From Verrucomicrobia bacterium LW23 (GTDB lineage: Bacteria > Verrucomicrobiota > Verrucomicrobiia > Methylacidiphilales > UBA1321), in contig QAZA01000010.1 of the NCBI GenBank assembly GCA_003054695.1, forward strand, positions 62,001 to 126,000: a stretch of DNA of 64,000 nucleotides, written 5' to 3'. Below the pieces are notes generated by a model. The model was not told the origin of the DNA and did not search any database. It saw only the letters and a list, made by a program, of their open reading frames with translations. Position 1 is the first letter of the stretch. Each line of letters starts with the position of its first letter. Shown here piece by piece: positions 1 to 64,000 of the stretch. A program made the translations under genes and the position numbers.

Positions 1-2
1 AG

Positions 3-2438
3 CGCGCGGAGCTTGCGGAGGTCGCGCCGGTGCGATCCAAGATGATTCTGCTGGGCCGCGACTGGAGCGATGTCTATTCGCCGGTAGGAGGTCGATCGAT
101 CACGCAATGGGCCGAGGATTACGACATGCTTGCGGCCAGCGGCGTCTTCTCGGACGAGGAGGAGCGGGAGCTTCGCGCGTTCTTTATCCTTATGGGCCAT
201 ATGTTTATGGAGGAAGACTTCATGAACTGGCGCTTTAACGCGCGCAATGCCAATTTTGAGGCGGACCGCACCGACATTATCGGTACGATCGGCGTGGTTT
301 TTGATGGCCACCCCGATGCGCCCAAGTTTGTCGACCACACGATTGAGCGCACGCACAAGGCGCTGGGCGTTTACTGCACGCCGGGCAGCGGCAAGTGGTA
401 TGAGAATCCGGCGTGCTACTATCTACATGCGTCAAAATGTCGCATGAATCTGGTGTACCACCTGGCGAAGCACGGGCGCCTGGATGTTGCACAAATCCCT
501 CGCCTTAAGGAGTTTCTGCGATGGGGCATTGTGCTGCTGACCCCGCCGCAACCGGTGAGCTACGAGGTGATGCGCGAAGGCGACGCGGCCTGGTACGAGT
601 CGACCGAGAAGGTGCGCAAGGTGCCGCCGATTGGCGATCACGCATGCCTGGGGCGTTGGATTCCGGAGCATTACTTCTTCATAGGCAAGCTTTTCCAGAA
701 ATCGGACCCTGCGTTTGCGAAGGAGATGATCGACGCTTATTTTTGCGGCAGCGGCGATGGATTGAGGGTGATCGATGACTCGCACGCTGTTGACCAGGAG
801 GGCGAGCATATTTTTCACGAGGCGTCGTCCGGTGCGGCGTTCGGCAATCTTTGCCTGTTTTTTGCGACGGCCGAAGAGGCGGATATTCCTGTCAAAGCGA
901 CGCAGATTGAGTTGGAAAGCCGTCGCCTGGAGGGCTTTGGCGCTGTGCTGCGCAGCGAGGTTAACTCGTTGCGGGAGAATTACATCCTGATCAAGCAGGG
1001 GCCGGGTGGCTACCGCTTTCACCGCACGGAGGGGAGCATCCTTTTCTTTGCGCAGGGCAAGCCGCTGGTGTACGACGGCGGCGAGGCGGGTGAGACATGG
1101 CGTCACAGTACGCTGTCGTTTTTTGATACGCACATGCCGCTCTCCGCGGGGCATGTGGAGCGGATTCTGGTTCAGAATCCGGAGAACTCGCCTGCGTCGG
1201 AGGGGTCGGAAGTCCCGGTTCATCCTGCCTACCAGTTTGTGCAAGGCGTTCATCCTGAGATCATTAGGCCGGGTGAACCGGTTTTTCTCAGCGATACGTG
1301 CCGGCATGAGCTTGTGGAGGAGGCGTATCGCCGCCTGGCAAAGCCAAATCCCGCAGTGGCAAGGAGTTACGCCTGGGTGGGCGATCGTTATCTGGTGATC
1401 CACGACGCGTTGGATCTTCCTGCGGCGGACGCGGACATACCGGTGCACTGGCATCTGCAAGTGGTTGCGGATGAGAGTGATGAGGAGCGTGATGGCGCCG
1501 AAGCCGTGGCTCTGGCGAATGCCAGCGGCGGTCGTGGCTACCGGTTTGCGGGGCGTCACGGGCTGGATCTGGCGGTGGCGCTGCCGGGTCAAACCTTTGC
1601 GGCAGAGAGTATTACGCAGGATCCTATCCTGGAGTACCGGTCGACGCCGGAGCAGCGATTTGCGATGCGGCACCTGCAGTTGTCGCAGCCCGGCATGCGA
1701 TCCGCGCTGGCGGTACTGCTGCCGGTTGCGGCCGGGGAGAAGCTGGATTTGCATGCGGAAGCGCTTTATCCGCAGGATGTTAGCCCTTGCGACAAGCTGA
1801 TTGGAACGCATGTGCGCACAAAGCGTGAGGACGACTATATCTTCTTTGCGCACAAGGGTTTGCGTTGGCACGATGTGGATGTGTCGTTTGAGGGCTGTTA
1901 CGGCGCTGCCATGCGGCGCGTGGAAGCCGATACGCTGGTGCTTACCGGGGCGGGATCTATCAGCCTGGGCAATGATCAGGGGAGCGGATTCTCGGTCCAA
2001 AGTGTTTCCTCACAGGAAACTTTTGCTGCTGATGCGGAGCCTGGCGCGGTGAATGTGTGCGGCCCGAACGTAATGCTGACGCGCGGCTGGCAAAGCGCAT
2101 TGCTGACAGCCGAGGGCTGCGGACGGGTGCGCGCTGTGGTCTTTGGCAAAACGCTGGAGGCGGAGGTGAAGGGCTCCGGGCGGTGGGTGATTGCTGCGGA
2201 TAAGCCGGTGCGTGGTGCGCAAATCTTTCTGCGGGAGGGAGATAGCGCTGCGCCGCAACGGCTTGCCCGGGTGGCGCTCCGCCTGGACTCCGCCGAGGAG
2301 GTGGACAAGCTGCACCGGCAGATGGCCGGAGGGGAGGGCGGGGTGCTGGCGGAACCGGTGGCCGCGGGCGGCGCTTACGGATTTACGGCGCGCGATAAGC
2401 TTGGCAATATGTACCGGATTTTCCACGGCGCGACGTAA
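3..2438 (+). CDS. Heparinase II/III-like protein, 5' end outside the window
   Basis: The reading frame is open to the left edge of the window, so the gene probably begins upstream; the first possible start inside is a GTG at 30. A stretch at about residues 325-365 (counted from that GTG) has the heparinase II/III look: a GPGGYRFH segment, an acidic residue, then GKPLVYDGGEAG and WRHSTLSF. In that family this region opens the C-terminal beta-sandwich of polysaccharide lyases. The part before it is helix-rich, as expected for the alpha-toroid half. I see no signal peptide, but the true N-terminus is missing. The next gene on the same strand is a Gfo/Idh/MocA oxidoreductase, a common companion in carbohydrate catabolism. 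The substrate cannot be told from sequence. Confidence 0.6.
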   Translation, partial: RAELAEVAPVRSKMILLGRDWSDVYSPVGGRSITQWAEDYDMLAASGVFSDEEERELRAFFILMGHMFMEEDFMNWRFNARNANFEADRTDIIGTIGVVFDGHPDAPKFVDHTIERTHKALGVYCTPGSGKWYENPACYYLHASKCRMNLVYHLAKHGRLDVAQIPRLKEFLRWGIVLLTPPQPVSYEVMREGDAAWYESTEKVRKVPPIGDHACLGRWIPEHYFFIGKLFQKSDPAFAKEMIDAYFCGSGDGLRVIDDSHAVDQEGEHIFHEASSGAAFGNLCLFFATAEEADIPVKATQIELESRRLEGFGAVLRSEVNSLRENYILIKQGPGGYRFHRTEGSILFFAQGKPLVYDGGEAGETWRHSTLSFFDTHMPLSAGHVERILVQNPENSPASEGSEVPVHPAYQFVQGVHPEIIRPGEPVFLSDTCRHELVEEAYRRLAKPNPAVARSYAWVGDRYLVIHDALDLPAADADIPVHWHLQVVADESDEERDGAEAVALANASGGRGYRFAGRHGLDLAVALPGQTFAAESITQDPILEYRSTPEQRFAMRHLQLSQPGMRSALAVLLPVAAGEKLDLHAEALYPQDVSPCDKLIGTHVRTKREDDYIFFAHKGLRWHDVDVSFEGCYGAAMRRVEADTLVLTGAGSISLGNDQGSGFSVQSVSSQETFAADAEPGAVNVCGPNVMLTRGWQSALLTAEGCGRVRAVVFGKTLEAEVKGSGRWVIAADKPVRGAQIFLREGDSAAPQRLARVALRLDSAEEVDKLHRQMAGGEGGVLAEPVAAGGAYGFTARDKLGNMYRIFHGAT

Positions 2439-2526
2439 TTGGCACGTGGGCTAGGCCTTAGTGTTTCGTGCTGCTTTGTCGCGATCCTCCTTCTCCTTTT
2501 CGTTTTATCTTTATCGGACTTTTTTC

Positions 2527-3624
2527 ATGGACACCTTGACTTCCGCAGTGGATGCAACATCCTCCGCATCAGGCACTTTGGTGGCAGTGCAGCCTAAGCC
2601 GCTGAGCATCGCTGTTGTTGGGCTGGGCTTTGGGCGGTGGATACTGAAGCAGCTGGTGAGCCCCGAGCTGAAGCCGTTCTTTCGGCTGGCGGCGGTTTGC
2701 GATCTGGATGCGGCGAAGGCGGCGCAATATGCGGCGGAGTACGGGGTGCCGGCTCGCTCGCTGGACGACTTGCTGGCGGATGCAGAAGTGCCTGTGCTTG
2801 GGCTATTTACGGGGCCGGCGGGGCGCGCCGGTTTGTTGCGTAAAATCATTCGCGCGGGCAAGGATGTGATGACGACGAAGCCGTTTGAGCGGGATGCGGA
2901 CGAGGGGCGCGCGGTGCTGGAGGAGGCGATCTCCCTCGGGCGCATTATTCATCTTAACTCGCCCTCGCCGCTGCTGCCGCCGGACGTGGCGCAGATTCGA
3001 GCGTGGCAGGAGGTGCACAGGCTGGGCGCGCCTGTAGCGGCGCAGGTGAGCACGTGGGTGAGCTACCGGGAGAAGCCGGACGGGACGTGGCTGGATGATC
3101 CCGAGCTGTGCCCAGTGGCGCCGATTTTTCGGCTAGGGATTTATGCGCTTAATGACATTGTGTCGCTTTTTGGGCCGGCGGACGAGGTGTATGTGATGTC
3201 GTCGCGGCTGTTTACGGAGAGGCCGACGGCGGATCACGCGCAGTTAGCGGTGCGCTTTAAAAGCGGAGCGCTGGTGACGGTGATGGCGTCGTTTTGTATT
3301 AATGACGGTGCGCATTATCGTAACTCCATGACGCTGAACTTTGTGGATGGCACGGTGTATCGCAATGTGGGGGCGGACGCGAAGGCGGGCTCGCTGGCGA
3401 CGCTGGAGGTGGTGGGCGTGCGCGAGGAGAAATCGCAAGTGCTTGAGCGCCTGCAGGTGGACGGCACGAGCGGCGCGTATCAATGGGAGAGCTTTTACCG
3501 CGCGGTGGCGACGCGGACGCTGACGCCGGCGGATTTCCCTGAGCGGGTGGCGACGGCGCTGCGGGTAATAGAGGCGATGGCGGAGTCCGCGAAGACGGGG
3601 CTGCCTGTGAAGGTGCGGGGGTGA
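2527..3624 (+). CDS. Gfo/Idh/MocA family oxidoreductase
   Basis: An NAD(P)-dependent sugar or inositol dehydrogenase-type protein of 365 residues. The N-terminal Rossmann motif is VVGLGFGRW, and the family's EKP-type motif appears as TTKPFERD. The C-terminal half is the usual alpha/beta dimerisation and substrate domain. I chose the ATG at 2527. An in-frame GTG at 2461 would add 22 hydrophobic, Ser/Phe-rich residues absent from typical family members. The gene lies 88 bp after the heparinase-like gene and may be co-transcribed with it. The substrate is unknown. Confidence 0.85.
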   Translation: MDTLTSAVDATSSASGTLVAVQPKPLSIAVVGLGFGRWILKQLVSPELKPFFRLAAVCDLDAAKAAQYAAEYGVPARSLDDLLADAEVPVLGLFTGPAGRAGLLRKIIRAGKDVMTTKPFERDADEGRAVLEEAISLGRIIHLNSPSPLLPPDVAQIRAWQEVHRLGAPVAAQVSTWVSYREKPDGTWLDDPELCPVAPIFRLGIYALNDIVSLFGPADEVYVMSSRLFTERPTADHAQLAVRFKSGALVTVMASFCINDGAHYRNSMTLNFVDGTVYRNVGADAKAGSLATLEVVGVREEKSQVLERLQVDGTSGAYQWESFYRAVATRTLTPADFPERVATALRVIEAMAESAKTGLPVKVRG

Positions 3625-4158
3625 GGTGAGCGGCGGAGAGAGCTTTAACCACGGAGCACACGAAGCACACGAAATTGAGGAGGGGCGAAAGGCAGTTTGG
3701 GTGGTTGATTTTGCGGGAGAGTGTGGGGTGTGTTGTACATGGGCATTACCCGTATCTCTTGACTTTATCTCTTCCGTTTGTCCCACAGCCTTAGCCGGAA
3801 CGATTCGGTTGGGAGTGGCTCAGTCGCGCAAAAGCTGGAGCCGTCAAGAGGCTGCGGGCGACGAGGCGTATCCCCATGGTCAGACGTTGAGGATACCTCA
3901 ACGTATTGACAGCCAAGATCTTGCGCGAATGAGCCGCTCCCAGCCGAATCGTTCCGGCTTACGGCTTTGTCCGGGGAGGGCACGAGCCGTGCGAGGGCTT
4001 CGTTCCCCCCTCCCCTTTGCGACCTTCGCGTGACGTCGGCCGTGGGCAAGGCTTCACAATAATCGCGGCCAGCCTCATCGCGTGCTCCCCTCACCTCCGC
4101 GATCTCCAGCCGACAGCGCATTATTGCACGGCGCTAAAATCCCGCTACACTGCACAGG
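3625..4158. repeat. Gene-free spacer with short-period repeat and large palindrome
   Basis: No credible gene is seen here. At about 3647-3682 there is a short-period CACGAAGCA-type repeat, a pattern that recurs in other spacers of the window. At 3788-3966 there is a large imperfect inverted repeat. Its arms (about 3788-3832 and 3919-3966) share GCCGGAACGATTCGG and its complement and differ at only a few positions. Inside the loop sits a perfect smaller hairpin, ACGTTGAGG-ATA-CCTCAACGT (3883-3903). A conceptual frame through it (3626-4033) is low-complexity and rejected. Confidence 0.7.
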
Positions 4159-4551
4159 ATGATCAGCAAAGGATTTGTCGCCATACTCTCCGCCCCCCTC
4201 AGCCGTGCGCACGTTGCCGAGTGCGCGGCCTCGTGGCTGGAGCGCTTTGAGCGGCTGGAGCAGGTGACCCCCGAGCCCGGCTCCGTCGCCACCATCGGGC
4301 TGAAGAAGGTTGAAGATATTATGTGGGAGAACAACATGCAGTTCCGCGTCCTTAACGGCGAGGAGTTTGCGTGGATTTACCTCACCCTGGACAAGCGCTG
4401 CATCGAGACGAGCGGCCTGCCCGCCCCCCTGCCGGACGACGCCATTGCCCTGTGCCTGGACGTGCTGCTGGAGCTCCCCGGCGTCACCACCGTGGTGGAT
4501 CAGGCCAACGAGCGCCGCCTGGAGGAGCTTGAGGCTGAGGGACTTCTGTAG
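4159..4551 (+). CDS. Hypothetical protein, 130 aa
   Basis: I do not recognise a family. The protein is soluble and acidic, with no signal peptide or membrane segment. It begins MISKGFVAIL and ends in a helical, Glu-rich tail. Codon use matches the GC-rich neighbours, which supports a real gene. It stands alone between two repeat-rich spacers, so context gives no clue to function. Confidence 0.65.
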   Translation: MISKGFVAILSAPLSRAHVAECAASWLERFERLEQVTPEPGSVATIGLKKVEDIMWENNMQFRVLNGEEFAWIYLTLDKRCIETSGLPAPLPDDAIALCLDVLLELPGVTTVVDQANERRLEELEAEGLL

Positions 4552-4830
4552 AGCGCGGGCGTCACGTGCGCGGTGGGGGAGGTGGGCAAAGTTGAGGAGC
4601 GGCTGCCCTCGCAATGCCCACGCGTTATCTTTATCCTATCCGTTTCCGCGCGAAACGATATGTGCACACCGTAGCACAAGGTGAGAACAGGCGTTTTGCG
4701 AACATCACCGTGCGTATTGCATTAAATAGCTTTACGCACTCTGCTTATTGATACTCTAAGGATTTGATAGAGAACGACTTAGGGTTTCATCTGAATTGTT
4801 GGCACAGGCTATGCGCAAAGTCATTGTGCC

Positions 4831-5367
4831 ATGAATATATTTAATCTTGGGAAGGGCAAAGTCACCACCCTTCACGAACTCTTCCTTGATCAGCTTCGCG
4901 ATCTTTACAGCGCGGAGACCCAGTTGCTGACAGCCATTCCTGAGATGGCCAAGGCCGCGAGCGCGCCCGACCTCAAGAAGGGCTTTCAACAGCATTTTGA
5001 GCAGACGAAAGTTCACGCTATGCGTTTGGAAAAGATCTTTAAGACTTTCGATGAAAGCCCCGAAGGCAAGACGTGTGCCGCGATGAAGGGGCTTATTGCG
5101 GAGGGGCAGGAAACGATCTCCGAAAATGCCAGTAAGGAAGTGCGGGACGCCGCGCTCATTGCCGCTGCGCAGCGTGTGGAGCACTACGAGATGGCGGGTT
5201 ATGGCACCGTGCGCACCTATGCGGAAATGATGGGCCATACCGAAGCGGCTGATCTTCTGCAGCTTACGCTGGATGAGGAGGGCGAAACGAACAAGAAGCT
5301 CACCGAGATCTCCCGCCTGGTCAACAGCAGCGTTCCTATTGGTCACGAAGTCGGTGCGCGGGCCTGA
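4831..5367 (+). CDS. YciE/YciF-family ferritin-like protein (DUF892)
   Basis: A 178-residue four-helix-bundle protein. The start is typical of the family: a short lead, then LHELFLDQLRDLYSAE, followed by an HFEQTKVHAMRLEKIF helix and a later RVEHYEMAGYGTVRTYAEM helix carrying the Glu/His residues that in ferritin-like folds bind a di-metal centre. In enterobacteria YciE/YciF are stress-induced, and the genes that follow here (glycine-zipper, BON, SDR) are also typical stress genes. The 278 bp upstream is AT-richer and probably holds the promoter. There is no clear Shine-Dalgarno before the ATG. Confidence 0.88.
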   Translation: MNIFNLGKGKVTTLHELFLDQLRDLYSAETQLLTAIPEMAKAASAPDLKKGFQQHFEQTKVHAMRLEKIFKTFDESPEGKTCAAMKGLIAEGQETISENASKEVRDAALIAAAQRVEHYEMAGYGTVRTYAEMMGHTEAADLLQLTLDEEGETNKKLTEISRLVNSSVPIGHEVGARA

Positions 5368-5911
5368 CGGCTGCCTTCTTTCTGGAGGGCGTCGACCTTC
5401 CACTAACGTGGAGAAATCTCCCCTTTTCCCTTCCGTGTAATCCCGTTTATGCGGAAATCTAACCACGGACAACACGGAAGGCACGGAGGGGATGGAGGAT
5501 GGAGATTTCCTGGCATGCGTTTCGGGGTTCGAAGGTTGACAGCCATTAAGACCTATTGACTGAAGATATCGGTACAATGGCGGAGTTGATTTTGGGATGA
5601 GAACAAGGTGAAACGTCAGGAGTGCATGGGTAATGCTCGACTGGGGTTTCAACGCGGTTCTCGCCCAAAGAGACCCGCCATTGTACCGATTTATTTTGCC
5701 GATGGGTCTGAGACTCAACCCATCCCCCCTCTTTGGGATGCAGGCGAGGCGGGCCCGAGGGAATGCATTCGAAACAGGCAGCACCGAAAGGCCAACGCCG
5801 CGCCCCCAAACGGAGAGGCCCGGCAAAAGGCCCGGCAACCCGGTGAGGACCCGGCGAGCCGCTGAGGGCCCGGCAACCCTGTGATCATTTTCCATTATCG
5901 CGTATCCTTGG

Positions 5912-6115
5912 CACATCCGAAGCGCCACCGGCGCGAAAGCCTAAAGCCCAGGGCGTAAGCCCTGGGTGAGAGTCCCAAAGAAGCGCGTCCTGTAGGGACG
6001 CAACAGCCTCTTCCTGGCGACGTTGCGTTCCTTCAGAACGCTGCGGATTTTCCTCCTCACTCACGGCTTACGCCCGGGGCTATAGGGTTTCGCGCGGGTG
6101 GTGCTTCGGATGTGC
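5912..6115. repeat. 204-bp palindromic element with about 50-nt terminal inverted repeats
   Basis: The left end GCACATCCGAAGC and the right end GCTTCGGATGTGC are exact complements, and pairing continues inward for about 50 nt with few mismatches. Inside are sub-hairpins: CCCAGGGC/GCCCTGGG with a GTAA loop, GCGTCC/GGACGC, and GCGTTC/GAACGC. It has no coding capacity, so it resembles a MITE or a compound REP-type element. A shortened relative lies at 26982-27070. Confidence 0.75.
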
Positions 6116-6186
6116 AGTGTCTACACTCGTATTGAAACCGCTGTAACGATGCGCTGTAACTGTGCGAATGCGTCTGAGATAAAGCA

Positions 6187-6226
6187 AAGGGCCTCCCTCT
6201 CCCGCGGAGGGAAAGGGAGGCCCTTG
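6187..6226 (-). terminator. Rho-independent terminator of the glycine-zipper gene
   Basis: Read leftward, an 11-bp stem (AGGGCCTCCCT / AGGGAGGCCCT) encloses a GC-rich loop and is followed by a T-rich stretch (TTTGCTTTAT). It begins 34 bases past the stop of the leftward gene at 6260. Confidence 0.75.
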
Positions 6227-6259
6227 GATTCACTTACGGGCAGGTACAGCCTCCTGGGA

Positions 6260-6784
6260 TCAGGAGCGCGGGACTGCGGCCTCGGAGGAGGTGGCGATAT
6301 CTACAGCGCCGGCTTGCTCCAGGGCCTGCCTGGCGGCGCTAACCTGATCGCTGGTCTCGGCGTGGACGGAGAGCAGGAGCTGGCCATCGCGGATGCGGCC
6401 TTCGTACTGGCGGGCTTCCAGCTCGGTCATGCCCATGCCCACAAGGGCGCCCGTGAGTCCGCCGACGCCGGCGCCAACAGCGGCGCCGCTAAGGGCAGCC
6501 AGAATCGGCCCCGCCGCGATAAACGGCCCAACGCCCGGGATGGCCAGGCTTCCGACGCCGATCAGCCACCCGCCTACCGCGCCGAGCGCGCCGCCGGTGG
6601 TGGTGCCGATGGTGGCGCCTTCCGGGGCCTTGGAGTTGGTTTCCAGCTTGAGATCGCGCACATTGCCAGCATCGGAGCCCAGGAGCGAAATATCCGCGTC
6701 GGAGAAGCCGGCCAGACGGAGGCGCTCCACCGCGTTGTTAACCTGGGCCTGATTGGAAAGGACGCCGTGAACAGAAGTACTCAT
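6260..6784 (-). CDS. Glycine-zipper stress-type membrane-associated protein
   Basis: 174 residues. The first 60 or so form a small alpha/beta domain (GVLSNQAQVNNAVERLRLAGF) resembling the general-stress-protein 17M/YflT type. Next comes a long Gly/Ala-rich hydrophobic stretch (GTTTGGALGAVGGWLIGVG and onward), a glycine zipper that can insert in or pack on membranes. The C-terminus is a second alpha/beta segment with VHAETSDQVSAARQALEQAG. Related proteins are induced by osmotic or cold stress in many bacteria. The gene is followed by its own terminator and preceded on the same strand by the BON-domain gene. Confidence 0.65.
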   Translation of the reverse strand: MSTSVHGVLSNQAQVNNAVERLRLAGFSDADISLLGSDAGNVRDLKLETNSKAPEGATIGTTTGGALGAVGGWLIGVGSLAIPGVGPFIAAGPILAALSGAAVGAGVGGLTGALVGMGMTELEARQYEGRIRDGQLLLSVHAETSDQVSAARQALEQAGAVDIATSSEAAVPRS

Positions 6785-6855
6785 GATGATTTAAAGTAAG
6801 GATATATGTTGGTTAGAGGGAGAGATGTCGATACGTTGTGAAATCGGGATAAAGA

Positions 6856-7224
6856 TTATTTCTTTATCGAAAGTTCATTCTTAACCGGGTAATCACCCGC
6901 GTGCTTTTTTGCCATTTCTTCAATGGCTGCTTTCTCTTCCTTGGAAGAGACTACGCCGCGCAGGTACACCGTCTGCTTATCAGTGGTGATAATCTTGACG
7001 TTGTGGGCATAGGTGGAAAGGTTCTTGTCCGCGACAATGGCCTTGCGAATATCCGTGGTCACCTTTACGTCCGCTTCCGCGTTGGACTGATGCACGGGAT
7101 TCATCTCCTTCTCCTTGTTCACAGCGGAGTTATCCGCAGAGGGAGAGGCAGGATCGGCTGCCTGTAGAGAAGAAGTGAAAAGAAACGCTGAACCTACGAT
7201 GCTTAACAGTGTAGTTACTCTCAT
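6856..7224 (-). CDS. Periplasmic BON-domain protein
   Basis: 122 residues. A signal peptide (MRVTTLLSIVGSAFLFTSSLQA) is followed by a short low-complexity linker and one BON domain at about residues 50-120, with the characteristic VTTDIRKAIVADKNLS, VKIITTDKQTVYLRGVV and VKNELSI strands and helices. BON domains bind phospholipid or envelope components; OsmY is the best-known osmotically induced member. It lies 71 bp upstream of the glycine-zipper gene on the same strand, so the pair may be one stress-induced unit. Confidence 0.85.
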   Translation of the reverse strand: MRVTTLLSIVGSAFLFTSSLQAADPASPSADNSAVNKEKEMNPVHQSNAEADVKVTTDIRKAIVADKNLSTYAHNVKIITTDKQTVYLRGVVSSKEEKAAIEEMAKKHAGDYPVKNELSIKK

Positions 7225-7824
7225 GCCTGAACATCAAGCAGTCCTCGTGCCACATAATTTATAAAGAGATCAACTTATTGCGCTGCAATGTTTTACAACT
7301 TTAAATCTGGACTTAAACATGCGATGACATCGGTAATGCAGCCGTGAAGCCGTGCTAAATGCAATTCATTATCAACGATTTGCAATGTTGCGCACAAAGT
7401 CGCTTCATATCACACTTTCCGTGACTCCAATTCCCTCCTGCGCATCGTCAGCCGCGTTGCCTCAAGGCTACATCTGTCGATCGTTTCTGAGGAGCCGAGC
7501 CTCTTCATTTAGCGTTGTTTACTGAGGGGCGAGCTCCAACTTCCTTTGCTGGATATAATCCATCCCTTACATGAATACTTTGGCTGAGTGAAGGCGATAA
7601 TATCGATAGTATGTCTTTTACGCTAAGTATTGCCAATGCTATGCATCTAAATGGCAAATTGCATGAATACACATCCGGAATGGGATCTCTTGCACGATAA
7701 GCAATTCACCTGTTGTGCAACAACCGCAGTTTTTACAGAGGACGGGCTGCACAGCATCAGGAGGTGGCACTAACATTGCTCACTATAAAAAGGCCATCCA
7801 TTATCATTCCAATCCAATACAATT
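7225..7824. promoter_or_regulatory. Divergent 600-bp spacer, AT-richer than surroundings
   Basis: It separates the leftward BON gene from the rightward SDR gene, so it should hold both promoters. It is clearly lower in GC than flanking genes and contains no plausible gene. I cannot assign a sigma factor from the sequence. No strong repeat is seen. Confidence 0.4.
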
Positions 7825-8718
7825 ATGAGCTCTCAAGTAATCGACCGTAATCCGCTGACGAAATATCCGCAGCCGCCCTTTCAGGAGAAATTCCAGCAGC
7901 CGCCGGGTACCGAGGGTCAGCTTCGGCAGAAGGCCGACCACGGCGAGCAAAGCTACAAGGGGAACAATCGGCTGGCCGGCAAAGTCGCGCTGATTACCGG
8001 CGCCGACAGCGGCATCGGCAAGGCCGTGGCCATCGCCTACGCGCGAGAGGGCGCGGACGTGCTCATCAGCTATTTTAACGAGGCTGAGGAGGCGGACGCG
8101 AAGGATACGGCCGCGTGGGTGCAGAAAGCCGGCCGCAAAGCCGTGCTCGCCCCCGGCGACATCGCCGACGAAGCGCATTGCAAGGCACTGGTGGACAAAG
8201 CGGTAAGCGCTTTCGGCAAGATCGATATCCTGGTCAACAACGCCGCGTACCAGCGCACTTACAAAGAGATTGCGGACATCCCCAGCGACGAGTGGGACCG
8301 CGCCTTCAAGGTCAACATCTACGCCATGTTCTACCTCGTCAAAGCTGCGCTGCCGCACATGAGCCCAGGGGCTTCAATCATCAATACGGCCTCGGTGCAG
8401 TCGGACTCGCCGTCGCCCGGCCTGCTGCCGTACGCCACCACAAAAGGAGCGATCATCAACTTTACGGCCGGGCTCTCCCAGGGGCTGGCGGAAAAGGGGA
8501 TCCGCGTGAACAGCGTGGCACCGGGGCCGATCTGGACGCCGCTCATCCCCAGCACCATGCCGCTGGAGAAGGTCAACTCGTTCGGCAAGCAGACGCCGTT
8601 CCAGCGCCCCGGTCAGCCCGTGGAGCTCGCGCCCGTCTTCGTTATGCTGGCCAGCGACGAGGCGAGCTATATCTCCGGAGCAATGGTGCCGGTGACTGGC
8701 GGCAAGCCGATTCTCTGA
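7825..8718 (+). CDS. SDR family oxidoreductase (YghA/GsiB-cluster type)
   Basis: A 297-residue short-chain dehydrogenase. The cofactor motif is ALITGADSGIGKAVA (TGxxxGIG), followed by the NNAA motif, an active-site Ser in NTASVQS and the catalytic YATTK (YxxxK). The roughly 45-residue N-terminal extension, rich in Gln/Pro (YPQPPFQEKFQQPPG), is typical of the stress-linked YghA-like branch rather than of core SDRs. It probably reduces or oxidises a small alcohol or aldehyde with NAD(P)H; the substrate is unknown. It lies 67 bp ahead of the FAD-Rieske gene and is probably in its operon. Confidence 0.9.
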   Translation: MSSQVIDRNPLTKYPQPPFQEKFQQPPGTEGQLRQKADHGEQSYKGNNRLAGKVALITGADSGIGKAVAIAYAREGADVLISYFNEAEEADAKDTAAWVQKAGRKAVLAPGDIADEAHCKALVDKAVSAFGKIDILVNNAAYQRTYKEIADIPSDEWDRAFKVNIYAMFYLVKAALPHMSPGASIINTASVQSDSPSPGLLPYATTKGAIINFTAGLSQGLAEKGIRVNSVAPGPIWTPLIPSTMPLEKVNSFGKQTPFQRPGQPVELAPVFVMLASDEASYISGAMVPVTGGKPIL

Positions 8719-8785
8719 GGGCCTCGGGCGCCATCCCTCATCCCTTTTTGTCTTCACCATCATTTAAAATAAAGGAGTTTACGTC

Positions 8786-10396
8786 ATGAAATCAGAATCC
8801 CCCTGGATACAGGACATGCAGCCCAACGGCGAGGCCGCTTTTCCCGCGCTCAACTCGAATCTCAGCGTTGACGCGCTTGTGATTGGCGGCGGAATCACCG
8901 GCGTTACCGCCGCGTACCTGCTTCGCAAGTCCGGCAAAAACGTGGCGCTTGTGGAGCGCGGAACGATCGGTTGCGGGGAGACGGGCCACACCACCGCGCA
9001 CATCGCGTATCCCACCGATATGCGGCTGAAAAAGCTGGTGAGTACGATTGGCCGCGAGCCTGCCCAGGCCGCCTGGCACGCCCAGCGAGCCGCCATCGAT
9101 AAGATAACGGAAATCGTGGCCGCGGAAGCACTTAACGTGGACATGCGCACCGTCCCCGCCTTCCTGTGCGCCGCCCGCGGGCTCGAAGGCGAGGCCTTGG
9201 AGAACGAAGTGACAAGTCTCCAGGAGGAGGCCGAACTGGCCCGCGAGATGGGCTTTGATGCCAGCTTTCAGAAGTCCTGCCCCGGCGTGGGTCACCCGTC
9301 CATCGTCTTTTCCAATCAGCATAAGTTTAACGCCGGCAAGTACCTGAGCCAGCTGGCCCAGTGCATTCCCGGCAACGGATGTCATGTTTTTGAGAACACG
9401 GCGGTGGCTGAAATCAAGGAGGTGGGGGACTCCCTGCAAGCCCATTGCGGCAAGCACATCATCAGCGCCACGCATGTTTTCGTGGCCACCCATGTGCCTC
9501 GGCAGGGCATAGCGTCCACGCTCTCCGCCTCCATGTTCCAGACCAAGATCTCCGCGTACTCCTCGTACGCCATCCAGGCCGCGCTGCCGCCGGGGCAGGC
9601 GCATCCCGAAGCGCTGATCTGGGACACCGCCGAGCCTTACCTCTACATCCGCATCGATCGCGACGCGGACGGCGCCCACTCCGTCATCATTGGCGGCGAG
9701 GACCACAAAACCGGCCAGTCGGACGACACCGAAGCCTGCTTTGCGCGCCTGGAGAAGACGCTGCGCGACTGCTTTACCGGGGCGCGCCCGCTACGCCGCT
9801 GGTCCGGCCAGGTGATCGAAACCAACGACGGCCTGCCCTACGTGGGCGAAATCGCCAAAGGGCAATACATCGCCACCGGGTACTCCGGCACCGGCATGAC
9901 ATGGGGCACCGTGGCGGCGCACATGTTCCACGATCACGTGACCGGCGCGGACAACCCGTGGAAAGGCCTCCTTTCCGCCACCCGCACCGGCCTGCCCAGC
10001 CTTAACTACGTGGCCGAGAACAAGGACTACCCGTACTACTACGCCAAAAGCTTCTTTGTCAGCACCCGTGATACCGTAACCAGCCTCAAGCCCGGCGAAG
10101 GCAAACTCATCCGCCACAACGGCATGCAGGCCGCCGCGTATTGCGACGACCAGGGCGAAGTCTCCGTGTGCTCCGCTACCTGCCCCCACATGGGCTGTAC
10201 CGTGGCCTGGAACGCCGCCGAGAAGACGTGGGACTGCCCCTGCCACGGATCGCGCTTCACCGCCCGGGGCGAAGTGATGGCCGGCCCCGCCGAATCCAAC
10301 CTGAAGCCGCTGGCCGATAGGGGATCCCTGCGGGACAGGGGTAAAAGCGAACCTGGCAAGAAGCCCCCCACGTCCGAGGTCGCCGGGTCCAGGTAA
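8786..10396 (+). CDS. FAD-dependent oxidoreductase with C-terminal Rieske domain
   Basis: 536 residues. An N-terminal DAO-type FAD domain opens with VIGGGITGVTAAYLL (GxGxxG) and the VERGTIGCGETGHTTAH segment. At about residues 440-510 is a Rieske [2Fe-2S] domain with both ligand boxes present, CPHMGC and CPCHGSRF. In the known Rieske-tailed DAO proteins the iron-sulfur domain relays electrons to or from the flavin; the substrate is uncharacterised. A clear Shine-Dalgarno (AAAGGAG) sits a few bases before the ATG. The Lys-rich C-terminus (KKPPTSEVAGSR) extends slightly past the Rieske fold. Confidence 0.92.
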   Translation: MKSESPWIQDMQPNGEAAFPALNSNLSVDALVIGGGITGVTAAYLLRKSGKNVALVERGTIGCGETGHTTAHIAYPTDMRLKKLVSTIGREPAQAAWHAQRAAIDKITEIVAAEALNVDMRTVPAFLCAARGLEGEALENEVTSLQEEAELAREMGFDASFQKSCPGVGHPSIVFSNQHKFNAGKYLSQLAQCIPGNGCHVFENTAVAEIKEVGDSLQAHCGKHIISATHVFVATHVPRQGIASTLSASMFQTKISAYSSYAIQAALPPGQAHPEALIWDTAEPYLYIRIDRDADGAHSVIIGGEDHKTGQSDDTEACFARLEKTLRDCFTGARPLRRWSGQVIETNDGLPYVGEIAKGQYIATGYSGTGMTWGTVAAHMFHDHVTGADNPWKGLLSATRTGLPSLNYVAENKDYPYYYAKSFFVSTRDTVTSLKPGEGKLIRHNGMQAAAYCDDQGEVSVCSATCPHMGCTVAWNAAEKTWDCPCHGSRFTARGEVMAGPAESNLKPLADRGSLRDRGKSEPGKKPPTSEVAGSR

Positions 10397-10492
10397 CAGG
10401 CAGCAAACCGACTCCCCCTCCGCCGCATTGCCCTGCTTTCACCGAAAAGTTGGCCATTGCTTCTCTAAGAAAGGGATGCATACTCCCTGCCC

Positions 10493-11854
10493 ATGAACTT
10501 TAGTGGGTGTTTCGCTTATGCTTACCCAACGCGCTGCCGCATCCTTGCGGCGACCGTGGCCTTCGCCCTGGTCCTTTGCAGCGCGGCAGATGCGCGGGCG
10601 CAGGCCAAGGAAATGCAGGGCAAGCTGAAGCGCGACGTGCTGGTGGGGCCGAAACGAGACGTGCAGCTCAAAGCCGATCAGGTCGTCCAGGTGGTGACGA
10701 GCTCCGGAAGCGTGGCGCTTATCGTCGTCAAAAATCCGGACGGCACCAAAGCCGCGTATCAGGTCGAAGCCTCCGCGCTGGAGATCCTCGCACCCGAAGC
10801 CGCAAAGCCGGCCGCAGCCGCCCCTGCGGCGCAGCCCGCCCCACAGCCCGTCGCGCCCACGCCACCCTCCCCCGCCCCCGCCGCTGCGACACCGGCCCCG
10901 GCACCAGCGTCGACATCGGCCGCGTCCGCACCCCCGCCCTCACCTGCTTCGGCTGCCGGCGACTCCAGCGTGCCCGAGGATAAGCCCACGGTGGTGCATG
11001 TAAACTGGCCGAGCGATACGAAACTGCCGGCGCCGTATGGCAGCTTTGCGGAGGCCAAAGCGGGCTCGTACTCCTACAAGCTGTACCTGCCCCCCGGCTA
11101 CTACAGCAACCCCGGCTTCACCTACCCGGCGCTCTTCGTCATGGCCCCGGGGGGCTCGGCCGGCATGGGCGACATCAAGGACCGCGCGAAGCTGGAAGGC
11201 TGGATTGTGGTGATGTTTGTGGAGGCAAAGAACGGACCGTGGGGCCCCATCTTTGGCAACCAGCTGGCGGCTTGCGCGGATATCGAGGCTAAAGGCATCC
11301 GCATCCAGAAGGGGCTGAAGTTTGCCACCGGCTTCTCCGGCGGCGCGCGCGGCACCTCCATGCTCACGCAAATCTCCCCCGGCTTTAGCGGCCAGCTGCT
11401 GCAGGGCGCCGGCTTTGCGTTTGGCGAAAAGGGCGAGTACAACGTCAAGGGCATCCCGAAGGATCGCCCCTACGCCGTGTTTATGTGCATGGGCGAGAAG
11501 GACGGGAACAAGAAAGAAGTAGACAAAATGAAGGATGAGCTGCGCGGCGTCCCCATTAAGTTTATGATGTTTGACGGCGGCCACCAGCCCGCGCCCCTCC
11601 CGCCCAAAAACCTGGGGCTGGACTGGCTGATGACGCAAGCGTTTACGGGCAAGGAGGTTCCGGAAGATTTGCGCGCGTGCGGCGCCCGGCACTTCGCCTT
11701 TCTGGCCAAACGCTGGGAGAATCAACCCAACGCCGCATTAAAGGCGGAGTATGCCCCGTCCCTTGTCGTCTTTGGCGAGAAGCTGAACCTCCCCGCCGGA
11801 AGCCCCGAGGCCGCGATGCTGAAGGCCATGAAGGAAGCCGCGCCCTCGCGATAA
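10493..11854 (+). CDS. Secreted alpha/beta-hydrolase-like protein with Ala/Pro linker
   Basis: 453 residues. The N-terminus has a hydrophobic export segment (about residues 17-36, ending in an Ala-Gln cleavage-like site). A small domain at about 37-100 resembles a beta-strand, SH3-like fold. An Ala/Pro-rich linker follows at about 103-160. The C-terminal half looks like an esterase: YPALFVMAPGGSAG could supply the oxyanion strand, ATGFSGGARG the nucleophile elbow (Ser in GFSGG), GEKDG an acid and DGGHQP the His. Secreted esterases of this layout act on polysaccharide esters, but the substrate is not evident. It is convergent with the DUF1345 gene, 25 bp away. Confidence 0.6.
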   Translation: MNFSGCFAYAYPTRCRILAATVAFALVLCSAADARAQAKEMQGKLKRDVLVGPKRDVQLKADQVVQVVTSSGSVALIVVKNPDGTKAAYQVEASALEILAPEAAKPAAAAPAAQPAPQPVAPTPPSPAPAAATPAPAPASTSAASAPPPSPASAAGDSSVPEDKPTVVHVNWPSDTKLPAPYGSFAEAKAGSYSYKLYLPPGYYSNPGFTYPALFVMAPGGSAGMGDIKDRAKLEGWIVVMFVEAKNGPWGPIFGNQLAACADIEAKGIRIQKGLKFATGFSGGARGTSMLTQISPGFSGQLLQGAGFAFGEKGEYNVKGIPKDRPYAVFMCMGEKDGNKKEVDKMKDELRGVPIKFMMFDGGHQPAPLPPKNLGLDWLMTQAFTGKEVPEDLRACGARHFAFLAKRWENQPNAALKAEYAPSLVVFGEKLNLPAGSPEAAMLKAMKEAAPSR

Positions 11855-11879
11855 AATTCGCCGGCTGTCGTGCCGCCTC

Positions 11880-12680
11880 TCACATCATTGAGGCCGCCAG
11901 GTTAACGGAGAACGCCAGGATGACCGTGTTGAACGCGAAGGAAAGCAGCCCGTGCAGCAGGGCCACGCGACGGATGCGCCTCGCCGTTATCTGCACGTCG
12001 GAAACCTGGAACGTCATGCCGATAACGAAGGAGAAGTAGGCAAAGTCGAGGAAGTCCGGGTTTTTCTCGCCGCCGGGGAACTCCAGCCCCGTGCCAAACG
12101 GGCCGCCCTCCTCCATACGCGAGCTGTAGTAGATGTGCGCGTAGTGCACGGCCAGCATCGTGTGCATCAGCACCCACGAGATGACGATCGTGCCCGCCGC
12201 CAGCATCACCAGCAGCGTCGCCTCCTCCTCCGGCCGCCCCTTTGCGGTGGTAAGCAGCAGGCCGGAGGCCGCCAGCCCCGCCACGGAAGCCAGCGCCATG
12301 CACAGCGCAATGGCTGTGTAGCCGCTGTCCAGCAGCCGCGCCTCGCGGGCGCGCCGGCGTGGATCGGTAAGCAGCATGCCCAGCCACGCCAGGGCCAGGC
12401 TGCATAACGCAAAAGCGTCCCACGTCAGGATGAGGCTGACCGGAAGGGAAACATGGCGGTGAGTAAGCCAGCAGGTCATCCCCGCCAACACCAGCGAGAC
12501 CGCAAACTTGTGATGCGCCTCCGCCTCAATAACGCTGCGCATGTTGCGGCGGCGGCGGCCGCGGCCTGCGGAGGAGGAGTCGCGCTCGTCGCCCGGGTGG
12601 CCCGGGTCGCCTGGATCGTCGGAAAGAGCGCCCGCGTTGCGGTCCGCAGCCTTGTCTTTGTCGGTGGACGTCACGTCCAA
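11880..12680 (-). CDS. DUF1345 family membrane protein
   Basis: 266 residues with about five transmembrane segments and the family's conserved C-terminal stretch: HYAHIYY, then [20 protein letters not shown] and [21 protein letters not shown]. The function of the family is unknown. The frame starts with a TTG at 12680; the first 46 residues are a hydrophilic Asp/Arg-rich tail, and an ATG at 12542 would give a more usual length, so the start is uncertain. Confidence 0.85.
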
Positions 12681-12820
12681 AACATAGCGCTTTTCGCGCC
12701 ATGCTGACGAGCTTTCCGTGCAGGAACAAACGCTGAAAGCGCGATGCGGCGCGTAGCACCTTGTAATCGCCGACTCATTGATTTGCTTGCAAATCTCTTC
12801 TGCTATGGCACCATGTCATA

Positions 12821-13438
12821 ATGGCATCGGCAACGAGTTATGCATTGGTCGTAGCGACGGCGGCCGTGCGGGTTCCCGCGGTTCTCGCGGTTGGCGTGCT
12901 GCTACTGCCTCCCGCACTTGCCGCTTTTGCCCAGCCGGCGCCTGTCCCCTCGCCTTCCGCCGCCGCGACTCCGGCGCTGTCGTCGCCGGCTATTGCGGGC
13001 AAGGTGGGTGACAGCTATCTGACGCTTAAGCTGATGGACGGCCGCGTCCTCAAAGGCGTTGTGGTGCGGGATGTCCAGGCCGACAGCATTCAGGTGCGCC
13101 ACGAGGACGGGGGCTCGCGCATCATGTACACCAACCTGCCGATTGACCTGCAGCGCAAATACGGCATCGAACCCATGGCGGCTGCCACCGCCGCAAAGGA
13201 CCGCGCCGCCCGCGATGCAGCCGCGCTGGAAATGAAGTACGTCGCCCAGTGTGTCTTTGCCGCGGAGATCCCCATGCGCCGCCGCCGCTACGAGGCCAAT
13301 GTAGAGGCATGGCGGAAAACGCTGGGCATCAATGTCCGCCGGCCGTCGTTCGATCCACCCGTCGCCGGGCCGGGCACGGAGTTTGTGCCGGATCTCAAGT
13401 CCATCAGCTGCCCTATCATCTTCGATACCACCCACTAA
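12821..13438 (+). CDS. Secreted hypothetical protein, 205 aa
   Basis: I do not recognise the family. A long N-terminal hydrophobic signal (about residues 7-37) and a short Pro/Ala/Ser linker precede a beta-rich segment (YLTLKLMDGRVLKGVVVRD) that looks like an Sm- or SH3-like barrel. A helical, Arg-rich C-terminus follows. Proteins with this mix of a barrel reading DGRVLKG and an exported helical tail recur in Verrucomicrobia-type genomes. Its stop codon overlaps the stop of the convergent NamZ gene by 3 bases. Confidence 0.65.
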   Translation: MASATSYALVVATAAVRVPAVLAVGVLLLPPALAAFAQPAPVPSPSAAATPALSSPAIAGKVGDSYLTLKLMDGRVLKGVVVRDVQADSIQVRHEDGGSRIMYTNLPIDLQRKYGIEPMAAATAAKDRAARDAAALEMKYVAQCVFAAEIPMRRRRYEANVEAWRKTLGINVRRPSFDPPVAGPGTEFVPDLKSISCPIIFDTTH

Positions 13439-15072
13439 TTCTTCGCGACGTCTCCGGATTTCTTCTTCCCCGTGCTCGTCGTCTTTTTCTTGCCCTTCGA
13501 CTTGCTCTTGCTGGTGTCGGAGGCTGCCGCTTTTTTGGCGGGCTTCTTCTCCGCGGCATTCGCCGAAGTGGCGGCGGGGGTGGGCGCCGGGGCGGCGGGC
13601 ATGGGCAGTGCGGCGGCGGGGGCGCCGGGCGCGGGGTTGGAGACGCCCTGGCCGGGGCCGGCTTCGGGCGAGTTGAGGTAGGCGTCGGGGGCGGTGCGCG
13701 CCTGGGTTTCCGCAATGGCCTGGATGTTGCTGCCGTTGCTGGCGACGAAGACGTTGCTCATCGTGTCGCGGCCGTCCTGGTACAGCAGGTAGGGGCGGCG
13801 CTCGCTCTTCCAGCGATCCACGCCGGCCTGCCAGCGGCGCACGATGTCGCCGGCGGGCGCGCCGGATTTGATGAGATCGCGCGTGACGGAGTTGCCGGCC
13901 AGTTTGTCAAACATCACCACCTGATCCGCGCGCGGGTTGGCAAAGGGCTTAAAACCTTTGTCCTCAATCTTCAGCAAATCAATGGCGTGAAACGCCACGC
14001 TGGTAAGGTTGCCCGTGGCGCGCGGGGAGACCTGCAGGCGGATGCCGTTGTTGATCGAGCCCTTCCACTTGCCGCCGGGCGACTTGTAGCTGAAGGGCAC
14101 CGCTTTAATACCGTGCAGGTTAAGCGCGTTAAAGCGGGCGGCCATGCTGGCAGAGTCCAGCTTGGGGCTCTTGCCCATCACCACCTCAAACGGCAGCACC
14201 TCGTTGGCGCCGTTGGTAATGCCGATCTCGCCGAGGAACGCCGTGGCCGCATAGCCTACGGCGGAGTCCGCATTCGGGATGTTGGGGCTGGCCATTACAA
14301 AGCGCAGGCCGGTCTCGTTCCACTCCATCTCGCGCGTGTAGCCGCGCATGCGCACCACAGTAAGGCGGCAGGGCTTATCCAGGAATTTGGCGTTGATCCA
14401 CATCGCCAGCTCGCCGCAGGTGAGGCCGTACACGTAGGGGATATCGTACAGACCGACGAACGACTTGTATTTGGGGTCCAGGCGCGGCCCTTCCATCCGG
14501 TTGCCGCCCAGCGGGTTGGGGCGATCCAGCAGCACAACGTCGATGTTGGCTTTGGCGCACTCTTCCATCACGTAGCCCAGGGTGGAGATGTAGGTGTAGC
14601 TGCGGCAGCCGATGTCCTGCAGGTCGTACACCATCACGTCGATGTCCTTGAGCATGCGGGGCGTGGGGCGGCGGGTGTCGCCGTACAGGGAGTGCACCAT
14701 CATCCCGCGGCTGTCGCGGAAGCTCGGGACGCTGACGCCGGCCTTGGCCTTGCCGTCGATGCCGTGCTCCGGCGCAAAAAGGCCCACAAGCGTAACGCCC
14801 GGCGCGCGGCGGAGAATCTCGCTGGTAAGCGTGCCGCGCGAGTTGATGGCCGTCTGATTGGTAACCAGCCCGACGCGTTTGCCGCGCAGAATGTCGAAAT
14901 TGGTGCGCTGCAGTTCGTCGATGCCCAGCGTAACGCGGGCAGCCTGCGCCGACGTTGCAGCAGCGGGGGACAGGACGGCGAAGGCCAGCAGGATGAGGGC
15001 GGCGGCGGCGGAACCGGAGAAAAGTCGGCGGGCAAAGGTGACAGCAACAGAAGGTGTAAGGAAGGGCGTCAT
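13435..15072 (-). CDS. namZ: Exo-beta-N-acetylmuramidase NamZ-like (DUF1343)
   Basis: 545 residues. A signal peptide (hydrophobic stretch about 19-36, ending SAQA) is followed by the DUF1343 domain, about residues 45-430. Family hallmarks are RVGLVTNQTAI, GLFAPEHGIDG, VHSLYGDTRRPT, MVYDLQDIGCRSYTYISTL, LLDRPNPLGG and YGLTCGELA. In Bacteroidetes and Bacillus, NamZ removes terminal MurNAc from peptidoglycan fragments during wall recycling. The Ala/Pro-rich then Lys-rich C-terminal tail (about residues 455-545) is unusual and could bind anionic wall or nucleic-acid material (inference). The stop overlaps the convergent gene. Confidence 0.92.
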   Translation of the reverse strand: MTPFLTPSVAVTFARRLFSGSAAAALILLAFAVLSPAAATSAQAARVTLGIDELQRTNFDILRGKRVGLVTNQTAINSRGTLTSEILRRAPGVTLVGLFAPEHGIDGKAKAGVSVPSFRDSRGMMVHSLYGDTRRPTPRMLKDIDVMVYDLQDIGCRSYTYISTLGYVMEECAKANIDVVLLDRPNPLGGNRMEGPRLDPKYKSFVGLYDIPYVYGLTCGELAMWINAKFLDKPCRLTVVRMRGYTREMEWNETGLRFVMASPNIPNADSAVGYAATAFLGEIGITNGANEVLPFEVVMGKSPKLDSASMAARFNALNLHGIKAVPFSYKSPGGKWKGSINNGIRLQVSPRATGNLTSVAFHAIDLLKIEDKGFKPFANPRADQVVMFDKLAGNSVTRDLIKSGAPAGDIVRRWQAGVDRWKSERRPYLLYQDGRDTMSNVFVASNGSNIQAIAETQARTAPDAYLNSPEAGPGQGVSNPAPGAPAAALPMPAAPAPTPAATSANAAEKKPAKKAAASDTSKSKSKGKKKTTSTGKKKSGDVAKN

Positions 15073-15559
15073 GATGTAGGGCAGCGGTGGCGTGGGCGTA
15101 AGTGGCTCGCGTCAGGGCATTGACTCAGAGCGCGCGTATGGAGTTGGCGCTCCGGACCCCGGGGCGGCGTCGCTGAAGCAACCGGAATGTATCGCGGTGC
15201 AATCAGCGCAGGGAAATCGCCGTCGCCTGGGGGCGTGTGTGTGTGCACGAGGGGGACGCTGGGGCACCTGATGGAAGATCCAGACACCGACTTTCCACGC
15301 ATTCCTCGCTAGAAACGCCGAAACGCTATCGATCTGCGGATCAAAATGCAACTGAATAATGGAGGGAAATCGAAAAACGGGGGGCAAGACGCAAATCTTT
15401 AACGATAAAGTCCACGTTCCCACACCCCTTTTCAGGCTGTCAAGGGCGCTTTTACGTATTTCAACACGATTTCGTACTTTGCGAACGCGGCGTTATACAC
15501 CTTGATTACCTGAAGTCCCCTATGACACACTTGCCGGGGCGACCCCACACTTCACGTGC
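15073..15559. other. Gene-free spacer
   Basis: It holds the upstream region of the leftward namZ gene and the downstream region of the small membrane-protein operon. I see no gene, strong hairpin or repeat beyond a short GT run at about 15234-15245. Confidence 0.4.
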
Positions 15560-16103
15560 TCACCCCTGGTTCGATAAACCATTAACGCGCAACACTTTCC
15601 GGATGTAAAGCAAGCACGTGGCGGCCATCGCCACTACGATAAACGGGGAAGCATCTCCCCAGCGTCTGGCAAGGGGAGCGGGCGTGGTATTCGACTCCCA
15701 AACATCCGGCGGAAAGAGCAGGGTGAATGCGGCAAAACCGCACAGAGCAATCACGCCCAGAACGGACATACATAACGTCCGCGCAGCCGGCTTCGCCAGG
15801 CCTCCGCCAACAACAAAGGAAAACGATGTAAGTTATTCCGATCGGAGGATAAAACAAGGCTTCCCACCGTGTGCCATCGAGACGGCTGCCGACATGTATT
15901 CCAGCGACAACCGAGACGAAAGTGAGTAGCATTACGGCGAGAAACGCCACCGCAAGCGTCGCAGGCGTTCCTTCTTGGGCATAATACTTTGCCACGCCGC
16001 TGAATCCGAGATAGACCGGTAGAAAGAGTGTCAGCCAGCTTAACAGCGCCATGTCGGGCGTGTTCTTTTCCTCAGACAGCGGAAAGAGCGGCGGCAGCTT
16101 CAT
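15560..16103 (-). pseudogene. Small membrane protein broken by a frameshift
   Basis: Two overlapping leftward frames together make one protein of about 180 residues. The first runs from the ATG at 16103 with MKLPPLFPLSEEKN and three hydrophobic segments. It loses homology after GITYIVF and then reads through hydrophilic Cys/Arg-rich sequence. The second carries the missing end, VVGGGLAKPA through LLYIRKVLRVNG. That end matches the tail of the upstream paralogue (LVLYIRKALRING), and the beginnings match too (LKLPAIFPL). Removing one base from the AAAA run at 15820-15823 rejoins the frames. This could be a mutation or a sequencing error. The start codon overlaps the stop of the upstream gene (ATGA), so they were translated together. 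Confidence 0.75.
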
Positions 16104-16906
16104 GGCGCGGGCTGCGGCGCGGCGGAAGTGGGGATGCTAAGAGCTCCGCCTCCTCCGCAGCCACCGCCGCCCATGCCGTTGATGCGCAGCGCTTTGCGGA
16201 TGTAAAGCACGAGCGCGGCGGCGAGCGCTACGATGGTGCAGGTCTGCATCGCGGCAAGGCGGGCGGAGAAAGAGAAATCCCCGGCCTGCAGAAGGGTCAT
16301 CCCGCAGGCCATCATGGAGACGGGAATCAGGGCTGCCAACAGAGGCTCAAATCGCCACGCCTCGGGCTCTGCCACGTTACTGCCAGTAAGGACGAAGGTC
16401 AAAGTAAACCCAAACACAGACGATTCGATGAGTATCCACCCTACGCTCGGCAAGCTCAACACTCCCGCTACCTTTGCCAGCATAAGAATGAAAAAAACCA
16501 CGAAAATGCTCACAAAGCATCTGTTCGTATAGGTCTGCACCCGCAATGTCAACGGCTGGTCGTTATCGCCAAAGCGGCGATAAAACTGGATGGCAGCCAC
16601 TACAGAGACAAAAGTCAGCAACACAACCCACAGGACAGAGCCGATTAGCAGCGCGGGAGATGGGACATCTGCACTGTGGCGAGCAGCGATGTCCAGGCTC
16701 AAGGATATCGGCCAGTACAGCAAAACCCAACCCATTGTCACCCGGTTTAGGAGCGCGTCATCGGGCCGTACCAGCGGGAAAATTGCGGGAAGCTTGAGGT
16801 GGGGCTCGCAATCGTGAATGCAGTCGGCATTGGCTTTGTGTTCAGTTCCGGTATTCACGCGTTGTCTCCATGCTCCGCGCCTATGCCTCGGCCGAAGCCA
16901 TGTCAT
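16100..16906 (-). CDS. Small multi-pass membrane protein, paralogue of next gene
   Basis: 268 residues with about six hydrophobic segments and no recognised family. The conserved parts shared with the broken copy downstream are the LPAIFPLV start, LTFVSVVAAIQ and the C-terminal VLYIRKALRING. A Gly/Pro/Ala tail follows. The first 35 residues up to LKLPAIF are hydrophilic and not shared with the paralogue, so translation may begin later, for example at a GTG at 16858. It sits in a leftward series behind rnr and a TM protein. Confidence 0.65.
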   Translation of the reverse strand: MTWLRPRHRRGAWRQRVNTGTEHKANADCIHDCEPHLKLPAIFPLVRPDDALLNRVTMGWVLLYWPISLSLDIAARHSADVPSPALLIGSVLWVVLLTFVSVVAAIQFYRRFGDNDQPLTLRVQTYTNRCFVSIFVVFFILMLAKVAGVLSLPSVGWILIESSVFGFTLTFVLTGSNVAEPEAWRFEPLLAALIPVSMMACGMTLLQAGDFSFSARLAAMQTCTIVALAAALVLYIRKALRINGMGGGGCGGGGALSIPTSAAPQPAP

Positions 16907-16939
16907 GCTTTTGCCGTTCCGTATCGCCTCACTCCCCTC

Positions 16940-17365
16940 CTACGCTGCCCGCGCCAGCGGCGGCTGCTGGTTGCGCAGCTCTGACGCTTCGCGTTTGGCG
17001 CGTTCCTGCAGTTCAATGCGCTGGATGCGGATAATCTCCAGGGCGGTCTTTTCCTGGGGGTTGATCCACATGTCGTTGATGGTGTTGAGGTAGCTCTTTG
17101 TTCGGATGAGGATGACGCAGTTGAGGATGGTGAAGAACATGCAGCTGCCCAGCATCAGTGCTTCGCGGAACTCCAGGATGGTGCCGGAGTACCACGCGTA
17201 CATGGACTGAAAGGCCATCACGATAAGGATGCTGATGTACAGCATGAGGATCTGGCGCTTGATATCGCGGTTAAAGCGGTTGCGATACTCGCTGGACTGC
17301 AGGATGTGCGACCGGAGCTGATTCTCCCGGACGTCCAGATCGCGGAGGGCTTCGTCGATATTCAT
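16940..17365 (-). CDS. Two-TM hypothetical membrane protein, 141 aa
   Basis: I chose the ATG at 17365 (MNIDEALRDLDVRENQ). The upstream in-frame extension is Arg/Gly-rich and looks non-coding. The protein has a hydrophilic N-terminal helix, two transmembrane segments (QILMLYISILIVMAFQ and ALMLGSCMFFTILNCVIL), then a charged C-terminal helix with IIRIQRIELQERAKREASEL that looks like a coiled coil. The family is unknown. It follows rnr by about 190 bp on the same strand. Confidence 0.65.
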   Translation of the reverse strand: MNIDEALRDLDVRENQLRSHILQSSEYRNRFNRDIKRQILMLYISILIVMAFQSMYAWYSGTILEFREALMLGSCMFFTILNCVILIRTKSYLNTINDMWINPQEKTALEIIRIQRIELQERAKREASELRNQQPPLARAA

Positions 17366-17558
17366 GTCGAATGGGTGCGTGCGCAAGGTAGGGGATTGGC
17401 CGGAGCGCGCGCCGCCACGCGCGAGCGTCCCGCCTCGCTGTATCGCCGCCCGGCCGCAGTTGCAATGCGTACCGGACAGCCTGGCGAGGGCAAAGGTGAG
17501 CCGCATTCATGGCGCGCGCCTGGACGCGTCGACTGCCTCATCTATTGGTGGAGCTCTG

Positions 17559-20500
17559 CTATGCAGTCACCTTAACACTTGCACGGGTCGTTGCAAAGTC
17601 TATTTTTCGGGTGGAGAGGTCCACCTTGGCCACCTGCACGCCTATGGTCATGCCGGCGCGCAGGACGACCCGGGTTTTCTGCCCTTCCAGCGTCAGGCGC
17701 TGGGCGTTGAAGTAGTAGACATCCCCCTCCATCTCGCTCAGCGGCACAAAGCCGCTTACCACGTAGTCCGGGATTTCGACAAGCAGGCCGCCGCTGCGCA
17801 CCTCCAGGATGAGCGCCTTGTAGGTCTGTTTCTTCTGCGCCGCGGCCTGCAGGGAGAAGAACTCGAGCTTCTTCAGCTTTACGGATTCCATTTCGGCGTC
17901 GGCCGCGTTGCGCTCCGTGGTGCTCAGGTACTCGCCCAGCAGTTTAAGGTTGGCGATGGAGAAATCGAACGAGCTGGGCGCGGCGCCTTTCAGGCCCACC
18001 CCGGTGGGCAACACGTCGGCCGCCACGCCGCGCGACGTATCGGCGGCAAGTGTTGCGTCGTCGATGTAAACCGTTGTGGGCAGCGGGCTTGCGGATGTCT
18101 TTCCCTTGCCCCTGCCGTGTTGTGGGATCTGTCCCGCAGCCCCCGTGTGGCGGAAGAGTGAGCGGTGCACGACGAGATCCGAATAGCGGCGGATGGGGGA
18201 GGTAAAGTGGGTGTAGTTTTGCTTGGATAGCCCGAAGTGGCCCAGCGGCTTCTCCGAGTAAACGGCGCGCATCATGGAGCGAAGCAGATTGGTCTTGATG
18301 ACCGGCTCCTCCGGTATGCCTGCAATGGCGGTAAGCAGCTTCTGGATCTCGCCCGGCTTCGTCAGGTCGCCACACTTTACGCCCATGCTGCGGGTCAGCG
18401 TCTGGAAGTCCTCCAGCCGCTCGGGATCGGGCTTCTCGTGCACGCGGTACAGGCTGGGTATCTGCTTGTCGCGCAAGTGTTTAGCCACAACCTCGTTGGC
18501 CAGCAGCATGAATTCTTCGATAAGCTGGTGCGATTCATCGTTGTGAATGCGGTCGAGGCGGATGGGGCGGCCGTCGGCGTCCAGGCGCACTTTTACTTCG
18601 GTAAACTCCATGTTCAGCGCGCCTTCCTTAAAGCGCTTGGCTCGAAGGATTTGTGCCATTTCGCCCAGCACTTTAATGTGCTTGCCCACTTCGCCCTTAG
18701 GCTTCTGGATCTGCTGGAACGCTTCCTCGTAGGTAAGCCGCACTTTGCTGTGAATGATCCCCTCCGCAAAGCGCACGCTTTTGGTGTGGCCCTTTTTGTC
18801 CAGCACAACAATCGCTGTCTTGACGAGGCGATCCACCCTGGGCTTGAGCGAGCACAGGCCGTTGCTGAGCTTCTCGGGCAGCATCGGGATAACGCGGTTG
18901 ACCAGATAGACACTGTTGCCGCGGCGCTTGGCCTCGTTATCCAGCGCGGAACCGGGGCGAACATAGTGCGAGACGTCGGCGATGTGCACGTAGACTTCCA
19001 GGTCGCCGCCCGGCAACTGCTTGTAGCTCAGCGCGTCGTCAAAGTCCTTGGCGTCGTCGGGGTCGATTGTCATGACGAAGTCCTTGCGAAAGTCTTCCCT
19101 TCGAGCAATCTCCTCGGGCGGGATGTCCATGGGGATCTCGTCCGCGGCCTCCACCACGGCGGCGGGAAAGTGGTCGGGCAGCTCGTACTTGCGCGTAATG
19201 CTCATCAGATCCACGCCGGCGGCGTTGGAGGGTCCGAGCACCTCAATGATTTCGCCTTCCGGGCTGAGTTTGGGGCTGCTCCACTCCTTTAAGCGCACGA
19301 CGACCTTGTGGCCCACAGGCACGGGCGGCTGCGGTTGCGGCACAATGATATCCACGCGCATGCGGGCATCGTCGGGCTCCACAAACCACACCAGTTTGCT
19401 TTTGAGCAGGGAGCCGACCACGGTTTGGCGGGCCCGGCGTATCACCTTAACCACCGCGCCGCTGACTTTGGCCGGCCCGGGGCCGCCGCGCCCTTTGCGC
19501 GGTACGTTGAGGCGTACGAGCACGCGATCGTTATGCAGGGCGGTAAGAGTATCCTCCGCGCTCACGTAAATGTCCGGCTTGTCCGGCTCGTCCGGCGCGA
19601 CGAATCCGAAGCCGCGCTCGTTCATCATGATTTTGCCCGCGGCAAGGCCGAGATTGCGCGGCAACGCGTAGAGGCCGCCCTTGACGGAAACCACGCGCCC
19701 GGCCTGCTCCTCGTGATCGAGAAACGACTTGAGCTGCTCCGGAGTGATGTGGATACCGCGCAGCTTTTTGAGCAGCGCGGGGGCCGTAGCCGGCTGGTAG
19801 CCGGGGGCGGTAAAGATACGGTAAAGCTGGACGTCGAGCGGGATGGCGGCAGGGGCGTCCGGCGCCGCGGGGACCGCCGGCGCTGAGGCCAGGATGGGGG
19901 CGGGAGTTTGCGCCTCAGCAACCGGCGCAGGCGACGGAGCAGGCGCTGAACTTGGCGAAGCAACCGGCCTGGCACCTTGATGCTTGCCGGATGATGGCGT
20001 GGCTTCACCGCCGGATTTGCCCTGGGGATGCTGCCGGCCACGATCGCGAGGCTTATCGCCCTTAGCGTGACGGTCGTCTCCCTCCTTTTGCTTTCCGGCC
20101 TGCGGAGTGGCGTGGCGTCGCGGCTGCTCCACCGGTTGGGGAGCGGGAGCGGGTGCAGGCGCTGGCGCTGGAGCTGTAGGAACAGGCGCTGGCGCGGTGG
20201 TTTGGGCGGCTTTTTCTCGCTTTTCCCGATTATCGCGCTTGGCCGGCATAGCGCGCTTGTCGCGTTGGTCTCGCTTGTCGTCGCGATGTTTGCCCCGCCC
20301 GGGCAGGGGCGATGCGGCCACCTCCTTCGCCACATCAACTGGCACGGGCGCCGGCGCGGGCACGGGGGCTGGCGACTGCGGAGCGACAGGCGAAATCGCG
20401 GTGGATTTTCCCCTGGCAGCCGCTTTTTTGGGCGCGGGGGCAGGCATGACCGCCGGCGCGGGGGCAGGTGCCGGGGCGGGCGGCGGTGTCGGGACGGAGG

Positions 20501-20966
20501 CGTCAGTAGCAGCGCCCTCTTCGCGGCGGGAGCGGCGCAGCCCGCGCTTGTGTTCCAGCTTATGCTTGTCCTTGCCCGGGCCGTCGCCCGGGTGCCAGTC
20601 AACAATAGGCTCCGCGGGCGGCAGCGGCTGCACGGGGTGCATCGCGGGCGCAAACGGCGCCTTCGCCTTGCCACGCTCCCGGGATTTGCCCCGCGACTTG
20701 TCCGCACTTTCCGCTCTCGCGGGCCTGGCGGCGGCCTGCCTGGGAGTAGCCGCCGCGGATTTCGCCTTGCCGGGCTTTACGGACTTTGCGGGCTTTGTAT
20801 CAGCCTTAGGGGCGGGCGCCGGCGCGGGCGTCTCGGACACAGTCGGTGCGGCGGGGGTGACAGAGCCCGTGGCGCTGCGGCCAGACTTCCGCCGGGGCGG
20901 AGAAACTTTTGGAGAGCTTGCGGATGAAGAAGTGGAGGATGATGCGTGGGAAGATTTGGATTTCAT
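17559..20966 (-). CDS. rnr: Ribonuclease R with giant disordered N-terminal extension
   Basis: A 3'-5' exoribonuclease. The RNB catalytic core at about residues 600-960 has TIDPDDAKDFDDAL with the Mg-binding Asp cluster, then HIADVSHYVRPGSALD, RGNSVYLVNRVIPMLP and HFTSPIRRYSDLVVHR. It is preceded by a winged-helix and cold-shock domains (from LDVQLYRIF, about residue 375) and followed by an S1 domain near the C-terminus. Typical RNase R has about 750-830 residues; this one has 1135 because of about 370 residues rich in Lys, Arg, Ala and Pro. The start is set at MKSKSS (20966), since the 8 residues before it look untranslated. It heads a leftward cluster of small membrane proteins. Confidence 0.93.
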   Translation of the reverse strand: MKSKSSHASSSTSSSASSPKVSPPRRKSGRSATGSVTPAAPTVSETPAPAPAPKADTKPAKSVKPGKAKSAAATPRQAAARPARAESADKSRGKSRERGKAKAPFAPAMHPVQPLPPAEPIVDWHPGDGPGKDKHKLEHKRGLRRSRREEGAATDASVPTPPPAPAPAPAPAVMPAPAPKKAAARGKSTAISPVAPQSPAPVPAPAPVPVDVAKEVAASPLPGRGKHRDDKRDQRDKRAMPAKRDNREKREKAAQTTAPAPVPTAPAPAPAPAPAPQPVEQPRRHATPQAGKQKEGDDRHAKGDKPRDRGRQHPQGKSGGEATPSSGKHQGARPVASPSSAPAPSPAPVAEAQTPAPILASAPAVPAAPDAPAAIPLDVQLYRIFTAPGYQPATAPALLKKLRGIHITPEQLKSFLDHEEQAGRVVSVKGGLYALPRNLGLAAGKIMMNERGFGFVAPDEPDKPDIYVSAEDTLTALHNDRVLVRLNVPRKGRGGPGPAKVSGAVVKVIRRARQTVVGSLLKSKLVWFVEPDDARMRVDIIVPQPQPPVPVGHKVVVRLKEWSSPKLSPEGEIIEVLGPSNAAGVDLMSITRKYELPDHFPAAVVEAADEIPMDIPPEEIARREDFRKDFVMTIDPDDAKDFDDALSYKQLPGGDLEVYVHIADVSHYVRPGSALDNEAKRRGNSVYLVNRVIPMLPEKLSNGLCSLKPRVDRLVKTAIVVLDKKGHTKSVRFAEGIIHSKVRLTYEEAFQQIQKPKGEVGKHIKVLGEMAQILRAKRFKEGALNMEFTEVKVRLDADGRPIRLDRIHNDESHQLIEEFMLLANEVVAKHLRDKQIPSLYRVHEKPDPERLEDFQTLTRSMGVKCGDLTKPGEIQKLLTAIAGIPEEPVIKTNLLRSMMRAVYSEKPLGHFGLSKQNYTHFTSPIRRYSDLVVHRSLFRHTGAAGQIPQHGRGKGKTSASPLPTTVYIDDATLAADTSRGVAADVLPTGVGLKGAAPSSFDFSIANLKLLGEYLSTTERNAADAEMESVKLKKLEFFSLQAAAQKKQTYKALILEVRSGGLLVEIPDYVVSGFVPLSEMEGDVYYFNAQRLTLEGQKTRVVLRAGMTIGVQVAKVDLSTRKIDFATTRASVKVTA

Positions 20967-21483
20967 GTATCGGTAAAAAGTGACGAACATTCCCGCAGGA
21001 AGAAGTTCTTGTGATGACTACTGTTAGGAAAAAAGGGGATGCCTTCTGACATCCGCGGACAAGCAAACCGACGCACTCTTCCGCACCACGGCAACCGCCG
21101 CATTGCGCTGATAACCACACTGTAGACAATACTCGAAAAACAAGATTCGACAAAAGGCAACATAGACAGGGCCACAGGCCCGAAAAGGCATCCGCTGTGA
21201 TTGACCGGATGTATAGACATTCGATACCAGAAGACTTGCGGGACAATAGGAGCGCCGCCGCGTGTTGTCAAGGGAAAAAGTGAGCTCGCGCCTCATTCAC
21301 CGAAAAGCGTCCCTTGACTTGGCCCTGGCGAGGCCGATGATAGGTGAAAGAGTGGGTGTATCAGCGATCGAAAGTTGGCAATGCGGCTGCTTTCGCAAAC
21401 GCGCGCTCAACTTGCGACTTCGTATCCGATCCGACTTACCCTCCACGCCTCCTCCAGGACGCATCTACGCCTTGCCCCCACCC
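20967..21483. promoter_or_regulatory. Divergent spacer between rnr and the thioredoxin-like gene
   Basis: About 500 bp upstream of both genes, lower in GC than the genes. The frame from 21262 that leads into the next gene is open but has atypical composition before 21484. No repeat or RNA gene is recognised. Confidence 0.35.
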
Positions 21484-22152
21484 ATGATCATCATTCCCCA
21501 GCCCGCAAACTCCCCGCTCAGCAATGCGGCCTCCTCCCCGGGCGGCGCAGTTGCGGCCACGCCGAAAGGGCGCGCGTCGCTGCCGAGCATTCTGCTGGTG
21601 GCGGCGTGGGGCGTGCTGATGGTTGTCGGCTTTGTGGGGCTGGAGCGCTACTCGCAGGCGCCCGGCGCCCCGGGCACCCGCGTGGAGCACTGGCCCAACA
21701 ACGCCGGGCTGGCCCGCCCCGGCAACGGCCAGGCGACCGTCGTCCTGTCCGTCCACCCCCTGTGCCCGTGCACCGCCGCCACGCTGGACGAGCTGCAGCA
21801 GGTGCTGATGCGCCGCGATCTCCCGCCCTTTCACTTGGTGGTGCTGCGCCTGCTGCCCAGCGAGAAACCGGCCGAGTGGAAAGACAGCGCCCTGCCCGAC
21901 TGGCTGAGCTCCTACCCCGGCGTGCAGGTGGTGGAGGACCGCGACGCCGCCCTAAGCGACACGTTCGGCCTCACCACCTCCGGCCACGTCGCCTTCTACC
22001 GGCCCGACGGCACGCTGGCCTTCAAAGGCGGCATCACCGCCAGCCGCGGCCACCGGGGCGAGAATCTCGGCGCCGCCACCCTCAAGGCCCTGCTGCACGG
22101 CCAGCCCCCGCCGGCGGAGGCGACGTCCGTATACGGGTGCTCGCTGAAGTAG
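21484..22152 (+). CDS. Membrane-anchored thioredoxin-like protein (RedB-like)
   Basis: 222 residues from the ATG at 21484; in-frame upstream codons exist but look non-coding. One transmembrane anchor (about residues 34-54) precedes a thioredoxin-like domain facing the periplasm. The redox-type motif is HPLCPC (Cys94, Cys96), a CxC rather than the usual CxxC. Later landmarks are a TSGHVAFYRPDG strand, GGITASRGHRGEN and a near-terminal Cys219 in VYGCSLK. These resemble the poorly known RedB-type proteins. A role in metal handling or thiol redox is inference only. Confidence 0.65.
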   Translation: MIIIPQPANSPLSNAASSPGGAVAATPKGRASLPSILLVAAWGVLMVVGFVGLERYSQAPGAPGTRVEHWPNNAGLARPGNGQATVVLSVHPLCPCTAATLDELQQVLMRRDLPPFHLVVLRLLPSEKPAEWKDSALPDWLSSYPGVQVVEDRDAALSDTFGLTTSGHVAFYRPDGTLAFKGGITASRGHRGENLGAATLKALLHGQPPPAEATSVYGCSLK

Positions 22153-22654
22153 GCGCGACTACAATGCCCCGCCTCAAGGGGCGTATTGGAGCGGCGTATT
22201 GTGACTGAGCCGCTCGAAGGGGTCGATCGGCAGAACCAAACATATCGCCGCAAGCAGAGGGGGGGGCGGATATGACCCTTAGCGATGTAATCCAAAGACG
22301 GGGCGTGGACGCCGGGAAGTTGGGAAGTCGGCCGCACGCAATTGCGAGGCACTGGATGCGCTGCGCGCTGACAGGGCCGCCATGGCAACCACAGGATGAC
22401 GGTGCGGCTGCGGCGGAAATGAGCAAACTGAGAAGTAGCCGAGCGCTGGGACGTACCCGCGCGCTCATGCTCGCGCATGCACGCGCATGCTCGCCTTTGC
22501 GCCTCCGCACGGCGCACACCTGCCCGCGTGCGCCCGCCGCGCGGCACGTGGGAGTGCCGACGGCGGGCTGCGCGGGCGGGCGGCGCGTTGCTAGGCGTGC
22601 GTTACGGGCAGCACGTTGCGTTGCGCTATGTTATGTGCGAAGCGAGGAAAACGC
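22153..22654. other. Gene-free spacer with alternating purine-pyrimidine tracts
   Basis: No convincing gene on either strand. The right part (about 22465-22500) contains CGCGCATGC-type alternating purine-pyrimidine runs repeated twice, followed by GC-rich sequence. Conceptual frames across it are Arg/Ala/Cys-rich and rejected. Confidence 0.4.
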
Positions 22655-23092
22655 TTAGCCTTTGAGCGTGTAGCGCTTTTCCTTAAGGGACTTGCCGTTA
22701 TCGGTAATAATATCGGCGTGGGTTTTGAGGAAGTGACCCACTGTACCGTAATTAATGCCCGTTTCCTTATGGATAGCGATCTGGCTAAGGCCGGCGGCGC
22801 CGGACTTACGAAGGCCTTCAGTAATACGCTGATAAATATCGGAAGACGAAAGGCGCTTGCGCTTGGTGCTCTTTGTCTTGGTTTTGCCGGAATCACCAGT
22901 GATCGCGGCGAGTTCTTCTTCAAGCTTCGCCACGCGGTCCTTGGCTTCGCTCAGTTGCTCTTTGATCTTATCTACTTTTTGAACCTGGAGTGCCGCAAGC
23001 TTTTCCTGAGCGAGACGAATCTCGGCTTCAAGAGCATCTGCAGCAGTTGCTTCAGTTTTTGCGGAAGAGGATGCTTTGGCTGCTTTAGTCAT
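22655..23092 (-). CDS. Coiled-coil plus helix-turn-helix protein, 145 aa
   Basis: An unrecognised protein with a clear two-part design. Residues about 15-67 form a heptad-like coiled coil (AEIRLAQEKLAALQVQK, then AKDRVAKLEEELAAI). A Lys/Thr/Ser-rich linker (GKTKTKSTKRKR) leads to a C-terminal domain at about 85-143: SSDIYQRITEGLRKS, GLSQIAIHKETGINYGTVG and FLKTH. This reads like a winged helix-turn-helix with a basic wing (KSLKEKRYTLKG). It may be a DNA-binding, nucleoid-associated or regulatory protein (inference). It stands alone, next to a 1.2 kb stretch with no gene, and its GC is lower than that of neighbours. Confidence 0.7.
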   Translation of the reverse strand: MTKAAKASSSAKTEATAADALEAEIRLAQEKLAALQVQKVDKIKEQLSEAKDRVAKLEEELAAITGDSGKTKTKSTKRKRLSSSDIYQRITEGLRKSGAAGLSQIAIHKETGINYGTVGHFLKTHADIITDNGKSLKEKRYTLKG

Positions 23093-24306
23093 ATCTAAAT
23101 GAATAGTGGATCAAACGTTGGAAGTCAATACACCTATGCACGTTTTTTTGTGAATTCTTTCAACTTCGCATTAATACCAGCCGCTCATCGCAAAGCCGTT
23201 AACGCTTCTCGCGGATTTGCCTTGATTTGGAAGGGCCTTACCACTGCCAATGCAATCTGCTTGCCGCACAGCTCCGGTCCCTTATTACGATGCGCAACGA
23301 GTGTGGCGTCTATGTTACAGAATTCTATACCCCGCATGCCTTGCGCCAACTGTTGCGTTTGGCAACAGGTGGCCGGAGATGTGTTGCACCGACACGCAAT
23401 GCCCTTGTTTCCACAGGCTTGCGGCGCGTTTGCCAGTAGGGAATGCGTGCGTAAAAGGGTGTCGCGCCTTCTGTACCGGCAAGGAATTTGCTCGTCCTGA
23501 AGCCTGCGCTAATGCATGGATGCTTCCGCATTGCCCTGCCCCTTATGCACGAGGTTTATCCGTTACTGGCGATGCAGGTGCCGCTCTACCCATCTTTCTT
23601 GCAGTCATCACTGCTTTCACTCGTGGTGATGTAGAACACAACTGCGCATCCGTTACCGAAACCGCGTGCGGGGGGCTTTTGCCTTTCCGTTTAGCGGCAT
23701 TAAACGGCAACGCAGCGCCGGTGGTTGCAATGAAAGGAGATGTTCGACAAACGCCGATTGATCGTTCGCGCGCTTAGCCAAACACGAGTATTTGTTACAG
23801 AAAGGCGCCTGAGTAGCCCGTTGCACTCACGACAGATGATGACCAAGCCGGCATGTGTGGCATGTTGCGGTAGTTGGTATTATTATAGTATTGAAGCGGC
23901 TTCTCTTTCCCTTTTCAAGAAATAAACTGAGATGAAATATTGATTGTAATTGTAGTGCATCACAAATGCGACGCGCCACCTTTTCAGCCAGATGGACGCC
24001 CGAGCGACAGAACGCTACGTAGTAGCAATTGCACATGGGGTTGCGCCCCACCATGTAGAGCGATGGCTTGCTTATAGCAATGCGCCCGGCCGCAAAGTAT
24101 GGGCGCAGCGGCGCGGCAATACATGGACACCCGCCCCCGCTAATAATAATGGCGCCGCGGCTTATGTGGCCACGCACATCTTTAACGCGCGCGCGTCACG
24201 GCGTTGCGCAGGGTTCCCGCACATCTTCGCCTGTCTCTCCCGCGCTTCTTCCTCTCACTATCTCTCACTATATATAACGCGCGCGCGCGTAGGTCCGCTC
24301 CGCGCG
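23093..24306. other. 1.2 kb gene-free stretch of lower GC
   Basis: No frame here has convincing coding character. The longest (23250-23777, rightward) is Cys/Pro/Arg-rich with no recognisable motif. Composition is closer to 50% GC, unlike the GC-rich genes around. The right end has alternating GCGCGCGC tracts at about 24189-24197 and 24280-24290, the second after a TATATA run. It could be a decayed gene, a regulatory or RNA region, or the remains of an insertion. Confidence 0.45.
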
Positions 24307-24669
24307 CTACGCCGCCGGCGGTTCAATGCGCAGCACCAGCGCGGGAAAAAGCCTCTGGAGCGTGGGCAGGCTGCGGCTGTGCCAGGAGACGGCGGTACTG
24401 CCCAGCACCGTCATGCCGGTGGCGCCCGATTTACGTGCGGAGATGGCGAACCGGGTCAGGACGTTCAGCCCGGAGCTGTTGAGAAACTGCAGTTGCCGCA
24501 GGTCGACAACGAGTGCTTCGCGGTGGGCCTCCAGCCCCCTCTCCAGCAGGTCGTGAATTGGCGCGTAGCTCTGGCTGTCGCTGAGGCGAAAGGTGCCCTC
24601 CAGGTGCACGGTGGCGGCCGCTGCGTCGTACCAGGCGCGGTAGTTGGGTCCTTGAATATCCGTCTGCAT
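24307..24669 (-). CDS. STAS-domain protein, slr1659-like regulator
   Basis: 120 residues from the ATG at 24669, made of a single STAS-like domain: a strand VHLEGTFRLSD, LVVDLRQLQFLNSSGLNVL around the position that in anti-anti-sigma factors is phosphorylated (Ser in NSSG), and a final helix and strand. Such proteins switch partners by being phosphorylated by a GHKL kinase. The gene immediately upstream on this strand encodes exactly such an ATPase. The pairing matches the cyanobacterial slr1658/slr1659 arrangement. Confidence 0.75.
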   Translation of the reverse strand: MQTDIQGPNYRAWYDAAAATVHLEGTFRLSDSQSYAPIHDLLERGLEAHREALVVDLRQLQFLNSSGLNVLTRFAISARKSGATGMTVLGSTAVSWHSRSLPTLQRLFPALVLRIEPPAA

Positions 24670-24830
24670 CGGCAAGTGCTGTGGTAGGTGGGGTGGGAGG
24701 GAGGGGGAAGTTCGGCGGTGATCAGGTTGGAGGGGCGGGGCGGGAGGGGCCTGCGGCGGTGGCCGGCTTTACGCCCAGTCCCGCCCTGTCCGGGGCATCT
24801 GCAGGCGCAGAGCAAAAGTGCTCTGCATGC

Positions 24831-25529
24831 TCAGCCCGTGGGGGCCTCCCTGCCTGCGGCCTCGTAGGGCAGGGCCAGCGTGGCCATGGTGGAGAGCTCC
24901 AGCGGCGTGGCGCCTGTGCCGGCGCCCTGCCCGCAGGTAGTCTCCGCTACACAAACCGGGTTGGCAATGGGTTGCAGGCGCCAGCCCAGCCGGGCGCCAT
25001 AGTGGGCCAGCAGGGTAAGGAAGCCGATGCCGGAGCCACTGCTCTCGGGATCCTCCGCATTGCGCTCGGCCTGCTCAATAAGCAGGTCGGCCGGGTCGCG
25101 TTCCAGAATCTCCGCGGCGCGGCGGCGCAGCTCGGAGGCGCGCGGCGTCTGCATCTCGTTGCGGATGACCAGCACAAATTCGTGGGCATCCACGCAAAAG
25201 CCCAGGTGCACGGGGCCGCCGCAGCGGTATTTGACGGCGTTTTCCAGCAGCTCGTTGGCCAGATAGGAGACGTCGTCGACAAATTGGCGCACCTCGGCGG
25301 AGGTGGATGCGGCCCCGGCGCCTTCCAGCAGGCCGGCCAGCAGGCGCCCCGCGTACTGGGCCAGAAAGTGGGAGATAATATCGCAAAACCCGCGGTCGAT
25401 GGCAGCCGTGGGCGGGGGATCGAGCGTAAGCTGCAGCCCGCAGCGCGTGCGCTCCTCCGCGGCCAGGTCAAAATGGCCCAGCAATTCCGTCCCCTCAGGG
25501 GCGGCGGCGGAGGTTGGTGATGGATGCAT
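24831..25529 (-). CDS. GHKL-type ATPase, slr1658-like regulator
   Basis: 232 residues from the ATG at 25529; the longer frame upstream is Arg/Pro-rich and unlikely. GHKL/HATPase motifs are visible: an N-box (LANELLENAVKYR) and a G-box (ESSGSGIGFLTLLAHYG). There is no histidine-phosphorylation domain, no sensor and no membrane segment, so it looks like an anti-sigma/RsbW-type kinase rather than a two-component sensor. The expected substrate is the STAS protein encoded 161 bp downstream. The sigma factor or other output is not in the window. Confidence 0.75.
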   Translation of the reverse strand: MHPSPTSAAAPEGTELLGHFDLAAEERTRCGLQLTLDPPPTAAIDRGFCDIISHFLAQYAGRLLAGLLEGAGAASTSAEVRQFVDDVSYLANELLENAVKYRCGGPVHLGFCVDAHEFVLVIRNEMQTPRASELRRRAAEILERDPADLLIEQAERNAEDPESSGSGIGFLTLLAHYGARLGWRLQPIANPVCVAETTCGQGAGTGATPLELSTMATLALPYEAAGREAPTG

Positions 25530-25882
25530 AGCAACAGCTGCAGCGCGGGGCGTTGCACCCCGGTTGCTGACGGCCCTGCGGGGGCCGTCGCTGGGGAGGA
25601 TGTGGTGGCGGAGCGCCGGGGAGGCAGGAAGCAATGGGCCGGCACGGTACTTTATCGCAAGGGCGGCGAGAAGCGAAGCACAAAAGTGAGAGACGGCCCT
25701 TGCGCTTGCGCTGCGGATGCATAAGTTCTTATCTGGAAGGCGCGCGAGCCTTTAAGTACATTCGATATCGCCGCTCGCGCGGACTCCGTCCCCTTCCCCC
25801 CCGCCGCCTTTTTTTCTAATTCCGGGCACAAAATCGAATGGCCTACGCTGCAACAACGGCCGGCCCTGTTCGTTAAGGAGAA

Positions 25883-26947
25883 GTGCCTGCGACCCTATCC
25901 ACCCCTGCCCCGCGCCATCAACCCAAGCCCCACCCTACCGTGCCGCGCCCCGCGGTTACCCTGGTGGGGATGTCCCCTCCCCCTCTCTATCCGCGCCCAC
26001 ACATTGCCAAACCCCGCATCTTCTGCCTGCCCAGATCGCAGTCGAAGGTCATGCTCATCCCCCGGCCGGGATGCTGCGCCACACAAATGACCGTCGTGCC
26101 GATCCGGAACGGGCACACAACCAGCCCCACCGCTATGCCGTCGTCGTCGCCGCACCCCAGCCACAACCGCACTGTCGAGGAGTTCCTCGAAATGCGCCAC
26201 CACATGCACATGCGCCCGGAGGACGAGCTGCACGCGCCAGGCACGGGCGTCACGCTCGATCCCCGCCTGCTCTCCACCGCCACGCCCGAAGACGGCACGA
26301 ACAACCCGCTGACCGATTATAGCGGTGGCAACGGCCGCCCGACCGCCCCCCGTGGGGAGACTTACCCCACCCACACCAACGTTACCAGCCTGGCCGCCGG
26401 CTCCGGCCTGGAGACGGAGCGGGAAGCGGAGAACAGCGCCTTGGGAGGCGATTCTATAAATCCGCTATCATTTTCGCCTGAAGTCTTGCCAAAAGGCCCT
26501 GCGCCGGAGCATCATATGCGAACCACATCAGGTACCGATTTCGATACCCTGGTGGCCGACCCACTACCACTTCCCGCATCTCTCCCCGCTCCCAGCCCTA
26601 TGGAAAGCCAAGTGACCAAGCACGGCGACGCAGACATCATCCTCCTGACCGGCACCCTGGACCCCAAAGGCGCCGCCGAAGCCAAGAAGGCCCTTGCCCC
26701 GTTCCTTACCGGCGGCACCAAACTGGTAATTGATATGTCCGGCGTCGACTACATCGGCAGCGCCGGCCTGCGCGAGCTCTTCCTCGCCGCCAAAACCATC
26801 GACCGCGTCGGCGGCAAACTCGCCGTCTGCGCCCTGCGCCCCGAAGTCAAACGCATCTTCGACATCGCCGGCTTCGCCATCCCGTACCAGATCGTTGAAA
26901 GTCGCGAAACCGCGTATGACGTGCTGGGCGTGCAAGGCGCCGCCTGA
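25883..26947 (+). CDS. Anti-anti-sigma factor (STAS domain) with N-terminal extension
   Basis: The last 115 residues, from an ATG at 26600, are a canonical STAS protein: MESQVTKHGDADIILLTGTL, then VIDMSGVDYIGSAGLRELF with the Ser that an RsbW-like kinase would phosphorylate, and a final VGGKLAVCALRPEVKRIFDI. The frame is open upstream to a GTG at 25883. Codon third positions between about 26160 and 26450 are GC-rich as in real genes, so a disordered N-terminal extension is probably translated. The exact start (25883, 26087, 26516 or 26600) is undecided. It is a third component of partner-switching signalling near the GHKL/STAS pair. Confidence 0.75.
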   Translation: MPATLSTPAPRHQPKPHPTVPRPAVTLVGMSPPPLYPRPHIAKPRIFCLPRSQSKVMLIPRPGCCATQMTVVPIRNGHTTSPTAMPSSSPHPSHNRTVEEFLEMRHHMHMRPEDELHAPGTGVTLDPRLLSTATPEDGTNNPLTDYSGGNGRPTAPRGETYPTHTNVTSLAAGSGLETEREAENSALGGDSINPLSFSPEVLPKGPAPEHHMRTTSGTDFDTLVADPLPLPASLPAPSPMESQVTKHGDADIILLTGTLDPKGAAEAKKALAPFLTGGTKLVIDMSGVDYIGSAGLRELFLAAKTIDRVGGKLAVCALRPEVKRIFDIAGFAIPYQIVESRETAYDVLGVQGAA

Positions 26948-26981
26948 AGCGCGATTTCGCAGCGCATGTAGTCTGGCATTT

Positions 26982-27070
26982 TCCGAAGCGCCACAACTCG
27001 TAGCCCAGGGCAATGCCTGCCGCAGCCCTGGGTAATGACGAAAGAGGGACTGCGTCCTGAAGGGACGCCC
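26982..27070. repeat. Partial copy of the 5912-6115 palindromic element
   Basis: It begins CCGAAGCGCCAC like the other copy. It retains the CCCAGGGC/GCCCTGGG hairpin, here with a longer loop, and the GCGTCC/GGACGC hairpin. The right half of the palindrome is absent or strongly diverged. Confidence 0.65.
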
Positions 27071-27105
27071 CAGCATCCTACTTTGGGACTGGAGCGTCAA
27101 CGACT

Positions 27106-28032
27106 CTAAGGCAGTGGAGGCACCGACCCCGTCCCGCGCAGGCGAAACTCGCTGGGGCTTAGCCCCGTGGTGCGGCGAAACTGTTTGTTGAAGTACTGCG
27201 GATCCGCAATGCCGCACTCGTAGGCCACCTCCTTTACCGGCAGGTCCGTCGTCAGAAGAAGGTGACGCGCCATCTCCATGCGCACGCGGAGCAGATAGCC
27301 CGCCGCCGTTACGCCAAAGCGCTGATGAAATCGCGCCGCAAAATAATGCGCGCTGAGGCCCGAGCCGCGCACCAGCTCCGCAATCGGGATCGCCTTCGCA
27401 TAGTCCCGCTCCAGCCGCTCGCGCGCCGCCTCCAGCGCGGCGTCGGATGTACGCCGGCGCGCCGCTCCGGAGGCCGCCTGCAACCCGCCGCTGCCCGGGG
27501 AGCGATTGGCCGCAGGGGCTGAGGGGCATTCGGACGCGAGATCCGCAAAACGCAGCCCTCCGGCCAGCAGCAACGCCTCCAGGCGGGCTGTCGCGGCGGC
27601 TTCCATCAGCGCGCGCTCCGCCTCCGTGCGCGCGGGGTGGCGGGTGATGTCGTGGATGGCCTGCATCGAGTCGCCCAGCGCCGCGCCGCCGGCCGACGCA
27701 GGCACGTGCAGAGGGAAGAAGAAGCCCGGCGCCACCTCCGTGTCCCCTCCCGCCGCCGCCTCCACAAAAAAGTGGATGCACAGATGATGACTCGCATCCC
27801 GCAACTCGTAGCTCGAGCCCACGTGAGGGGGCGACAACGTCACATCACCCGGCCGCAGCGCAAACCGCTCCCCGCCAATCTCCACAACCCCATGGTAATG
27901 ATGCTGATGCAACGCAAACGTGGCGTGGCGGTACTGCCGCTCCATCCTGTCGGCCGCAAACCCCACCCAAAGAGCGCGCTCAATCCGCGTGCCAAAGCGA
28001 AGGGGAAAAAGATGGAATTTCACACCGGGCAT
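27106..28032 (-). CDS. AraC family transcriptional regulator
   Basis: 308 residues. The N-terminal cupin-like sensor half has HHYHGVVEIGGERFALRPGD and LCIHFFVEA. The C-terminal 100 residues carry two helix-turn-helix motifs: IPIAELVRGSGLSAHYFAARFHQ in the first, then VKEVAYECGIADPQYFNKQF, with the family signature ending RRTTGLSPSEFR. Family members with such cupin halves often sense sugars. A Ser/Ala-rich insert separates the halves. A small membrane-protein gene ends 8 bp upstream on the same strand, so the two are likely co-transcribed. Confidence 0.92.
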   Translation of the reverse strand: MPGVKFHLFPLRFGTRIERALWVGFAADRMERQYRHATFALHQHHYHGVVEIGGERFALRPGDVTLSPPHVGSSYELRDASHHLCIHFFVEAAAGGDTEVAPGFFFPLHVPASAGGAALGDSMQAIHDITRHPARTEAERALMEAAATARLEALLLAGGLRFADLASECPSAPAANRSPGSGGLQAASGAARRRTSDAALEAARERLERDYAKAIPIAELVRGSGLSAHYFAARFHQRFGVTAAGYLLRVRMEMARHLLLTTDLPVKEVAYECGIADPQYFNKQFRRTTGLSPSEFRLRGTGSVPPLP

Positions 28033-28040
28033 CCTGGCAG

Positions 28041-28406
28041 CTAAGCCTTCTCCTCAACCATTGCCGGTACATTTCGATCCGTGGACGTGACAAGGAAAAA
28101 CAAGTGCCCGGTGCCGAAACAAAGTATAAAGGAAAGCGTGGCTACAAAAAATTGTTGCGTCGGTTTTGACTCAAACCAAATGTGTAAAAATACAAGAACA
28201 GCAAAACACAGCATTGCTCCACCGTAAAAACAATCCCTGAAGAATGGATACGGACTATCCCACGCCAACAGCGTAAACACAATAAGCATATGAACAGGGC
28301 TGCACAGCACCGCCAAAACAAGGTAAGTGCTGAACAAGGCCCACAGAAATTTCAAGCTTTGCCCCAAAAAAGAAAGCGCTGCAGGTTTGACCGTAGGGCT
28401 TTTCAT
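28041..28406 (-). CDS. Four-TM small membrane protein, 121 aa
   Basis: No recognised family. Four hydrophobic segments are visible (FLWALFSTYLVLAVL, MLIVFTLLAW, GGAMLCFAVLVFLHIWF, FFVATLSFILCFGTGHLFFLV) with short hydrophilic ends. Base composition is lower in GC than its neighbours, which may hint at a different origin. It is followed after 8 bp by the AraC-type regulator. Confidence 0.6.
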   Translation of the reverse strand: MKSPTVKPAALSFLGQSLKFLWALFSTYLVLAVLCSPVHMLIVFTLLAWDSPYPFFRDCFYGGAMLCFAVLVFLHIWFESKPTQQFFVATLSFILCFGTGHLFFLVTSTDRNVPAMVEEKA

Positions 28407-28667
28407 AATCTGTGGCGAATGCTTAAAGCCTCGCCGCCTCCCATTCTTGAAGTTTGAAAGGAGCTGCTAACGAAAGTTGATACTTGATAGGCCCTTGCAT
28501 CGGCATGCGCGGCTGTCATTTTTGGGGTTGCTGCCAGGCAGAAGGTGCAAAATCCCAGGTATCACACGGCATCGCGGCTCTCGCGGCGCCGGCAACCGCG
28601 CGAGACAGCTGTTCTTTGGCGTCGATCATCGCGCAGCTCTCCATGTCTTACAATTGCTACGTCACGC

Positions 28668-31235
28668 CTATCGCCACTCGTGCTTCGGATATTTGCGTTG
28701 CAGCTCCTGTTTGATCTTAGGATACGACTCCTGCCAGAAAACTGCAAGGTTTGCCGTAATTTGTATCGGCCGGTAATTGGGCGCCAGCACTTGCAGCGTG
28801 GCGGGCACGCGCCGTCCGGCCAGCAAAATGCTTTCCTTGACGCCGTATAAATCCTGGATGCGCGCCGCGATGACGGGCGGGCTCTCCGCGCTGTACGTCA
28901 CCTTGGCGCGACGGCCGTTGGGCAGCTCGATGCGCTCGGGCGCGTACTCGTCCAACAGGCGCTGTTGCTCGCCGCTGAGCCATTGTTTGACAACCGGCCA
29001 CACCGCGCGGTCCTTGATCTCCTTGTAGCTGAGCGCGCCATGGCAAATCTGCTCGATGAGCGCAATGCGGTCCTCCGGCGTGATTTCCGGCAGGTTAAAC
29101 TCCGGCCACCATTTGCGTAAGGCGTTGACGCGCAAGATCCACTGCTCCACCTGGTCGTCCCAGTTGGCCAGCGGGCAGCGGCCGGCAATCACCTCGCGAG
29201 CCAGCAGGCCGGCGGCGGCGTCGCGGTCGCGCGTGTCGGTGGTCGTCGTCTCCAGCAGCAGGTCGCGGAAGAGCCGCGAGCGGACGGCCTGGACGCGGCG
29301 CGTGGCGGGGTCCAGAATCGTCTCGGTGCGGTCCGTAAAGTCGTCGGGAAAGAGCTCGCGCAGCCACTCCTCGCGCACGGCCGTGGCCATGCTCAGCAGC
29401 ACGCTCAGGTCGCCGCCGCGCCCCTGCACCTCGCGCACTTCGGCGGCGACGAGCAGCGGCTCCTCCTGCACCACGCTCTCTCGCGCCAGCACGCCGGTGC
29501 GGTTGCGGGTTAGGGCGCAGCGCAGCGTGCCTTTGTCCACGCGGCGCGCGAGGTGGTCGCTAAAGCCGGCCAGCACGCAGCGGCGCACGGCGGTGCCTTC
29601 CACGCGTTTCTCGGAGATATCGAGCCCTTCGTCGCGGGCAATGTCCAGAAACTGTTCGAACGTCTGCGCCACTTGCCGCGCTGTAAGTGCATGGATGCCA
29701 AGGCGTTGGCAGGCACCGCCTTCAAAGTTGCGCTGCTCCGCCCAGCGGTAGGCGCGCATCATCACAAAGAAGTCCGACTCGGTTTCGCCGTCCGTAAACA
29801 CTTCGCGATCCTCCTCCATCTCGCGCCCTTCGGCGCGCATCAGAAAGCTGCGGCCCTGCGTAAGCGACGCAATGAGGGCCGCCTGCCGCACGCAACCTAA
29901 GTCCGCCGCCGCCAACAACATACGCGCATAGCGCGGGTGGACGGGGAAGGCCAGCATACGGCGGCCAAGCTTCGTAATCGTATCCAGCTTACTGGGTCCA
30001 GCGTCACGCTGGTCCCCCCGCGGGCCTGCAATGGCGCCGAGATCGCGCAGCAGCGCCTCGGCCGTCATAAGCGCTTTGGTCTCAGGGGCTTCCAGCCATG
30101 GGAATGCGGCGATATCCACAATTCCCGCGGCTTTGAGGGAGAGCACCACTTCGGCCAGGTCCAGCCGCCGCACCTCGGGCAACTCCTGCGGCATGCGCGC
30201 GGCGTGCTCCTTCTCCGTCCACAGGCGCAGGGAGACGCCCGGGGCGGTGCGGCCGGCGCGGCCGGTGCGTTGTTGCGAGGAGGCCTGGCTGATTTTCTCG
30301 ACCAGCAGCGTGTTGATGCCGCGGTACGGGTCGTACCGGGCAATGCGCGCCAGGCCGGAATCCACGACGATACGGATGCCGTCGATCGTCAGCGACGTCT
30401 CGGCCACGTTGGTGGAGACAATGATCTTGCGGCGGTCCGCCTGCTCCAGCGCCATATCCTGTTGGCGTGGAGGCAGTTCGCCATGCAGGGGCAGCAGCAG
30501 GCAATCGCCGCAGCGTCGCTCGTTGCGCAACGCGGCGATGGTGCGGGAGATCTCGTACGCGCCGGGCATGAAGATGAGCACGTCGCCATCCATGCCGCTG
30601 GCCAGCAGGCGCTCCGTCTCGTACGCGGCCAGGTCCCACGGCTGGGAGTTGTCGGGCCTGGGCAGGTAGCGGATCTCGACCGGGAAGGTGCGGCCCTCCG
30701 ACGTAACCACCTGGCACGGTTGCAGATAGCGCTCCAGAGACGCCGCCTCAAGCGTGGCGGACATCACCACGATTTTGAGGTCCGGCCGGTGCTCGCGCTG
30801 CAGTTGCAGGGCGCGGCCCAGGGTAATGTCGCCGTACAGGTGGCGCTCGTGGAACTCGTCGAAGACGAGCGTTGAGACGCCGCGCAGTTTGGGGTCGGCC
30901 AGCATGTGGCGCAGGAGAATGCCTTCCGTCACGAATTTGATGCGCGTCTCCGGCCCCGCAACTACTTCCAGCTTAATCTGATAGCCTACCTCCGCGCCGA
31001 GCTTTACACCGCGCTCCTGCGCCACGCGGCGCGCCAGCATGCGCGTGGCCAGGCGGCGCGGCTGCAGCACGATGATCTGGCCATCGCCAGCAAGCCCCGC
31101 ATCCAGCACAATCTGAGGCGTTTGCGTGGATTTGCCGGAGCCCGTGGGCGCCTGCAGAATCAGGCGCGAATCGGCGCGCAGGGCGGCGATAATCTGCGGG
31201 GCAACGGCGTAGATGGGAAGCGTGCGGGGATCCAT
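28668..31235 (-). CDS. hrpB: ATP-dependent helicase HrpB (DEAH box)
   Basis: 855 residues from the ATG at 31235 (MDPRTLPIYAV); a longer frame exists but its first 44 residues are not family-like. Superfamily 2 motifs are in order: Walker A APTGSGKST (Lys35), DEFHER as motif II, SATLEA as motif III, and QRTGRAGRTAPG as motif VI. The HrpB-specific C-terminal domain follows, with LPNGRRAKVTYSAESPPVIA and the ending LQRKYPKHEWR. HrpB belongs to the RNA-helicase-like DEAH group; its cellular role in bacteria is poorly defined. Length is normal. Confidence 0.95.
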   Translation of the reverse strand: MDPRTLPIYAVAPQIIAALRADSRLILQAPTGSGKSTQTPQIVLDAGLAGDGQIIVLQPRRLATRMLARRVAQERGVKLGAEVGYQIKLEVVAGPETRIKFVTEGILLRHMLADPKLRGVSTLVFDEFHERHLYGDITLGRALQLQREHRPDLKIVVMSATLEAASLERYLQPCQVVTSEGRTFPVEIRYLPRPDNSQPWDLAAYETERLLASGMDGDVLIFMPGAYEISRTIAALRNERRCGDCLLLPLHGELPPRQQDMALEQADRRKIIVSTNVAETSLTIDGIRIVVDSGLARIARYDPYRGINTLLVEKISQASSQQRTGRAGRTAPGVSLRLWTEKEHAARMPQELPEVRRLDLAEVVLSLKAAGIVDIAAFPWLEAPETKALMTAEALLRDLGAIAGPRGDQRDAGPSKLDTITKLGRRMLAFPVHPRYARMLLAAADLGCVRQAALIASLTQGRSFLMRAEGREMEEDREVFTDGETESDFFVMMRAYRWAEQRNFEGGACQRLGIHALTARQVAQTFEQFLDIARDEGLDISEKRVEGTAVRRCVLAGFSDHLARRVDKGTLRCALTRNRTGVLARESVVQEEPLLVAAEVREVQGRGGDLSVLLSMATAVREEWLRELFPDDFTDRTETILDPATRRVQAVRSRLFRDLLLETTTTDTRDRDAAAGLLAREVIAGRCPLANWDDQVEQWILRVNALRKWWPEFNLPEITPEDRIALIEQICHGALSYKEIKDRAVWPVVKQWLSGEQQRLLDEYAPERIELPNGRRAKVTYSAESPPVIAARIQDLYGVKESILLAGRRVPATLQVLAPNYRPIQITANLAVFWQESYPKIKQELQRKYPKHEWR

Positions 31236-31643
31236 GGCGGGCGGGGTCGGCGGGGCGGGCAATGCAAGGAGAGTGAAAACGGGAAGCATACAGCTCCGAG
31301 GGCCACTTGCCAAGGATTCCGGCGACCGGCAGCGCCTGCACGCGTTACCTTGCCATCCCCTCCCCAAGGCGATGCGTGCAGGGGCTTCGCGCGAAGGAGG
31401 CGAAGGTCGCGGAGGGGAGAAGGGAATGCCAGTTGGTCTTATTTACAACTCCGCCAAGGGAGTTCCAGGCGTCTACATGTCAAGATAGAAGCTTCCCCTC
31501 TGTCTTGGCGAAACTTTCCGCCCTTGGCGATATGTCCGACCTGGCTTCGTGCATCTGCAGATAATATCGCCAAGGACGGAAAGTTTCGCCAAGGGGGACC
31601 GCAGAGAGTGACTGAACTGCGTTGCGAGTTTGTCTCAGATCAC
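31236..31643. repeat. Spacer holding palindromic element copy 1
   Basis: A 400-bp spacer. The element at 31504-31593 is a near-perfect inverted repeat: CTTGGCGAAACTTTCCGCCC at the left, its complement at the right, and ATATCGCCAAGG-type inner flanks around a 30-nt loop. A copy with the same arms is at 51395-51485. No gene is seen. Confidence 0.8.
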
Positions 31644-32876
31644 TTACTTTATCTCATAAATCCGCACATCCCAGGCCTCGAAGCTATCGGAAAACGTGCC
31701 CCCGTTCTTCAGTTCGATTGTGCGATTCTCGCCAACGACGCTGAGTATGGCGCCCGGTTTCAAGCCTGGCACTGAGAAGGTGGCCGCCGTCGTCACACCC
31801 TTCATCTCCACGGCAAAGAGATAGGTGATGCCGGAGTGACGTTTGACCATAATGTCGACGTCGGTGGCCGTGGGCCGAGCCTCGCCATCCGGGCCGGCGT
31901 ACGTCGTGGCCACCTCCGCGCCCTCGGGGATCGTGGGAGAGTTAAGCACCGGGGCGAGCGAAAGGATCTGCTTGTTGATGGCCGTAACAGCGGCGAGCAT
32001 CTCCGGGTTATCCAGAATGGCCGCCTCCTTGAAGGGCGCAAACTCGTGCAGGAAGTAGATGAGGCCGGTGGAGCCGTGGATGAGGGACATCCAGACCTGG
32101 CAGCGCAGCTGGTGGGGGGTGGCGATGCGGTCTTTCGTGCCTATCTTGCTGGTTTCGATGCAGTTCCACACAATCTTCTGCCCGTTGCTCAGGCGCATCA
32201 GGTGGTCCACACCTTTGGCCACGTACCACAGCTTGCCGTCCACTGCCGGCAGGTTTCCGGCCACCGGGTAGATGTCGAACGAGACGATGTCGGCGCCCTT
32301 CACGTACTCCGGGTAGTCCTCGGCGCGGCCGGTGCGGGTGCCGCGGCCGATCCACTCATTGTAGGCCACGCTTAGCCCCAGGTTAAGCAGCACGGGGCGG
32401 GTGGGATCGGCTTTGATGGCGGCGGCGTAGCCCTCGATGATCGTGGCGGGCGGGATGGGCGGGCCGTAGCCTTTGCCGTCGGGCAGAGGCTGCGCGTTAT
32501 CGGGCTCGTCGCCGTGCATCCAGGCGATGATGGTGGGATCGTTGATGTAGCGCAGAGAGCTGGGGCTTTGCTCGCAGATGAGCTTCATCCCCGCGCTCTT
32601 GATCTGCGCCAAATGCTCCTCCTTCACCTCGCCCCATATGCCCACAAACGTATTGATCCCCGCCTCCTTAAAGCGCGGCGCGTGGCGGGGATTTTGCAGC
32701 CACACTGCCAGCGGGAAAAACGACGGATCGCTCGGCGGGCCGTTTTTCCACTTGGCGTAGGGGCTGGGGGGCGACGCGGGGGGAGCGGCCGTCGGAGCCT
32801 CCTGCGCGGAGGAGTTACAGACGCCCCCCGTTAACGCGAGCGCAAGCAAGGCGGCGAGCAGGAGTATCCGTTTCAT
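31644..32876 (-). CDS. Secreted TIM-barrel glycoside hydrolase-like protein
   Basis: 410 residues. The signal peptide is MKRILLLAALLALALTGGV, followed by a possible lipoprotein Cys20 and a Pro/Ala linker. The body resembles beta-galactosidase-type (beta/alpha)8 barrels: FFPLAVWLQNPRHAPRFKEAGIN, then WMHGDEPDN with a plausible acid/base Glu, then VSFDIYPVAG and a later WNCIETSK strand with a candidate nucleophile Glu. A beta-sandwich-like C-terminus follows. No exact GH family is recognised. It lies 64 bp downstream of the RsbU-like gene on the same strand. Confidence 0.6.
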   Translation of the reverse strand: MKRILLLAALLALALTGGVCNSSAQEAPTAAPPASPPSPYAKWKNGPPSDPSFFPLAVWLQNPRHAPRFKEAGINTFVGIWGEVKEEHLAQIKSAGMKLICEQSPSSLRYINDPTIIAWMHGDEPDNAQPLPDGKGYGPPIPPATIIEGYAAAIKADPTRPVLLNLGLSVAYNEWIGRGTRTGRAEDYPEYVKGADIVSFDIYPVAGNLPAVDGKLWYVAKGVDHLMRLSNGQKIVWNCIETSKIGTKDRIATPHQLRCQVWMSLIHGSTGLIYFLHEFAPFKEAAILDNPEMLAAVTAINKQILSLAPVLNSPTIPEGAEVATTYAGPDGEARPTATDVDIMVKRHSGITYLFAVEMKGVTTAATFSVPGLKPGAILSVVGENRTIELKNGGTFSDSFEAWDVRIYEIK

Positions 32877-32940
32877 GCGAACGCTACCTTAGAGATATTA
32901 AGCGTTATCGCAATCATTTTCACCACAATGTCGATTCCCT

Positions 32941-34209
32941 CTAAAACTCGCAGCGGATGACCGTAAAGTCATCGTCAAAATGTTCCGGACCGTGGGCGGC
33001 GCGCATGTGGGCTACCAGGTTATCCAGGTAGCGGGAGTCGCTTGCGGGTGGCTGGACAAAAAAGTCGAGGAAATAGCTCATCGGCACCATGGTGCCATCC
33101 GGGTAGGAGACCTCGTAGGTGCCGTCGCTGATGAGATAAAGTTCGCCGTGCTCGGGCAGGGTGGCCTCGTGCTGCTCGTACTCGATGCCCGACATGACGC
33201 CGAGGATCAGGCCGCCGCCGTCCAGCTGCGTTAACTGGCGCGCCCCGTCAGCGCCAGGGGCGACGACCAGCGCGGGCGGATGGCCGGCGTTGGCATACGT
33301 AAGTCGCCGCGTGGGAGCATGATAGACGCCGTACCATACGGTAAAGTACATGCCGTTGTGCTTATCCATCAGAAAGATTTCGTTCAGCGCGTTAAGCACT
33401 TTGGCCGGCTGGCGCGGGTCGGCGCCGTCGGGCAGGGTGCCACTGCGCAGCACGTTAAGCGCGGCTACCGTCAGCAGCGCGGCGGCCACGCCGTGGCCGC
33501 AGACGTCCAGCAGGTACATCGCAAAGTGCTCCGTGTCGATCCACCCGTAGCTGAAGGAGTCGCCGCCCAGCTCCGAGCAGGGGATCAGCTCCCAGTCGAT
33601 GCGGAACGGATCGTTGCGCAGGGGCGGCAGGATGGAGCGCACATATTTGGCGGACTCGGCGAGCTCGCTGGCCAGGCGTTTGGCGGTATCGCGCAGGGCT
33701 TCGCGCGAGTGCTTAAGCTCGATATGCGTCCGCACGCGCGCCAGCAACTCCGTGGCGTTAAAGGGTTTGCCCACGTAGTCCACCGCGCCGGCCTCCAGAC
33801 CTTTCACCACATAGTCGGTCTCCGTAGCCGCGGTAAGCATGATGACGGGGATATCCGCCGTGGCGGGGTTGGAGCGGATGCGGCGGGTGACCTCGAAGCC
33901 GTCCATTTCGGGCATCATCACGTCGCACAGCACCAGGTCCGCCGGGCGCGAGGCGAGGCTGCGCAGGGCCTGGGCGCCGCTGGTAGCCGGCACAATCTGG
34001 TACCCCGCGGCGCGCAGCATGGAGCCGACGACCTGAATGTTGCGCGGGATGTCGTCCACCACCACAATAATGCTGTCCTTGGGCTGCTTGAGGCAGGCCG
34101 GCTGGAGAAAAAGGCTGGCGGCGTCGGCGGGAGCGGCGCTGGTGGGGTCGGCGGTGGCGGGAGTGTCGGCCATGGCTTTATGCATAGCCAACGGGTGGAG
34201 GTTAAGCAA
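32941..34209 (-). CDS. Response regulator with PP2C-type (RsbU/SpoIIE) phosphatase output
   Basis: 422 residues. The receiver domain at about 45-165 has VVVDDIPRNIQVV, the phosphorylatable Asp in LVLCDVMMPEMDG, and the KPF switch Lys. A short coiled-coil linker leads to a SpoIIE/PP2C domain at about 205-420 with GGDSFSYGWID, LLDVCGHGVAAALLTV and a C-terminal DDDFTVI metal-binding motif. Such proteins dephosphorylate STAS antagonists. The window encodes two STAS proteins, which are candidate substrates (inference). It starts 3 bp after the upstream APH-like gene, so the two are an operon. Alternative starts at 34185 or 34173 are possible. Confidence 0.92.
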   Translation of the reverse strand: MLNLHPLAMHKAMADTPATADPTSAAPADAASLFLQPACLKQPKDSIIVVVDDIPRNIQVVGSMLRAAGYQIVPATSGAQALRSLASRPADLVLCDVMMPEMDGFEVTRRIRSNPATADIPVIMLTAATETDYVVKGLEAGAVDYVGKPFNATELLARVRTHIELKHSREALRDTAKRLASELAESAKYVRSILPPLRNDPFRIDWELIPCSELGGDSFSYGWIDTEHFAMYLLDVCGHGVAAALLTVAALNVLRSGTLPDGADPRQPAKVLNALNEIFLMDKHNGMYFTVWYGVYHAPTRRLTYANAGHPPALVVAPGADGARQLTQLDGGGLILGVMSGIEYEQHEATLPEHGELYLISDGTYEVSYPDGTMVPMSYFLDFFVQPPASDSRYLDNLVAHMRAAHGPEHFDDDFTVIRCEF

Positions 34210-34212
34210 AAA

Positions 34213-35289
34213 CTAAAACTCGCACATATCGACGCAGCCCTCGCAAGCCTTCGCTTGCGAGAGGACTCGCTGGAGCGTCGCCGCCTCCATAAACGGCCGG
34301 TTGTGGACGACGGAGTCGCGTAAGTCATTGAAAAAGCGTTGCTGAAAGGGGCCGAGCGTTTGCGCGCGCAGGCGATCGCGCCAGCGATGCGACAGCACAA
34401 AAAAGATGCGGATCTGCCTTAGCCTGATGAGTTGAGGCAACTGGCGCAGCTGGCAGAACGAAAGGGTGCGATGCTTCCCGTACCCGGCCAGAAGATGGCT
34501 CAGGAAATCCGCGATAAACTCCTGCCGTGGAAGCGTTTGGAACGCGCACGTCGCGGCCTCGAAGACAGCCGTCGCGATGTCCGCCAGGAACCAGTGGTAC
34601 TCGGCGTTATCGAAATCGAACGCCGTGAGGAGGGGGCCGGCGCCGCCCGATGCGGGCGCGGATTGCACGGCGAAGTTCCAGAGGTGGAGATCGGAGTGGA
34701 TCAGCCCGAATGAATCATGGGACTGCGGGAGGGCGTTCTGCAGCTCGCTCTCCAACTCCAGCAGATGCAGCGCGGCGGTGCCCGTATCGGCGCCTTCCCC
34801 GCTATCGACACTCTCCAGATCAAACGCGTTCTTCACCCACCCGTGCCGCTGCGGAGCATTCGGAGGGGCCTCGTAGGAAAGCGCCGCCAGATGCAGGCGC
34901 CCCAAAAGCTCGCCCCAGGCGCGGAAGGTGGCGGCGTGCCAGTGCGCTTGGGCGCCGATATCGCCGGGCGCAAGCGTAAAGGCCACGGCGGTAACGGGTT
35001 GACCGTCCTCCAGAACGCCCTGCACCGTCCAGTCCCCGTCCACCGTGGGGATGGGAGCACACACCGGCACGCCCTCCGCGTGCACATGGCGCAGAAAGTC
35101 GATCTCCGCCATCACCTGCGCGGAGCTGCGATGGGTGCGCGGGGTAAGGCGAAGGATCGTATCTTGCGCCCCGCCCGAAACGCGAAAGATAGCATTCTGC
35201 ACCTTCGCCACAAAGGCGCATCGCTCCGGCGTCGCGCCAAAGTGGCGTGCGATACCCGCAGGCAAGGCTGGAGCCATGATGGCGGTCAT
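34213..35289 (-). CDS. Aminoglycoside phosphotransferase/SrkA-like kinase
   Basis: 358 residues from the ATG at 35289. The APH fold is recognised by GLIHSDLHLWNF (catalytic HxDxxxxN) and the downstream AFDFDNAEYHWFLADIA with the metal-binding Asp. The N-lobe holds a lysine-poor FVAKVQNAIFRV segment. Members include stress-response kinase SrkA and homoserine kinase-like enzymes; a resistance role is not implied. A longer frame upstream runs into the palindromic repeat at 35314 and is rejected. It is linked to the RsbU-like gene by a 3-bp gap. Confidence 0.85.
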   Translation of the reverse strand: MTAIMAPALPAGIARHFGATPERCAFVAKVQNAIFRVSGGAQDTILRLTPRTHRSSAQVMAEIDFLRHVHAEGVPVCAPIPTVDGDWTVQGVLEDGQPVTAVAFTLAPGDIGAQAHWHAATFRAWGELLGRLHLAALSYEAPPNAPQRHGWVKNAFDLESVDSGEGADTGTAALHLLELESELQNALPQSHDSFGLIHSDLHLWNFAVQSAPASGGAGPLLTAFDFDNAEYHWFLADIATAVFEAATCAFQTLPRQEFIADFLSHLLAGYGKHRTLSFCQLRQLPQLIRLRQIRIFFVLSHRWRDRLRAQTLGPFQQRFFNDLRDSVVHNRPFMEAATLQRVLSQAKACEGCVDMCEF

Positions 35290-35626
35290 ACCAAAACCCG
35301 GGCTACTACTCCCAATCCCCCTTAGCGGCTTTGCCCCCCTTCGCGTGATATACTCCCTTGCATTCACGCAGTATGCACAGCGAGGGGAAATTTATCACGC
35401 GAAGGGGGATAAAGCCGCTAAGGGGGATTCGGACTGCAAAATCAATACAGCACAGCGTGGATATAAAGAAACAGAAAGGCGGAGCGAAATGTGTACAGCG
35501 TTCCCTTGCAACAGGAACGATATCCAATCGCCATAAGCGCGCCGGCGCTGGCTAAACGCTGAAGGTCCGCCGACCCTATCGGGCGGCGGACCACGGTGCG
35601 TTGCTGAATATGCCTAAATCGGAGCC
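35290..35626. repeat. Palindromic repeat and downstream hairpin
   Basis: An inverted repeat with 39-nt arms (35314-35352 and 35391-35429) differing at about 3 positions; the outer part reads AATCCCCCTTAGCGGCTTT. A second hairpin, GGTCCGCCG/CGGCGGACC at 35564-35592, lies just past the stop of the DUF4912 gene and may end its transcription, though the T-tail is weak. Confidence 0.7.
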
Positions 35627-36913
35627 TTACTCCTCCACCTCCACCTTGCCGATGGGGCCGGGCAGCGGGGGCTGGCCGGTGGCTTTCACGTCGCCATTAT
35701 AGTCGCTCAGGCGCATGAAGCTCAGCAGGGCGCTGCGGGTCTCCACCTCGTCGGGGCTGGTGGCCTCGATGGGAATGAAGTACTGGCCGTCCGGAAAGAC
35801 GAAGTGGTAGCTGAAGGTGCCGTCCTCGCGCAGGGTGATGTGCTTGCCGTCGATCTTGACGCGCGCCTTCGGGTCGGTGCCGCCGTAGATGATCAGCTCC
35901 GCGTTCACGTGCATGAAGAAGCCGCGCTCCTTTTGCGCGCCAAAGCTGGCGCCAAAGGGCGAACTGACGCTGCTGACCCACTGGCCGCTGGTGGGCCAGG
36001 AGAAGGCGGGCAGCTGGCCAGGGGGCACCGCGGCTGCCGGCCACTGGCCGCTGGACATTTGCTCCAGCAGGCGGCGGCGCAGCACTTCGGTGATGTCCAG
36101 CGAGCCCACGCGCACCTGGCGGATAATGTCACCGCCGCCGATGTAGTCGAGCAGCGCGGACTGTTGGTCCTCGGTAAGCGGGGTGCCCTCGGCCACGGGG
36201 AAGGGCATGGGCACGCCTTCGGTCTGCAGCTTCAGCAGGGTTTGGAGAATTTCCTCGGCCGGCAGGTAATTCAGCGCCAGCTGTGTCTGCACCAGCTCCT
36301 TAATCTCCTTGAAGCTCTTGAAAGGCGGGATCGTGACGAACTGCGCCTCCGTGCGGGGCGAGAAGTTGTCGCGCGGCGTGCTTGTCTCGCCGGAGCGGGC
36401 AATGACTTCAAAGCCGCCGTCATGCCGGTAATAGCCCAGCTGCGCGTAAAAGCGGGTGGCAGGCTGGTTAACGTGGATGTACCAGTTTTTCGCCGCCTCG
36501 TGCAGCTGAATCTGCTGCGCGCGGGTGCCGCCCGGGTAGTAGATCTCCAGGAACACCTTGCCGTCGTGCGAGTTACGCGAGGCCTCCTGGTACTGCTGCC
36601 AGGTCAGGTCCCAGTAGGCGAAGAGGAAATAAGGATCGCGCGCCACCAGGTAGAGCTTTTTGGTGCCGTAGCTGTCGGGCAGCTCGCCCAGGTACTCAAA
36701 CTCGGGGGGGGCGCTGGATTGCGCTTTGACGGGGGGCGTGAGAACAAACTTGCGGTCCGAGAGATCGAGCGAGGCGGCCTCGGTCGACAGCACCGGATCG
36801 GCCGGGCTGGGTTCGGGTGCCGGCGGTTTCACGGCCCCGCCACGTGCGGCAACTTTGACGGGATCGCGTTTGGAAGAGCTTTTGCGCGGGGGGATGGTGA
36901 TTTTAGAAGACAT
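35627..36913 (-). CDS. DUF4912 domain protein
   Basis: 428 residues from the ATG at 36913. A basic, Pro-rich N-terminus precedes the DUF4912 domain (about residues 75-200): YLVARDPYFLFAYWDLTWQQ, YIHVNQPATRFYAQLGYY and FEVIARSGETSTPR. A middle helical part has repeated LLEQM/ILQTLLKL segments. The C-terminus at about 330-428 has a beta-rich module, HVNAELIIYGGTDPKARVKIDGKHITL, which resembles an Ig-like carbohydrate or wall module. The function is unknown. It has no signal peptide. The domain is common in Verrucomicrobia and clostridia. Confidence 0.85.
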   Translation of the reverse strand: MSSKITIPPRKSSSKRDPVKVAARGGAVKPPAPEPSPADPVLSTEAASLDLSDRKFVLTPPVKAQSSAPPEFEYLGELPDSYGTKKLYLVARDPYFLFAYWDLTWQQYQEASRNSHDGKVFLEIYYPGGTRAQQIQLHEAAKNWYIHVNQPATRFYAQLGYYRHDGGFEVIARSGETSTPRDNFSPRTEAQFVTIPPFKSFKEIKELVQTQLALNYLPAEEILQTLLKLQTEGVPMPFPVAEGTPLTEDQQSALLDYIGGGDIIRQVRVGSLDITEVLRRRLLEQMSSGQWPAAAVPPGQLPAFSWPTSGQWVSSVSSPFGASFGAQKERGFFMHVNAELIIYGGTDPKARVKIDGKHITLREDGTFSYHFVFPDGQYFIPIEATSPDEVETRSALLSFMRLSDYNGDVKATGQPPLPGPIGKVEVEE

Positions 36914-37453
36914 AGGATTTGGGATTCTTGTGGGAATCAAATCGAAAGCGGTGGAGATGGCAATGCCCCCTGAGCACTTTGTGTGCCAATCCTTGGTCAC
37001 GGCTGTGCAACAGCCAGGAATCGGCCCGCTCACGGCGCTCCACCTTTGTAGGCTGCTTTCTATGCTTATGACCAGCGAAAGTTTGTGAAAATATCGCGGG
37101 CAGAGGAAGTTAAGCGGAATTTCCTTCCGTCGCCAACGGGTCGTTGATGTGCAATAAACACCTTTTGCAGCATCATCCATTTTATCGCAAAAATGGCAGA
37201 TAGTCGCGGAACCCCACGTCTTTGGCAGGCTTATGAAGACCGGCGATGCATGAATAGCGGTAATAATGTCGGCCGGTTTAAACAAATGTCCAACAACCGG
37301 GACCGCCCGCCCCTCCACAGCCACCGCTCATCCTTGCTCCCGACCGTTCGTCCCCGGCCGCACCCCATGGCCTTGCAGCCCTTGTGTAACTGCGTATACT
37401 GGGATTCACCACCGCCCCGCTCCTCGCGCACTCTCCCCCTCCTCCACTCACCC
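36914..37453. promoter_or_regulatory. Divergent spacer of 540 bp
   Basis: Upstream region of both DUF4912 and the 37454 gene. Frames entering from either side lose coding character here. No repeat, RNA gene or strong hairpin is seen. Confidence 0.35.
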
Positions 37454-37999
37454 ATGGCCACCATTCCCGACCAGTTCGACCTCGGCGTGCGACGCGCCCG
37501 GCTCGCTGCCGATCCCGACGAGCAAATGGAAATCCTGATGGGAGCTCTCCTGGCCCGCGCGGAGTGGTATTTCCTCAACATCGGCACCCGGCATGCGCCG
37601 GAGGCGGCGCGGGTGGATATGGACGACGGCCCCTACCTCCTGCTCTTCACAAGCCCGGATAAACTGCACAACCTCACCGATTTACGCAGGGGCTGCCGCG
37701 AGGACTACGAGAGCCCTGCGCCGATGCCCAACTTCTCCATCCCCTGCCTCAAGGCGGTGGACTACTGCCTGGGCCTGGGCGACGCAGCGCTCGCCGCCGC
37801 CCCCTCGGCCCCAGGCGGCGCGGCGGTCGTCCGCGGCCTGTTCATTAACCCGGGCGACTACGCGTTTGCTGTGCCGATGGAACGCTTTCGCCAGTATATT
37901 ACGGACTGGCGCGAACGCGGCGGCCACCTGGGCCAGGGCTTCCTCATCCCCAACACATCCACGGAAGAAGATGATTTTTACCAGGAGCACGGGCTGTAG
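37454..37999 (+). CDS. Hypothetical protein, possibly SseB-like
   Basis: 181 residues from the ATG at 37454; the frame extends further upstream, but composition there is not coding-like. The segment DGPYLLLFTSPDKLHNLTDL resembles the start of SseB-type domains, and PMERFRQYITDWRERGG ends a second helical part. I would not rely on the family label. There is no signal peptide or membrane segment. Confidence 0.55.
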   Translation: MATIPDQFDLGVRRARLAADPDEQMEILMGALLARAEWYFLNIGTRHAPEAARVDMDDGPYLLLFTSPDKLHNLTDLRRGCREDYESPAPMPNFSIPCLKAVDYCLGLGDAALAAAPSAPGGAAVVRGLFINPGDYAFAVPMERFRQYITDWRERGGHLGQGFLIPNTSTEEDDFYQEHGL

Positions 38000-38257
38000 G
38001 AGATAAGCCCGCCTAATCGCTCCCCCTCGCGGCACGACCCTTACATTGCATGACTTAACTTTCCCACCGCTTATATCTTCCCAAAGGATGCAACATTTGG
38101 GAACCCAATTGCGTCTAATCAGCTTATAAATCTGTTCCTTCGCCGCAATGCGAGGTGGGCACTGTTAAATCAGCGTTTTTATACATAAACGCTTGAAAAC
38201 TCAGAGCCCGCCTGCTAATCCGTTGCACAAATGCGTAAGAACACCGCCTGAACCCTT

Positions 38258-39181
38258 ATGAATCCGCTGCAGGAAGAAATCATCGCTCTCAAAAAAGCCA
38301 AGAACGCCGTGATCCTCGCCCACAACTACCAAAGCCGCGAAATCCAGGAAGTTGCGGACTACGTGGGCGACTCGCTCGGCCTCTCTTACCAGGCGCGCGA
38401 TGCCAGGGCGGACATGATCCTCTTTTGCGGCGTCCATTTCATGGCCGAGACGGCCAAAATCGTCAACCCCAACACCAAGGTGGTGCTGCCCGATCTCAAC
38501 GCCGGCTGCTCGCTGGCGGACTCGTGCGACGCGCCCTCGCTGGCGGCAATGAAAGCGCGCAACCCCAACACCTACGTCGTCGCCTACATTAATTGCACGG
38601 CGGAGGTCAAGGCCATCAGCGACGTTATCTGCACCTCGGGCAACGCGCTCAAAATCGTACAGCGCATTCCTAAGGAAAAGGACATCCTGTTCGTTCCGGA
38701 CCAGAACCTGGGCGAATGGGTGCAGGAGCAAACCGGCCGCCCCATGAAGATGTGGCAAGGCAACTGCTACGTCCACATCGAGTTTACTCACAACAGCATC
38801 ACCCGCATCCGCCGCGAGTACCCCGACGCGCCCGTCGTGGCCCACCCGGAGAGCTCGCGCGCCGTGCGCATGCTGGCGGACGAAGTGTGCTCGACCGAAA
38901 AGATGGTGCACTACTGCCGAGACAACCCGGCCGAAGCATTCATCATCGTCACCGAATCGGGCATGCTGCACCGCCTGCGCCGCGAGCTCCCGCACAAAAC
39001 TTTCATCCCCGGCCCCACCGAGCGCTGCGCCTGCGCGGACTGCCGCTACATGAAGATGAACACCCTGGAGAAAGTGCTGGAAGCGCTGGAGACCGGCGAA
39101 CCCGAGCTTGTGATGCCGCAAGATCTTCAACAAAAGGCACTTGCGCCGATTGAGCGGATGCTCGACTGGAGCCGCAACTAA
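38258..39181 (+). CDS. nadA: Quinolinate synthase A
   Basis: 307 residues. It condenses iminoaspartate with dihydroxyacetone phosphate to quinolinate in NAD biosynthesis, using a [4Fe-4S] cluster. Diagnostic stretches are ILAHNYQSREIQEVADYVGD, the first cluster Cys in LNAGCSLADSC, the second in GNCYVHIEF or the nearby VICTSGN region, HPESSRAVRMLAD, and the C-terminal Cys box ERCACADCRYMKMN. Length is normal. It is isolated, with no nadB or nadC beside it. A GC-rich hairpin follows the stop. Confidence 0.97.
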   Translation: MNPLQEEIIALKKAKNAVILAHNYQSREIQEVADYVGDSLGLSYQARDARADMILFCGVHFMAETAKIVNPNTKVVLPDLNAGCSLADSCDAPSLAAMKARNPNTYVVAYINCTAEVKAISDVICTSGNALKIVQRIPKEKDILFVPDQNLGEWVQEQTGRPMKMWQGNCYVHIEFTHNSITRIRREYPDAPVVAHPESSRAVRMLADEVCSTEKMVHYCRDNPAEAFIIVTESGMLHRLRRELPHKTFIPGPTERCACADCRYMKMNTLEKVLEALETGEPELVMPQDLQQKALAPIERMLDWSRN

Positions 39182-39203
39182 CCCGCGGCGGATATGCGCC
39201 CGG

Positions 39204-39224
39204 CCCCGCGCGCCCACCGCGGGG
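39204..39224 (+). terminator. Hairpin downstream of nadA
   Basis: A perfect 7-bp stem CCCCGCG/CGCGGGG with a 7-nt loop, 22 bases past the nadA stop. The following CGATTTCGCTT is only weakly T-rich, so it is a possible rather than certain terminator. Confidence 0.5.
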
Positions 39225-39298
39225 CGATTTCGCTTGGCCACGCGCCGGCACCTCCCTAACGTAGCCAACCCGGCCCCTCACCCCCCTCCCACCCAGCT

Positions 39299-41878
39299 GT
39301 GCCCTTGCCTCGATACATCCTCCAGCTTGCGATAGCGACCCTCCTCCTGGCCCTGGCCGCCGCCTCCGGTGTGGCGCAGGATCCCCAGGCACCGTCGTCG
39401 CCGCAGCTGGGGCCGACGCTCTACGATCCCCCCATCATTCCGCCGCCGCCCGAGGAAATCCCCGCCATGCCGCCGGATCCCAACGAGGGCTTCGACCCGA
39501 CCGTGCCGGCGCCGCAGTTTACGCCCCTTATCTCCGACGAGGAGGCGGCGGCCGCGGCGGCTCCCAGCGGCGAAAGCATCGAGATCCGCTCCGACGGCGA
39601 CATCAACGCCGACCCGGCGACCGGCCTTGCCGTGGTTACCGGCAACGTGCAAATCCGCGCTCGCGGCGACGAGATTTTTGCGGATTACGTGATGATAAAC
39701 AATAAGACGCGGGACTTGTATTGTCGCGGCAACGTGCGCATTTACACCGCAACCGATATTTATCGCGGCGAATCCATTGACTATAACTGGGATACAAAGG
39801 AGCGCAAAAGCCTCGACTTTCGCCTGGCGGGCGGGCCGATCCTCAGCTCCGGCCTCACCCTGCGCACGCTGCCGGAGAAGCCGAACGTGCAGCAGATTCG
39901 CAAGGGCGTTTTCTCCACGGAGAATGTGTATAGCCCCACGTTCCGCTTCAAGGCCAACACCGTTAATGTGTATGAGAATGAGAAGGTCGTTCTTCGCAAC
40001 GTCACCTTCTACATTGGCGATGTACCCTTTATGTGGCTGCCCGTTTATGTGCAGTCGCTGCGCAGCGATAAGGAGGGATACTCCTGGCTGCCCGGCTACT
40101 CGGATGCATTTGGCTATTTTCTGCTCAATCGCTACGGCATTATCCTGAATGACAAGTTCAGCATGATGCTTAATCTGGACTATCGCCAAAACCGCGGATT
40201 TGCGGGTGGCGTGAATGTCCAGTATGTAGGCAATCCCAAGGATACCAAAGACAAGTTCTTTGATTTTACCAGCTACGTTGCGCAGGATAACATTTACGAG
40301 CAGGACTTTGATCTAAGCTCCGATGCCGCCAATTATCGCTACGCCAATGTCAACAGTGCTACCCGTTTTGATGTATCGCTAAAGGGCCGCTCCTCCTACA
40401 TGCAGGACAGCTGGTACCTTACCGACATTAACGTGTGGAGCGATCCCTACGTAACGCTCGATTTTTTCCCCTCCCTCTACTCCCTTAACCGCGAGCCGGA
40501 TAACGTGGTGGAAGCCGTGCAGTATACACCTAACTGGACGGTAAACATGCTGGTGCGTATGCAGATCAACAGCTTTTTTGAGGCCGTTGAACGTAAGCCG
40601 GAAGTAAAGTGGGAGGCGAAGCGCGGCCGTTTGTTTGATACGCCCATTACGTATGAAGGCGAAACCGGCATGGTTAACTTTGAGCGCCGCTTTGCCAAGC
40701 TTGTGGATAATAACCCGCAGCGGACCGGCACTGGCTATAGCAACTTTCGTTACGATACGTTCCATCAGTTCCTCTATCCGCGCCAGTATTTCAACTTCCT
40801 TTCCTTCACGCCCCGTGTCGGCGTTCGCGGCACCTACTGGTCGGACAACAACCTGAACCTGAACGACTACGACTCCGAGGGAAACAAGGATACGGACGAC
40901 GCCGCGCGCTTTGTCTTTAACGCCGGGTTTGAGTCTTCATTCAAAGTCTCGCGTGCCTGGCCGGAGATCAAATCGCAACAGTTTGGTATTGATGGCATAC
41001 GCCATGTCTTCGAGCCCTTTACCAATGCGCAGTTCGTCTATACAACGCTGGATCCCGAAGACATCCGCGGTATGGACGATCGCCTGCCTTTTGCATCCAC
41101 AAGCCTGCCGTCCATCAACTTCCCCGCGTATAACACTATTGACGACATTCCCACCATGGGCGTAGTCCGTATGGGTATACGTAACAAGATTCAAACCAAG
41201 CGCGATGGCGCCAACTGGGATCTTATTGACTGGATGCTGGCGGTCGATTACGACTTCCGCAATAACTTCAGCTCCACGCAAAGCAATCTGCAATATCTTA
41301 CGGATGCGAATGTAAGGACGAGTTCTTCCCTGCTTGATGAGCGATCCAACAGCTCGCTGCGTAACCTTAGCAGTATTGTCAGCGACTTCCGTTTCCGCCC
41401 CGTTCCATGGGTAACGCTTAACTCCAAAGCGGCGTTTGATCCCACGCTGGGAACCATTACGCAGTTTGATACGGACCTTATCTTCATGCCCATGCGCGCT
41501 TTGCAGCTTGGCGTGGGTCATCGCTTTATTCAGGACAGCCTTCTCTATCCGGATTCCAATCTTTTCTCCATCAACGGCTTCTATCGTTTGAACGAGCACT
41601 GGCAGTTTTCCGGCAACCTGATTCTGGATACGGACGACAGTACAAACACCGTTACGACAACAAACGGCTCCACGCAAAAGCTGGATATGATCCGCTCGCA
41701 GCAATATAGCGTGCATCACGACATGTCGTCCTGGATTGTCTCGCTGACGCTCAAGCGTTCGCAGTCCAACGTCTATATCGATGGCGTGCCGCGCGACGAT
41801 ACGTCCGTATTCCTTACGTTTACACTCAAGGCCTTCCCCGGCGCCTCGCTCTCCACCTCCACATTTAACAGCAACTAA
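39299..41878 (+). CDS. lptD: LptD-like LPS-assembly outer-membrane protein
   Basis: 859 residues from a GTG at 39299. A signal peptide (LQLAIATLLLALAAASGVAQ) is followed by a Pro-rich linker and an OstA/LptA-like beta-jellyroll at about residues 100-230: SDGDINADPATGLAVVTGNV, then VYCRGN-type strands and DVPFMWLPVYVQSL. The rest alternates short amphipathic strands ending in an aromatic or Leu, as in a large beta-barrel, up to the C-terminal VFLTFTLKAFPGA. It inserts LPS into the outer leaflet. It implies a diderm with LPS. The GTG start and its GC-rich 117-bp upstream region give no clear Shine-Dalgarno. Confidence 0.85.
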   Translation: MPLPRYILQLAIATLLLALAAASGVAQDPQAPSSPQLGPTLYDPPIIPPPPEEIPAMPPDPNEGFDPTVPAPQFTPLISDEEAAAAAAPSGESIEIRSDGDINADPATGLAVVTGNVQIRARGDEIFADYVMINNKTRDLYCRGNVRIYTATDIYRGESIDYNWDTKERKSLDFRLAGGPILSSGLTLRTLPEKPNVQQIRKGVFSTENVYSPTFRFKANTVNVYENEKVVLRNVTFYIGDVPFMWLPVYVQSLRSDKEGYSWLPGYSDAFGYFLLNRYGIILNDKFSMMLNLDYRQNRGFAGGVNVQYVGNPKDTKDKFFDFTSYVAQDNIYEQDFDLSSDAANYRYANVNSATRFDVSLKGRSSYMQDSWYLTDINVWSDPYVTLDFFPSLYSLNREPDNVVEAVQYTPNWTVNMLVRMQINSFFEAVERKPEVKWEAKRGRLFDTPITYEGETGMVNFERRFAKLVDNNPQRTGTGYSNFRYDTFHQFLYPRQYFNFLSFTPRVGVRGTYWSDNNLNLNDYDSEGNKDTDDAARFVFNAGFESSFKVSRAWPEIKSQQFGIDGIRHVFEPFTNAQFVYTTLDPEDIRGMDDRLPFASTSLPSINFPAYNTIDDIPTMGVVRMGIRNKIQTKRDGANWDLIDWMLAVDYDFRNNFSSTQSNLQYLTDANVRTSSSLLDERSNSSLRNLSSIVSDFRFRPVPWVTLNSKAAFDPTLGTITQFDTDLIFMPMRALQLGVGHRFIQDSLLYPDSNLFSINGFYRLNEHWQFSGNLILDTDDSTNTVTTTNGSTQKLDMIRSQQYSVHHDMSSWIVSLTLKRSQSNVYIDGVPRDDTSVFLTFTLKAFPGASLSTSTFNSN

Positions 41879-42019
41879 GGGTCCGTGGGCGGAAAGGCGA
41901 GCGAACGCCTCGGATCGACAGTTTCGGGCGCATAAGTGGTGTTTTTCTACCACAAAGCGACTGCTTACACCAGTGTGATATGTGGAATTGCACCGCCGCT
42001 CTGTCTTATCTTGAGCGGC

Positions 42020-42841
42020 ATGAGCACCACCTTACAGGAACCGTCCGTTACATCGCACACCTCCGCCTCGGCCTCCGGCGCAACTTCCTCCGCGCGAAGC
42101 TTTTTTGAGGAGAATGGGTATTATCTCGCCAAAGGCGTTTTCTCACCCGAAGAGATGCGGGAGCTGGAAATCGACTTCGATCGCATCGTCGCGCAGATGA
42201 ACAGTTTTGGGGCGGAGAACGCGGTGTGGGGCGGCGAGGAGAGCGCGCGGGTGGGCTCCAAAAACACGGTTATCTACCACACGCACAATGTCCAGATTTA
42301 CTCCGCCGCCTGGCTGCGCGCCTTCATGAATCCGCGGTTTCTGGACGTGGTGCAGGAGCTGATCGGGCCGGATATCATCCTGCACCACAGCAAGTTGTTC
42401 CAAAAGCCCAGCGAAAAAGGCTCGCCGTTTCCCATGCATCAGGACTGGCCGTACTTCCCCACCATCAAGGACAAAATGATCGCCGGCATCATTCACGTCA
42501 CCCGCGCCACCGACGAGATGGGGTGCCTGCGCGTCTACCCGGGCTCGCACCGGCTGGGCCGGGTGGAGAACACCAACGGGCAGTCCCGCTCGGAGTTTCT
42601 GGATCAGTACCCGCTGGACGGCGCTGTGGCGCTGGAGGCGGAGCCGGGCGACATCGCCTTTTTCCACTACTTTACCCTGCATGGCAGCAAGCCCAACGTC
42701 TCCCCGCACATCCGCAAAACCGTGCTGACGCAGTTGCACCCCGGCGACGATCGCGTGGAGGAAGGCAACCGCCACCCCAACGCCCGCCTTGTGCTGCGCG
42801 GCTGGAACCACCATAGCCGCCGCGCGCTGGGCAACGAGTAG
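42020..42841 (+). CDS. Phytanoyl-CoA dioxygenase (PhyH) family protein
   Basis: 273 residues from the ATG at 42020. Fe(II)/2-oxoglutarate oxygenase ligands are visible: His140 and Asp142 in MHQDWPYF, His221 in TLHGSKPN, with Arg232 of HIRKTV placed to bind 2-oxoglutarate. The family also includes hydroxylases of secondary metabolites. The substrate is unknown. It converges on the P450 gene with a 22-bp gap; both are oxygenases, so a shared small-molecule pathway is possible. Confidence 0.9.
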   Translation: MSTTLQEPSVTSHTSASASGATSSARSFFEENGYYLAKGVFSPEEMRELEIDFDRIVAQMNSFGAENAVWGGEESARVGSKNTVIYHTHNVQIYSAAWLRAFMNPRFLDVVQELIGPDIILHHSKLFQKPSEKGSPFPMHQDWPYFPTIKDKMIAGIIHVTRATDEMGCLRVYPGSHRLGRVENTNGQSRSEFLDQYPLDGAVALEAEPGDIAFFHYFTLHGSKPNVSPHIRKTVLTQLHPGDDRVEEGNRHPNARLVLRGWNHHSRRALGNE

Positions 42842-42863
42842 CACTACTCCCCGCTCGCGTCAA

Positions 42864-44270
42864 TCAATCCACCCGCCGAAGCCTGACCCGTATGCCATTG
42901 CGCGGGCGCAGGGTAACGGCGGGCTGGAAGACGACGCGGTGCGAGGGGACAAGCTCCATCGTCCAGTGGCGGGCCAGTGTCGCCATCACCAGAATCAGCT
43001 CCATCCAGGCGAAGGACTCCCCGATGCACGCGCGCGGGCCGCCGCCGAAGGGAAAGTACGCGTAGCGCGGCAGCCTCTCGCGAAACTCCGGCGTCCAGCG
43101 GTCGGGCAGAAAGCGGTCCGGCTCCGGAAAGTAGCGTTCCTGCCGGTGCATCACCGCCTGCGTCATAAACACCGTGCTTCCACGCGCCAGGGTAACGCCG
43201 GGCAGGCCGGCAAGCTCCACATCCTGGGTCACGGAGCGCGCGAGGGTCCACGCGGGCGGGTAAAGGCGCATCGACTCCGTGAGGACGGCCTCGGTAAACG
43301 GCAGGCGGCGAGAGTCGGCCATGGTCGGCGCCGCGTCGCCCAGCACGGTGCGGATCTCCTCCCGCGTTCGCGCGGCAACATCGGGGTGCTGGGTCAGCAG
43401 GTACCAGGTCCAGCTCAGCGCGGCGGCGGTTGTCTCGTGGCCGGCCAAAAAGAGGGTGAGGACTTCGTCGCGCACCTGCTGGTCGGACATGCCGCTGCGG
43501 GTGCCGGCTTCGTCGTCTTCCTGGGAGGCCAGGAGCATGCTGAGCAAGTCGCCTTCGTCGCGGCCGATGAGGCGGCGTTCGGTAATGATGGCCAGCACCA
43601 TTTCGTCCAGCTCCCGCTTGGCGGCGCGGATGCGTTGCACGAGGGGCAGGGGCAGTTTAAAGATATACTCGATGCCGGGAATTTGCAGCAGCGGAAAGTG
43701 ATCCATCAGCAGGCCCAGCGAGTGGCTGACACGCTCGGCCAGGGCGGTGGTGTCGGAGTTAAACAGCGTTTTGCCGGCAATGCGCAGGGTCAGCCCCATC
43801 ATGTCGGCGGCGATATCGATCTCGGCGCCGTCCGTCCAGCGCGCCTGGTTCTCGTGGGCAAAGCGCACCATGCAGTCGGCGTAGGCCATGATGCGCTGCA
43901 TGTGGAAGGCGGGCTGCATGAGCCGGCGGTTGCGCGTGTGCTCCTCGTGCTCGCTGGTAAGCAGGCCGTTGCCCATAATGCGGCGCGCGGCTTTCAGGGC
44001 ACGGCTCTTTTCGAAGCACTTGTGCTGTTTCATCAGCACCTGGCCAATCAGGTCCGGATCACTCAACAGCGTAAACCGGCGCGGCCCGAAGCGGAAGGTG
44101 CCGACCGGCCCGCACTCCGCCGCCACATCGCGCAGAAACGTCATGGGGTTGCGCTGAAAGCGAAAGAGATGGCTGACGCTCCACCCCCGCAGCGCACGCG
44201 GGGCAAGCGGTGCTTTCGGACTGGCCGGCGATGGTGACTGCGATGGAGAGCCAGGAGGGAGCGAGGTCAT
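42864..44270 (-). CDS. Cytochrome P450
   Basis: 468 residues with all P450 hallmarks: I-helix LAGHETTAAALSW, ExxR as ESMRLYPP, and the heme loop FPFGGGPRACIGESFA with ligand Cys415. There is no N-terminal membrane anchor, so it is probably soluble. The AGHETTA/ESMRLYPP pattern resembles fatty-acid or terpenoid hydroxylases of the CYP4-like or CYP102-related bacterial groups, but the substrate is unclear. No ferredoxin or reductase gene is beside it. It is convergent with the PhyH gene. Confidence 0.95.
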   Translation of the reverse strand: MTSLPPGSPSQSPSPASPKAPLAPRALRGWSVSHLFRFQRNPMTFLRDVAAECGPVGTFRFGPRRFTLLSDPDLIGQVLMKQHKCFEKSRALKAARRIMGNGLLTSEHEEHTRNRRLMQPAFHMQRIMAYADCMVRFAHENQARWTDGAEIDIAADMMGLTLRIAGKTLFNSDTTALAERVSHSLGLLMDHFPLLQIPGIEYIFKLPLPLVQRIRAAKRELDEMVLAIITERRLIGRDEGDLLSMLLASQEDDEAGTRSGMSDQQVRDEVLTLFLAGHETTAAALSWTWYLLTQHPDVAARTREEIRTVLGDAAPTMADSRRLPFTEAVLTESMRLYPPAWTLARSVTQDVELAGLPGVTLARGSTVFMTQAVMHRQERYFPEPDRFLPDRWTPEFRERLPRYAYFPFGGGPRACIGESFAWMELILVMATLARHWTMELVPSHRVVFQPAVTLRPRNGIRVRLRRVD

Positions 44271-44414
44271 ACACAGATAGCGGACGCGTTGGGCGGGTGT
44301 GCGATTACATGCAATGTTGGGCCGGACGCAGGAATCTAGTGCATCTCACGTGTGATTTCACGAAAAAATCATTGCTATCGATCGCAACGGAACCGCAGAT
44401 GCTGCGGGCAAGGC

Positions 44415-46154
44415 CTACGTAAACGGACGGCGGGCGATGAGGCGGGAGACGGCGCGGGCGGGGCTGCGGATGAGGAGCTCGCGGAAGAAGGTCTCGGTGC
44501 TCATGGCGCGCGTTTCCTCCAGGCGGGTGACGAGGCACCATGCGACGTAAAAGATGATGGCGAAGGCGACGTAGACGATGCTGAACTTGTTCCAGTGCCA
44601 GTAGCCCCAGTTAACTTGGGTGTCCTTCATCAAATCCATCATCACGCCGCAAAACACGGGGGAGAGGCCGGCCATGGTGCTGTTGATGACGGCGTTGAGC
44701 GCGAAAAAGTGGCTGCGGCCCATGACAGGGACGGTCGCCATCAGCAAACGTACGTTGGCCAGGCCAAACAGGCTGTTGCCGACAGCGGAGGTGAAGATCT
44801 GGAACGCCAGCGTGCCATAGTTAAACGGCACTACGGCGGCCGAGATGAGCGCCCAGCCGATAAAATGCATGGTAAGCATCAGGCACGAGAACCACAGCAG
44901 CGGCTTGCTGCCGGTAACGTCCGCAATGCGCCCAAAATAGAGCAGGCACAAGGCTGCGCACACGCCGCCGCAGGCCGCGTTGCCCAGCAGAAAGCTGTCC
45001 GAAAGCAAAAACTTCTCCTTAAACAAGGGCACCCAAGCAAAACCGCCTGAGCTTAAGGCAGTTACGCATACAATGTTAAACAGCGTCAGCCGGAAAAACG
45101 GCTTGTAGTTCAGCATGGCGCGCCACGGCACGGGCTCGCCGCTGCTGCGCGCCTCGGGCGTAATCGGCACGTCGGGGATGCGCTGCAGGAAGACGAGGCT
45201 GACGGTGGCGGCGATGCCCGCGGCCAGAAAGATACCGCCGTACACAATCTTGCCCATCGCCTCGCCGTCCACGCGGTCGGAGAGATGCATGCCGCTGAGC
45301 ACGACCGAGGTGAGCGCCAGCGTGGCCACGCCGGCCAGGGAGGAGCTGAGCTGGTCTATCGAGATAAACCGCCCCCGCACGCCCTCCGGAACAAGCTGGG
45401 TAATCCACGGCAAAAAGCCTGCCGTTGAGATGCCGCGCGAGACGTTGAACCCGAACAAGAAGAACAGCATCAGGCACATGCGTGTGGTGTTATCGATAGC
45501 CGACGGAAGCCACGCGGTGGCCACCATGCCCAGGATCAATACGGTGCGCGTCGTCCACCCGCGCAGCACAAAAGTGCGATAGCCCACCTGCTCCACAATA
45601 CGCGCGGCGGGGATCTGCAATATCATGCATAGCGGCGGCAGGGCGGCGACAATGCCCAGGATCGTCTCCCGCGCGCCCAAGTGCTTGAAGAAGAGGAGCA
45701 TCGGCGTGGCGATAATGATCGACCACGAGATGGTGTTGAAGATCTGGAAGATGTACGCGTTGTGCACGCCCGCCGGCATCACGGCCACAGGCGCGGTGGC
45801 AAAGGGGCTGTCGTCCGTGGCGGGAACCTCGGTGGCGGGGAACGCAGGGCTTGACGTGGCGGAAGCCGATGCGGCCGCAGCTGTGGGGGTGCCGGACGGC
45901 GCATGCGACCCGCCCGGATGCACCGTGCTGGCCGCATACACGGGTGCCAGTACCGGCGTGGCGGCGGATGCGAGGGAGACGCTGGTCGGCGGCACCGCTG
46001 CCTGCTCCTCCGTGGGGGGCTGGAGGTGGAGCGGAGCGGCGGCGGGTGCGGGCGGCGGCGCCGAAGACGGTGACGAGCCGGATGCGTCGCCAGGAGACGG
46101 CGCGGGCGGCTGAGACGGGGACGACGGGTTGGGTTGAGAAGAGTTCAGGCTCAT
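44415..46154 (-). CDS. MFS transporter with long Pro/Ser/Ala-rich N-terminus
   Basis: 579 residues from the ATG at 46154. The first 130 or so residues are low-complexity Pro, Ser, Ala. Then come about 12 membrane segments starting at YIFQIFNTISWSIIIATPML. MFS-like turns such as RTVLILGMVATAWLP and GRIADVTGSKPLLW are present. The N-terminal tail is unusual for a permease. The C-terminal FFRELLIRSPARAVSRLIARRPF is basic. The substrate is unknown. It is 144 bp from the P450 gene on the same strand and may export or import a compound of that locus (inference). Confidence 0.82.
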   Translation of the reverse strand: MSLNSSQPNPSSPSQPPAPSPGDASGSSPSSAPPPAPAAAPLHLQPPTEEQAAVPPTSVSLASAATPVLAPVYAASTVHPGGSHAPSGTPTAAAASASATSSPAFPATEVPATDDSPFATAPVAVMPAGVHNAYIFQIFNTISWSIIIATPMLLFFKHLGARETILGIVAALPPLCMILQIPAARIVEQVGYRTFVLRGWTTRTVLILGMVATAWLPSAIDNTTRMCLMLFFLFGFNVSRGISTAGFLPWITQLVPEGVRGRFISIDQLSSSLAGVATLALTSVVLSGMHLSDRVDGEAMGKIVYGGIFLAAGIAATVSLVFLQRIPDVPITPEARSSGEPVPWRAMLNYKPFFRLTLFNIVCVTALSSGGFAWVPLFKEKFLLSDSFLLGNAACGGVCAALCLLYFGRIADVTGSKPLLWFSCLMLTMHFIGWALISAAVVPFNYGTLAFQIFTSAVGNSLFGLANVRLLMATVPVMGRSHFFALNAVINSTMAGLSPVFCGVMMDLMKDTQVNWGYWHWNKFSIVYVAFAIIFYVAWCLVTRLEETRAMSTETFFRELLIRSPARAVSRLIARRPFT

Positions 46155-46496
46155 GGCGGGGATGCCGGCGCCGCGATGGAAAAGGGCAGCACAGGCATGG
46201 CCGATCGCCGCCGCCCGCGGAAAGCGGGCAGCTGACAACCGGGCTCGGCAACACGAAGCTGACAGGAGGCGCGCCGCCGATGCGGACAGAGCGAACGCGG
46301 GACGTCAGGCGCATGCAGCCGGGCAGCCAGGCGGCTGGGCAGCGCATGCAGCCGGGCAAAGCGCCTGCAAATCCCGCGTTCTTCGGCCGACATCATTCCA
46401 GCAACGCCCTGCAATGTCAATGCAGTGGTGTGCCGGCAAGCGCCTGCTGCCAGGCGCTGCGGCTACGCAAACCACTGTGGTTGCAATATCTAATAC

Positions 46497-47120
46497 TTAA
46501 TCCGCCCCGGCGAGCTCCAGCCACTTCTGCGCTATCAGGCCATGACCGGCGGGGCTGGGGTGGACGCCATCGGGCAGCCAGTAGGGGAAGCCGGTGCCGG
46601 TGGCGGCGCTGGCAAACAGGCCATCCAGGGGCAGCAGCGGCAGGCGGCGCTCCCAGGCAAGGTCGCGCACGACGGTAATGCGGGGGTCCAGGTCCTCGCG
46701 CCACTTCGCGCGGTCGGCGGGCTGGGGCAGCAGAAAGGGCTCCAGCAGGACGGCGCGGGAGCCAGCGGCGGCCAGGCGATCCAGTATACGCGCGTAGGCG
46801 GCGCGGAAGGCGGGGATGGGCGACTCGATGCCGGAGTCGTACTTGCGCCAGGTGTCGTTGATGCCGATGAGGATGGAGACGAGCGTGGGCTTGAGGGCCA
46901 GCACGTCGGCCTCCAGCCGGTCTTCCAGGTCGTAAATGCGGTTGCCGCTGATGCCCTTGTTGGCGGTGTAGAGGTCGAACTGCGGGAATTTGGCTTTGAG
47001 GCGGGCGCCGATGAAGTGGGCGTAGCCATTGCCGAGGTGGGTTTCCTGTTCGCGATTGCGGCCGGCGTCAGTAATGCTGTCGCCGTAGAAGACGATGCGA
47101 TCTTGGGGTTGAATGAGCAT
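46497..47120 (-). CDS. SGNH/GDSL hydrolase
   Basis: 207 residues without a signal peptide. The four SGNH blocks are present: FYGDSITDAGRN (catalytic Ser), NKGISGNRIYDL (Gly), ILIGINDTW (Asn), and DGVHPSPAGH (catalytic Asp/His). It is an esterase or acetyl-esterase, resembling those acting on acetylated sugars (rhamnogalacturonan acetylesterase-like). The next gene leftward is the MFS transporter, 342 bp away. Confidence 0.93.
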   Translation of the reverse strand: MLIQPQDRIVFYGDSITDAGRNREQETHLGNGYAHFIGARLKAKFPQFDLYTANKGISGNRIYDLEDRLEADVLALKPTLVSILIGINDTWRKYDSGIESPIPAFRAAYARILDRLAAAGSRAVLLEPFLLPQPADRAKWREDLDPRITVVRDLAWERRLPLLPLDGLFASAATGTGFPYWLPDGVHPSPAGHGLIAQKWLELAGAD

Positions 47121-47431
47121 ATAAGATGTACTTCTACAAACGGCGCCAGGGCATCACCTTTGCTTTATGCATAAGCACGTTAACTAACAAAAGGATGAAG
47201 CACCTGCGCGGTGTCGGAAGCTGTAGGTTTACTCATGACGGCCGCGCCTGGCAATGCCGACCTTTGCGAAAATCCGAGGCGCGATCGCACACCACAGCAA
47301 AAAGTCTGCAAGGTTGAAGCAACAGTGCGTTAACCCTTCATGGAGGCGTGGTCGCTCGGCAGTGGCGATAGTCCACATTATCTGTCGGAATTCGCTTCCC
47401 TTCTTTCCATTCTTGCCCATACATTGAAACC
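47121..47431. promoter_or_regulatory. Divergent 311-bp spacer
   Basis: Between the leftward SGNH hydrolase and the rightward DUF3365 sensor. No gene, repeat or hairpin of note is seen. Confidence 0.3.
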
Positions 47432-48496
47432 GTGAACCTTACCTTAAAGTTCAATCTCATTTTCTTCGGTGTATTTGCGCTGGGCTTGTCCATTGCCAGC
47501 TACTTTGCGTACAACCAGTTTCAGGAAAACGCGCGTCGCACGGTTATCGATCAGGCCGGGCTGATGATGGAAACCACCCTGGCCACCCGCGCCTATACCA
47601 GCACGCACATCGCCTCCAAGCTCAACACAGGCACGGCGCTGATGAATGAGCTGAAGTCCACACTGGCCACGCTGAAAGCCGCGCCGCCGGAGCTGAAGCT
47701 GCCGGAAAACCTGGACCCCGCCACGCGCGAGCTGCTGACAAAGCAGTACAAGGACCAGATGGCCAAGCTGGAGGAAACCCGCAAAAGGGTGGAAGCCACC
47801 GTCACCAAGTCCGAGACCGACTACCCGGACAAGTTTATCGCGGAAACCGTGCCGGCGTTTGCGGCCACCTCCAACTTTGATTTCCTTCGCAAAAAATATC
47901 CGGAATATACGTACAAGGAAGCGACTCTTAATCCTACAAATCCGCTGCACAAGGCGAGTGACTGGGAGGCCGAAGTTGTGAACACATTCCGCAACAACCC
48001 CGACAAGAAGGACCATTTTGGCCAGCGCCACGCCGAGGGCATCGGCGAGACGCTTTACCTGGCGCGCCCTCTCAAGATTGTCGACCCCAACTGCCTGCGC
48101 TGCCACGACACCCCCGAGCGCGCCCCCGCCACCATGCTGCGCGACTACCCCCAGCTGGGCGGCTTTGGCTGGAAGCTGAACGAGATTATCGGCGCCCAGA
48201 TTGTAAGCGTGCCGATGTCCGTACCGGTTAACATGGCCAACAATGCGTTCTACACGCTGGTCACCTCGCTTACCGCCATGTTTGTGGTGGTGTCGATCAT
48301 CCTCAACATTCTCCTCTACTTTACCGTCATCCTGCCCGCCCGCCGCCTCTCCGAGATGGCGAACGACGTAAGCAACGGCAACATGGACGCGCCGGAGCTT
48401 CCCGTAAACGGCAGCGACGAAATCTCGACTCTCACCGATGCGTTTAACCGCATGTACCGCAGCCTCGCCAAAGCCATGAAGATGCTGGAAGGGTAA
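47432..48496 (+). CDS. DUF3365/Tll0287-like heme sensor with HAMP domain
   Basis: 354 residues from a GTG. TM1 lies at about 8-27 and a periplasmic domain at about 30-270, with a c-type heme-binding motif CLRCH (Cys221, Cys224, His225) in DPNCLRCHDTPERAP. TM2 lies at about 275-300, followed by a HAMP segment (LPARRLSEMANDVSNGNMD). It ends 50 residues after the HAMP start with no kinase, cyclase or methyl-accepting domain of its own. In Tll0287-type proteins the heme suggests redox or gas sensing. The next gene (213 bp on, same strand) is a kinase-cyclase, so the two could form a sensor/output pair. Confidence 0.85.
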   Translation: MNLTLKFNLIFFGVFALGLSIASYFAYNQFQENARRTVIDQAGLMMETTLATRAYTSTHIASKLNTGTALMNELKSTLATLKAAPPELKLPENLDPATRELLTKQYKDQMAKLEETRKRVEATVTKSETDYPDKFIAETVPAFAATSNFDFLRKKYPEYTYKEATLNPTNPLHKASDWEAEVVNTFRNNPDKKDHFGQRHAEGIGETLYLARPLKIVDPNCLRCHDTPERAPATMLRDYPQLGGFGWKLNEIIGAQIVSVPMSVPVNMANNAFYTLVTSLTAMFVVVSIILNILLYFTVILPARRLSEMANDVSNGNMDAPELPVNGSDEISTLTDAFNRMYRSLAKAMKMLEG

Positions 48497-48709
48497 CATT
48501 TGTGCCGTCGCCACGCAGCGCCGCGCCGCGTGGCTTACCCTCCCGTTTTGTTAGCTCGGTTAACATCCAATTCGGTACAAATAAGATCTTCTTTTCTCTG
48601 CCGCGATAAAATGCTATAGCGCCTTTTCAACGCGTTCTCATTTAACCGCAGCCCGTCGCCGCCGCCTCCCCCATTTACCGAGGCGGGAACGGCCCGGCCG
48701 CACCTTGAT

Positions 48710-51334
48710 ATGATCGACGAAATCGGACTCCGCGAAGGAGACATGCTGGGCAAGTACCAGATCTACGACGTCCTGGGCAGTGGTGCCATGGGCGTCGTCT
48801 ATCGGGCCCTGCACACCACGCTGCAAAGTTACGTCGCCGTTAAGGTACTGCCGCTTTCGCTCACGCAGTCCAATCCCGATCTCGCGGAGCGTTTCCTTCG
48901 CGAGGCGCAGATCATGGCGCGCATTCGCGATCCCAACGTCGTCAGCGTTATCGACGTGGACCAGGACCCGGCGTCCGGCCTGTGCTACATCGTGCTGGAG
49001 TACGTGGCCGGCGGCACGCTTGGCGATGCCATCGGCCGTGCCAAAAAGGGGGGGGAGGGCGGCAAAGCTATCGCGGAGAGCCACATCCTGCGCATTGGCG
49101 CGGATATTGCGCACGCCCTCATCGTCGCGAACGAGAACCACGTGGTCCATCGCGACATCAAACCCGACAACATCATGCTGGACGGCCGCGGCCGCGCCAA
49201 GCTGTCGGACCTGGGCCTGGCCAAAATCAGCAACGCCGGGGCGATGAGCCTGACGCAGAACAACGCGTTTATGGGCACGCCGGCCTACATGTCGCCGGAG
49301 CAGGCCTCCGACGCCAAGACGAGCGACACGCGCGACGACATCTACAGCCTGGGCGCGACGCTGTACCACGCCCTCACGCTCAACCTGCCGTACGACCTCG
49401 AGACGCACTATAATATCATCGCCGCGCTCATCAAAAAGCCGACGCCCAACCCACGCAGCCTGCGGCCGGATATCTCCGACGCGACGACCGCCGTGGTGAT
49501 GAAGATGATGGCCAAGACGCGCGAGGACCGCTACCAGACTGCCCAGGATCTGCTGCAGGATCTCGAGCTGGCCCACCACAACCTGCAGCATGCAGGCGGA
49601 ACGGCGCAAGGCCTTGCGGCAGAGCCTTTTCTGTACGGCAAGGGCGATCTCCCCGATATCTCCGCCGACCGCGCGCGCCGCTCGGGCATCGAGCTGCCGC
49701 CGCGCACCCCCGTCCCCCCGCCCACCTCGTCCATCACCCCCGTGGCGCCGCAGTCCACCGCCGCCGGTTTTGCGCCCGCCACCGTCAAGATGTCGAAGAC
49801 GGCGGCCGCGCGCCAGCCTGCCTCCCGCCAGTGCGCCGTGCTGTTCCTCGATATCGTCGGCTACTCCAAGCTCGATCTGGAGCCGCAGTATGCCGTCAAA
49901 CGGATCTTTAACGATTACCTGGACTACTCGCTGACCAAAGCGGCCGAGGAAAAAGGCATCCTGGAGTACATCACCGAGGGCGACAAACAGACGCGCGTTG
50001 ACGCAGATCAGCGCATTATCCTGGATACCGGCGACGGCGCGGCCGTCTGCTTTATGCAGGACCACGAGGAAGCGCTGATCGCCGCGCTGATCTTCCAGCG
50101 CTCCATCCTGGCGCTGTGCCACCAGTCCAACTACGACATCGCCGTGCGCCTGGGCATCCACTCCGGCCCGGTCAAGCTGATCGAAGACATCCACGGCAAG
50201 AAGAATCCGATCGGCAACGGCATCAACACCGCCCAGCGGATCATGAGCTTCTCCGCCGGCAACCAGCTCTGCATCTCCCGCAACTACTACGAGAATGTGG
50301 CCTGCGTGGCGGAGTACTACCGCAAATGCTGCCGCTACCTCGGCGCCCGCCTGGACAAGCACGAGATGGAGCACGTGCTGTACGAGTACCGCGACACCGA
50401 GCTGGAACCCTACCTGCCCGAGCCCCTGCCCGTGCTGGAGGAGAAGGCCAAGATCATCAAGCCGGCCACCCCCACGCCCAAGGCCCCCGAGGTGCTGGAT
50501 ATCGAGGCCGAACGGGTCCCCACCACGCTTTCCCTGCCCAATGCCGAGCAGCAGCAGCCTGGCACCGCCACGGAGATTTTCTCCGACTTCGCCAAATCGG
50601 TAGCGCCGGACCAGGCCTTTGCCCCATCCAGGCCGCCCAGCTCCATCCCCCCGGGTTGGAACCCTGAACTGCTGTCCACCCTGGAAAAGCAGCTGGCCAA
50701 GTATGTGGGCCCCGTGGCACGAGCGCTGGTCAAAAAGGCCGCGGCGAGCAACGCCACGCTTACTGGCCTGATTGAGGCGCTGGCGATGGAAATTACCAAG
50801 CCCGAGGACCGGCAGCGGTTTCAGCGCGATACCTCCCTGCCCAGCACCATCGCGCCGTCGGCGTCGGTCACCAGCCTCAATGCGCGGGGTGGACTCACCT
50901 CCCTTTCCGCCAGCCAGCAGCGCATTGTACTGCCTGGCGCGCCGTCCACCAGCGTGCCGCCGCAACCCAACCGCAGCCGGGTGGAGCTCCCGCTTGTTAA
51001 CGCACCTGCCGCCGCCCCCGCCCAGCCCACGTTTGTGGCGCCGCCCCGCCCGCCCGCGCCGCAACCTGCTCCGCAGCAAAGCATTGCGCCGGCGCCCGCC
51101 GAGCCCCAGCGCCCGGCCAGCAGCGTCATCCCCGCCACCCCCTCCTTTACGCAGGAGGAGCTGGAGATCGTCTCCGGCCGCCTGGCCAAGATCGTCGGCC
51201 CCATCGCCAAAGTCCTCGTCAAGCGCGCCTCCGCCCGCACCAACAGCATCGACGAGCTCATCGAAGCTCTCCTGCCGGAGATCCCCAACGAGCACGACCG
51301 GCAAAAGTTTGTGAGCAGCCTGTACCAGCAGTAA
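48710..51334 (+). CDS. Ser/Thr protein kinase fused to class III nucleotide cyclase
   Basis: 874 residues. The kinase at about 15-290 has GSGAMGVVYRA, Lys45 in VAVKVL, HRDIKPDN (Asp149), DLG in place of DFG (Asp167), and GTPAYMSPEQ. A Pro-rich linker follows. The class III cyclase at about 370-560 has metal Asp381 (LFLDIVGYSKL), Asp442 (DTGDGAAVCF) and the transition-state pair Asn506/Arg510 in GNGINTAQRI. The Lys that normally selects adenine at the -3 position of GD is Leu, so ATP versus GTP use is open. After a disordered stretch come two related helical repeats (about 655-705 and 815-872), each with LAKxVGPxAxxLVK. No membrane segment is seen. Confidence 0.93.
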   Translation: MIDEIGLREGDMLGKYQIYDVLGSGAMGVVYRALHTTLQSYVAVKVLPLSLTQSNPDLAERFLREAQIMARIRDPNVVSVIDVDQDPASGLCYIVLEYVAGGTLGDAIGRAKKGGEGGKAIAESHILRIGADIAHALIVANENHVVHRDIKPDNIMLDGRGRAKLSDLGLAKISNAGAMSLTQNNAFMGTPAYMSPEQASDAKTSDTRDDIYSLGATLYHALTLNLPYDLETHYNIIAALIKKPTPNPRSLRPDISDATTAVVMKMMAKTREDRYQTAQDLLQDLELAHHNLQHAGGTAQGLAAEPFLYGKGDLPDISADRARRSGIELPPRTPVPPPTSSITPVAPQSTAAGFAPATVKMSKTAAARQPASRQCAVLFLDIVGYSKLDLEPQYAVKRIFNDYLDYSLTKAAEEKGILEYITEGDKQTRVDADQRIILDTGDGAAVCFMQDHEEALIAALIFQRSILALCHQSNYDIAVRLGIHSGPVKLIEDIHGKKNPIGNGINTAQRIMSFSAGNQLCISRNYYENVACVAEYYRKCCRYLGARLDKHEMEHVLYEYRDTELEPYLPEPLPVLEEKAKIIKPATPTPKAPEVLDIEAERVPTTLSLPNAEQQQPGTATEIFSDFAKSVAPDQAFAPSRPPSSIPPGWNPELLSTLEKQLAKYVGPVARALVKKAAASNATLTGLIEALAMEITKPEDRQRFQRDTSLPSTIAPSASVTSLNARGGLTSLSASQQRIVLPGAPSTSVPPQPNRSRVELPLVNAPAAAPAQPTFVAPPRPPAPQPAPQQSIAPAPAEPQRPASSVIPATPSFTQEELEIVSGRLAKIVGPIAKVLVKRASARTNSIDELIEALLPEIPNEHDRQKFVSSLYQQ

Positions 51335-51394
51335 GGGCGTGGAGGGGGGGAGTGAAGTTGACTCGCGACAGGAAAGCTCCATGCCTCATTCAGT

Positions 51395-51485
51395 CTTGGC
51401 GGAACTTTCCGTCCTTGGCGATGTTATCTGCCTTAGATTCAAGGTATTACAGATAATATCCCCAAGGACGGAAAGTTCCGCCAAG
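51395..51485. repeat. Palindromic element copy 2
   Basis: Arms CTTGGCGGAACTTTCCGTCC and its complement, with ATATC/GATGT-type inner sequence around a 30-nt loop. It nearly matches the element at 31504-31593. It lies between the kinase and RDD genes. Confidence 0.85.
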
Positions 51486-51625
51486 GGGGACGATCTCAGA
51501 CCAGTTCGCACAAGCACCATCGTTCTTTTTCGCTCCCGATTCGTGCGATTCGTGCAATTCGTGGTTGTCCCCCACTCTCCGCCCCGGTAGGCTGGGAGCT
51601 TGATTACCGACTGACCGACCTGACC

Positions 51626-52396
51626 ATGCAACAAGTTTCTCTATGGGATGAATCCGCCGCGAACCTTGCCACACCGGAGCAGGTGGATCTTAAGCTGGAG
51701 ATCGCCAACGTGGGCAGCCGCGGGCTGGCGCTGATGATCGACCTGCTGGTGCGGTACAGCGTCGTCTTTGTCCTCTACATTATCGTAACGCTCAGCTACC
51801 GCTACGTTGGCTCCGGCGAGCCCGACCTGGGGGTGACCGGCTTTACGGTCCTGTTCTTCCTTATCGTGTTTGTCTCCGAGTGGTTTTACTTTACGCTGTT
51901 TGAGTGGCTGTGGAACGGCCAGACGCCCGGCAAGCGCATCATGAACCTGCGCGTCATCAAGATGGATGGCTCCCCCGTGGGCGTGCTGGAGGTGTTTATG
52001 CGTAACTTCCTGCGCCCCATCGATACCTCGGCCATCATGGCCCTCGTCGGCATGGCATTCATCTTCTTCCACCCTCGGGGCCAGCGCCCCGGCGATCTCG
52101 CCGCGCGCACCCTCGTCATCCGCGAGATCCCGATCGACTGGAGCATCTTCCTGGCCAACCCCGAGCCCGAACCCGGCACCAACGCCGCAGCCATTACCCG
52201 CATTGTACTGGCTCCCAACGAGTTAGAACTGCTGCAACGCTACCTGCACCGCGCCGGCAAGCTGGACCCGGAGGTGAAGGAGAAGCTGGCCGCTCAGGTT
52301 AAATCCTCCCTCATGCCCGCCGTGCGCAGCACCGACCTCCAATCCTCTCCCCTCCCCCCGCAGGCGTGGCTGGAGGAGCTCTCGAAGCGGGTGTAA
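51626..52396 (+). CDS. RDD family membrane protein
   Basis: 256 residues. The RDD domain at about 28-165 has the usual N-terminal Arg in NVGSRGLALMIDLL, TM helices VVFVLYIIVTLSYRYV and GFTVLFFLIVFVSEWFYF, the conserved NGQTPGKRIMNLRVI and, later, HPRGQRPGDLAARTLVI. The C-terminal cytoplasmic tail of about 90 residues is helical. RDD proteins are poorly understood, and some act in ion transport. A spacer with a palindromic repeat separates it from the kinase-cyclase gene. Confidence 0.92.
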   Translation: MQQVSLWDESAANLATPEQVDLKLEIANVGSRGLALMIDLLVRYSVVFVLYIIVTLSYRYVGSGEPDLGVTGFTVLFFLIVFVSEWFYFTLFEWLWNGQTPGKRIMNLRVIKMDGSPVGVLEVFMRNFLRPIDTSAIMALVGMAFIFFHPRGQRPGDLAARTLVIREIPIDWSIFLANPEPEPGTNAAAITRIVLAPNELELLQRYLHRAGKLDPEVKEKLAAQVKSSLMPAVRSTDLQSSPLPPQAWLEELSKRV

Positions 52397-52646
52397 GGGA
52401 AAAAGGTAATCGAAGGAGAAAATTACTTCCTCCTTCAACTTTCTTCCTTCCCCCCTTCGCGGTCTTCGCGTCCTTTGCGTCCTTCGCGCTAACCCCCCTG
52501 CCGTTTTGCCAGACAGTATGTGGATCGGTGGAGCTTAGCGCCTGGGCGTTTTTCGCGCAAAGGGCGCCGAGGACGCATAGGCCGCTAAGGGGGGGATAGA
52601 GATGATGGTTTATATATTGTTGTCTATTTCTTTTCCTTTTCTTTCC
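52397..52646. repeat. Spacer with imperfect palindrome of CTTCGCG-type repeats
   Basis: Left arm about 52450-52489 and right arm 52554-52594 pair imperfectly. The left arm is a degenerate 9-10-nt tandem (CTTCGCGTC, CTTTGCGTC, CTTCGCGCT). The right end GCCGCTAAGGGGG is shared with the element at 35314-35429. Confidence 0.65.
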
Positions 52647-53882
52647 TTAGTGAAGTCGGCTTGTCGGCAGCGCTGCGAGCTGTTCGGCGTAGGTGTCGCG
52701 ACTGGAATACAGCCCGGGTAATCCGGGAAGAAAATCTCCGAAAGCGTTGACTTCCAACACGTAAGGGCGGCGCGTGCGGGCGCTGAGCATCAGGTCGATA
52801 CCCACGCACTGGCAGCGCGGGAAGGCGCGGGCGACGACCGCCTCCGCCGTCTCCAGCGCACGGGTCCATGCAGCCTCGCCAATGTGCGCGCGCAGTGCCG
52901 CCACATCGCCGCGGGTGCCGCCCAGGTGCAGGTTGGTGATGGGGTGCCGGCTCAGTCGCACGGCCACGTGAGTCGCCCTCCCCGCGATGACCACGATGCG
53001 CAGGTCGTACGTCTGCCCCGCAAAGCTGTCCTTGGGCATCCACTCCTCCACCAGCGAGCGTTCGGCACGCGCAAACTCCAGCAGCGGAAGCACTTCCGCC
53101 TGGCCTGCATAACGGCGCACTTTGCGGGAGTTGTACCAGCGCACCACCTCGCCGGCGCTCCCCTCCCCGCGCACCATCTCCAGGGAAGAGACCGCGACCA
53201 GCGGGTAACCGGCCGCGGCGGGGCCCATGCGCAAGGCAATAACGCCGGATGCCGACGAGCCGGCGCAGGGCTTGATGAAGACGGCGCGGAGCTGCTTTTC
53301 CCGCATCCTGCTCAAAAGCGCCTGGCCGTCGCCAAGGAGGCAGTGCGACGGCGGCGTCGGCACTCCAGCCGTTTCTAACGTCATCTGGCACAACTGCTTA
53401 TCAAACATCGTAAGCAGGTCCTCCGGTGGATTGACCCAGTGCACTCCGCGCGGCTTCAGCACGTCCCGCACGTGCCGCAGGGCAAGTATCCAGCCCAGAA
53501 ACCACTGCCACATCGGCGCAATCGCCCCACGGTCGGGCTGCATCGCGTCGATCTCCCGGCGGCTGATGCAGCGATAGACAGGCGGCAGCGCCCCGTGGGT
53601 GTCGTTGTCAAACGCATCCTCCTCGCCCAGGCGCAGAAGCATCCGCTCCGTCTCAAAGCATTGCCCGGGGGAGTCCAGCTTGACGATCGCGCCCGGGGGG
53701 ATGTCGCGGGCCCAGGGGGGATTGCCCGCGCCTTGCGTTACATCACCAACAGCGGCAAGCACATCCAGCCACGGCACAACCACAAGGGGCAGCGCTTTAT
53801 CCCGCGCCGCCGCCGCGGTCGCAAGCGTGCGCTTGTGGCCGGGGATGCCGATGAGTACAAAGGGGTGTGATTGCGTTGTCAC
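52647..53882 (-). CDS. ATP-grasp protein, STM4014-like
   Basis: 411 residues from a GTG at 53882. That start is chosen because the GTG overlaps the ATGTGA end of the upstream gene, giving tight translational coupling. The ATP-grasp core shows FDKQLCQMTLETAGVPTP, VFIKPCAGSSASGV, LVEEWMPKDSFAGQTYDLRIVV and a C-terminal IDLMLSARTRRPYVLEVNAFGDF with metal and ATP ligands. The N-terminal pre-ATP-grasp part is variable. The closest named family is STM4014, which lies in a cluster of unknown function in Salmonella; the other cluster members are not here. It probably forms a peptide-like or ester bond on an unknown substrate. Confidence 0.8.
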   Translation of the reverse strand: MTTQSHPFVLIGIPGHKRTLATAAAARDKALPLVVVPWLDVLAAVGDVTQGAGNPPWARDIPPGAIVKLDSPGQCFETERMLLRLGEEDAFDNDTHGALPPVYRCISRREIDAMQPDRGAIAPMWQWFLGWILALRHVRDVLKPRGVHWVNPPEDLLTMFDKQLCQMTLETAGVPTPPSHCLLGDGQALLSRMREKQLRAVFIKPCAGSSASGVIALRMGPAAAGYPLVAVSSLEMVRGEGSAGEVVRWYNSRKVRRYAGQAEVLPLLEFARAERSLVEEWMPKDSFAGQTYDLRIVVIAGRATHVAVRLSRHPITNLHLGGTRGDVAALRAHIGEAAWTRALETAEAVVARAFPRCQCVGIDLMLSARTRRPYVLEVNAFGDFLPGLPGLYSSRDTYAEQLAALPTSRLH

Positions 53883-54370
53883 ATTCCTGGGCGTATGTCT
53901 TCCCTGGCGGGTGGAAGATTCCGCGCCCGACGGAACTCGGCTTTGGGCTGCCCCACCTCGTGAATTTCCGTCACGTGCAAATCCTCCCACACCCGGCCAT
54001 CGGCTTCTCTTCGATACATCAAATACCCGGTACAGTCTATGTACATTGCCCATCCTCCCGTTGCGAAGATGCCACTGAGATACGGTTTCCTGAAGGCTTT
54101 AAGCTGCCTTGCGACGCTCTGCGGCGATCTGGGCATGCCAGTGTTCCAGTACGACTTCGAGTTATCAAGCTCGGTAAAAAAGCTGTAGCCCTTCCCCACG
54201 GTAAGGTGCCCCTTGTAACGCTTCGATTCCCCGAAGGCCATTCCTGGAGATGCCGCCGGCTCCGCCCCGCGTTGCGGTGCTGCCGCATGCGACGATGGAT
54301 TTGCGTACGAGCGCGTGTTGCAAAGTAGCATGCTCAAAGCACAAAAGTGTATCAAAAGCCGCCGGTCCAT
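53879..54370 (-). CDS. Small secreted protein, 163 aa
   Basis: No recognised family. A signal peptide (MDRRLLIHFCALSMLLCN, cleavage near SYA) precedes a mature domain with a run of aromatic and Gly residues (YKGHLTVGKGYSFFTELDNS, GGWAMYIDCTGYLMYRR). The last codons overlap the start of the ATP-grasp gene by 4 bases, so the two are translated together and likely act together. One idea (inference) is that this small exported protein is the substrate or partner of the ATP-grasp enzyme. Confidence 0.7.
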   Translation of the reverse strand: MDRRLLIHFCALSMLLCNTRSYANPSSHAAAPQRGAEPAASPGMAFGESKRYKGHLTVGKGYSFFTELDNSKSYWNTGMPRSPQSVARQLKAFRKPYLSGIFATGGWAMYIDCTGYLMYRREADGRVWEDLHVTEIHEVGQPKAEFRRARNLPPAREDIRPGM

Positions 54371-54679
54371 TCGTAACCTCCTGTCGTTCAGCCAAGATCG
54401 CGCCTTGGGGCCGGCTTATTACAAGCGGAGCTTGTTCGTGTGGCGGGATGCGACCCGGCTCTCGTCGCATCAAAAAAGCGCCGCAACAGGTCCGCAATCG
54501 TTTACACAGGATAACTGTCTTGCACTAAGGCGGTTAGCTATGTATTCGTACTGTCGGTTGCGCTTTGCTCCAGGCCAATTCTCGGAGAATCGTGGACTTT
54601 TTCCGCAACCCCGCTACTATTGAGAGATACAGCGCACCGGGTCTCTGCAACTTTCCTTCCGCCCGCGTGCTTTTCACTA
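54371..54679. promoter_or_regulatory. Divergent spacer
   Basis: Upstream of both the small secreted gene and the Lon-like gene. It includes a TTG-started frame (54620) leading into the latter, less likely than its ATG at 54680. Nothing else is seen. Confidence 0.3.
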
Positions 54680-57079
54680 ATGAGATCGCCCTCCCCTGCC
54701 CTGCTTTGCCCCTCGCAACCGCACCGGCCGCGCAGTTTTGCGGCCAGGGAGGCTTGTCGTCACGCTGCCCGCCTTTGCGCGCTTGCCGTAACTCTCTTTC
54801 TCGCAGCAGTTTGCGCAGTCTCGTCGCGTGCGCAGCAGCAGAATACGGAGCCTCCGCTGCTGATCAAGACCGAGAAGGCGATTGAGCAGCGCGTGCCGCT
54901 TCCCTTGTATGTATCGTCCCAGTCCAAGGCCGCCATCTCGCCGTTGCGCCTGCGGTGGGACTACGCCTCGGCCAGCAGCTCCATGGGCGACGACGTGCTG
55001 GTGTTTCGCTTTCCTGATACGCAGGAGGGCGCTCAGTTGAACGTCCTGAAATCCCAGCTGTGGATCTCCGCACTCAGCAGCGCCATTGTGTGGCAGGAGC
55101 CCTGGCGCGCCTCGCGCTGGACGGTTCGGGAGATTCCCGAGGTGGACGGCCCGGGTGTAGGTGTGGCGCTGAGCGTTGGCATGATCGCCACGGCGTCGGA
55201 TGTTGTGTTTCCCAAGGACACCGTCATCATCGGCTCTCTCAACCCCGATACGTCCCTCGGCCCGGTGAATGGTATGGCCTCGCGCCTGGACGCCGCCGCG
55301 GCCGCCGGGATGAAGCGCGTCGTTATCCCCAACCTGCAACGCTTTGAAAAGAATGCGGCCGGTGAGACCGTCAGCATCGAGAACTACGCCAAAACGCTGG
55401 GGCTGGAGATTATCTTTGCCTCCGACCTCCTCGAAGCGACCGAAAAGACGCTGCGCTGCAAGCTGCCCGCCCCGCCCAGCACCACCAGCGGCAACGGCTA
55501 CCGCGGCGCCTTGTGGGACTATCTGAACAACCAGTGCAGCAAGGAGATGAACAAGCTGCAGACGGTAGCCGGCACCTGGCAGCGCAACCTCGATCGCCTG
55601 GACAAAACCGGCGGCCCGGAGCTGAAAACGCTGTGGCGCGAGCTGTTTGACAATTACGACGAAGGCATGGACGCCTACCAGGCCGGCCTCCTTTACGTAA
55701 GCTGGGGCAAGCTGCAAATGGCCAACGCCAAGTGGAAGGCAGTGCAGGCGTGGCGCAATGCCAACCTCGACTTCAAGACCGTGGACGCCCGCGCAACGCA
55801 GCTGATTGCCCGCGTGCGCGAGCTGATGTACAAGCCGCCTGTCGACAACAACGAGCTGCACAGCGGCGTGTGCTTTGCGGAGACGCACGACTGGGGCTAC
55901 GCCATCAACGCCCGCCTCGAAGGCTCACAAATCTTTGCCCAGCAAGCCTTTCACCCCCGCAGCACCGCCACGGAGGCGCAGAAGGAGCTGGCCATTACCC
56001 GCATGTTTACGGCGGTGGAGGAGACCGAGTACCTGGTGCAAAGCTTTGAGGCGTACAAGGAGCTTTACCCGCTGGTACACAAGGACGACGTGGCCGTGTA
56101 TAACCGCGCGACCGTGTGGCTGCAGCAGCTCATCCCAACGCAAATAGGTGCGTCCGAACTGTTTGCGCAGGGGCTTAAGCATAACGCCAACCAGCTGGGC
56201 AATATGATTCTGCTGGACCCGCGCCTCTCCACCTACGCCCGCGTGATGGAGGAGATTCAGAAAGAGTGGGAGTCGCGCGTCAGCAACGCGCTCTCCATGC
56301 AGTCCAATACCAAGATCGACCATAACGTCGGCTGGCAACCGAGCGGCGCCTACGCTCGGCCGCGCTCCACCAACATGAACACGGCGCAGGGCCAGCTGGT
56401 GGCCGCGGCGGTGAAGCTGAGCGATACATCGCGCTGCCTGAAGTGGGTGAACGATTACTGCGAAGTCTCCGTGCTGGATCACAAGTACCTCAAGATGGGC
56501 GGCTATTTTGACTCCGCCCGGCAAGAGTGGGTCATCCCCCAGCAGGCCACCCTGCAGGCTATGACGCAGTACGCCGACGTTGCGGCGCGGCGCGGTATTG
56601 CGATGGCGGAGCTTATCGGCCTCAACACCAACATTTTAGAGCTTGTGTACGAGCGCGCCTCGTACCTGCGCAGCAGCCGTCGCATGGACGACAAACTGGA
56701 GGCGTTGCGGCAGTTTTGGCGCTGCGCCCTGCTGGGCAACATGTGCTGGCAGCTGGGCTACGTGCCGAAGGCCTCCGCCATGCCCGCAGGCCCACCCCCG
56801 CCCTCGCGCATTCCGCCTATCGACGCGCCCTTGCCGGAGACGACGCAGGCAGGCACGCAGCAGACGCAGCCCGGCGCAGGTCAGCTTACCTCAGCGCAAA
56901 AGCCGCTGCCGTCCTTCAAAAGCCAGGTGCAGGATGGCATACTGCTCGCTCCCGCGCAGCCGATTCCCCGCACGCCGGTGGAGGACGACATCGAGCCCGT
57001 GGTGGAGGAGAAAAGCAATGCGGCGGTGGAAAGCGCGCCTATGGAAACCGTTGTGCCCGTGCTGATGGAGAGCGAATAG
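54680..57079 (+). CDS. Exported Lon (S16)-like pseudoprotease
   Basis: 799 residues from the ATG at 54680. The signal-like segment at about 30-52 (RLCALAVTLFLAAVCAVSSRA) suggests export. Residues about 105-225 match the Lon proteolytic fold: DGPGVGVALSVGMIATASD, VIIGSLNPDTSLGPVNGM, and DAAAAAGMKRVVIPN. The catalytic Ser of DGPSAG is Gly159 and the Lys of GGLKEK is Arg202, 43 residues apart exactly as in E. coli Lon (679 and 722), so it should lack peptidase activity. The long remainder is helical with no recognised domain and ends Pro/Gln/Glu-rich. It lies 256 bp upstream of the PBP fusion on the same strand. Confidence 0.8.
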   Translation: MRSPSPALLCPSQPHRPRSFAAREACRHAARLCALAVTLFLAAVCAVSSRAQQQNTEPPLLIKTEKAIEQRVPLPLYVSSQSKAAISPLRLRWDYASASSSMGDDVLVFRFPDTQEGAQLNVLKSQLWISALSSAIVWQEPWRASRWTVREIPEVDGPGVGVALSVGMIATASDVVFPKDTVIIGSLNPDTSLGPVNGMASRLDAAAAAGMKRVVIPNLQRFEKNAAGETVSIENYAKTLGLEIIFASDLLEATEKTLRCKLPAPPSTTSGNGYRGALWDYLNNQCSKEMNKLQTVAGTWQRNLDRLDKTGGPELKTLWRELFDNYDEGMDAYQAGLLYVSWGKLQMANAKWKAVQAWRNANLDFKTVDARATQLIARVRELMYKPPVDNNELHSGVCFAETHDWGYAINARLEGSQIFAQQAFHPRSTATEAQKELAITRMFTAVEETEYLVQSFEAYKELYPLVHKDDVAVYNRATVWLQQLIPTQIGASELFAQGLKHNANQLGNMILLDPRLSTYARVMEEIQKEWESRVSNALSMQSNTKIDHNVGWQPSGAYARPRSTNMNTAQGQLVAAAVKLSDTSRCLKWVNDYCEVSVLDHKYLKMGGYFDSARQEWVIPQQATLQAMTQYADVAARRGIAMAELIGLNTNILELVYERASYLRSSRRMDDKLEALRQFWRCALLGNMCWQLGYVPKASAMPAGPPPPSRIPPIDAPLPETTQAGTQQTQPGAGQLTSAQKPLPSFKSQVQDGILLAPAQPIPRTPVEDDIEPVVEEKSNAAVESAPMETVVPVLMESE

Positions 57080-57335
57080 GCCCCAGCCGGCCCCGGCCGG
57101 GCCTGGAGGCACGCAGCGGCGCCGCGAAGTCGATTTCTCCCCTACTTTACATCGCTTTTACCCTAAATGTGTGCGTAAAGCGCTCCGGCTGAGCGTCCTG
57201 ATACGGATGAATGATACAGTTGCGCCCGGGCCGGTTTTCCGCTAATATCCTTCCCGTGCCCGGCACTGCCATCTGGCCCGGCGCCCCTCGCCTTAACATT
57301 TTTCGCCATCGCCCCTCCCCGGGCCGTTCCCTTTT

Positions 57336-60300
57336 ATGCACGATCGGATGTCGACGCTCCCGCGAAAGAAACTCGCGCGGCAGCCTCGTGATCGTCACGA
57401 CCCGATAACGCCCCCCTCGCACAAGTCCCGCAAGCCTTCGCGTCTCTGGCAAACCATCCGGCATCTCATCATCCTGGCCGCATGGGGCACGGGCATCATC
57501 ACCGGCATCGTCGGCGCCATGGCGCTGATTGTCATCGACCGGTACGACAGGATCGCCGCCGAGTACAACATCTCCGCGCTCGACGACCTGCCCGTCACCA
57601 CGATGATGTACGACCGCTCCGGCGAGGAAATCGGCCGCATCTTTACGGAGGATCGCACCATCCTCACCCACGACCAGATTCCGCAGAAAATGCGCGATGC
57701 CGTTGTGGCTGTGGAAGATGAGCGCTTTTATTATCACCAGGGCATCGACTACATCGGCCTTGTCCGCGCGCTGGTGCGCAACCTTGCCTCCGGCCAGCTT
57801 CGCCAGGGCGGCTCCACCATCTCGCAGCAGCTGGCCAAGCACCTGATGAACAACTTCTCGCGTACGCTGGACCGTAAGCTCACCGAGTTTTTTGTGGCGC
57901 TGCGTATCGAGCAAAAGCTATCCAAGGATAAAATCCTGGATTACTACCTCAACCGCATTTACTTCGGCAAAGGCCACTTCGGCCTGGCCTCGGCGGCGCG
58001 CGGCTACTTCAACAAAAGTGCATCGGACCTGACGATTGGCGAGATGGCGATGCTGGCCGGCATCATCCGCTCCCCCAACTCCACCAGCCCGCGCCGCGCC
58101 CCGGAGAAAGCGCGCGACCGCCGCAACGTGGCCCTGGCCAAGATGCGCGAGCTCGGCTACATCACGCCCGAGGAGGAGCAGACGGCGCGCTCCACCAACA
58201 TCCGCATTTACCCGGAGAAACCACCCGGCGTGCGCAGCTACTATGCCAGCCTTGCGTTGAAGGAGCTGCTGCAGATTCTGCCCAGCACCGGCGGCGACGA
58301 CGAAACGAGCATACCGGCCGGCCTTAACATCGTCACCACCATCGACATGCGCATGCAGCGCGCCGCCCAGCAGGTGCTGGAGGAGCAGGCCAAAAAGATT
58401 GAGGACGACATTGCCAAGCTGCGCGAGGCGGTCGACTTCAAGGCCAATCCGCTGCAAGGCGCGTGCATCGTTGCGGACTCCAAGACAGGCGCCGTGCGCG
58501 TGCTGATCGGCGGCCGCAGCTTCATGGAAAGCCAGTTTGACCGCGCCACTCAGGCCCGGCGCGAGAACGGGGCGCTCATCTATCCGCTTCTGTTCCTCAA
58601 GGCGTTCCAGTCGCTCAATTTCAGCCCGGCGTCGATGATCAACGCCACCTATTTTAACCCCGACGACGTGCTGAGCGCGCAAGAGGCCGCCCTGGGCAAC
58701 CCGCAGCGGGATATCGGCACGCGCTTTATGACGCTGTACGACGCGACCGTCAGCGGCAACCAGCACGTCGCCATCCGCCTGGCGCTGCACATGGGGCTCA
58801 ACCCGTTTTTTGACTGGCTTCGTAACTCCGGCGTGGTAGCGGGCAACCTGGACACCCCCAAGCGCATCGATCTTTCCAACCTCACACTGTGGGAGATCTG
58901 CAACCTGTACCAGGTGTTTAACCACGACGGCGCGACCAAAAAGCTTCACCTTATCTCCTCTGTCACCAACCAAAAAGGCGAGGTTATTTACCAGGAAGAC
59001 CCCACCGCCGCGGAGAAAAGCTGGGCCAGCCCGTCGGACACGCAGGCCATGCAGCAAACGTTGCTGAGCGCCAGCGGCGAAGGCCAGGGCCGCCGGTTAA
59101 AGAAGGACTTCAACATTCCGGCGCCCGTGGCCGGCATGCCCGCGTACAGCACGGGCTACCGCGATGCCTATTACGTGGGCTACACGCCCTCGATGATCAG
59201 CGCCGTGTGGATGGGCTTTGACAGCTCCCGCGCCATCGGCAACAAAAAGATTGCCCGCGCCTCCGCCATCCCCCTGTGGGCCGGGATTATGGAGAAAGTG
59301 ATGATGATCGAGCCCAAGGGCGGCACTTTTGCCCCTCCCTCGGCCAAGGATCTCGTGAAGGTGAACCTCAACCGCAAAAAGGGCACCATCGAGGGCGTCG
59401 TGGGCTTTGTGCCCAAGCAGGATTGCATTGGTGTGTGGATGCGCAGCAACGCGCTGACCAGCCCGCAGAATTTCCAGGATACCGGCACCAGCAACTTTAC
59501 CATGATGGCCTCGCTGCAGACGCCCAGCATGGAGGACGACGACGAGACCGCAGACGTGGATACGGACGAAGAGGGCCCCAGCGTCCCCAAAGCCGCGGCA
59601 GTTATCCCGCGCATTGCCAAGTACCGGCTGCCGGCCATGCGGGGCAACATCATTACCAACGACGGCGAGCTGCTGGCCACCATGCGCCAGACCTACAACA
59701 TTGTGCTGCCGTGGCCGGGGCCGGATATCGCGCCGAGCGAAAGCACGGCCATCGCCTGGGCTCGCGCCAAGATCAACAAGGCCGCCAACTGGACGCGCAA
59801 GCCCATCACTATCCCGGACGACGAGCTGCAGTCGCTCTTTACGTTCAAACGCTTTCAGCCGCTGACGATCGCCGAAGATATCTCCCCCGAGCAGATTGAC
59901 GCGTTCCCGAACAGCCCGCTGGTGGGTGAGGGCTTTTTCCTCCAGGGCATTCCGCGCCGCGTGTACCCGCAAAGCACCATGGCCTCGCACGTGCTGGGCT
60001 ATTTACGCAAATCGCAGGGTGTAAGCCGTGGCGAGTACAAGGCGGGCGAGGTAATGTACGAGGACTTTAACGGGGGCGCGGGGCTCGAACAGGTGTATAA
60101 CAACGACCTCAAAGGCACCGACGGCCATGTAACGATTGCGACCACGCCCGAGGGCTACGTCGATCGCGTCATCGTCGACTCCGCCGCGCTGCCCGGCAAA
60201 ACGCTGCGCACCACCCTCAACCACAAGTTCCAGGCCGCGGCCGAGCTGCATATCGACAAGATACGCTCCGGCGCCATTGTGGTGGTGGACGTGCACTCCG

Positions 60301-61424
60301 GCGCCATCGTCGTCTCGGCCTCCAAGCCCAACTTTAACCCTAATGACTGGATCCCGTCCCTGCCGGAGGAGGTGTGGACAGCCCTCACCGCGCCTTCCTC
60401 CCCCGGGTCCGGCAAAAAGAATCCGCTGCGCAACAACGTCATCGCCCACCGCAACCCGCCGGGCTCCGTGTTCAAGACGTTTACCGTGCTGGCGGCCGCC
60501 TCCATCGGCAAGTTCGATCCCCGGCGCGTCGTCAACTGCCCCGGCTATTTTGACGTGGGCACCACGCACTACAACCTGCCCAAGGAGGTTGGCAACTACG
60601 CCTTTAAGGAGGCGTTCCGCTGGTCGATTAACACCTACTTCCTGGACATGGGTGTGAACCGCGCCGGCCGCGATGCGATGCTGGAGATGGCCCACACCTG
60701 GGGCTTTGGCCAAAAGACCGGCATCGACCTGCCCGGCGAGGTGCCCGGCATGTTCCCCACGCCCGAGTTCGTCCGCGCGCGCCACCAGCGCAACATGGGC
60801 GGCGGCGATATCGCCAACGCCTCCATCGGCCAGGGCGACGTGCTGGCCACCCCGCTGCAAATGGCCAACGCCATGGCCGCGCTTGCCAACGGTGGCGTTC
60901 TCTACAAACCGCGCATGGCCGCCTCTCTGGAGGACGCCAACGGCCGCCCCTTCCATGTCTTTCAGCCCGAGATCATCAGGCAGATCCCCATGCCGCCGCC
61001 CGACATCCAGGCGGCCATCAAGGAGGCGATGCAAACCGTCGCCCAGTCCGGTACCGCCAGCCTTGTCGGCAACACTGTCCCCCACCTTAAGGTGGCTTGT
61101 AAAACCGGTACGGCGCAGGTGGGCTCCAAAAAGAAGCCCCGCCAGATTGCCTGGCTGGGCGGCTACTTCCCCGCCGATAACCCGCAGTACGCCTTCTCCG
61201 TAATGGTGGAAGGTGACTTTGACCAGGACCTGCACGGTGGCTCCGACGCCGGCGGCCTGGCGGCCAAAGTTTTCTCCACCATGTTCCCCGCCCCCCAGGG
61301 CAGCCGCAAGCGCGCGCCCAAAAAGAAGGTCGTCGAGGAGCTGGACCCCGCCGGCGCTGATATCCCCGTCGCCCCGCCCGTTCGCCCCGCCCCCCGTCCC
61401 CGCACGGTACGCGAGACAGAGTAA
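57336..61424 (+). CDS. GT51 + dead class A transpeptidase + PBP2-like class B transpeptidase fusion
   Basis: 1362 residues. A single TM (about 41-65) is followed by a GT51 domain at about 95-290: VVAVEDERFYYHQGID (catalytic Glu127), GGSTISQQLAKHLMNN, YFGKGHFGLASAARGYF. A class A transpeptidase fold lies at about 325-660, but SxxK is A413-L-I-Y416 and KTG is M601-P-A603; only an SGN-like motif (473-475) remains. A linker (665-765) leads to a PBP2-type start YRLPAMRGNIITNDGELLA and dimerisation region, then an intact transpeptidase: SVFK (Ser1044, Lys1047), SIN (1097-1099), KTG (1256-1258). It is a membrane-bound wall synthase facing the periplasm. Confidence 0.93.
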   Translation: MHDRMSTLPRKKLARQPRDRHDPITPPSHKSRKPSRLWQTIRHLIILAAWGTGIITGIVGAMALIVIDRYDRIAAEYNISALDDLPVTTMMYDRSGEEIGRIFTEDRTILTHDQIPQKMRDAVVAVEDERFYYHQGIDYIGLVRALVRNLASGQLRQGGSTISQQLAKHLMNNFSRTLDRKLTEFFVALRIEQKLSKDKILDYYLNRIYFGKGHFGLASAARGYFNKSASDLTIGEMAMLAGIIRSPNSTSPRRAPEKARDRRNVALAKMRELGYITPEEEQTARSTNIRIYPEKPPGVRSYYASLALKELLQILPSTGGDDETSIPAGLNIVTTIDMRMQRAAQQVLEEQAKKIEDDIAKLREAVDFKANPLQGACIVADSKTGAVRVLIGGRSFMESQFDRATQARRENGALIYPLLFLKAFQSLNFSPASMINATYFNPDDVLSAQEAALGNPQRDIGTRFMTLYDATVSGNQHVAIRLALHMGLNPFFDWLRNSGVVAGNLDTPKRIDLSNLTLWEICNLYQVFNHDGATKKLHLISSVTNQKGEVIYQEDPTAAEKSWASPSDTQAMQQTLLSASGEGQGRRLKKDFNIPAPVAGMPAYSTGYRDAYYVGYTPSMISAVWMGFDSSRAIGNKKIARASAIPLWAGIMEKVMMIEPKGGTFAPPSAKDLVKVNLNRKKGTIEGVVGFVPKQDCIGVWMRSNALTSPQNFQDTGTSNFTMMASLQTPSMEDDDETADVDTDEEGPSVPKAAAVIPRIAKYRLPAMRGNIITNDGELLATMRQTYNIVLPWPGPDIAPSESTAIAWARAKINKAANWTRKPITIPDDELQSLFTFKRFQPLTIAEDISPEQIDAFPNSPLVGEGFFLQGIPRRVYPQSTMASHVLGYLRKSQGVSRGEYKAGEVMYEDFNGGAGLEQVYNNDLKGTDGHVTIATTPEGYVDRVIVDSAALPGKTLRTTLNHKFQAAAELHIDKIRSGAIVVVDVHSGAIVVSASKPNFNPNDWIPSLPEEVWTALTAPSSPGSGKKNPLRNNVIAHRNPPGSVFKTFTVLAAASIGKFDPRRVVNCPGYFDVGTTHYNLPKEVGNYAFKEAFRWSINTYFLDMGVNRAGRDAMLEMAHTWGFGQKTGIDLPGEVPGMFPTPEFVRARHQRNMGGGDIANASIGQGDVLATPLQMANAMAALANGGVLYKPRMAASLEDANGRPFHVFQPEIIRQIPMPPPDIQAAIKEAMQTVAQSGTASLVGNTVPHLKVACKTGTAQVGSKKKPRQIAWLGGYFPADNPQYAFSVMVEGDFDQDLHGGSDAGGLAAKVFSTMFPAPQGSRKRAPKKKVVEELDPAGADIPVAPPVRPAPRPRTVRETE

Positions 61425-61508
61425 GATAAGAGCGACTATGAGGCACCGCCGCAGATTATTTCCCGCCTCCTCCCCTTGCGCCATCTTGTCACTCGCGTAA
61501 AGTACGCG

Positions 61509-62336
61509 ATGGCCGACAACCAGGATACCCCGCCCAGCGACAGCGCACCGCGCCCTCCCGCGCTTACGCCCGCGACTGTGCGCACGCCGTCCCCCGCGGC
61601 AGAGCCCGGCATCAGCGCGGAGTCCCACGACATCATCATCCTCCACCTCATCTACGGCATGCTTACGGGGTGGATCCCCGTGCCGATTGTGGATGGCCTG
61701 GCTGCTGACTACCTGCGGCGCCGCATGGTGTACCAGCTGGCCGCCGGCCATGGGGAAAAGCTCAGCTCCGAGCAAGTCCACATCCTTACCGAGGAGCGCG
61801 GCAGCTGCCTGGGCTGCGTGGGCGGCTGCCTTTTCGCTCTCATCAGCATCCCGTTCCGCCTCGTTACCCTGCTTGCACGTGCGCTGCAAGTGCTTCGCAT
61901 CAAACGTTTTGTGGAGTCCGCAGGGCGCGCCTACCACACGGCCCGGCTCATCGAGTACGCGCTGCGCACCAAAAAACTGCACCCGGCCGGGGCGCCCGCC
62001 GCCCTTCGCGTGCGCGCCGCCATGGATCGGGTCGTCGCCACCACCAACACCACGCCCGTCAACAAAGCGCTCCTTAGCATCCTGCAGGGCAACAAGGACA
62101 TGCTGCGCACGGCAGCCGCCTACTTCAACCGCGCCCTGCGCGCTCTGCCCTTCCGCAAACGCGACGCCGATCACGTGGGCGACGCCCTGCAGCAGGCCGA
62201 GGCGCAAACCGCCACGTCCGTCGGCGGCATCGTCTGGCCCCTGCGCTCCGCCCTGGATGCCATTCCCCCGCAACACTTTACGGAGATGGAAGCCGCGCTG
62301 GACGCCGAACTGGCGCGAGACGACAAGCCCCTGTGA
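61509..62336 (+). CDS. Hypothetical membrane-associated protein, 275 aa
   Basis: I chose the ATG at 61509 (MADNQDTPPS); a TTG at 61476 would add 11 residues. A Pro/Ser/Ala N-terminal tail is followed by a hydrophobic segment (IIILHLIYGMLTGWIPVPIVDGLA), a Cys/Gly patch (GSCLGCVGGCLFALISIPF), another hydrophobic helix and a helical, Arg/Ala-rich C-terminus. The family is unknown. It lies 84 bp after the PBP fusion gene and 72 bp before dcd, all rightward, so the three may be transcribed together. Confidence 0.65.
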   Translation: MADNQDTPPSDSAPRPPALTPATVRTPSPAAEPGISAESHDIIILHLIYGMLTGWIPVPIVDGLAADYLRRRMVYQLAAGHGEKLSSEQVHILTEERGSCLGCVGGCLFALISIPFRLVTLLARALQVLRIKRFVESAGRAYHTARLIEYALRTKKLHPAGAPAALRVRAAMDRVVATTNTTPVNKALLSILQGNKDMLRTAAAYFNRALRALPFRKRDADHVGDALQQAEAQTATSVGGIVWPLRSALDAIPPQHFTEMEAALDAELARDDKPL

Positions 62337-62408
62337 GCAGCCGCCCACGCGCCGCGCAAACTTTGCGCTCGCATCCCCGCCGCCAACGCGCTACCAAAGG
62401 CGTGCATT

Positions 62409-62978
62409 ATGGGAATACAGCCTGACACGTGGATCCGCAAAATGGCCCTGGAGCACGGCATGATCGAGCCGTTTGTCGACCGCCAGGTGCGCAAGGTGGA
62501 GGGCGGCACGCCGGTCGTCAGCTACGGGCTCTCCAGCTACGGCTACGACCTGCGCGTATCGGACGAATTTCGCGTCTTCACCAACGTGTTCAACACGATG
62601 ATCGACCCGAAGAACTTTGACGAAAAATCCCTCGTCAACATGCAGACGGACATCTGCATCGTCCCCCCCAACAGCTTTGCGCTGGCCCGCAGCGTGGAAT
62701 ACTTCCGCATTCCGCGCGACACCATGACTATTTGCCTGGGCAAAAGCACCTACGCCCGCTGCGGCATCATCGTCAACGTCACCCCCTTCGAGCCCGGCTG
62801 GGAAGGGCACGTCACCCTGGAGATCTCCAACACCACGCCGCTCCCCGCCTGCATCTACGCCAACGAGGGCCTCGCCCAGGTCCTCTTCCTCGCCGCTGTC
62901 AGCGAGTGCGAAGTCTCCTACGCCGACCGCCACGGTAAATACATGGGGCAGAGAGGGATAACCGTGCCGCGGCCGTAA
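62409..62978 (+). CDS. dcd: dCTP deaminase
   Basis: 189 residues. It deaminates dCTP to dUTP on the route to dTTP. Family motifs are visible: [42 protein letters not shown] (containing the conserved Ser/Arg), [18 protein letters not shown] with the catalytic Glu in GWEGHVTLE, and a C-terminal [12 protein letters not shown]. Length is typical. It is separated from the LuxR-type gene by a short spacer with a CCCTGG/CCCTGGT tandem. Confidence 0.96.
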
Positions 62979-63047
62979 GGGCGTATCCCTGGCCCCTGGT
63001 CCCTGGTTTGGCCTCCGGCCGGGGGAAACCGCGCCGCGCCGCCCTGC

Positions 63048-63866
63048 TCACGCCTTGCCAAACGTCTTCAGCACAGCACCTAGGCGTGTCTCGACGCCAA
63101 GTTTGCGGAGAATCGCCGCGACATGCAGATTGACGGTGCGAAAGCTGATGCCCAGAATCACCGCGATCTCCTTGTCGGTTTTGCCCTCGCGCATCCAGTG
63201 CAAAACCTCCACTTCGCGCTGAGTCAGTCCGTAAACCATCAGTGCGCGGGGATCGGTTACCGTTACGCCGTTGCCCCGAAGCCTCAGTTGAAAGTGAGCC
63301 GCCTGATACGCTTTCATCAGGTGCGGCCGGAGCAGTTTCAACAGCTCGCGTTCATCCTGACGAAAGTGCCCTCTGCGGTGGACAGCAGGAAAAAGCGACG
63401 ATGCGAGCACATCAAGGCGGTGGGGGTTGGGCCCCAGGTCAACGAGTCCCGCAGGAACCAGAGTGACGAGGTGCTCGGTCATCCCTATCTCCCGCAACAC
63501 ATCGTTATAAAGATCTGTTCTTTGGAATTCCCTTTTAGATACCAGATCGTAAGGGCTGATGATTTCCCTTACATCGCCAGCCACCTTGGCTCCCCCATTC
63601 ATTACGTAGGGAACGATTGGATTCTGAAACACGACCTCCTGCAGGCGATTCTGGAGCGCCGCACTAGCAGGCATTTCCACATTGCAGAAGAGCCGATGTG
63701 CGTTGGTGATAGGGTCCACCACATGCCAGGAAACCCAGTCGCCTATTAACAGCGCAGCCACGGACTCAATCATCCTTTCATGGATACGCTCAGGCTCGGG
63801 AGAGTCGTAGAGTTTGAGCACGGCGTTGGAGAAGCGCTGAAGTCCGCGATAACTCAGGTGTCCCAT
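63048..63866 (-). CDS. LuxR-family transcriptional regulator
   Basis: 272 residues from the ATG at 63866; a frame from 63932 exists but its extra residues look untranslated. The C-terminal 65 residues form a LuxR HTH: GLTQREVEVLHWMREGKTDKE, then EIAVILGISFRTVNLHVAAIL and RKLGVETR. The N-terminal 200 residues resemble a sensor or autoinducer-type domain but with no receiver Asp signature, so it is not a standard response regulator. The signal is unknown. It is convergent with dcd. Confidence 0.9.
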   Translation of the reverse strand: MGHLSYRGLQRFSNAVLKLYDSPEPERIHERMIESVAALLIGDWVSWHVVDPITNAHRLFCNVEMPASAALQNRLQEVVFQNPIVPYVMNGGAKVAGDVREIISPYDLVSKREFQRTDLYNDVLREIGMTEHLVTLVPAGLVDLGPNPHRLDVLASSLFPAVHRRGHFRQDERELLKLLRPHLMKAYQAAHFQLRLRGNGVTVTDPRALMVYGLTQREVEVLHWMREGKTDKEIAVILGISFRTVNLHVAAILRKLGVETRLGAVLKTFGKA

Positions 63867-64000
63867 AGTACTATAGCCTTGTCTACGGATCTGGAGAATG
63901 GCAGAACGCCGGGTTTCATCAAGGACAAACAATGTTCACACGTCGTCCCGGGGCAAAAAGCGACTCTCTTTTGAATTCGTTGAATCCAGGCGCCTAAGGA

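Follow-up and report, generated by a model that had tools for sequence, protein, structure and literature searches.

The Gene and Its Product

The window, i.e., the whole stretch of 64,000 nucleotides that was analysed, contains a gene in which parts of two penicillin-binding proteins (PBPs) of different class are fused (Table 1). From the N- to the C-terminus, its product comprises a membrane helix, a GT51 glycosyltransferase, a pseudo-transpeptidase, a linker, a pedestal resembling that of PBP2/MrdA and a transpeptidase with intact motifs. Pfam recognises the Transpeptidase family in two stretches, the C-terminal one being the best; the SEDS domain FTSW_RODA_SPOVE had no match in the fusion protein in a Pfam scan with E values up to 1. 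A first reading, made from the sequence only, had described a continuous frame of 1362 residues. The absence of an internal stop and the same order of domains in relatives bear this out, and the residue numbers then given (Glu127, 413-416, 601-603, 1044/1047, 1097-1099, 1256-1258) are all correct.

The predicted membrane helix is the only one. Kyte-Doolittle scans of the 17 fusion proteins that reach the N-terminus revealed one N-terminal helix in each (17/17) and no further ones, also not in front of the class B half. The structure was modelled in overlapping pieces (residues 60-735 and 325-1325; pTM 0.65 and 0.59), which show a transpeptidase fold on either side of a disordered linker; the arrangement of the domains relative to each other is not trustworthy in these models.

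Table 1. Features of the fusion gene and its upstream neighbour; positions refer to the window, residues to the fusion protein.
Feature	Positions	Strand	Residues	Basis
Upstream neighbour, 819-aa protein, weak Lon/S16-like signal	54620..57079	+		locus comparison
Whole fusion gene	57336..61424	+	1362 aa	ATG start, no internal stop
Sole predicted membrane helix, N-terminal	57456..57539	+	~41-68	Kyte-Doolittle scan
GT51 glycosyltransferase	57621..58145	+	96-270	Pfam Transgly (whole-protein E 1.6e-62); conserved glutamates
Pseudo-transpeptidase, class A fold without catalytic motifs	58452..59330	+	373-665	profile, alignment, structure model
SxxK column	58572..58583	+	Ala413-Leu-Ile-Tyr416	motif alignment
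KTG column	59136..59144	+	Met601-Pro-Ala603	motif alignment
Disordered (low-confidence) linker between the two transpeptidase folds, ~45 residues	59460..59597	+	~709-754	model residues 385-430, pLDDT <50
PBP_dimer/pedestal of the class B half	59628..60161	+	765-942	Pfam (9.4e-23)
Class B (PBP2/MrdA-like) transpeptidase	60270..61256	+	979-1307	Pfam (2.1e-67), NCBIfam, structure comparison
SxxK	60465..60476	+	Ser1044-Val-Phe-Lys1047	motif alignment
SxN	60624..60632	+	Ser1097-Ile-Asn1099	motif alignment
KTG	61101..61109	+	Lys1256-Thr-Gly1258	motif alignment

The Class A Half

The N-terminal half resembles class A PBPs. Its best NCBIfam model is PBP_1a_fam (2e-137), with a score of 459.2 bits that stays below the curated cut-off of 508.75. 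Foldseek, fed with the model of this part, retrieved class A PBPs, the top match being E. coli PBP1b (5hlb, 3.2e-30). Both Glu127 and Glu184 of the GT51 domain are kept in all 18 aligned fusions that cover them.

The adjacent transpeptidase has lost its motifs. In the window's protein, the serine and the lysine of SxxK and the whole KTG are absent; a literal S-G-N is found one residue off the SxN register. The SxxK lysine is missing in every homologue covering the site (0/18), as is the lysine of KTG (0/19). The latter loss is one of the lysine: the glycine remains in 17 and T-G in five of the 19 sequences. The SxxK serine is still present in four of 18 (G449, G453a, G468a and G468b). That the lysine is gone in all 18 while the serine remains in four hints at a possible order of events. 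Class A proteins from the window's order have kept SxxK and KTG in 15 of 16 cases; nine of these 16 proteins stem from carriers of the fusion or from G017, seven from genomes without it. The silencing of the first transpeptidase, which had been proposed for the window's protein, is supported at the level of sequence by motifs and conservation in all homologues covering these positions.

The ratio omega for the pseudo-transpeptidase is 0.10-0.14 in five pairs, which indicates purifying selection, although dS is 0.57-1.67 in these pairs and several of the values are near saturation. (In a sixth codon pair, L193/L197, the domain is missing in L197.) In four of the five pairs its omega is the highest among the four domains, i.e., the constraint is somewhat weaker. 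Across 10 genome pairs, its identity relative to that of GT51 is 0.62-0.92, and the corresponding range for the active transpeptidases of class A proteins is 0.72-0.95; the pseudo-transpeptidase has the lower value in six of the 10, and all four pairs with the window are low (0.62-0.70). Because of the low omega and the overlap of these ranges, the idea of a decaying relic was rejected. Within the pseudo-active site, Arg409 (18/18) and Asn411 (17/18) are conserved. Of course, the retained fold, the purifying selection and the serine of the four mentioned sequences could also be taken to mean that the domain is still active via non-canonical residues. Such activity is very improbable, as the window's protein lacks serine, lysine and the entire KTG, and not one of the 18 sequences has the SxxK lysine.

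The Class B Half

Here the catalytic residues are in place. Ser1044, Lys1047 and K[TS]G are kept in 19 of 19 sequences and the asparagine of SxN in 18 of 19, the unfused protein of G018 (see below) being included in these counts. The best NCBIfam model is pbp2_mrdA (1.9e-118), yet the score of 396.6 bits is below its curated cut-off of 455. The nearest solved sequences are MrdA. Foldseek matched the model of the C-terminal part with class B PBPs and ranked PBP2 first; in VIA-align, with rows for the class B half only, PBP2 was tied with other class B enzymes. In the phylogenetic tree the C-half sits with MrdA-like proteins, apart from FtsI. The match to pbp2_mrdA and this separation from FtsI uphold the earlier view of a GT51 covalently tied to a PBP2-type module. 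All 21 separate class B proteins examined have an N-terminal membrane helix, while the class B half of the fusion has none of its own.

Distribution and Phylogeny

The same domain order in one open frame of more than 1,250 residues was found in 10 of 40 genomes searched, that of the window included. The nine other proteins share 41-46% identity with that of the window. A protein spanning the junction is encoded in 12 of 62 genomes from the window's order. For the class the figure is 17 of 384 drawn genomes, the 12 of the order included; this draw sampled evenly from the larger groups, and at most three candidates were scored per genome. The matches listed by a scan of contigs for two peptide patterns do not include the later-found carriers G448, G449, G453, G468 and G376 and are a minimum, also with regard to other phyla. 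Several groups of Verrucomicrobiota have conserved the three-part design.

The N-halves of the fusions form one clade and so do the C-halves (support 100/99 and 100/100): 18 of 34 tree rows in the former case and 19 of 40 in the latter, an orphan included, each lie on one side of a branch. For comparison, the trees contain 16 proteins of class A and 21 of class B, chosen from a larger set of matches. L018, which has a run of unknown residues and a cut N-half, does not figure in alignments A2 and A3. A minimum length of 400 residues also removed it from the N-half tree and removed L017 and L019, which are truncated by contig ends, from the C-half tree. L197 and L020 are without an N-half.

The orphan, G018, is a C-half of 643 residues that stands alone, the one unfused case among the relatives. 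As it nests inside the fusion clade, adjacent to the window's protein (97/90), it was rejected as an unfused ancestor; its position reads as a later loss of the N-half. A module without fusion in a relative, which had been foreseen as an argument against the fusion, is thus seen once, and the fusion reading survives by virtue of the tree.

Within the assembly the gene is present twice, on contigs C9 and C10. At their ends these two contigs overlap in dovetail fashion over about 149.5 kb; identity is 100% and 99.9% in two end pieces of 3,000 bases, and 3,525 bases at the gene, the sole interior stretch compared, are identical. We attribute the duplication to redundancy of the contig ends and treat it as a single locus; two copies in the genome were rejected on the basis of the two end pieces. 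A gene doubled on overlapping contigs may nourish the suspicion, already voiced at the outset, of an artefact, be it a frameshift, a chimeric contig or two joined genes. The same open frame, however, recurs in many independent genomes, some of them on records from different studies, and the probability of an artefact is negligible.

Coexistence with the Ordinary Synthases

The genome of LW23 also holds separate mrdA, rodA, ftsI and ftsW and a class A PBP with intact motifs. A look for separate rodA and mrdA had been suggested beforehand, and both SEDS proteins and a PBP2-like gene are there. By the gene content of the genome, then, the fusion would be an extra synthase; a replacement of RodA-PBP2 was rejected, since SEDS, PBP2-like and FtsI-like genes are present. 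SEDS proteins were detected in each of the 20 genomes searched, among them carriers of the fusion. Of the 12 carriers of the order in which the junction is spanned, 10 have a PBP2-like gene close to a SEDS gene.

The fusion is probably a bifunctional peptidoglycan synthase that draws its two activities from different PBP classes, uses the pseudo-transpeptidase as a spacer and acts in addition to the ordinary systems. Held at the membrane by the sole helix, the GT51 domain would polymerise lipid II. The class A transpeptidase, its catalysis presumably lost, might act as a folded module for spacing or docking. The class B pedestal and transpeptidase, mounted on the flexible linker, would take over the strands directly from GT51 and cross-link them. 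The protein would work alongside RodA-PBP2, FtsW-FtsI and the class A systems, possibly upon an envelope signal.

The two halves might instead be uncoupled: GT51 would supply other enzymes, the class B half would cross-link strands made by RodA or FtsW, and the fusion would only fix stoichiometry or location. The ubiquity of SEDS proteins in the genomes searched complies with this possibility, as does the PBP_dimer pedestal, which is reported as the site of contact between RodA and PBP2 (PMC6207328). Also, the stretch between the alignment columns of residues 705 and 763 (numbering of the window's protein) measures 52-60 residues in 19 fusions and would permit independent movement. It is nevertheless an unlikely alternative. 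Unlike ordinary class B proteins, none of the scanned fusions has a membrane helix before the class B half; most carriers of the order already own a PBP2-like gene near a SEDS gene; and the fusion has been retained over several families with a single split seen.

Gene Neighbourhood

The Lon-like protein lies directly upstream of the fusion in seven loci, that of the window and those of six relatives; in one of the latter, G017, the contig end cuts the fusion. In five loci a membrane hybrid kinase follows directly downstream; two of these kinases were scanned and contain Cache, PAS, HisKA and receiver domains. In the window, G002 and G004 the kinase does not adjoin the fusion gene, and the loci of six carriers that belong to one genus revealed neither of the two neighbours.

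Such neighbours and the conserved Arg409 and Asn411 evoke a protein that is mainly a regulator or sensor, the pseudo-transpeptidase binding muropeptides or partners and the whole protein acting together with the two neighbours, the Lon-like protein and the Cache-PAS hybrid kinase. We regard this as quite improbable. A pure regulator has no need of conserved catalytic residues in GT51 and in the class B half, and the neighbours are missing where just stated.

The reading of the fusion as a synthase can be extended, although in this form it is rather doubtful. There may be a third route to peptidoglycan, in which a covalent GT51-to-class-B synthase free of SEDS has a pseudo-transpeptidase as its central structural or regulatory part. 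This synthase would have arisen once in the Verrucomicrobiia and in some lineages would share an operon with the Lon-like protein and a hybrid sensor kinase of the Cache type, so that an envelope signal switches this route on.

Relation to Known Systems

In the textbook, synthases come in two sets: a GT51 domain with its own transpeptidase, as in class A PBPs, or a SEDS protein with a class B transpeptidase. The fusion shares with class A PBPs (PBP1a/PBP1b) the order and fold of its N-half, but lacks the transpeptidase motifs and has a whole class B enzyme appended. With class B PBP2/MrdA it has in common the PBP_dimer pedestal and all transpeptidase motifs, but its C-half has no membrane helix of its own, is joined to GT51 and scores under the mrdA cut-off. 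Natural and engineered SEDS-bPBP fusions (RodA-PBP2, SpoVE-SpoVD) also combine a polymerase and a class B cross-linker in one polypeptide; single-ORF examples exist according to PMC10449877. There the polymerase is a SEDS protein, in LW23 it is GT51.

A functional precedent is known from MRSA. According to PMC7617827, the class B PBP2a needs the transglycosylase of the class A PBP2; the GT51 of one protein there works for the class B transpeptidase of another, the transpeptidase of class A being out of action. The MRSA system, however, consists of two proteins and owes the inactivation to a drug, whereas the fusion is covalent, has lost the residues and occurs in unrelated bacteria. By analogy, the fusion would most likely be a permanent version of this division of labour, with strands polymerised by its GT51 and cross-linked by its class B domain. 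The literature matches listed, in which subscription journals are thinly covered and sources partly accessible, contain no description of a GT51/pseudo-transpeptidase/class B design. This agrees with the sequence-only reading, which knew of no such enzyme. The conservation of the design across groups of Verrucomicrobiota suggests a layout of cell-wall synthase for which no description was found.

In the fusion the two sets of synthases are crossed: one chain contains a class A cross-linker deprived of its motifs together with a cross-linker of class B. As a natural experiment, it lends itself to asking whether strands can pass directly from a GT51 polymerase to a class B enzyme, which is also relevant to the cooperation of PBP2a with PBP2 in MRSA.

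Architecture of the fusion

The fusion gene codes for a single protein with one membrane helix, at about residues 41–68. The hydropathy scan that found it revealed none before the class B half, which thus appears to be tied to the membrane solely via the N-terminal helix. Pfam places Transgly at residues 96–270, PBP_dimer at 765–942 and Transpeptidase in two stretches, the best at 979–1307. Residues 371–755 alone are assigned to PBP_1a_fam, i.e., to class A PBPs (1.1e-39), and among solved structures residues 371–735 match PBP1A (4oon, 4.9e-22). By eye, a clear Shine-Dalgarno sequence is not seen directly upstream of the start.

Coordinates of the fusion gene, its neighbours and related loci
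Feature	Position	Strand	Remark
Fusion gene (window)	57336-61424	+	single open frame, 1362 aa, ATG start
Protein directly upstream of fusion (window)	54620-57079		819 aa; weak Lon/S16 signal, Lon_C 0.00063, below cut-off
Protein further upstream (window)	48710-51334		874 aa; by eye, Ser/Thr kinase and later cyclase-like region
Downstream membrane hybrid histidine kinase	L193:9346-11943	+
Downstream membrane hybrid histidine kinase	L196:899-3121	-
Downstream membrane hybrid histidine kinase	L072:12249-13265
Downstream membrane hybrid histidine kinase	L192:4070-5083
Downstream membrane hybrid histidine kinase	L197:665-3265
G018 orphan (L071)	G018:C1:1284053-1285714		643-aa open frame, within fusion clade
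GT51 protein, own genome C50	L204:348-2654	-	769 aa; G-A-M-L-Y-P at SxxK column
Class B PBP + SEDS pair, G016 (L215)	C38:104500-109500
Class B PBP + SEDS pair, G016 (L214)	C38:277500-282000

Two overlapping pieces were modelled by AlphaFold2. The model of residues 60–735 (18 rows; mean pLDDT 78, pTM 0.65) finds its best matches among class A PBPs (5hlb, E. coli PBP1b, 3.2e-30, TM 0.65 by query length). That of residues 325–1325 (20 rows; mean pLDDT 82, pTM 0.59) has, as the sequence-only reading let expect, two predicted transpeptidase folds, with pLDDT below 50 at residues 709–754; the mutual arrangement of the domains is not to be read from either model. Foldseek ranks PBP2 structures first for the longer one (6tii, 2.1e-36), closely followed by other class B enzymes. 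VIA-align yields Z 48.9 with PBP2 6tix (504 residues, 3.8 A), a score that further class B-type enzymes equal to within 1.

A genuine gene

A frameshift or an assembly join of two genes is ruled out, since the same protein occurs in nine other genomes: in 10 of 40 genomes searched, the own one included, more than 1,250 residues are matched (G000, G001, G002, G003, G004, G005, G007, G009, G010, G012). The nine others share 41–46% identity with the window copy, and 36–41% over residues 371–960. The earlier observation of a one-frame fusion is thereby confirmed; its residue numbers were all correct.

In the own assembly the gene is present twice, on contigs C9 and C10. Their ends (L067–L070) match in dovetail positions with 100% and 99.9% identity over 3,000 bases each, implying an overlap of about 149.5 kb, which was compared at these two end pieces and at 3,525 bases around the fusion gene. 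The latter are identical, and the fusion is therefore counted as one locus. The assembly looks redundant here, so that gene counts can be doubled.

Spread

A profile of residues 371–960 (A1, 10 rows) matches 14 of the 62 genomes of the window's order at 1e-60, and in 12 of them the junction between the halves is spanned (G000–G005, G007–G012); the G011 match begins inside the profiled region, at a contig end. The other two are G017, where the contig stops after the N-half, and G018, with a lone C-half. An even draw of 384 genomes from the class gave 20 matches at 1e-55. The 17 spanning the junction are the same 12 plus G376, G448, G449, G453 and G468 from other families (f25, f93, f88, f95); the others are G017, G018 and G006, the last with the class A part only. 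Two diverged copies occur in each of G453 and G468 (L193, L194, L195, L197), and a contig end truncates one of the G453 copies. Within the orders of G376, G468 and G449, matches were obtained in 1/1, 3/5 and 1/6 genomes, respectively. Across the phylum (387 genomes drawn), G000, G376 and G018 match at 1e-62. In a wider contig scan, 7 among the 80 loci listed span the query region, and one more extends over query residues 99–588; the remaining 72 are partial matches within the first 341 of 590 query residues.

Origin

In maximum-likelihood trees, rooted at midpoints, the fusion N-halves (18 of 34 rows) lie on one side of a branch with 100/99 support and the C-halves (19 of 40 rows, G018 orphan included) on one side of another with 100/100. 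The C-halves group with MrdA-like proteins and are separated from the ten FtsI-like ones (100/100); support is lower (89/63) where they join the MrdA clade proper. One long row, G016_B_rodAadj, is of unsure placement. G016 has two separate pairs of class B PBP and SEDS genes on one contig, and one of these class B proteins is a long row in the tree. In the N tree, G000_A50, FUS_G376 and G000_A24 were flagged as long rows, with a program warning that long branches meet, and G000_A50, FUS_G376 and G000_A56 for unusual make-up.

Separate modules in close relatives had been named as an argument against a true fusion. One was found, the C-half alone in G018, but it nests in the fusion clade; being sister to the window C-half (97/90), it is read as the remnant of a fusion. 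Its N-terminus resembles a signal peptide by eye; no membrane helix shows up in its hydropathy scan.

Domains with kept and with lost motifs

In the motif alignment, the G018 orphan stands beside 20 rows of complete or truncated fusions. In GT51, Glu127 and Glu184 are kept in 18/18 rows. The class B domain retains Ser1044, Lys1047, Ser1097, Lys1256 and Gly1258 in 19/19, the orphan included; Asn1099 and Thr1257 are kept in 18/19 each, with Asp in L014 and Ser in L196, respectively.

The class A transpeptidase looks different. Opposite 4oon, the window has N-G-A-L-I-Y for P-G-S-S-F-K and A-G-M-P-A-Y for A-G-K-T-G-T. Among 18 covering rows, the SxxK serine column holds A (13), S (4) or Y (1); at the lysine position, 16 rows have Q, the window has Y, G376 has S, and none has K. 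The first position of KTG is M in 18 rows and Y in one, never K (0/19); T is second in 5/19 and G third in 17/19. The SxN serine column shows G, A, S or E, and in none of the 18 N-half rows do S and N occur together at the aligned positions; a literal S-G-N of the window lies one residue off. As control, 16 class A proteins of the same order were aligned likewise, 9 of them belonging to carriers or G017 and 7 to fusion-less genomes: G-S-x-x-K and KTG are kept in 15. The exception, G000_A50, is a further GT51 protein encoded in the own genome, and it has no Pfam transpeptidase match. Beside the fusion, the 769-aa L204 protein, whose C-terminal part likewise lacks a transpeptidase match in Pfam, is a second GT51 protein of this genome with a dead or absent transpeptidase.

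The proposed silencing thus holds, at the level of motifs, in every row covering the sites. G449, G453a, G468a and G468b retain the serine while no row retains the lysine, so lysine loss probably preceded serine loss.

Averaged over all pairs among 16 rows, identity rises from 0.47 in the pseudo-transpeptidase and 0.48 in the pedestal to 0.54 in the class B transpeptidase and 0.62 in GT51. Relative to GT51, pseudo-transpeptidase identity is 0.62–0.92 versus 0.72–0.95 for active class A transpeptidases of the same 10 genome pairs, and it is lower in 6 of them. In five codon comparisons, omega is 0.104–0.141 for the pseudo-transpeptidase, the highest of four domains in 4/5, and 0.040–0.136 for the class B transpeptidase; with dS above 1 in 4/5, these values are rough. 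By these measures, the pseudo-transpeptidase is a folded domain whose selected function appears to persist under somewhat weaker constraint.

Neighbours

Relatives of the 819-aa protein occupy the same place in G012, G004, G002, G017, G468a and G448, which makes seven loci with the window. The Lon-like protein was not found in 18–20 kb each around the fusions of G001, G003, G005, G007, G009 and G010, in the 4.4 kb preceding the G008 fusion or next to G468b; in G449, G453, G376 and G011 a contig end is too near to judge. Against what we take to be the Lon motifs, the catalytic serine and lysine positions of the window copy look different by eye. A membrane kinase follows the fusion directly in G012, G449, G468a, G448 and G453b. 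Two were scanned: both have sCache_3, PAS, HisKA and receiver domains, and the HATPase match of one is clear, whereas that of the other falls below cut-off. In the window an unrelated 286-aa protein takes the kinase's place; directly after the fusions of G002, G004, G001, G003, G005, G007, G009 and G010 no kinase was found. One G468 copy has both neighbours, the other neither.

The fusion beside the standard machinery

The check for rodA and a separate mrdA turned up candidates for both. The own genome has two SEDS proteins. That on C50 is taken as FtsW because an FtsI-clade class B protein is encoded about 7 kb away; that on C10, next to a presumably RNase G/E-like protein, is taken as RodA by exclusion. 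A PBP2-like protein with its motifs kept is encoded on C45, downstream of a putative MreD-like membrane protein. Of the order's 12 carriers with a spanned junction, 10 (G001, G002, G003, G004, G005, G007, G008, G009, G010, G012) have PBP2-like and SEDS matches within about 1.5 kb of each other; in G000 they are on different contigs, and G011 (65% complete) has one SEDS match. Also encoded in the own genome are G000_A25, a class A PBP whose motifs are complete, and two more GT51 proteins with motifs, A24 and A56.

In the simplest reading, GT51 of the fusion would polymerise strands, the class B domain would cross-link them, and the class A transpeptidase would now be a spacer or docking part; at the sequence level, the interpretation originally offered is supported. 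Covalent synthases have a precedent in SEDS-PBP fusions, for which PMC10449877 states that single-ORF examples exist. A gene survey of aPBPs, bPBPs and SEDS proteins includes PVC bacteria, and its main text contains neither “fusion” nor “fused” (PMC8406291). In RodA-PBP2, polymerase and pedestal are reported to communicate (PMC6207328), and by analogy the fusion could mirror this. Judged by gene content, the fusion is a putative added synthase beside the genes of the standard systems.
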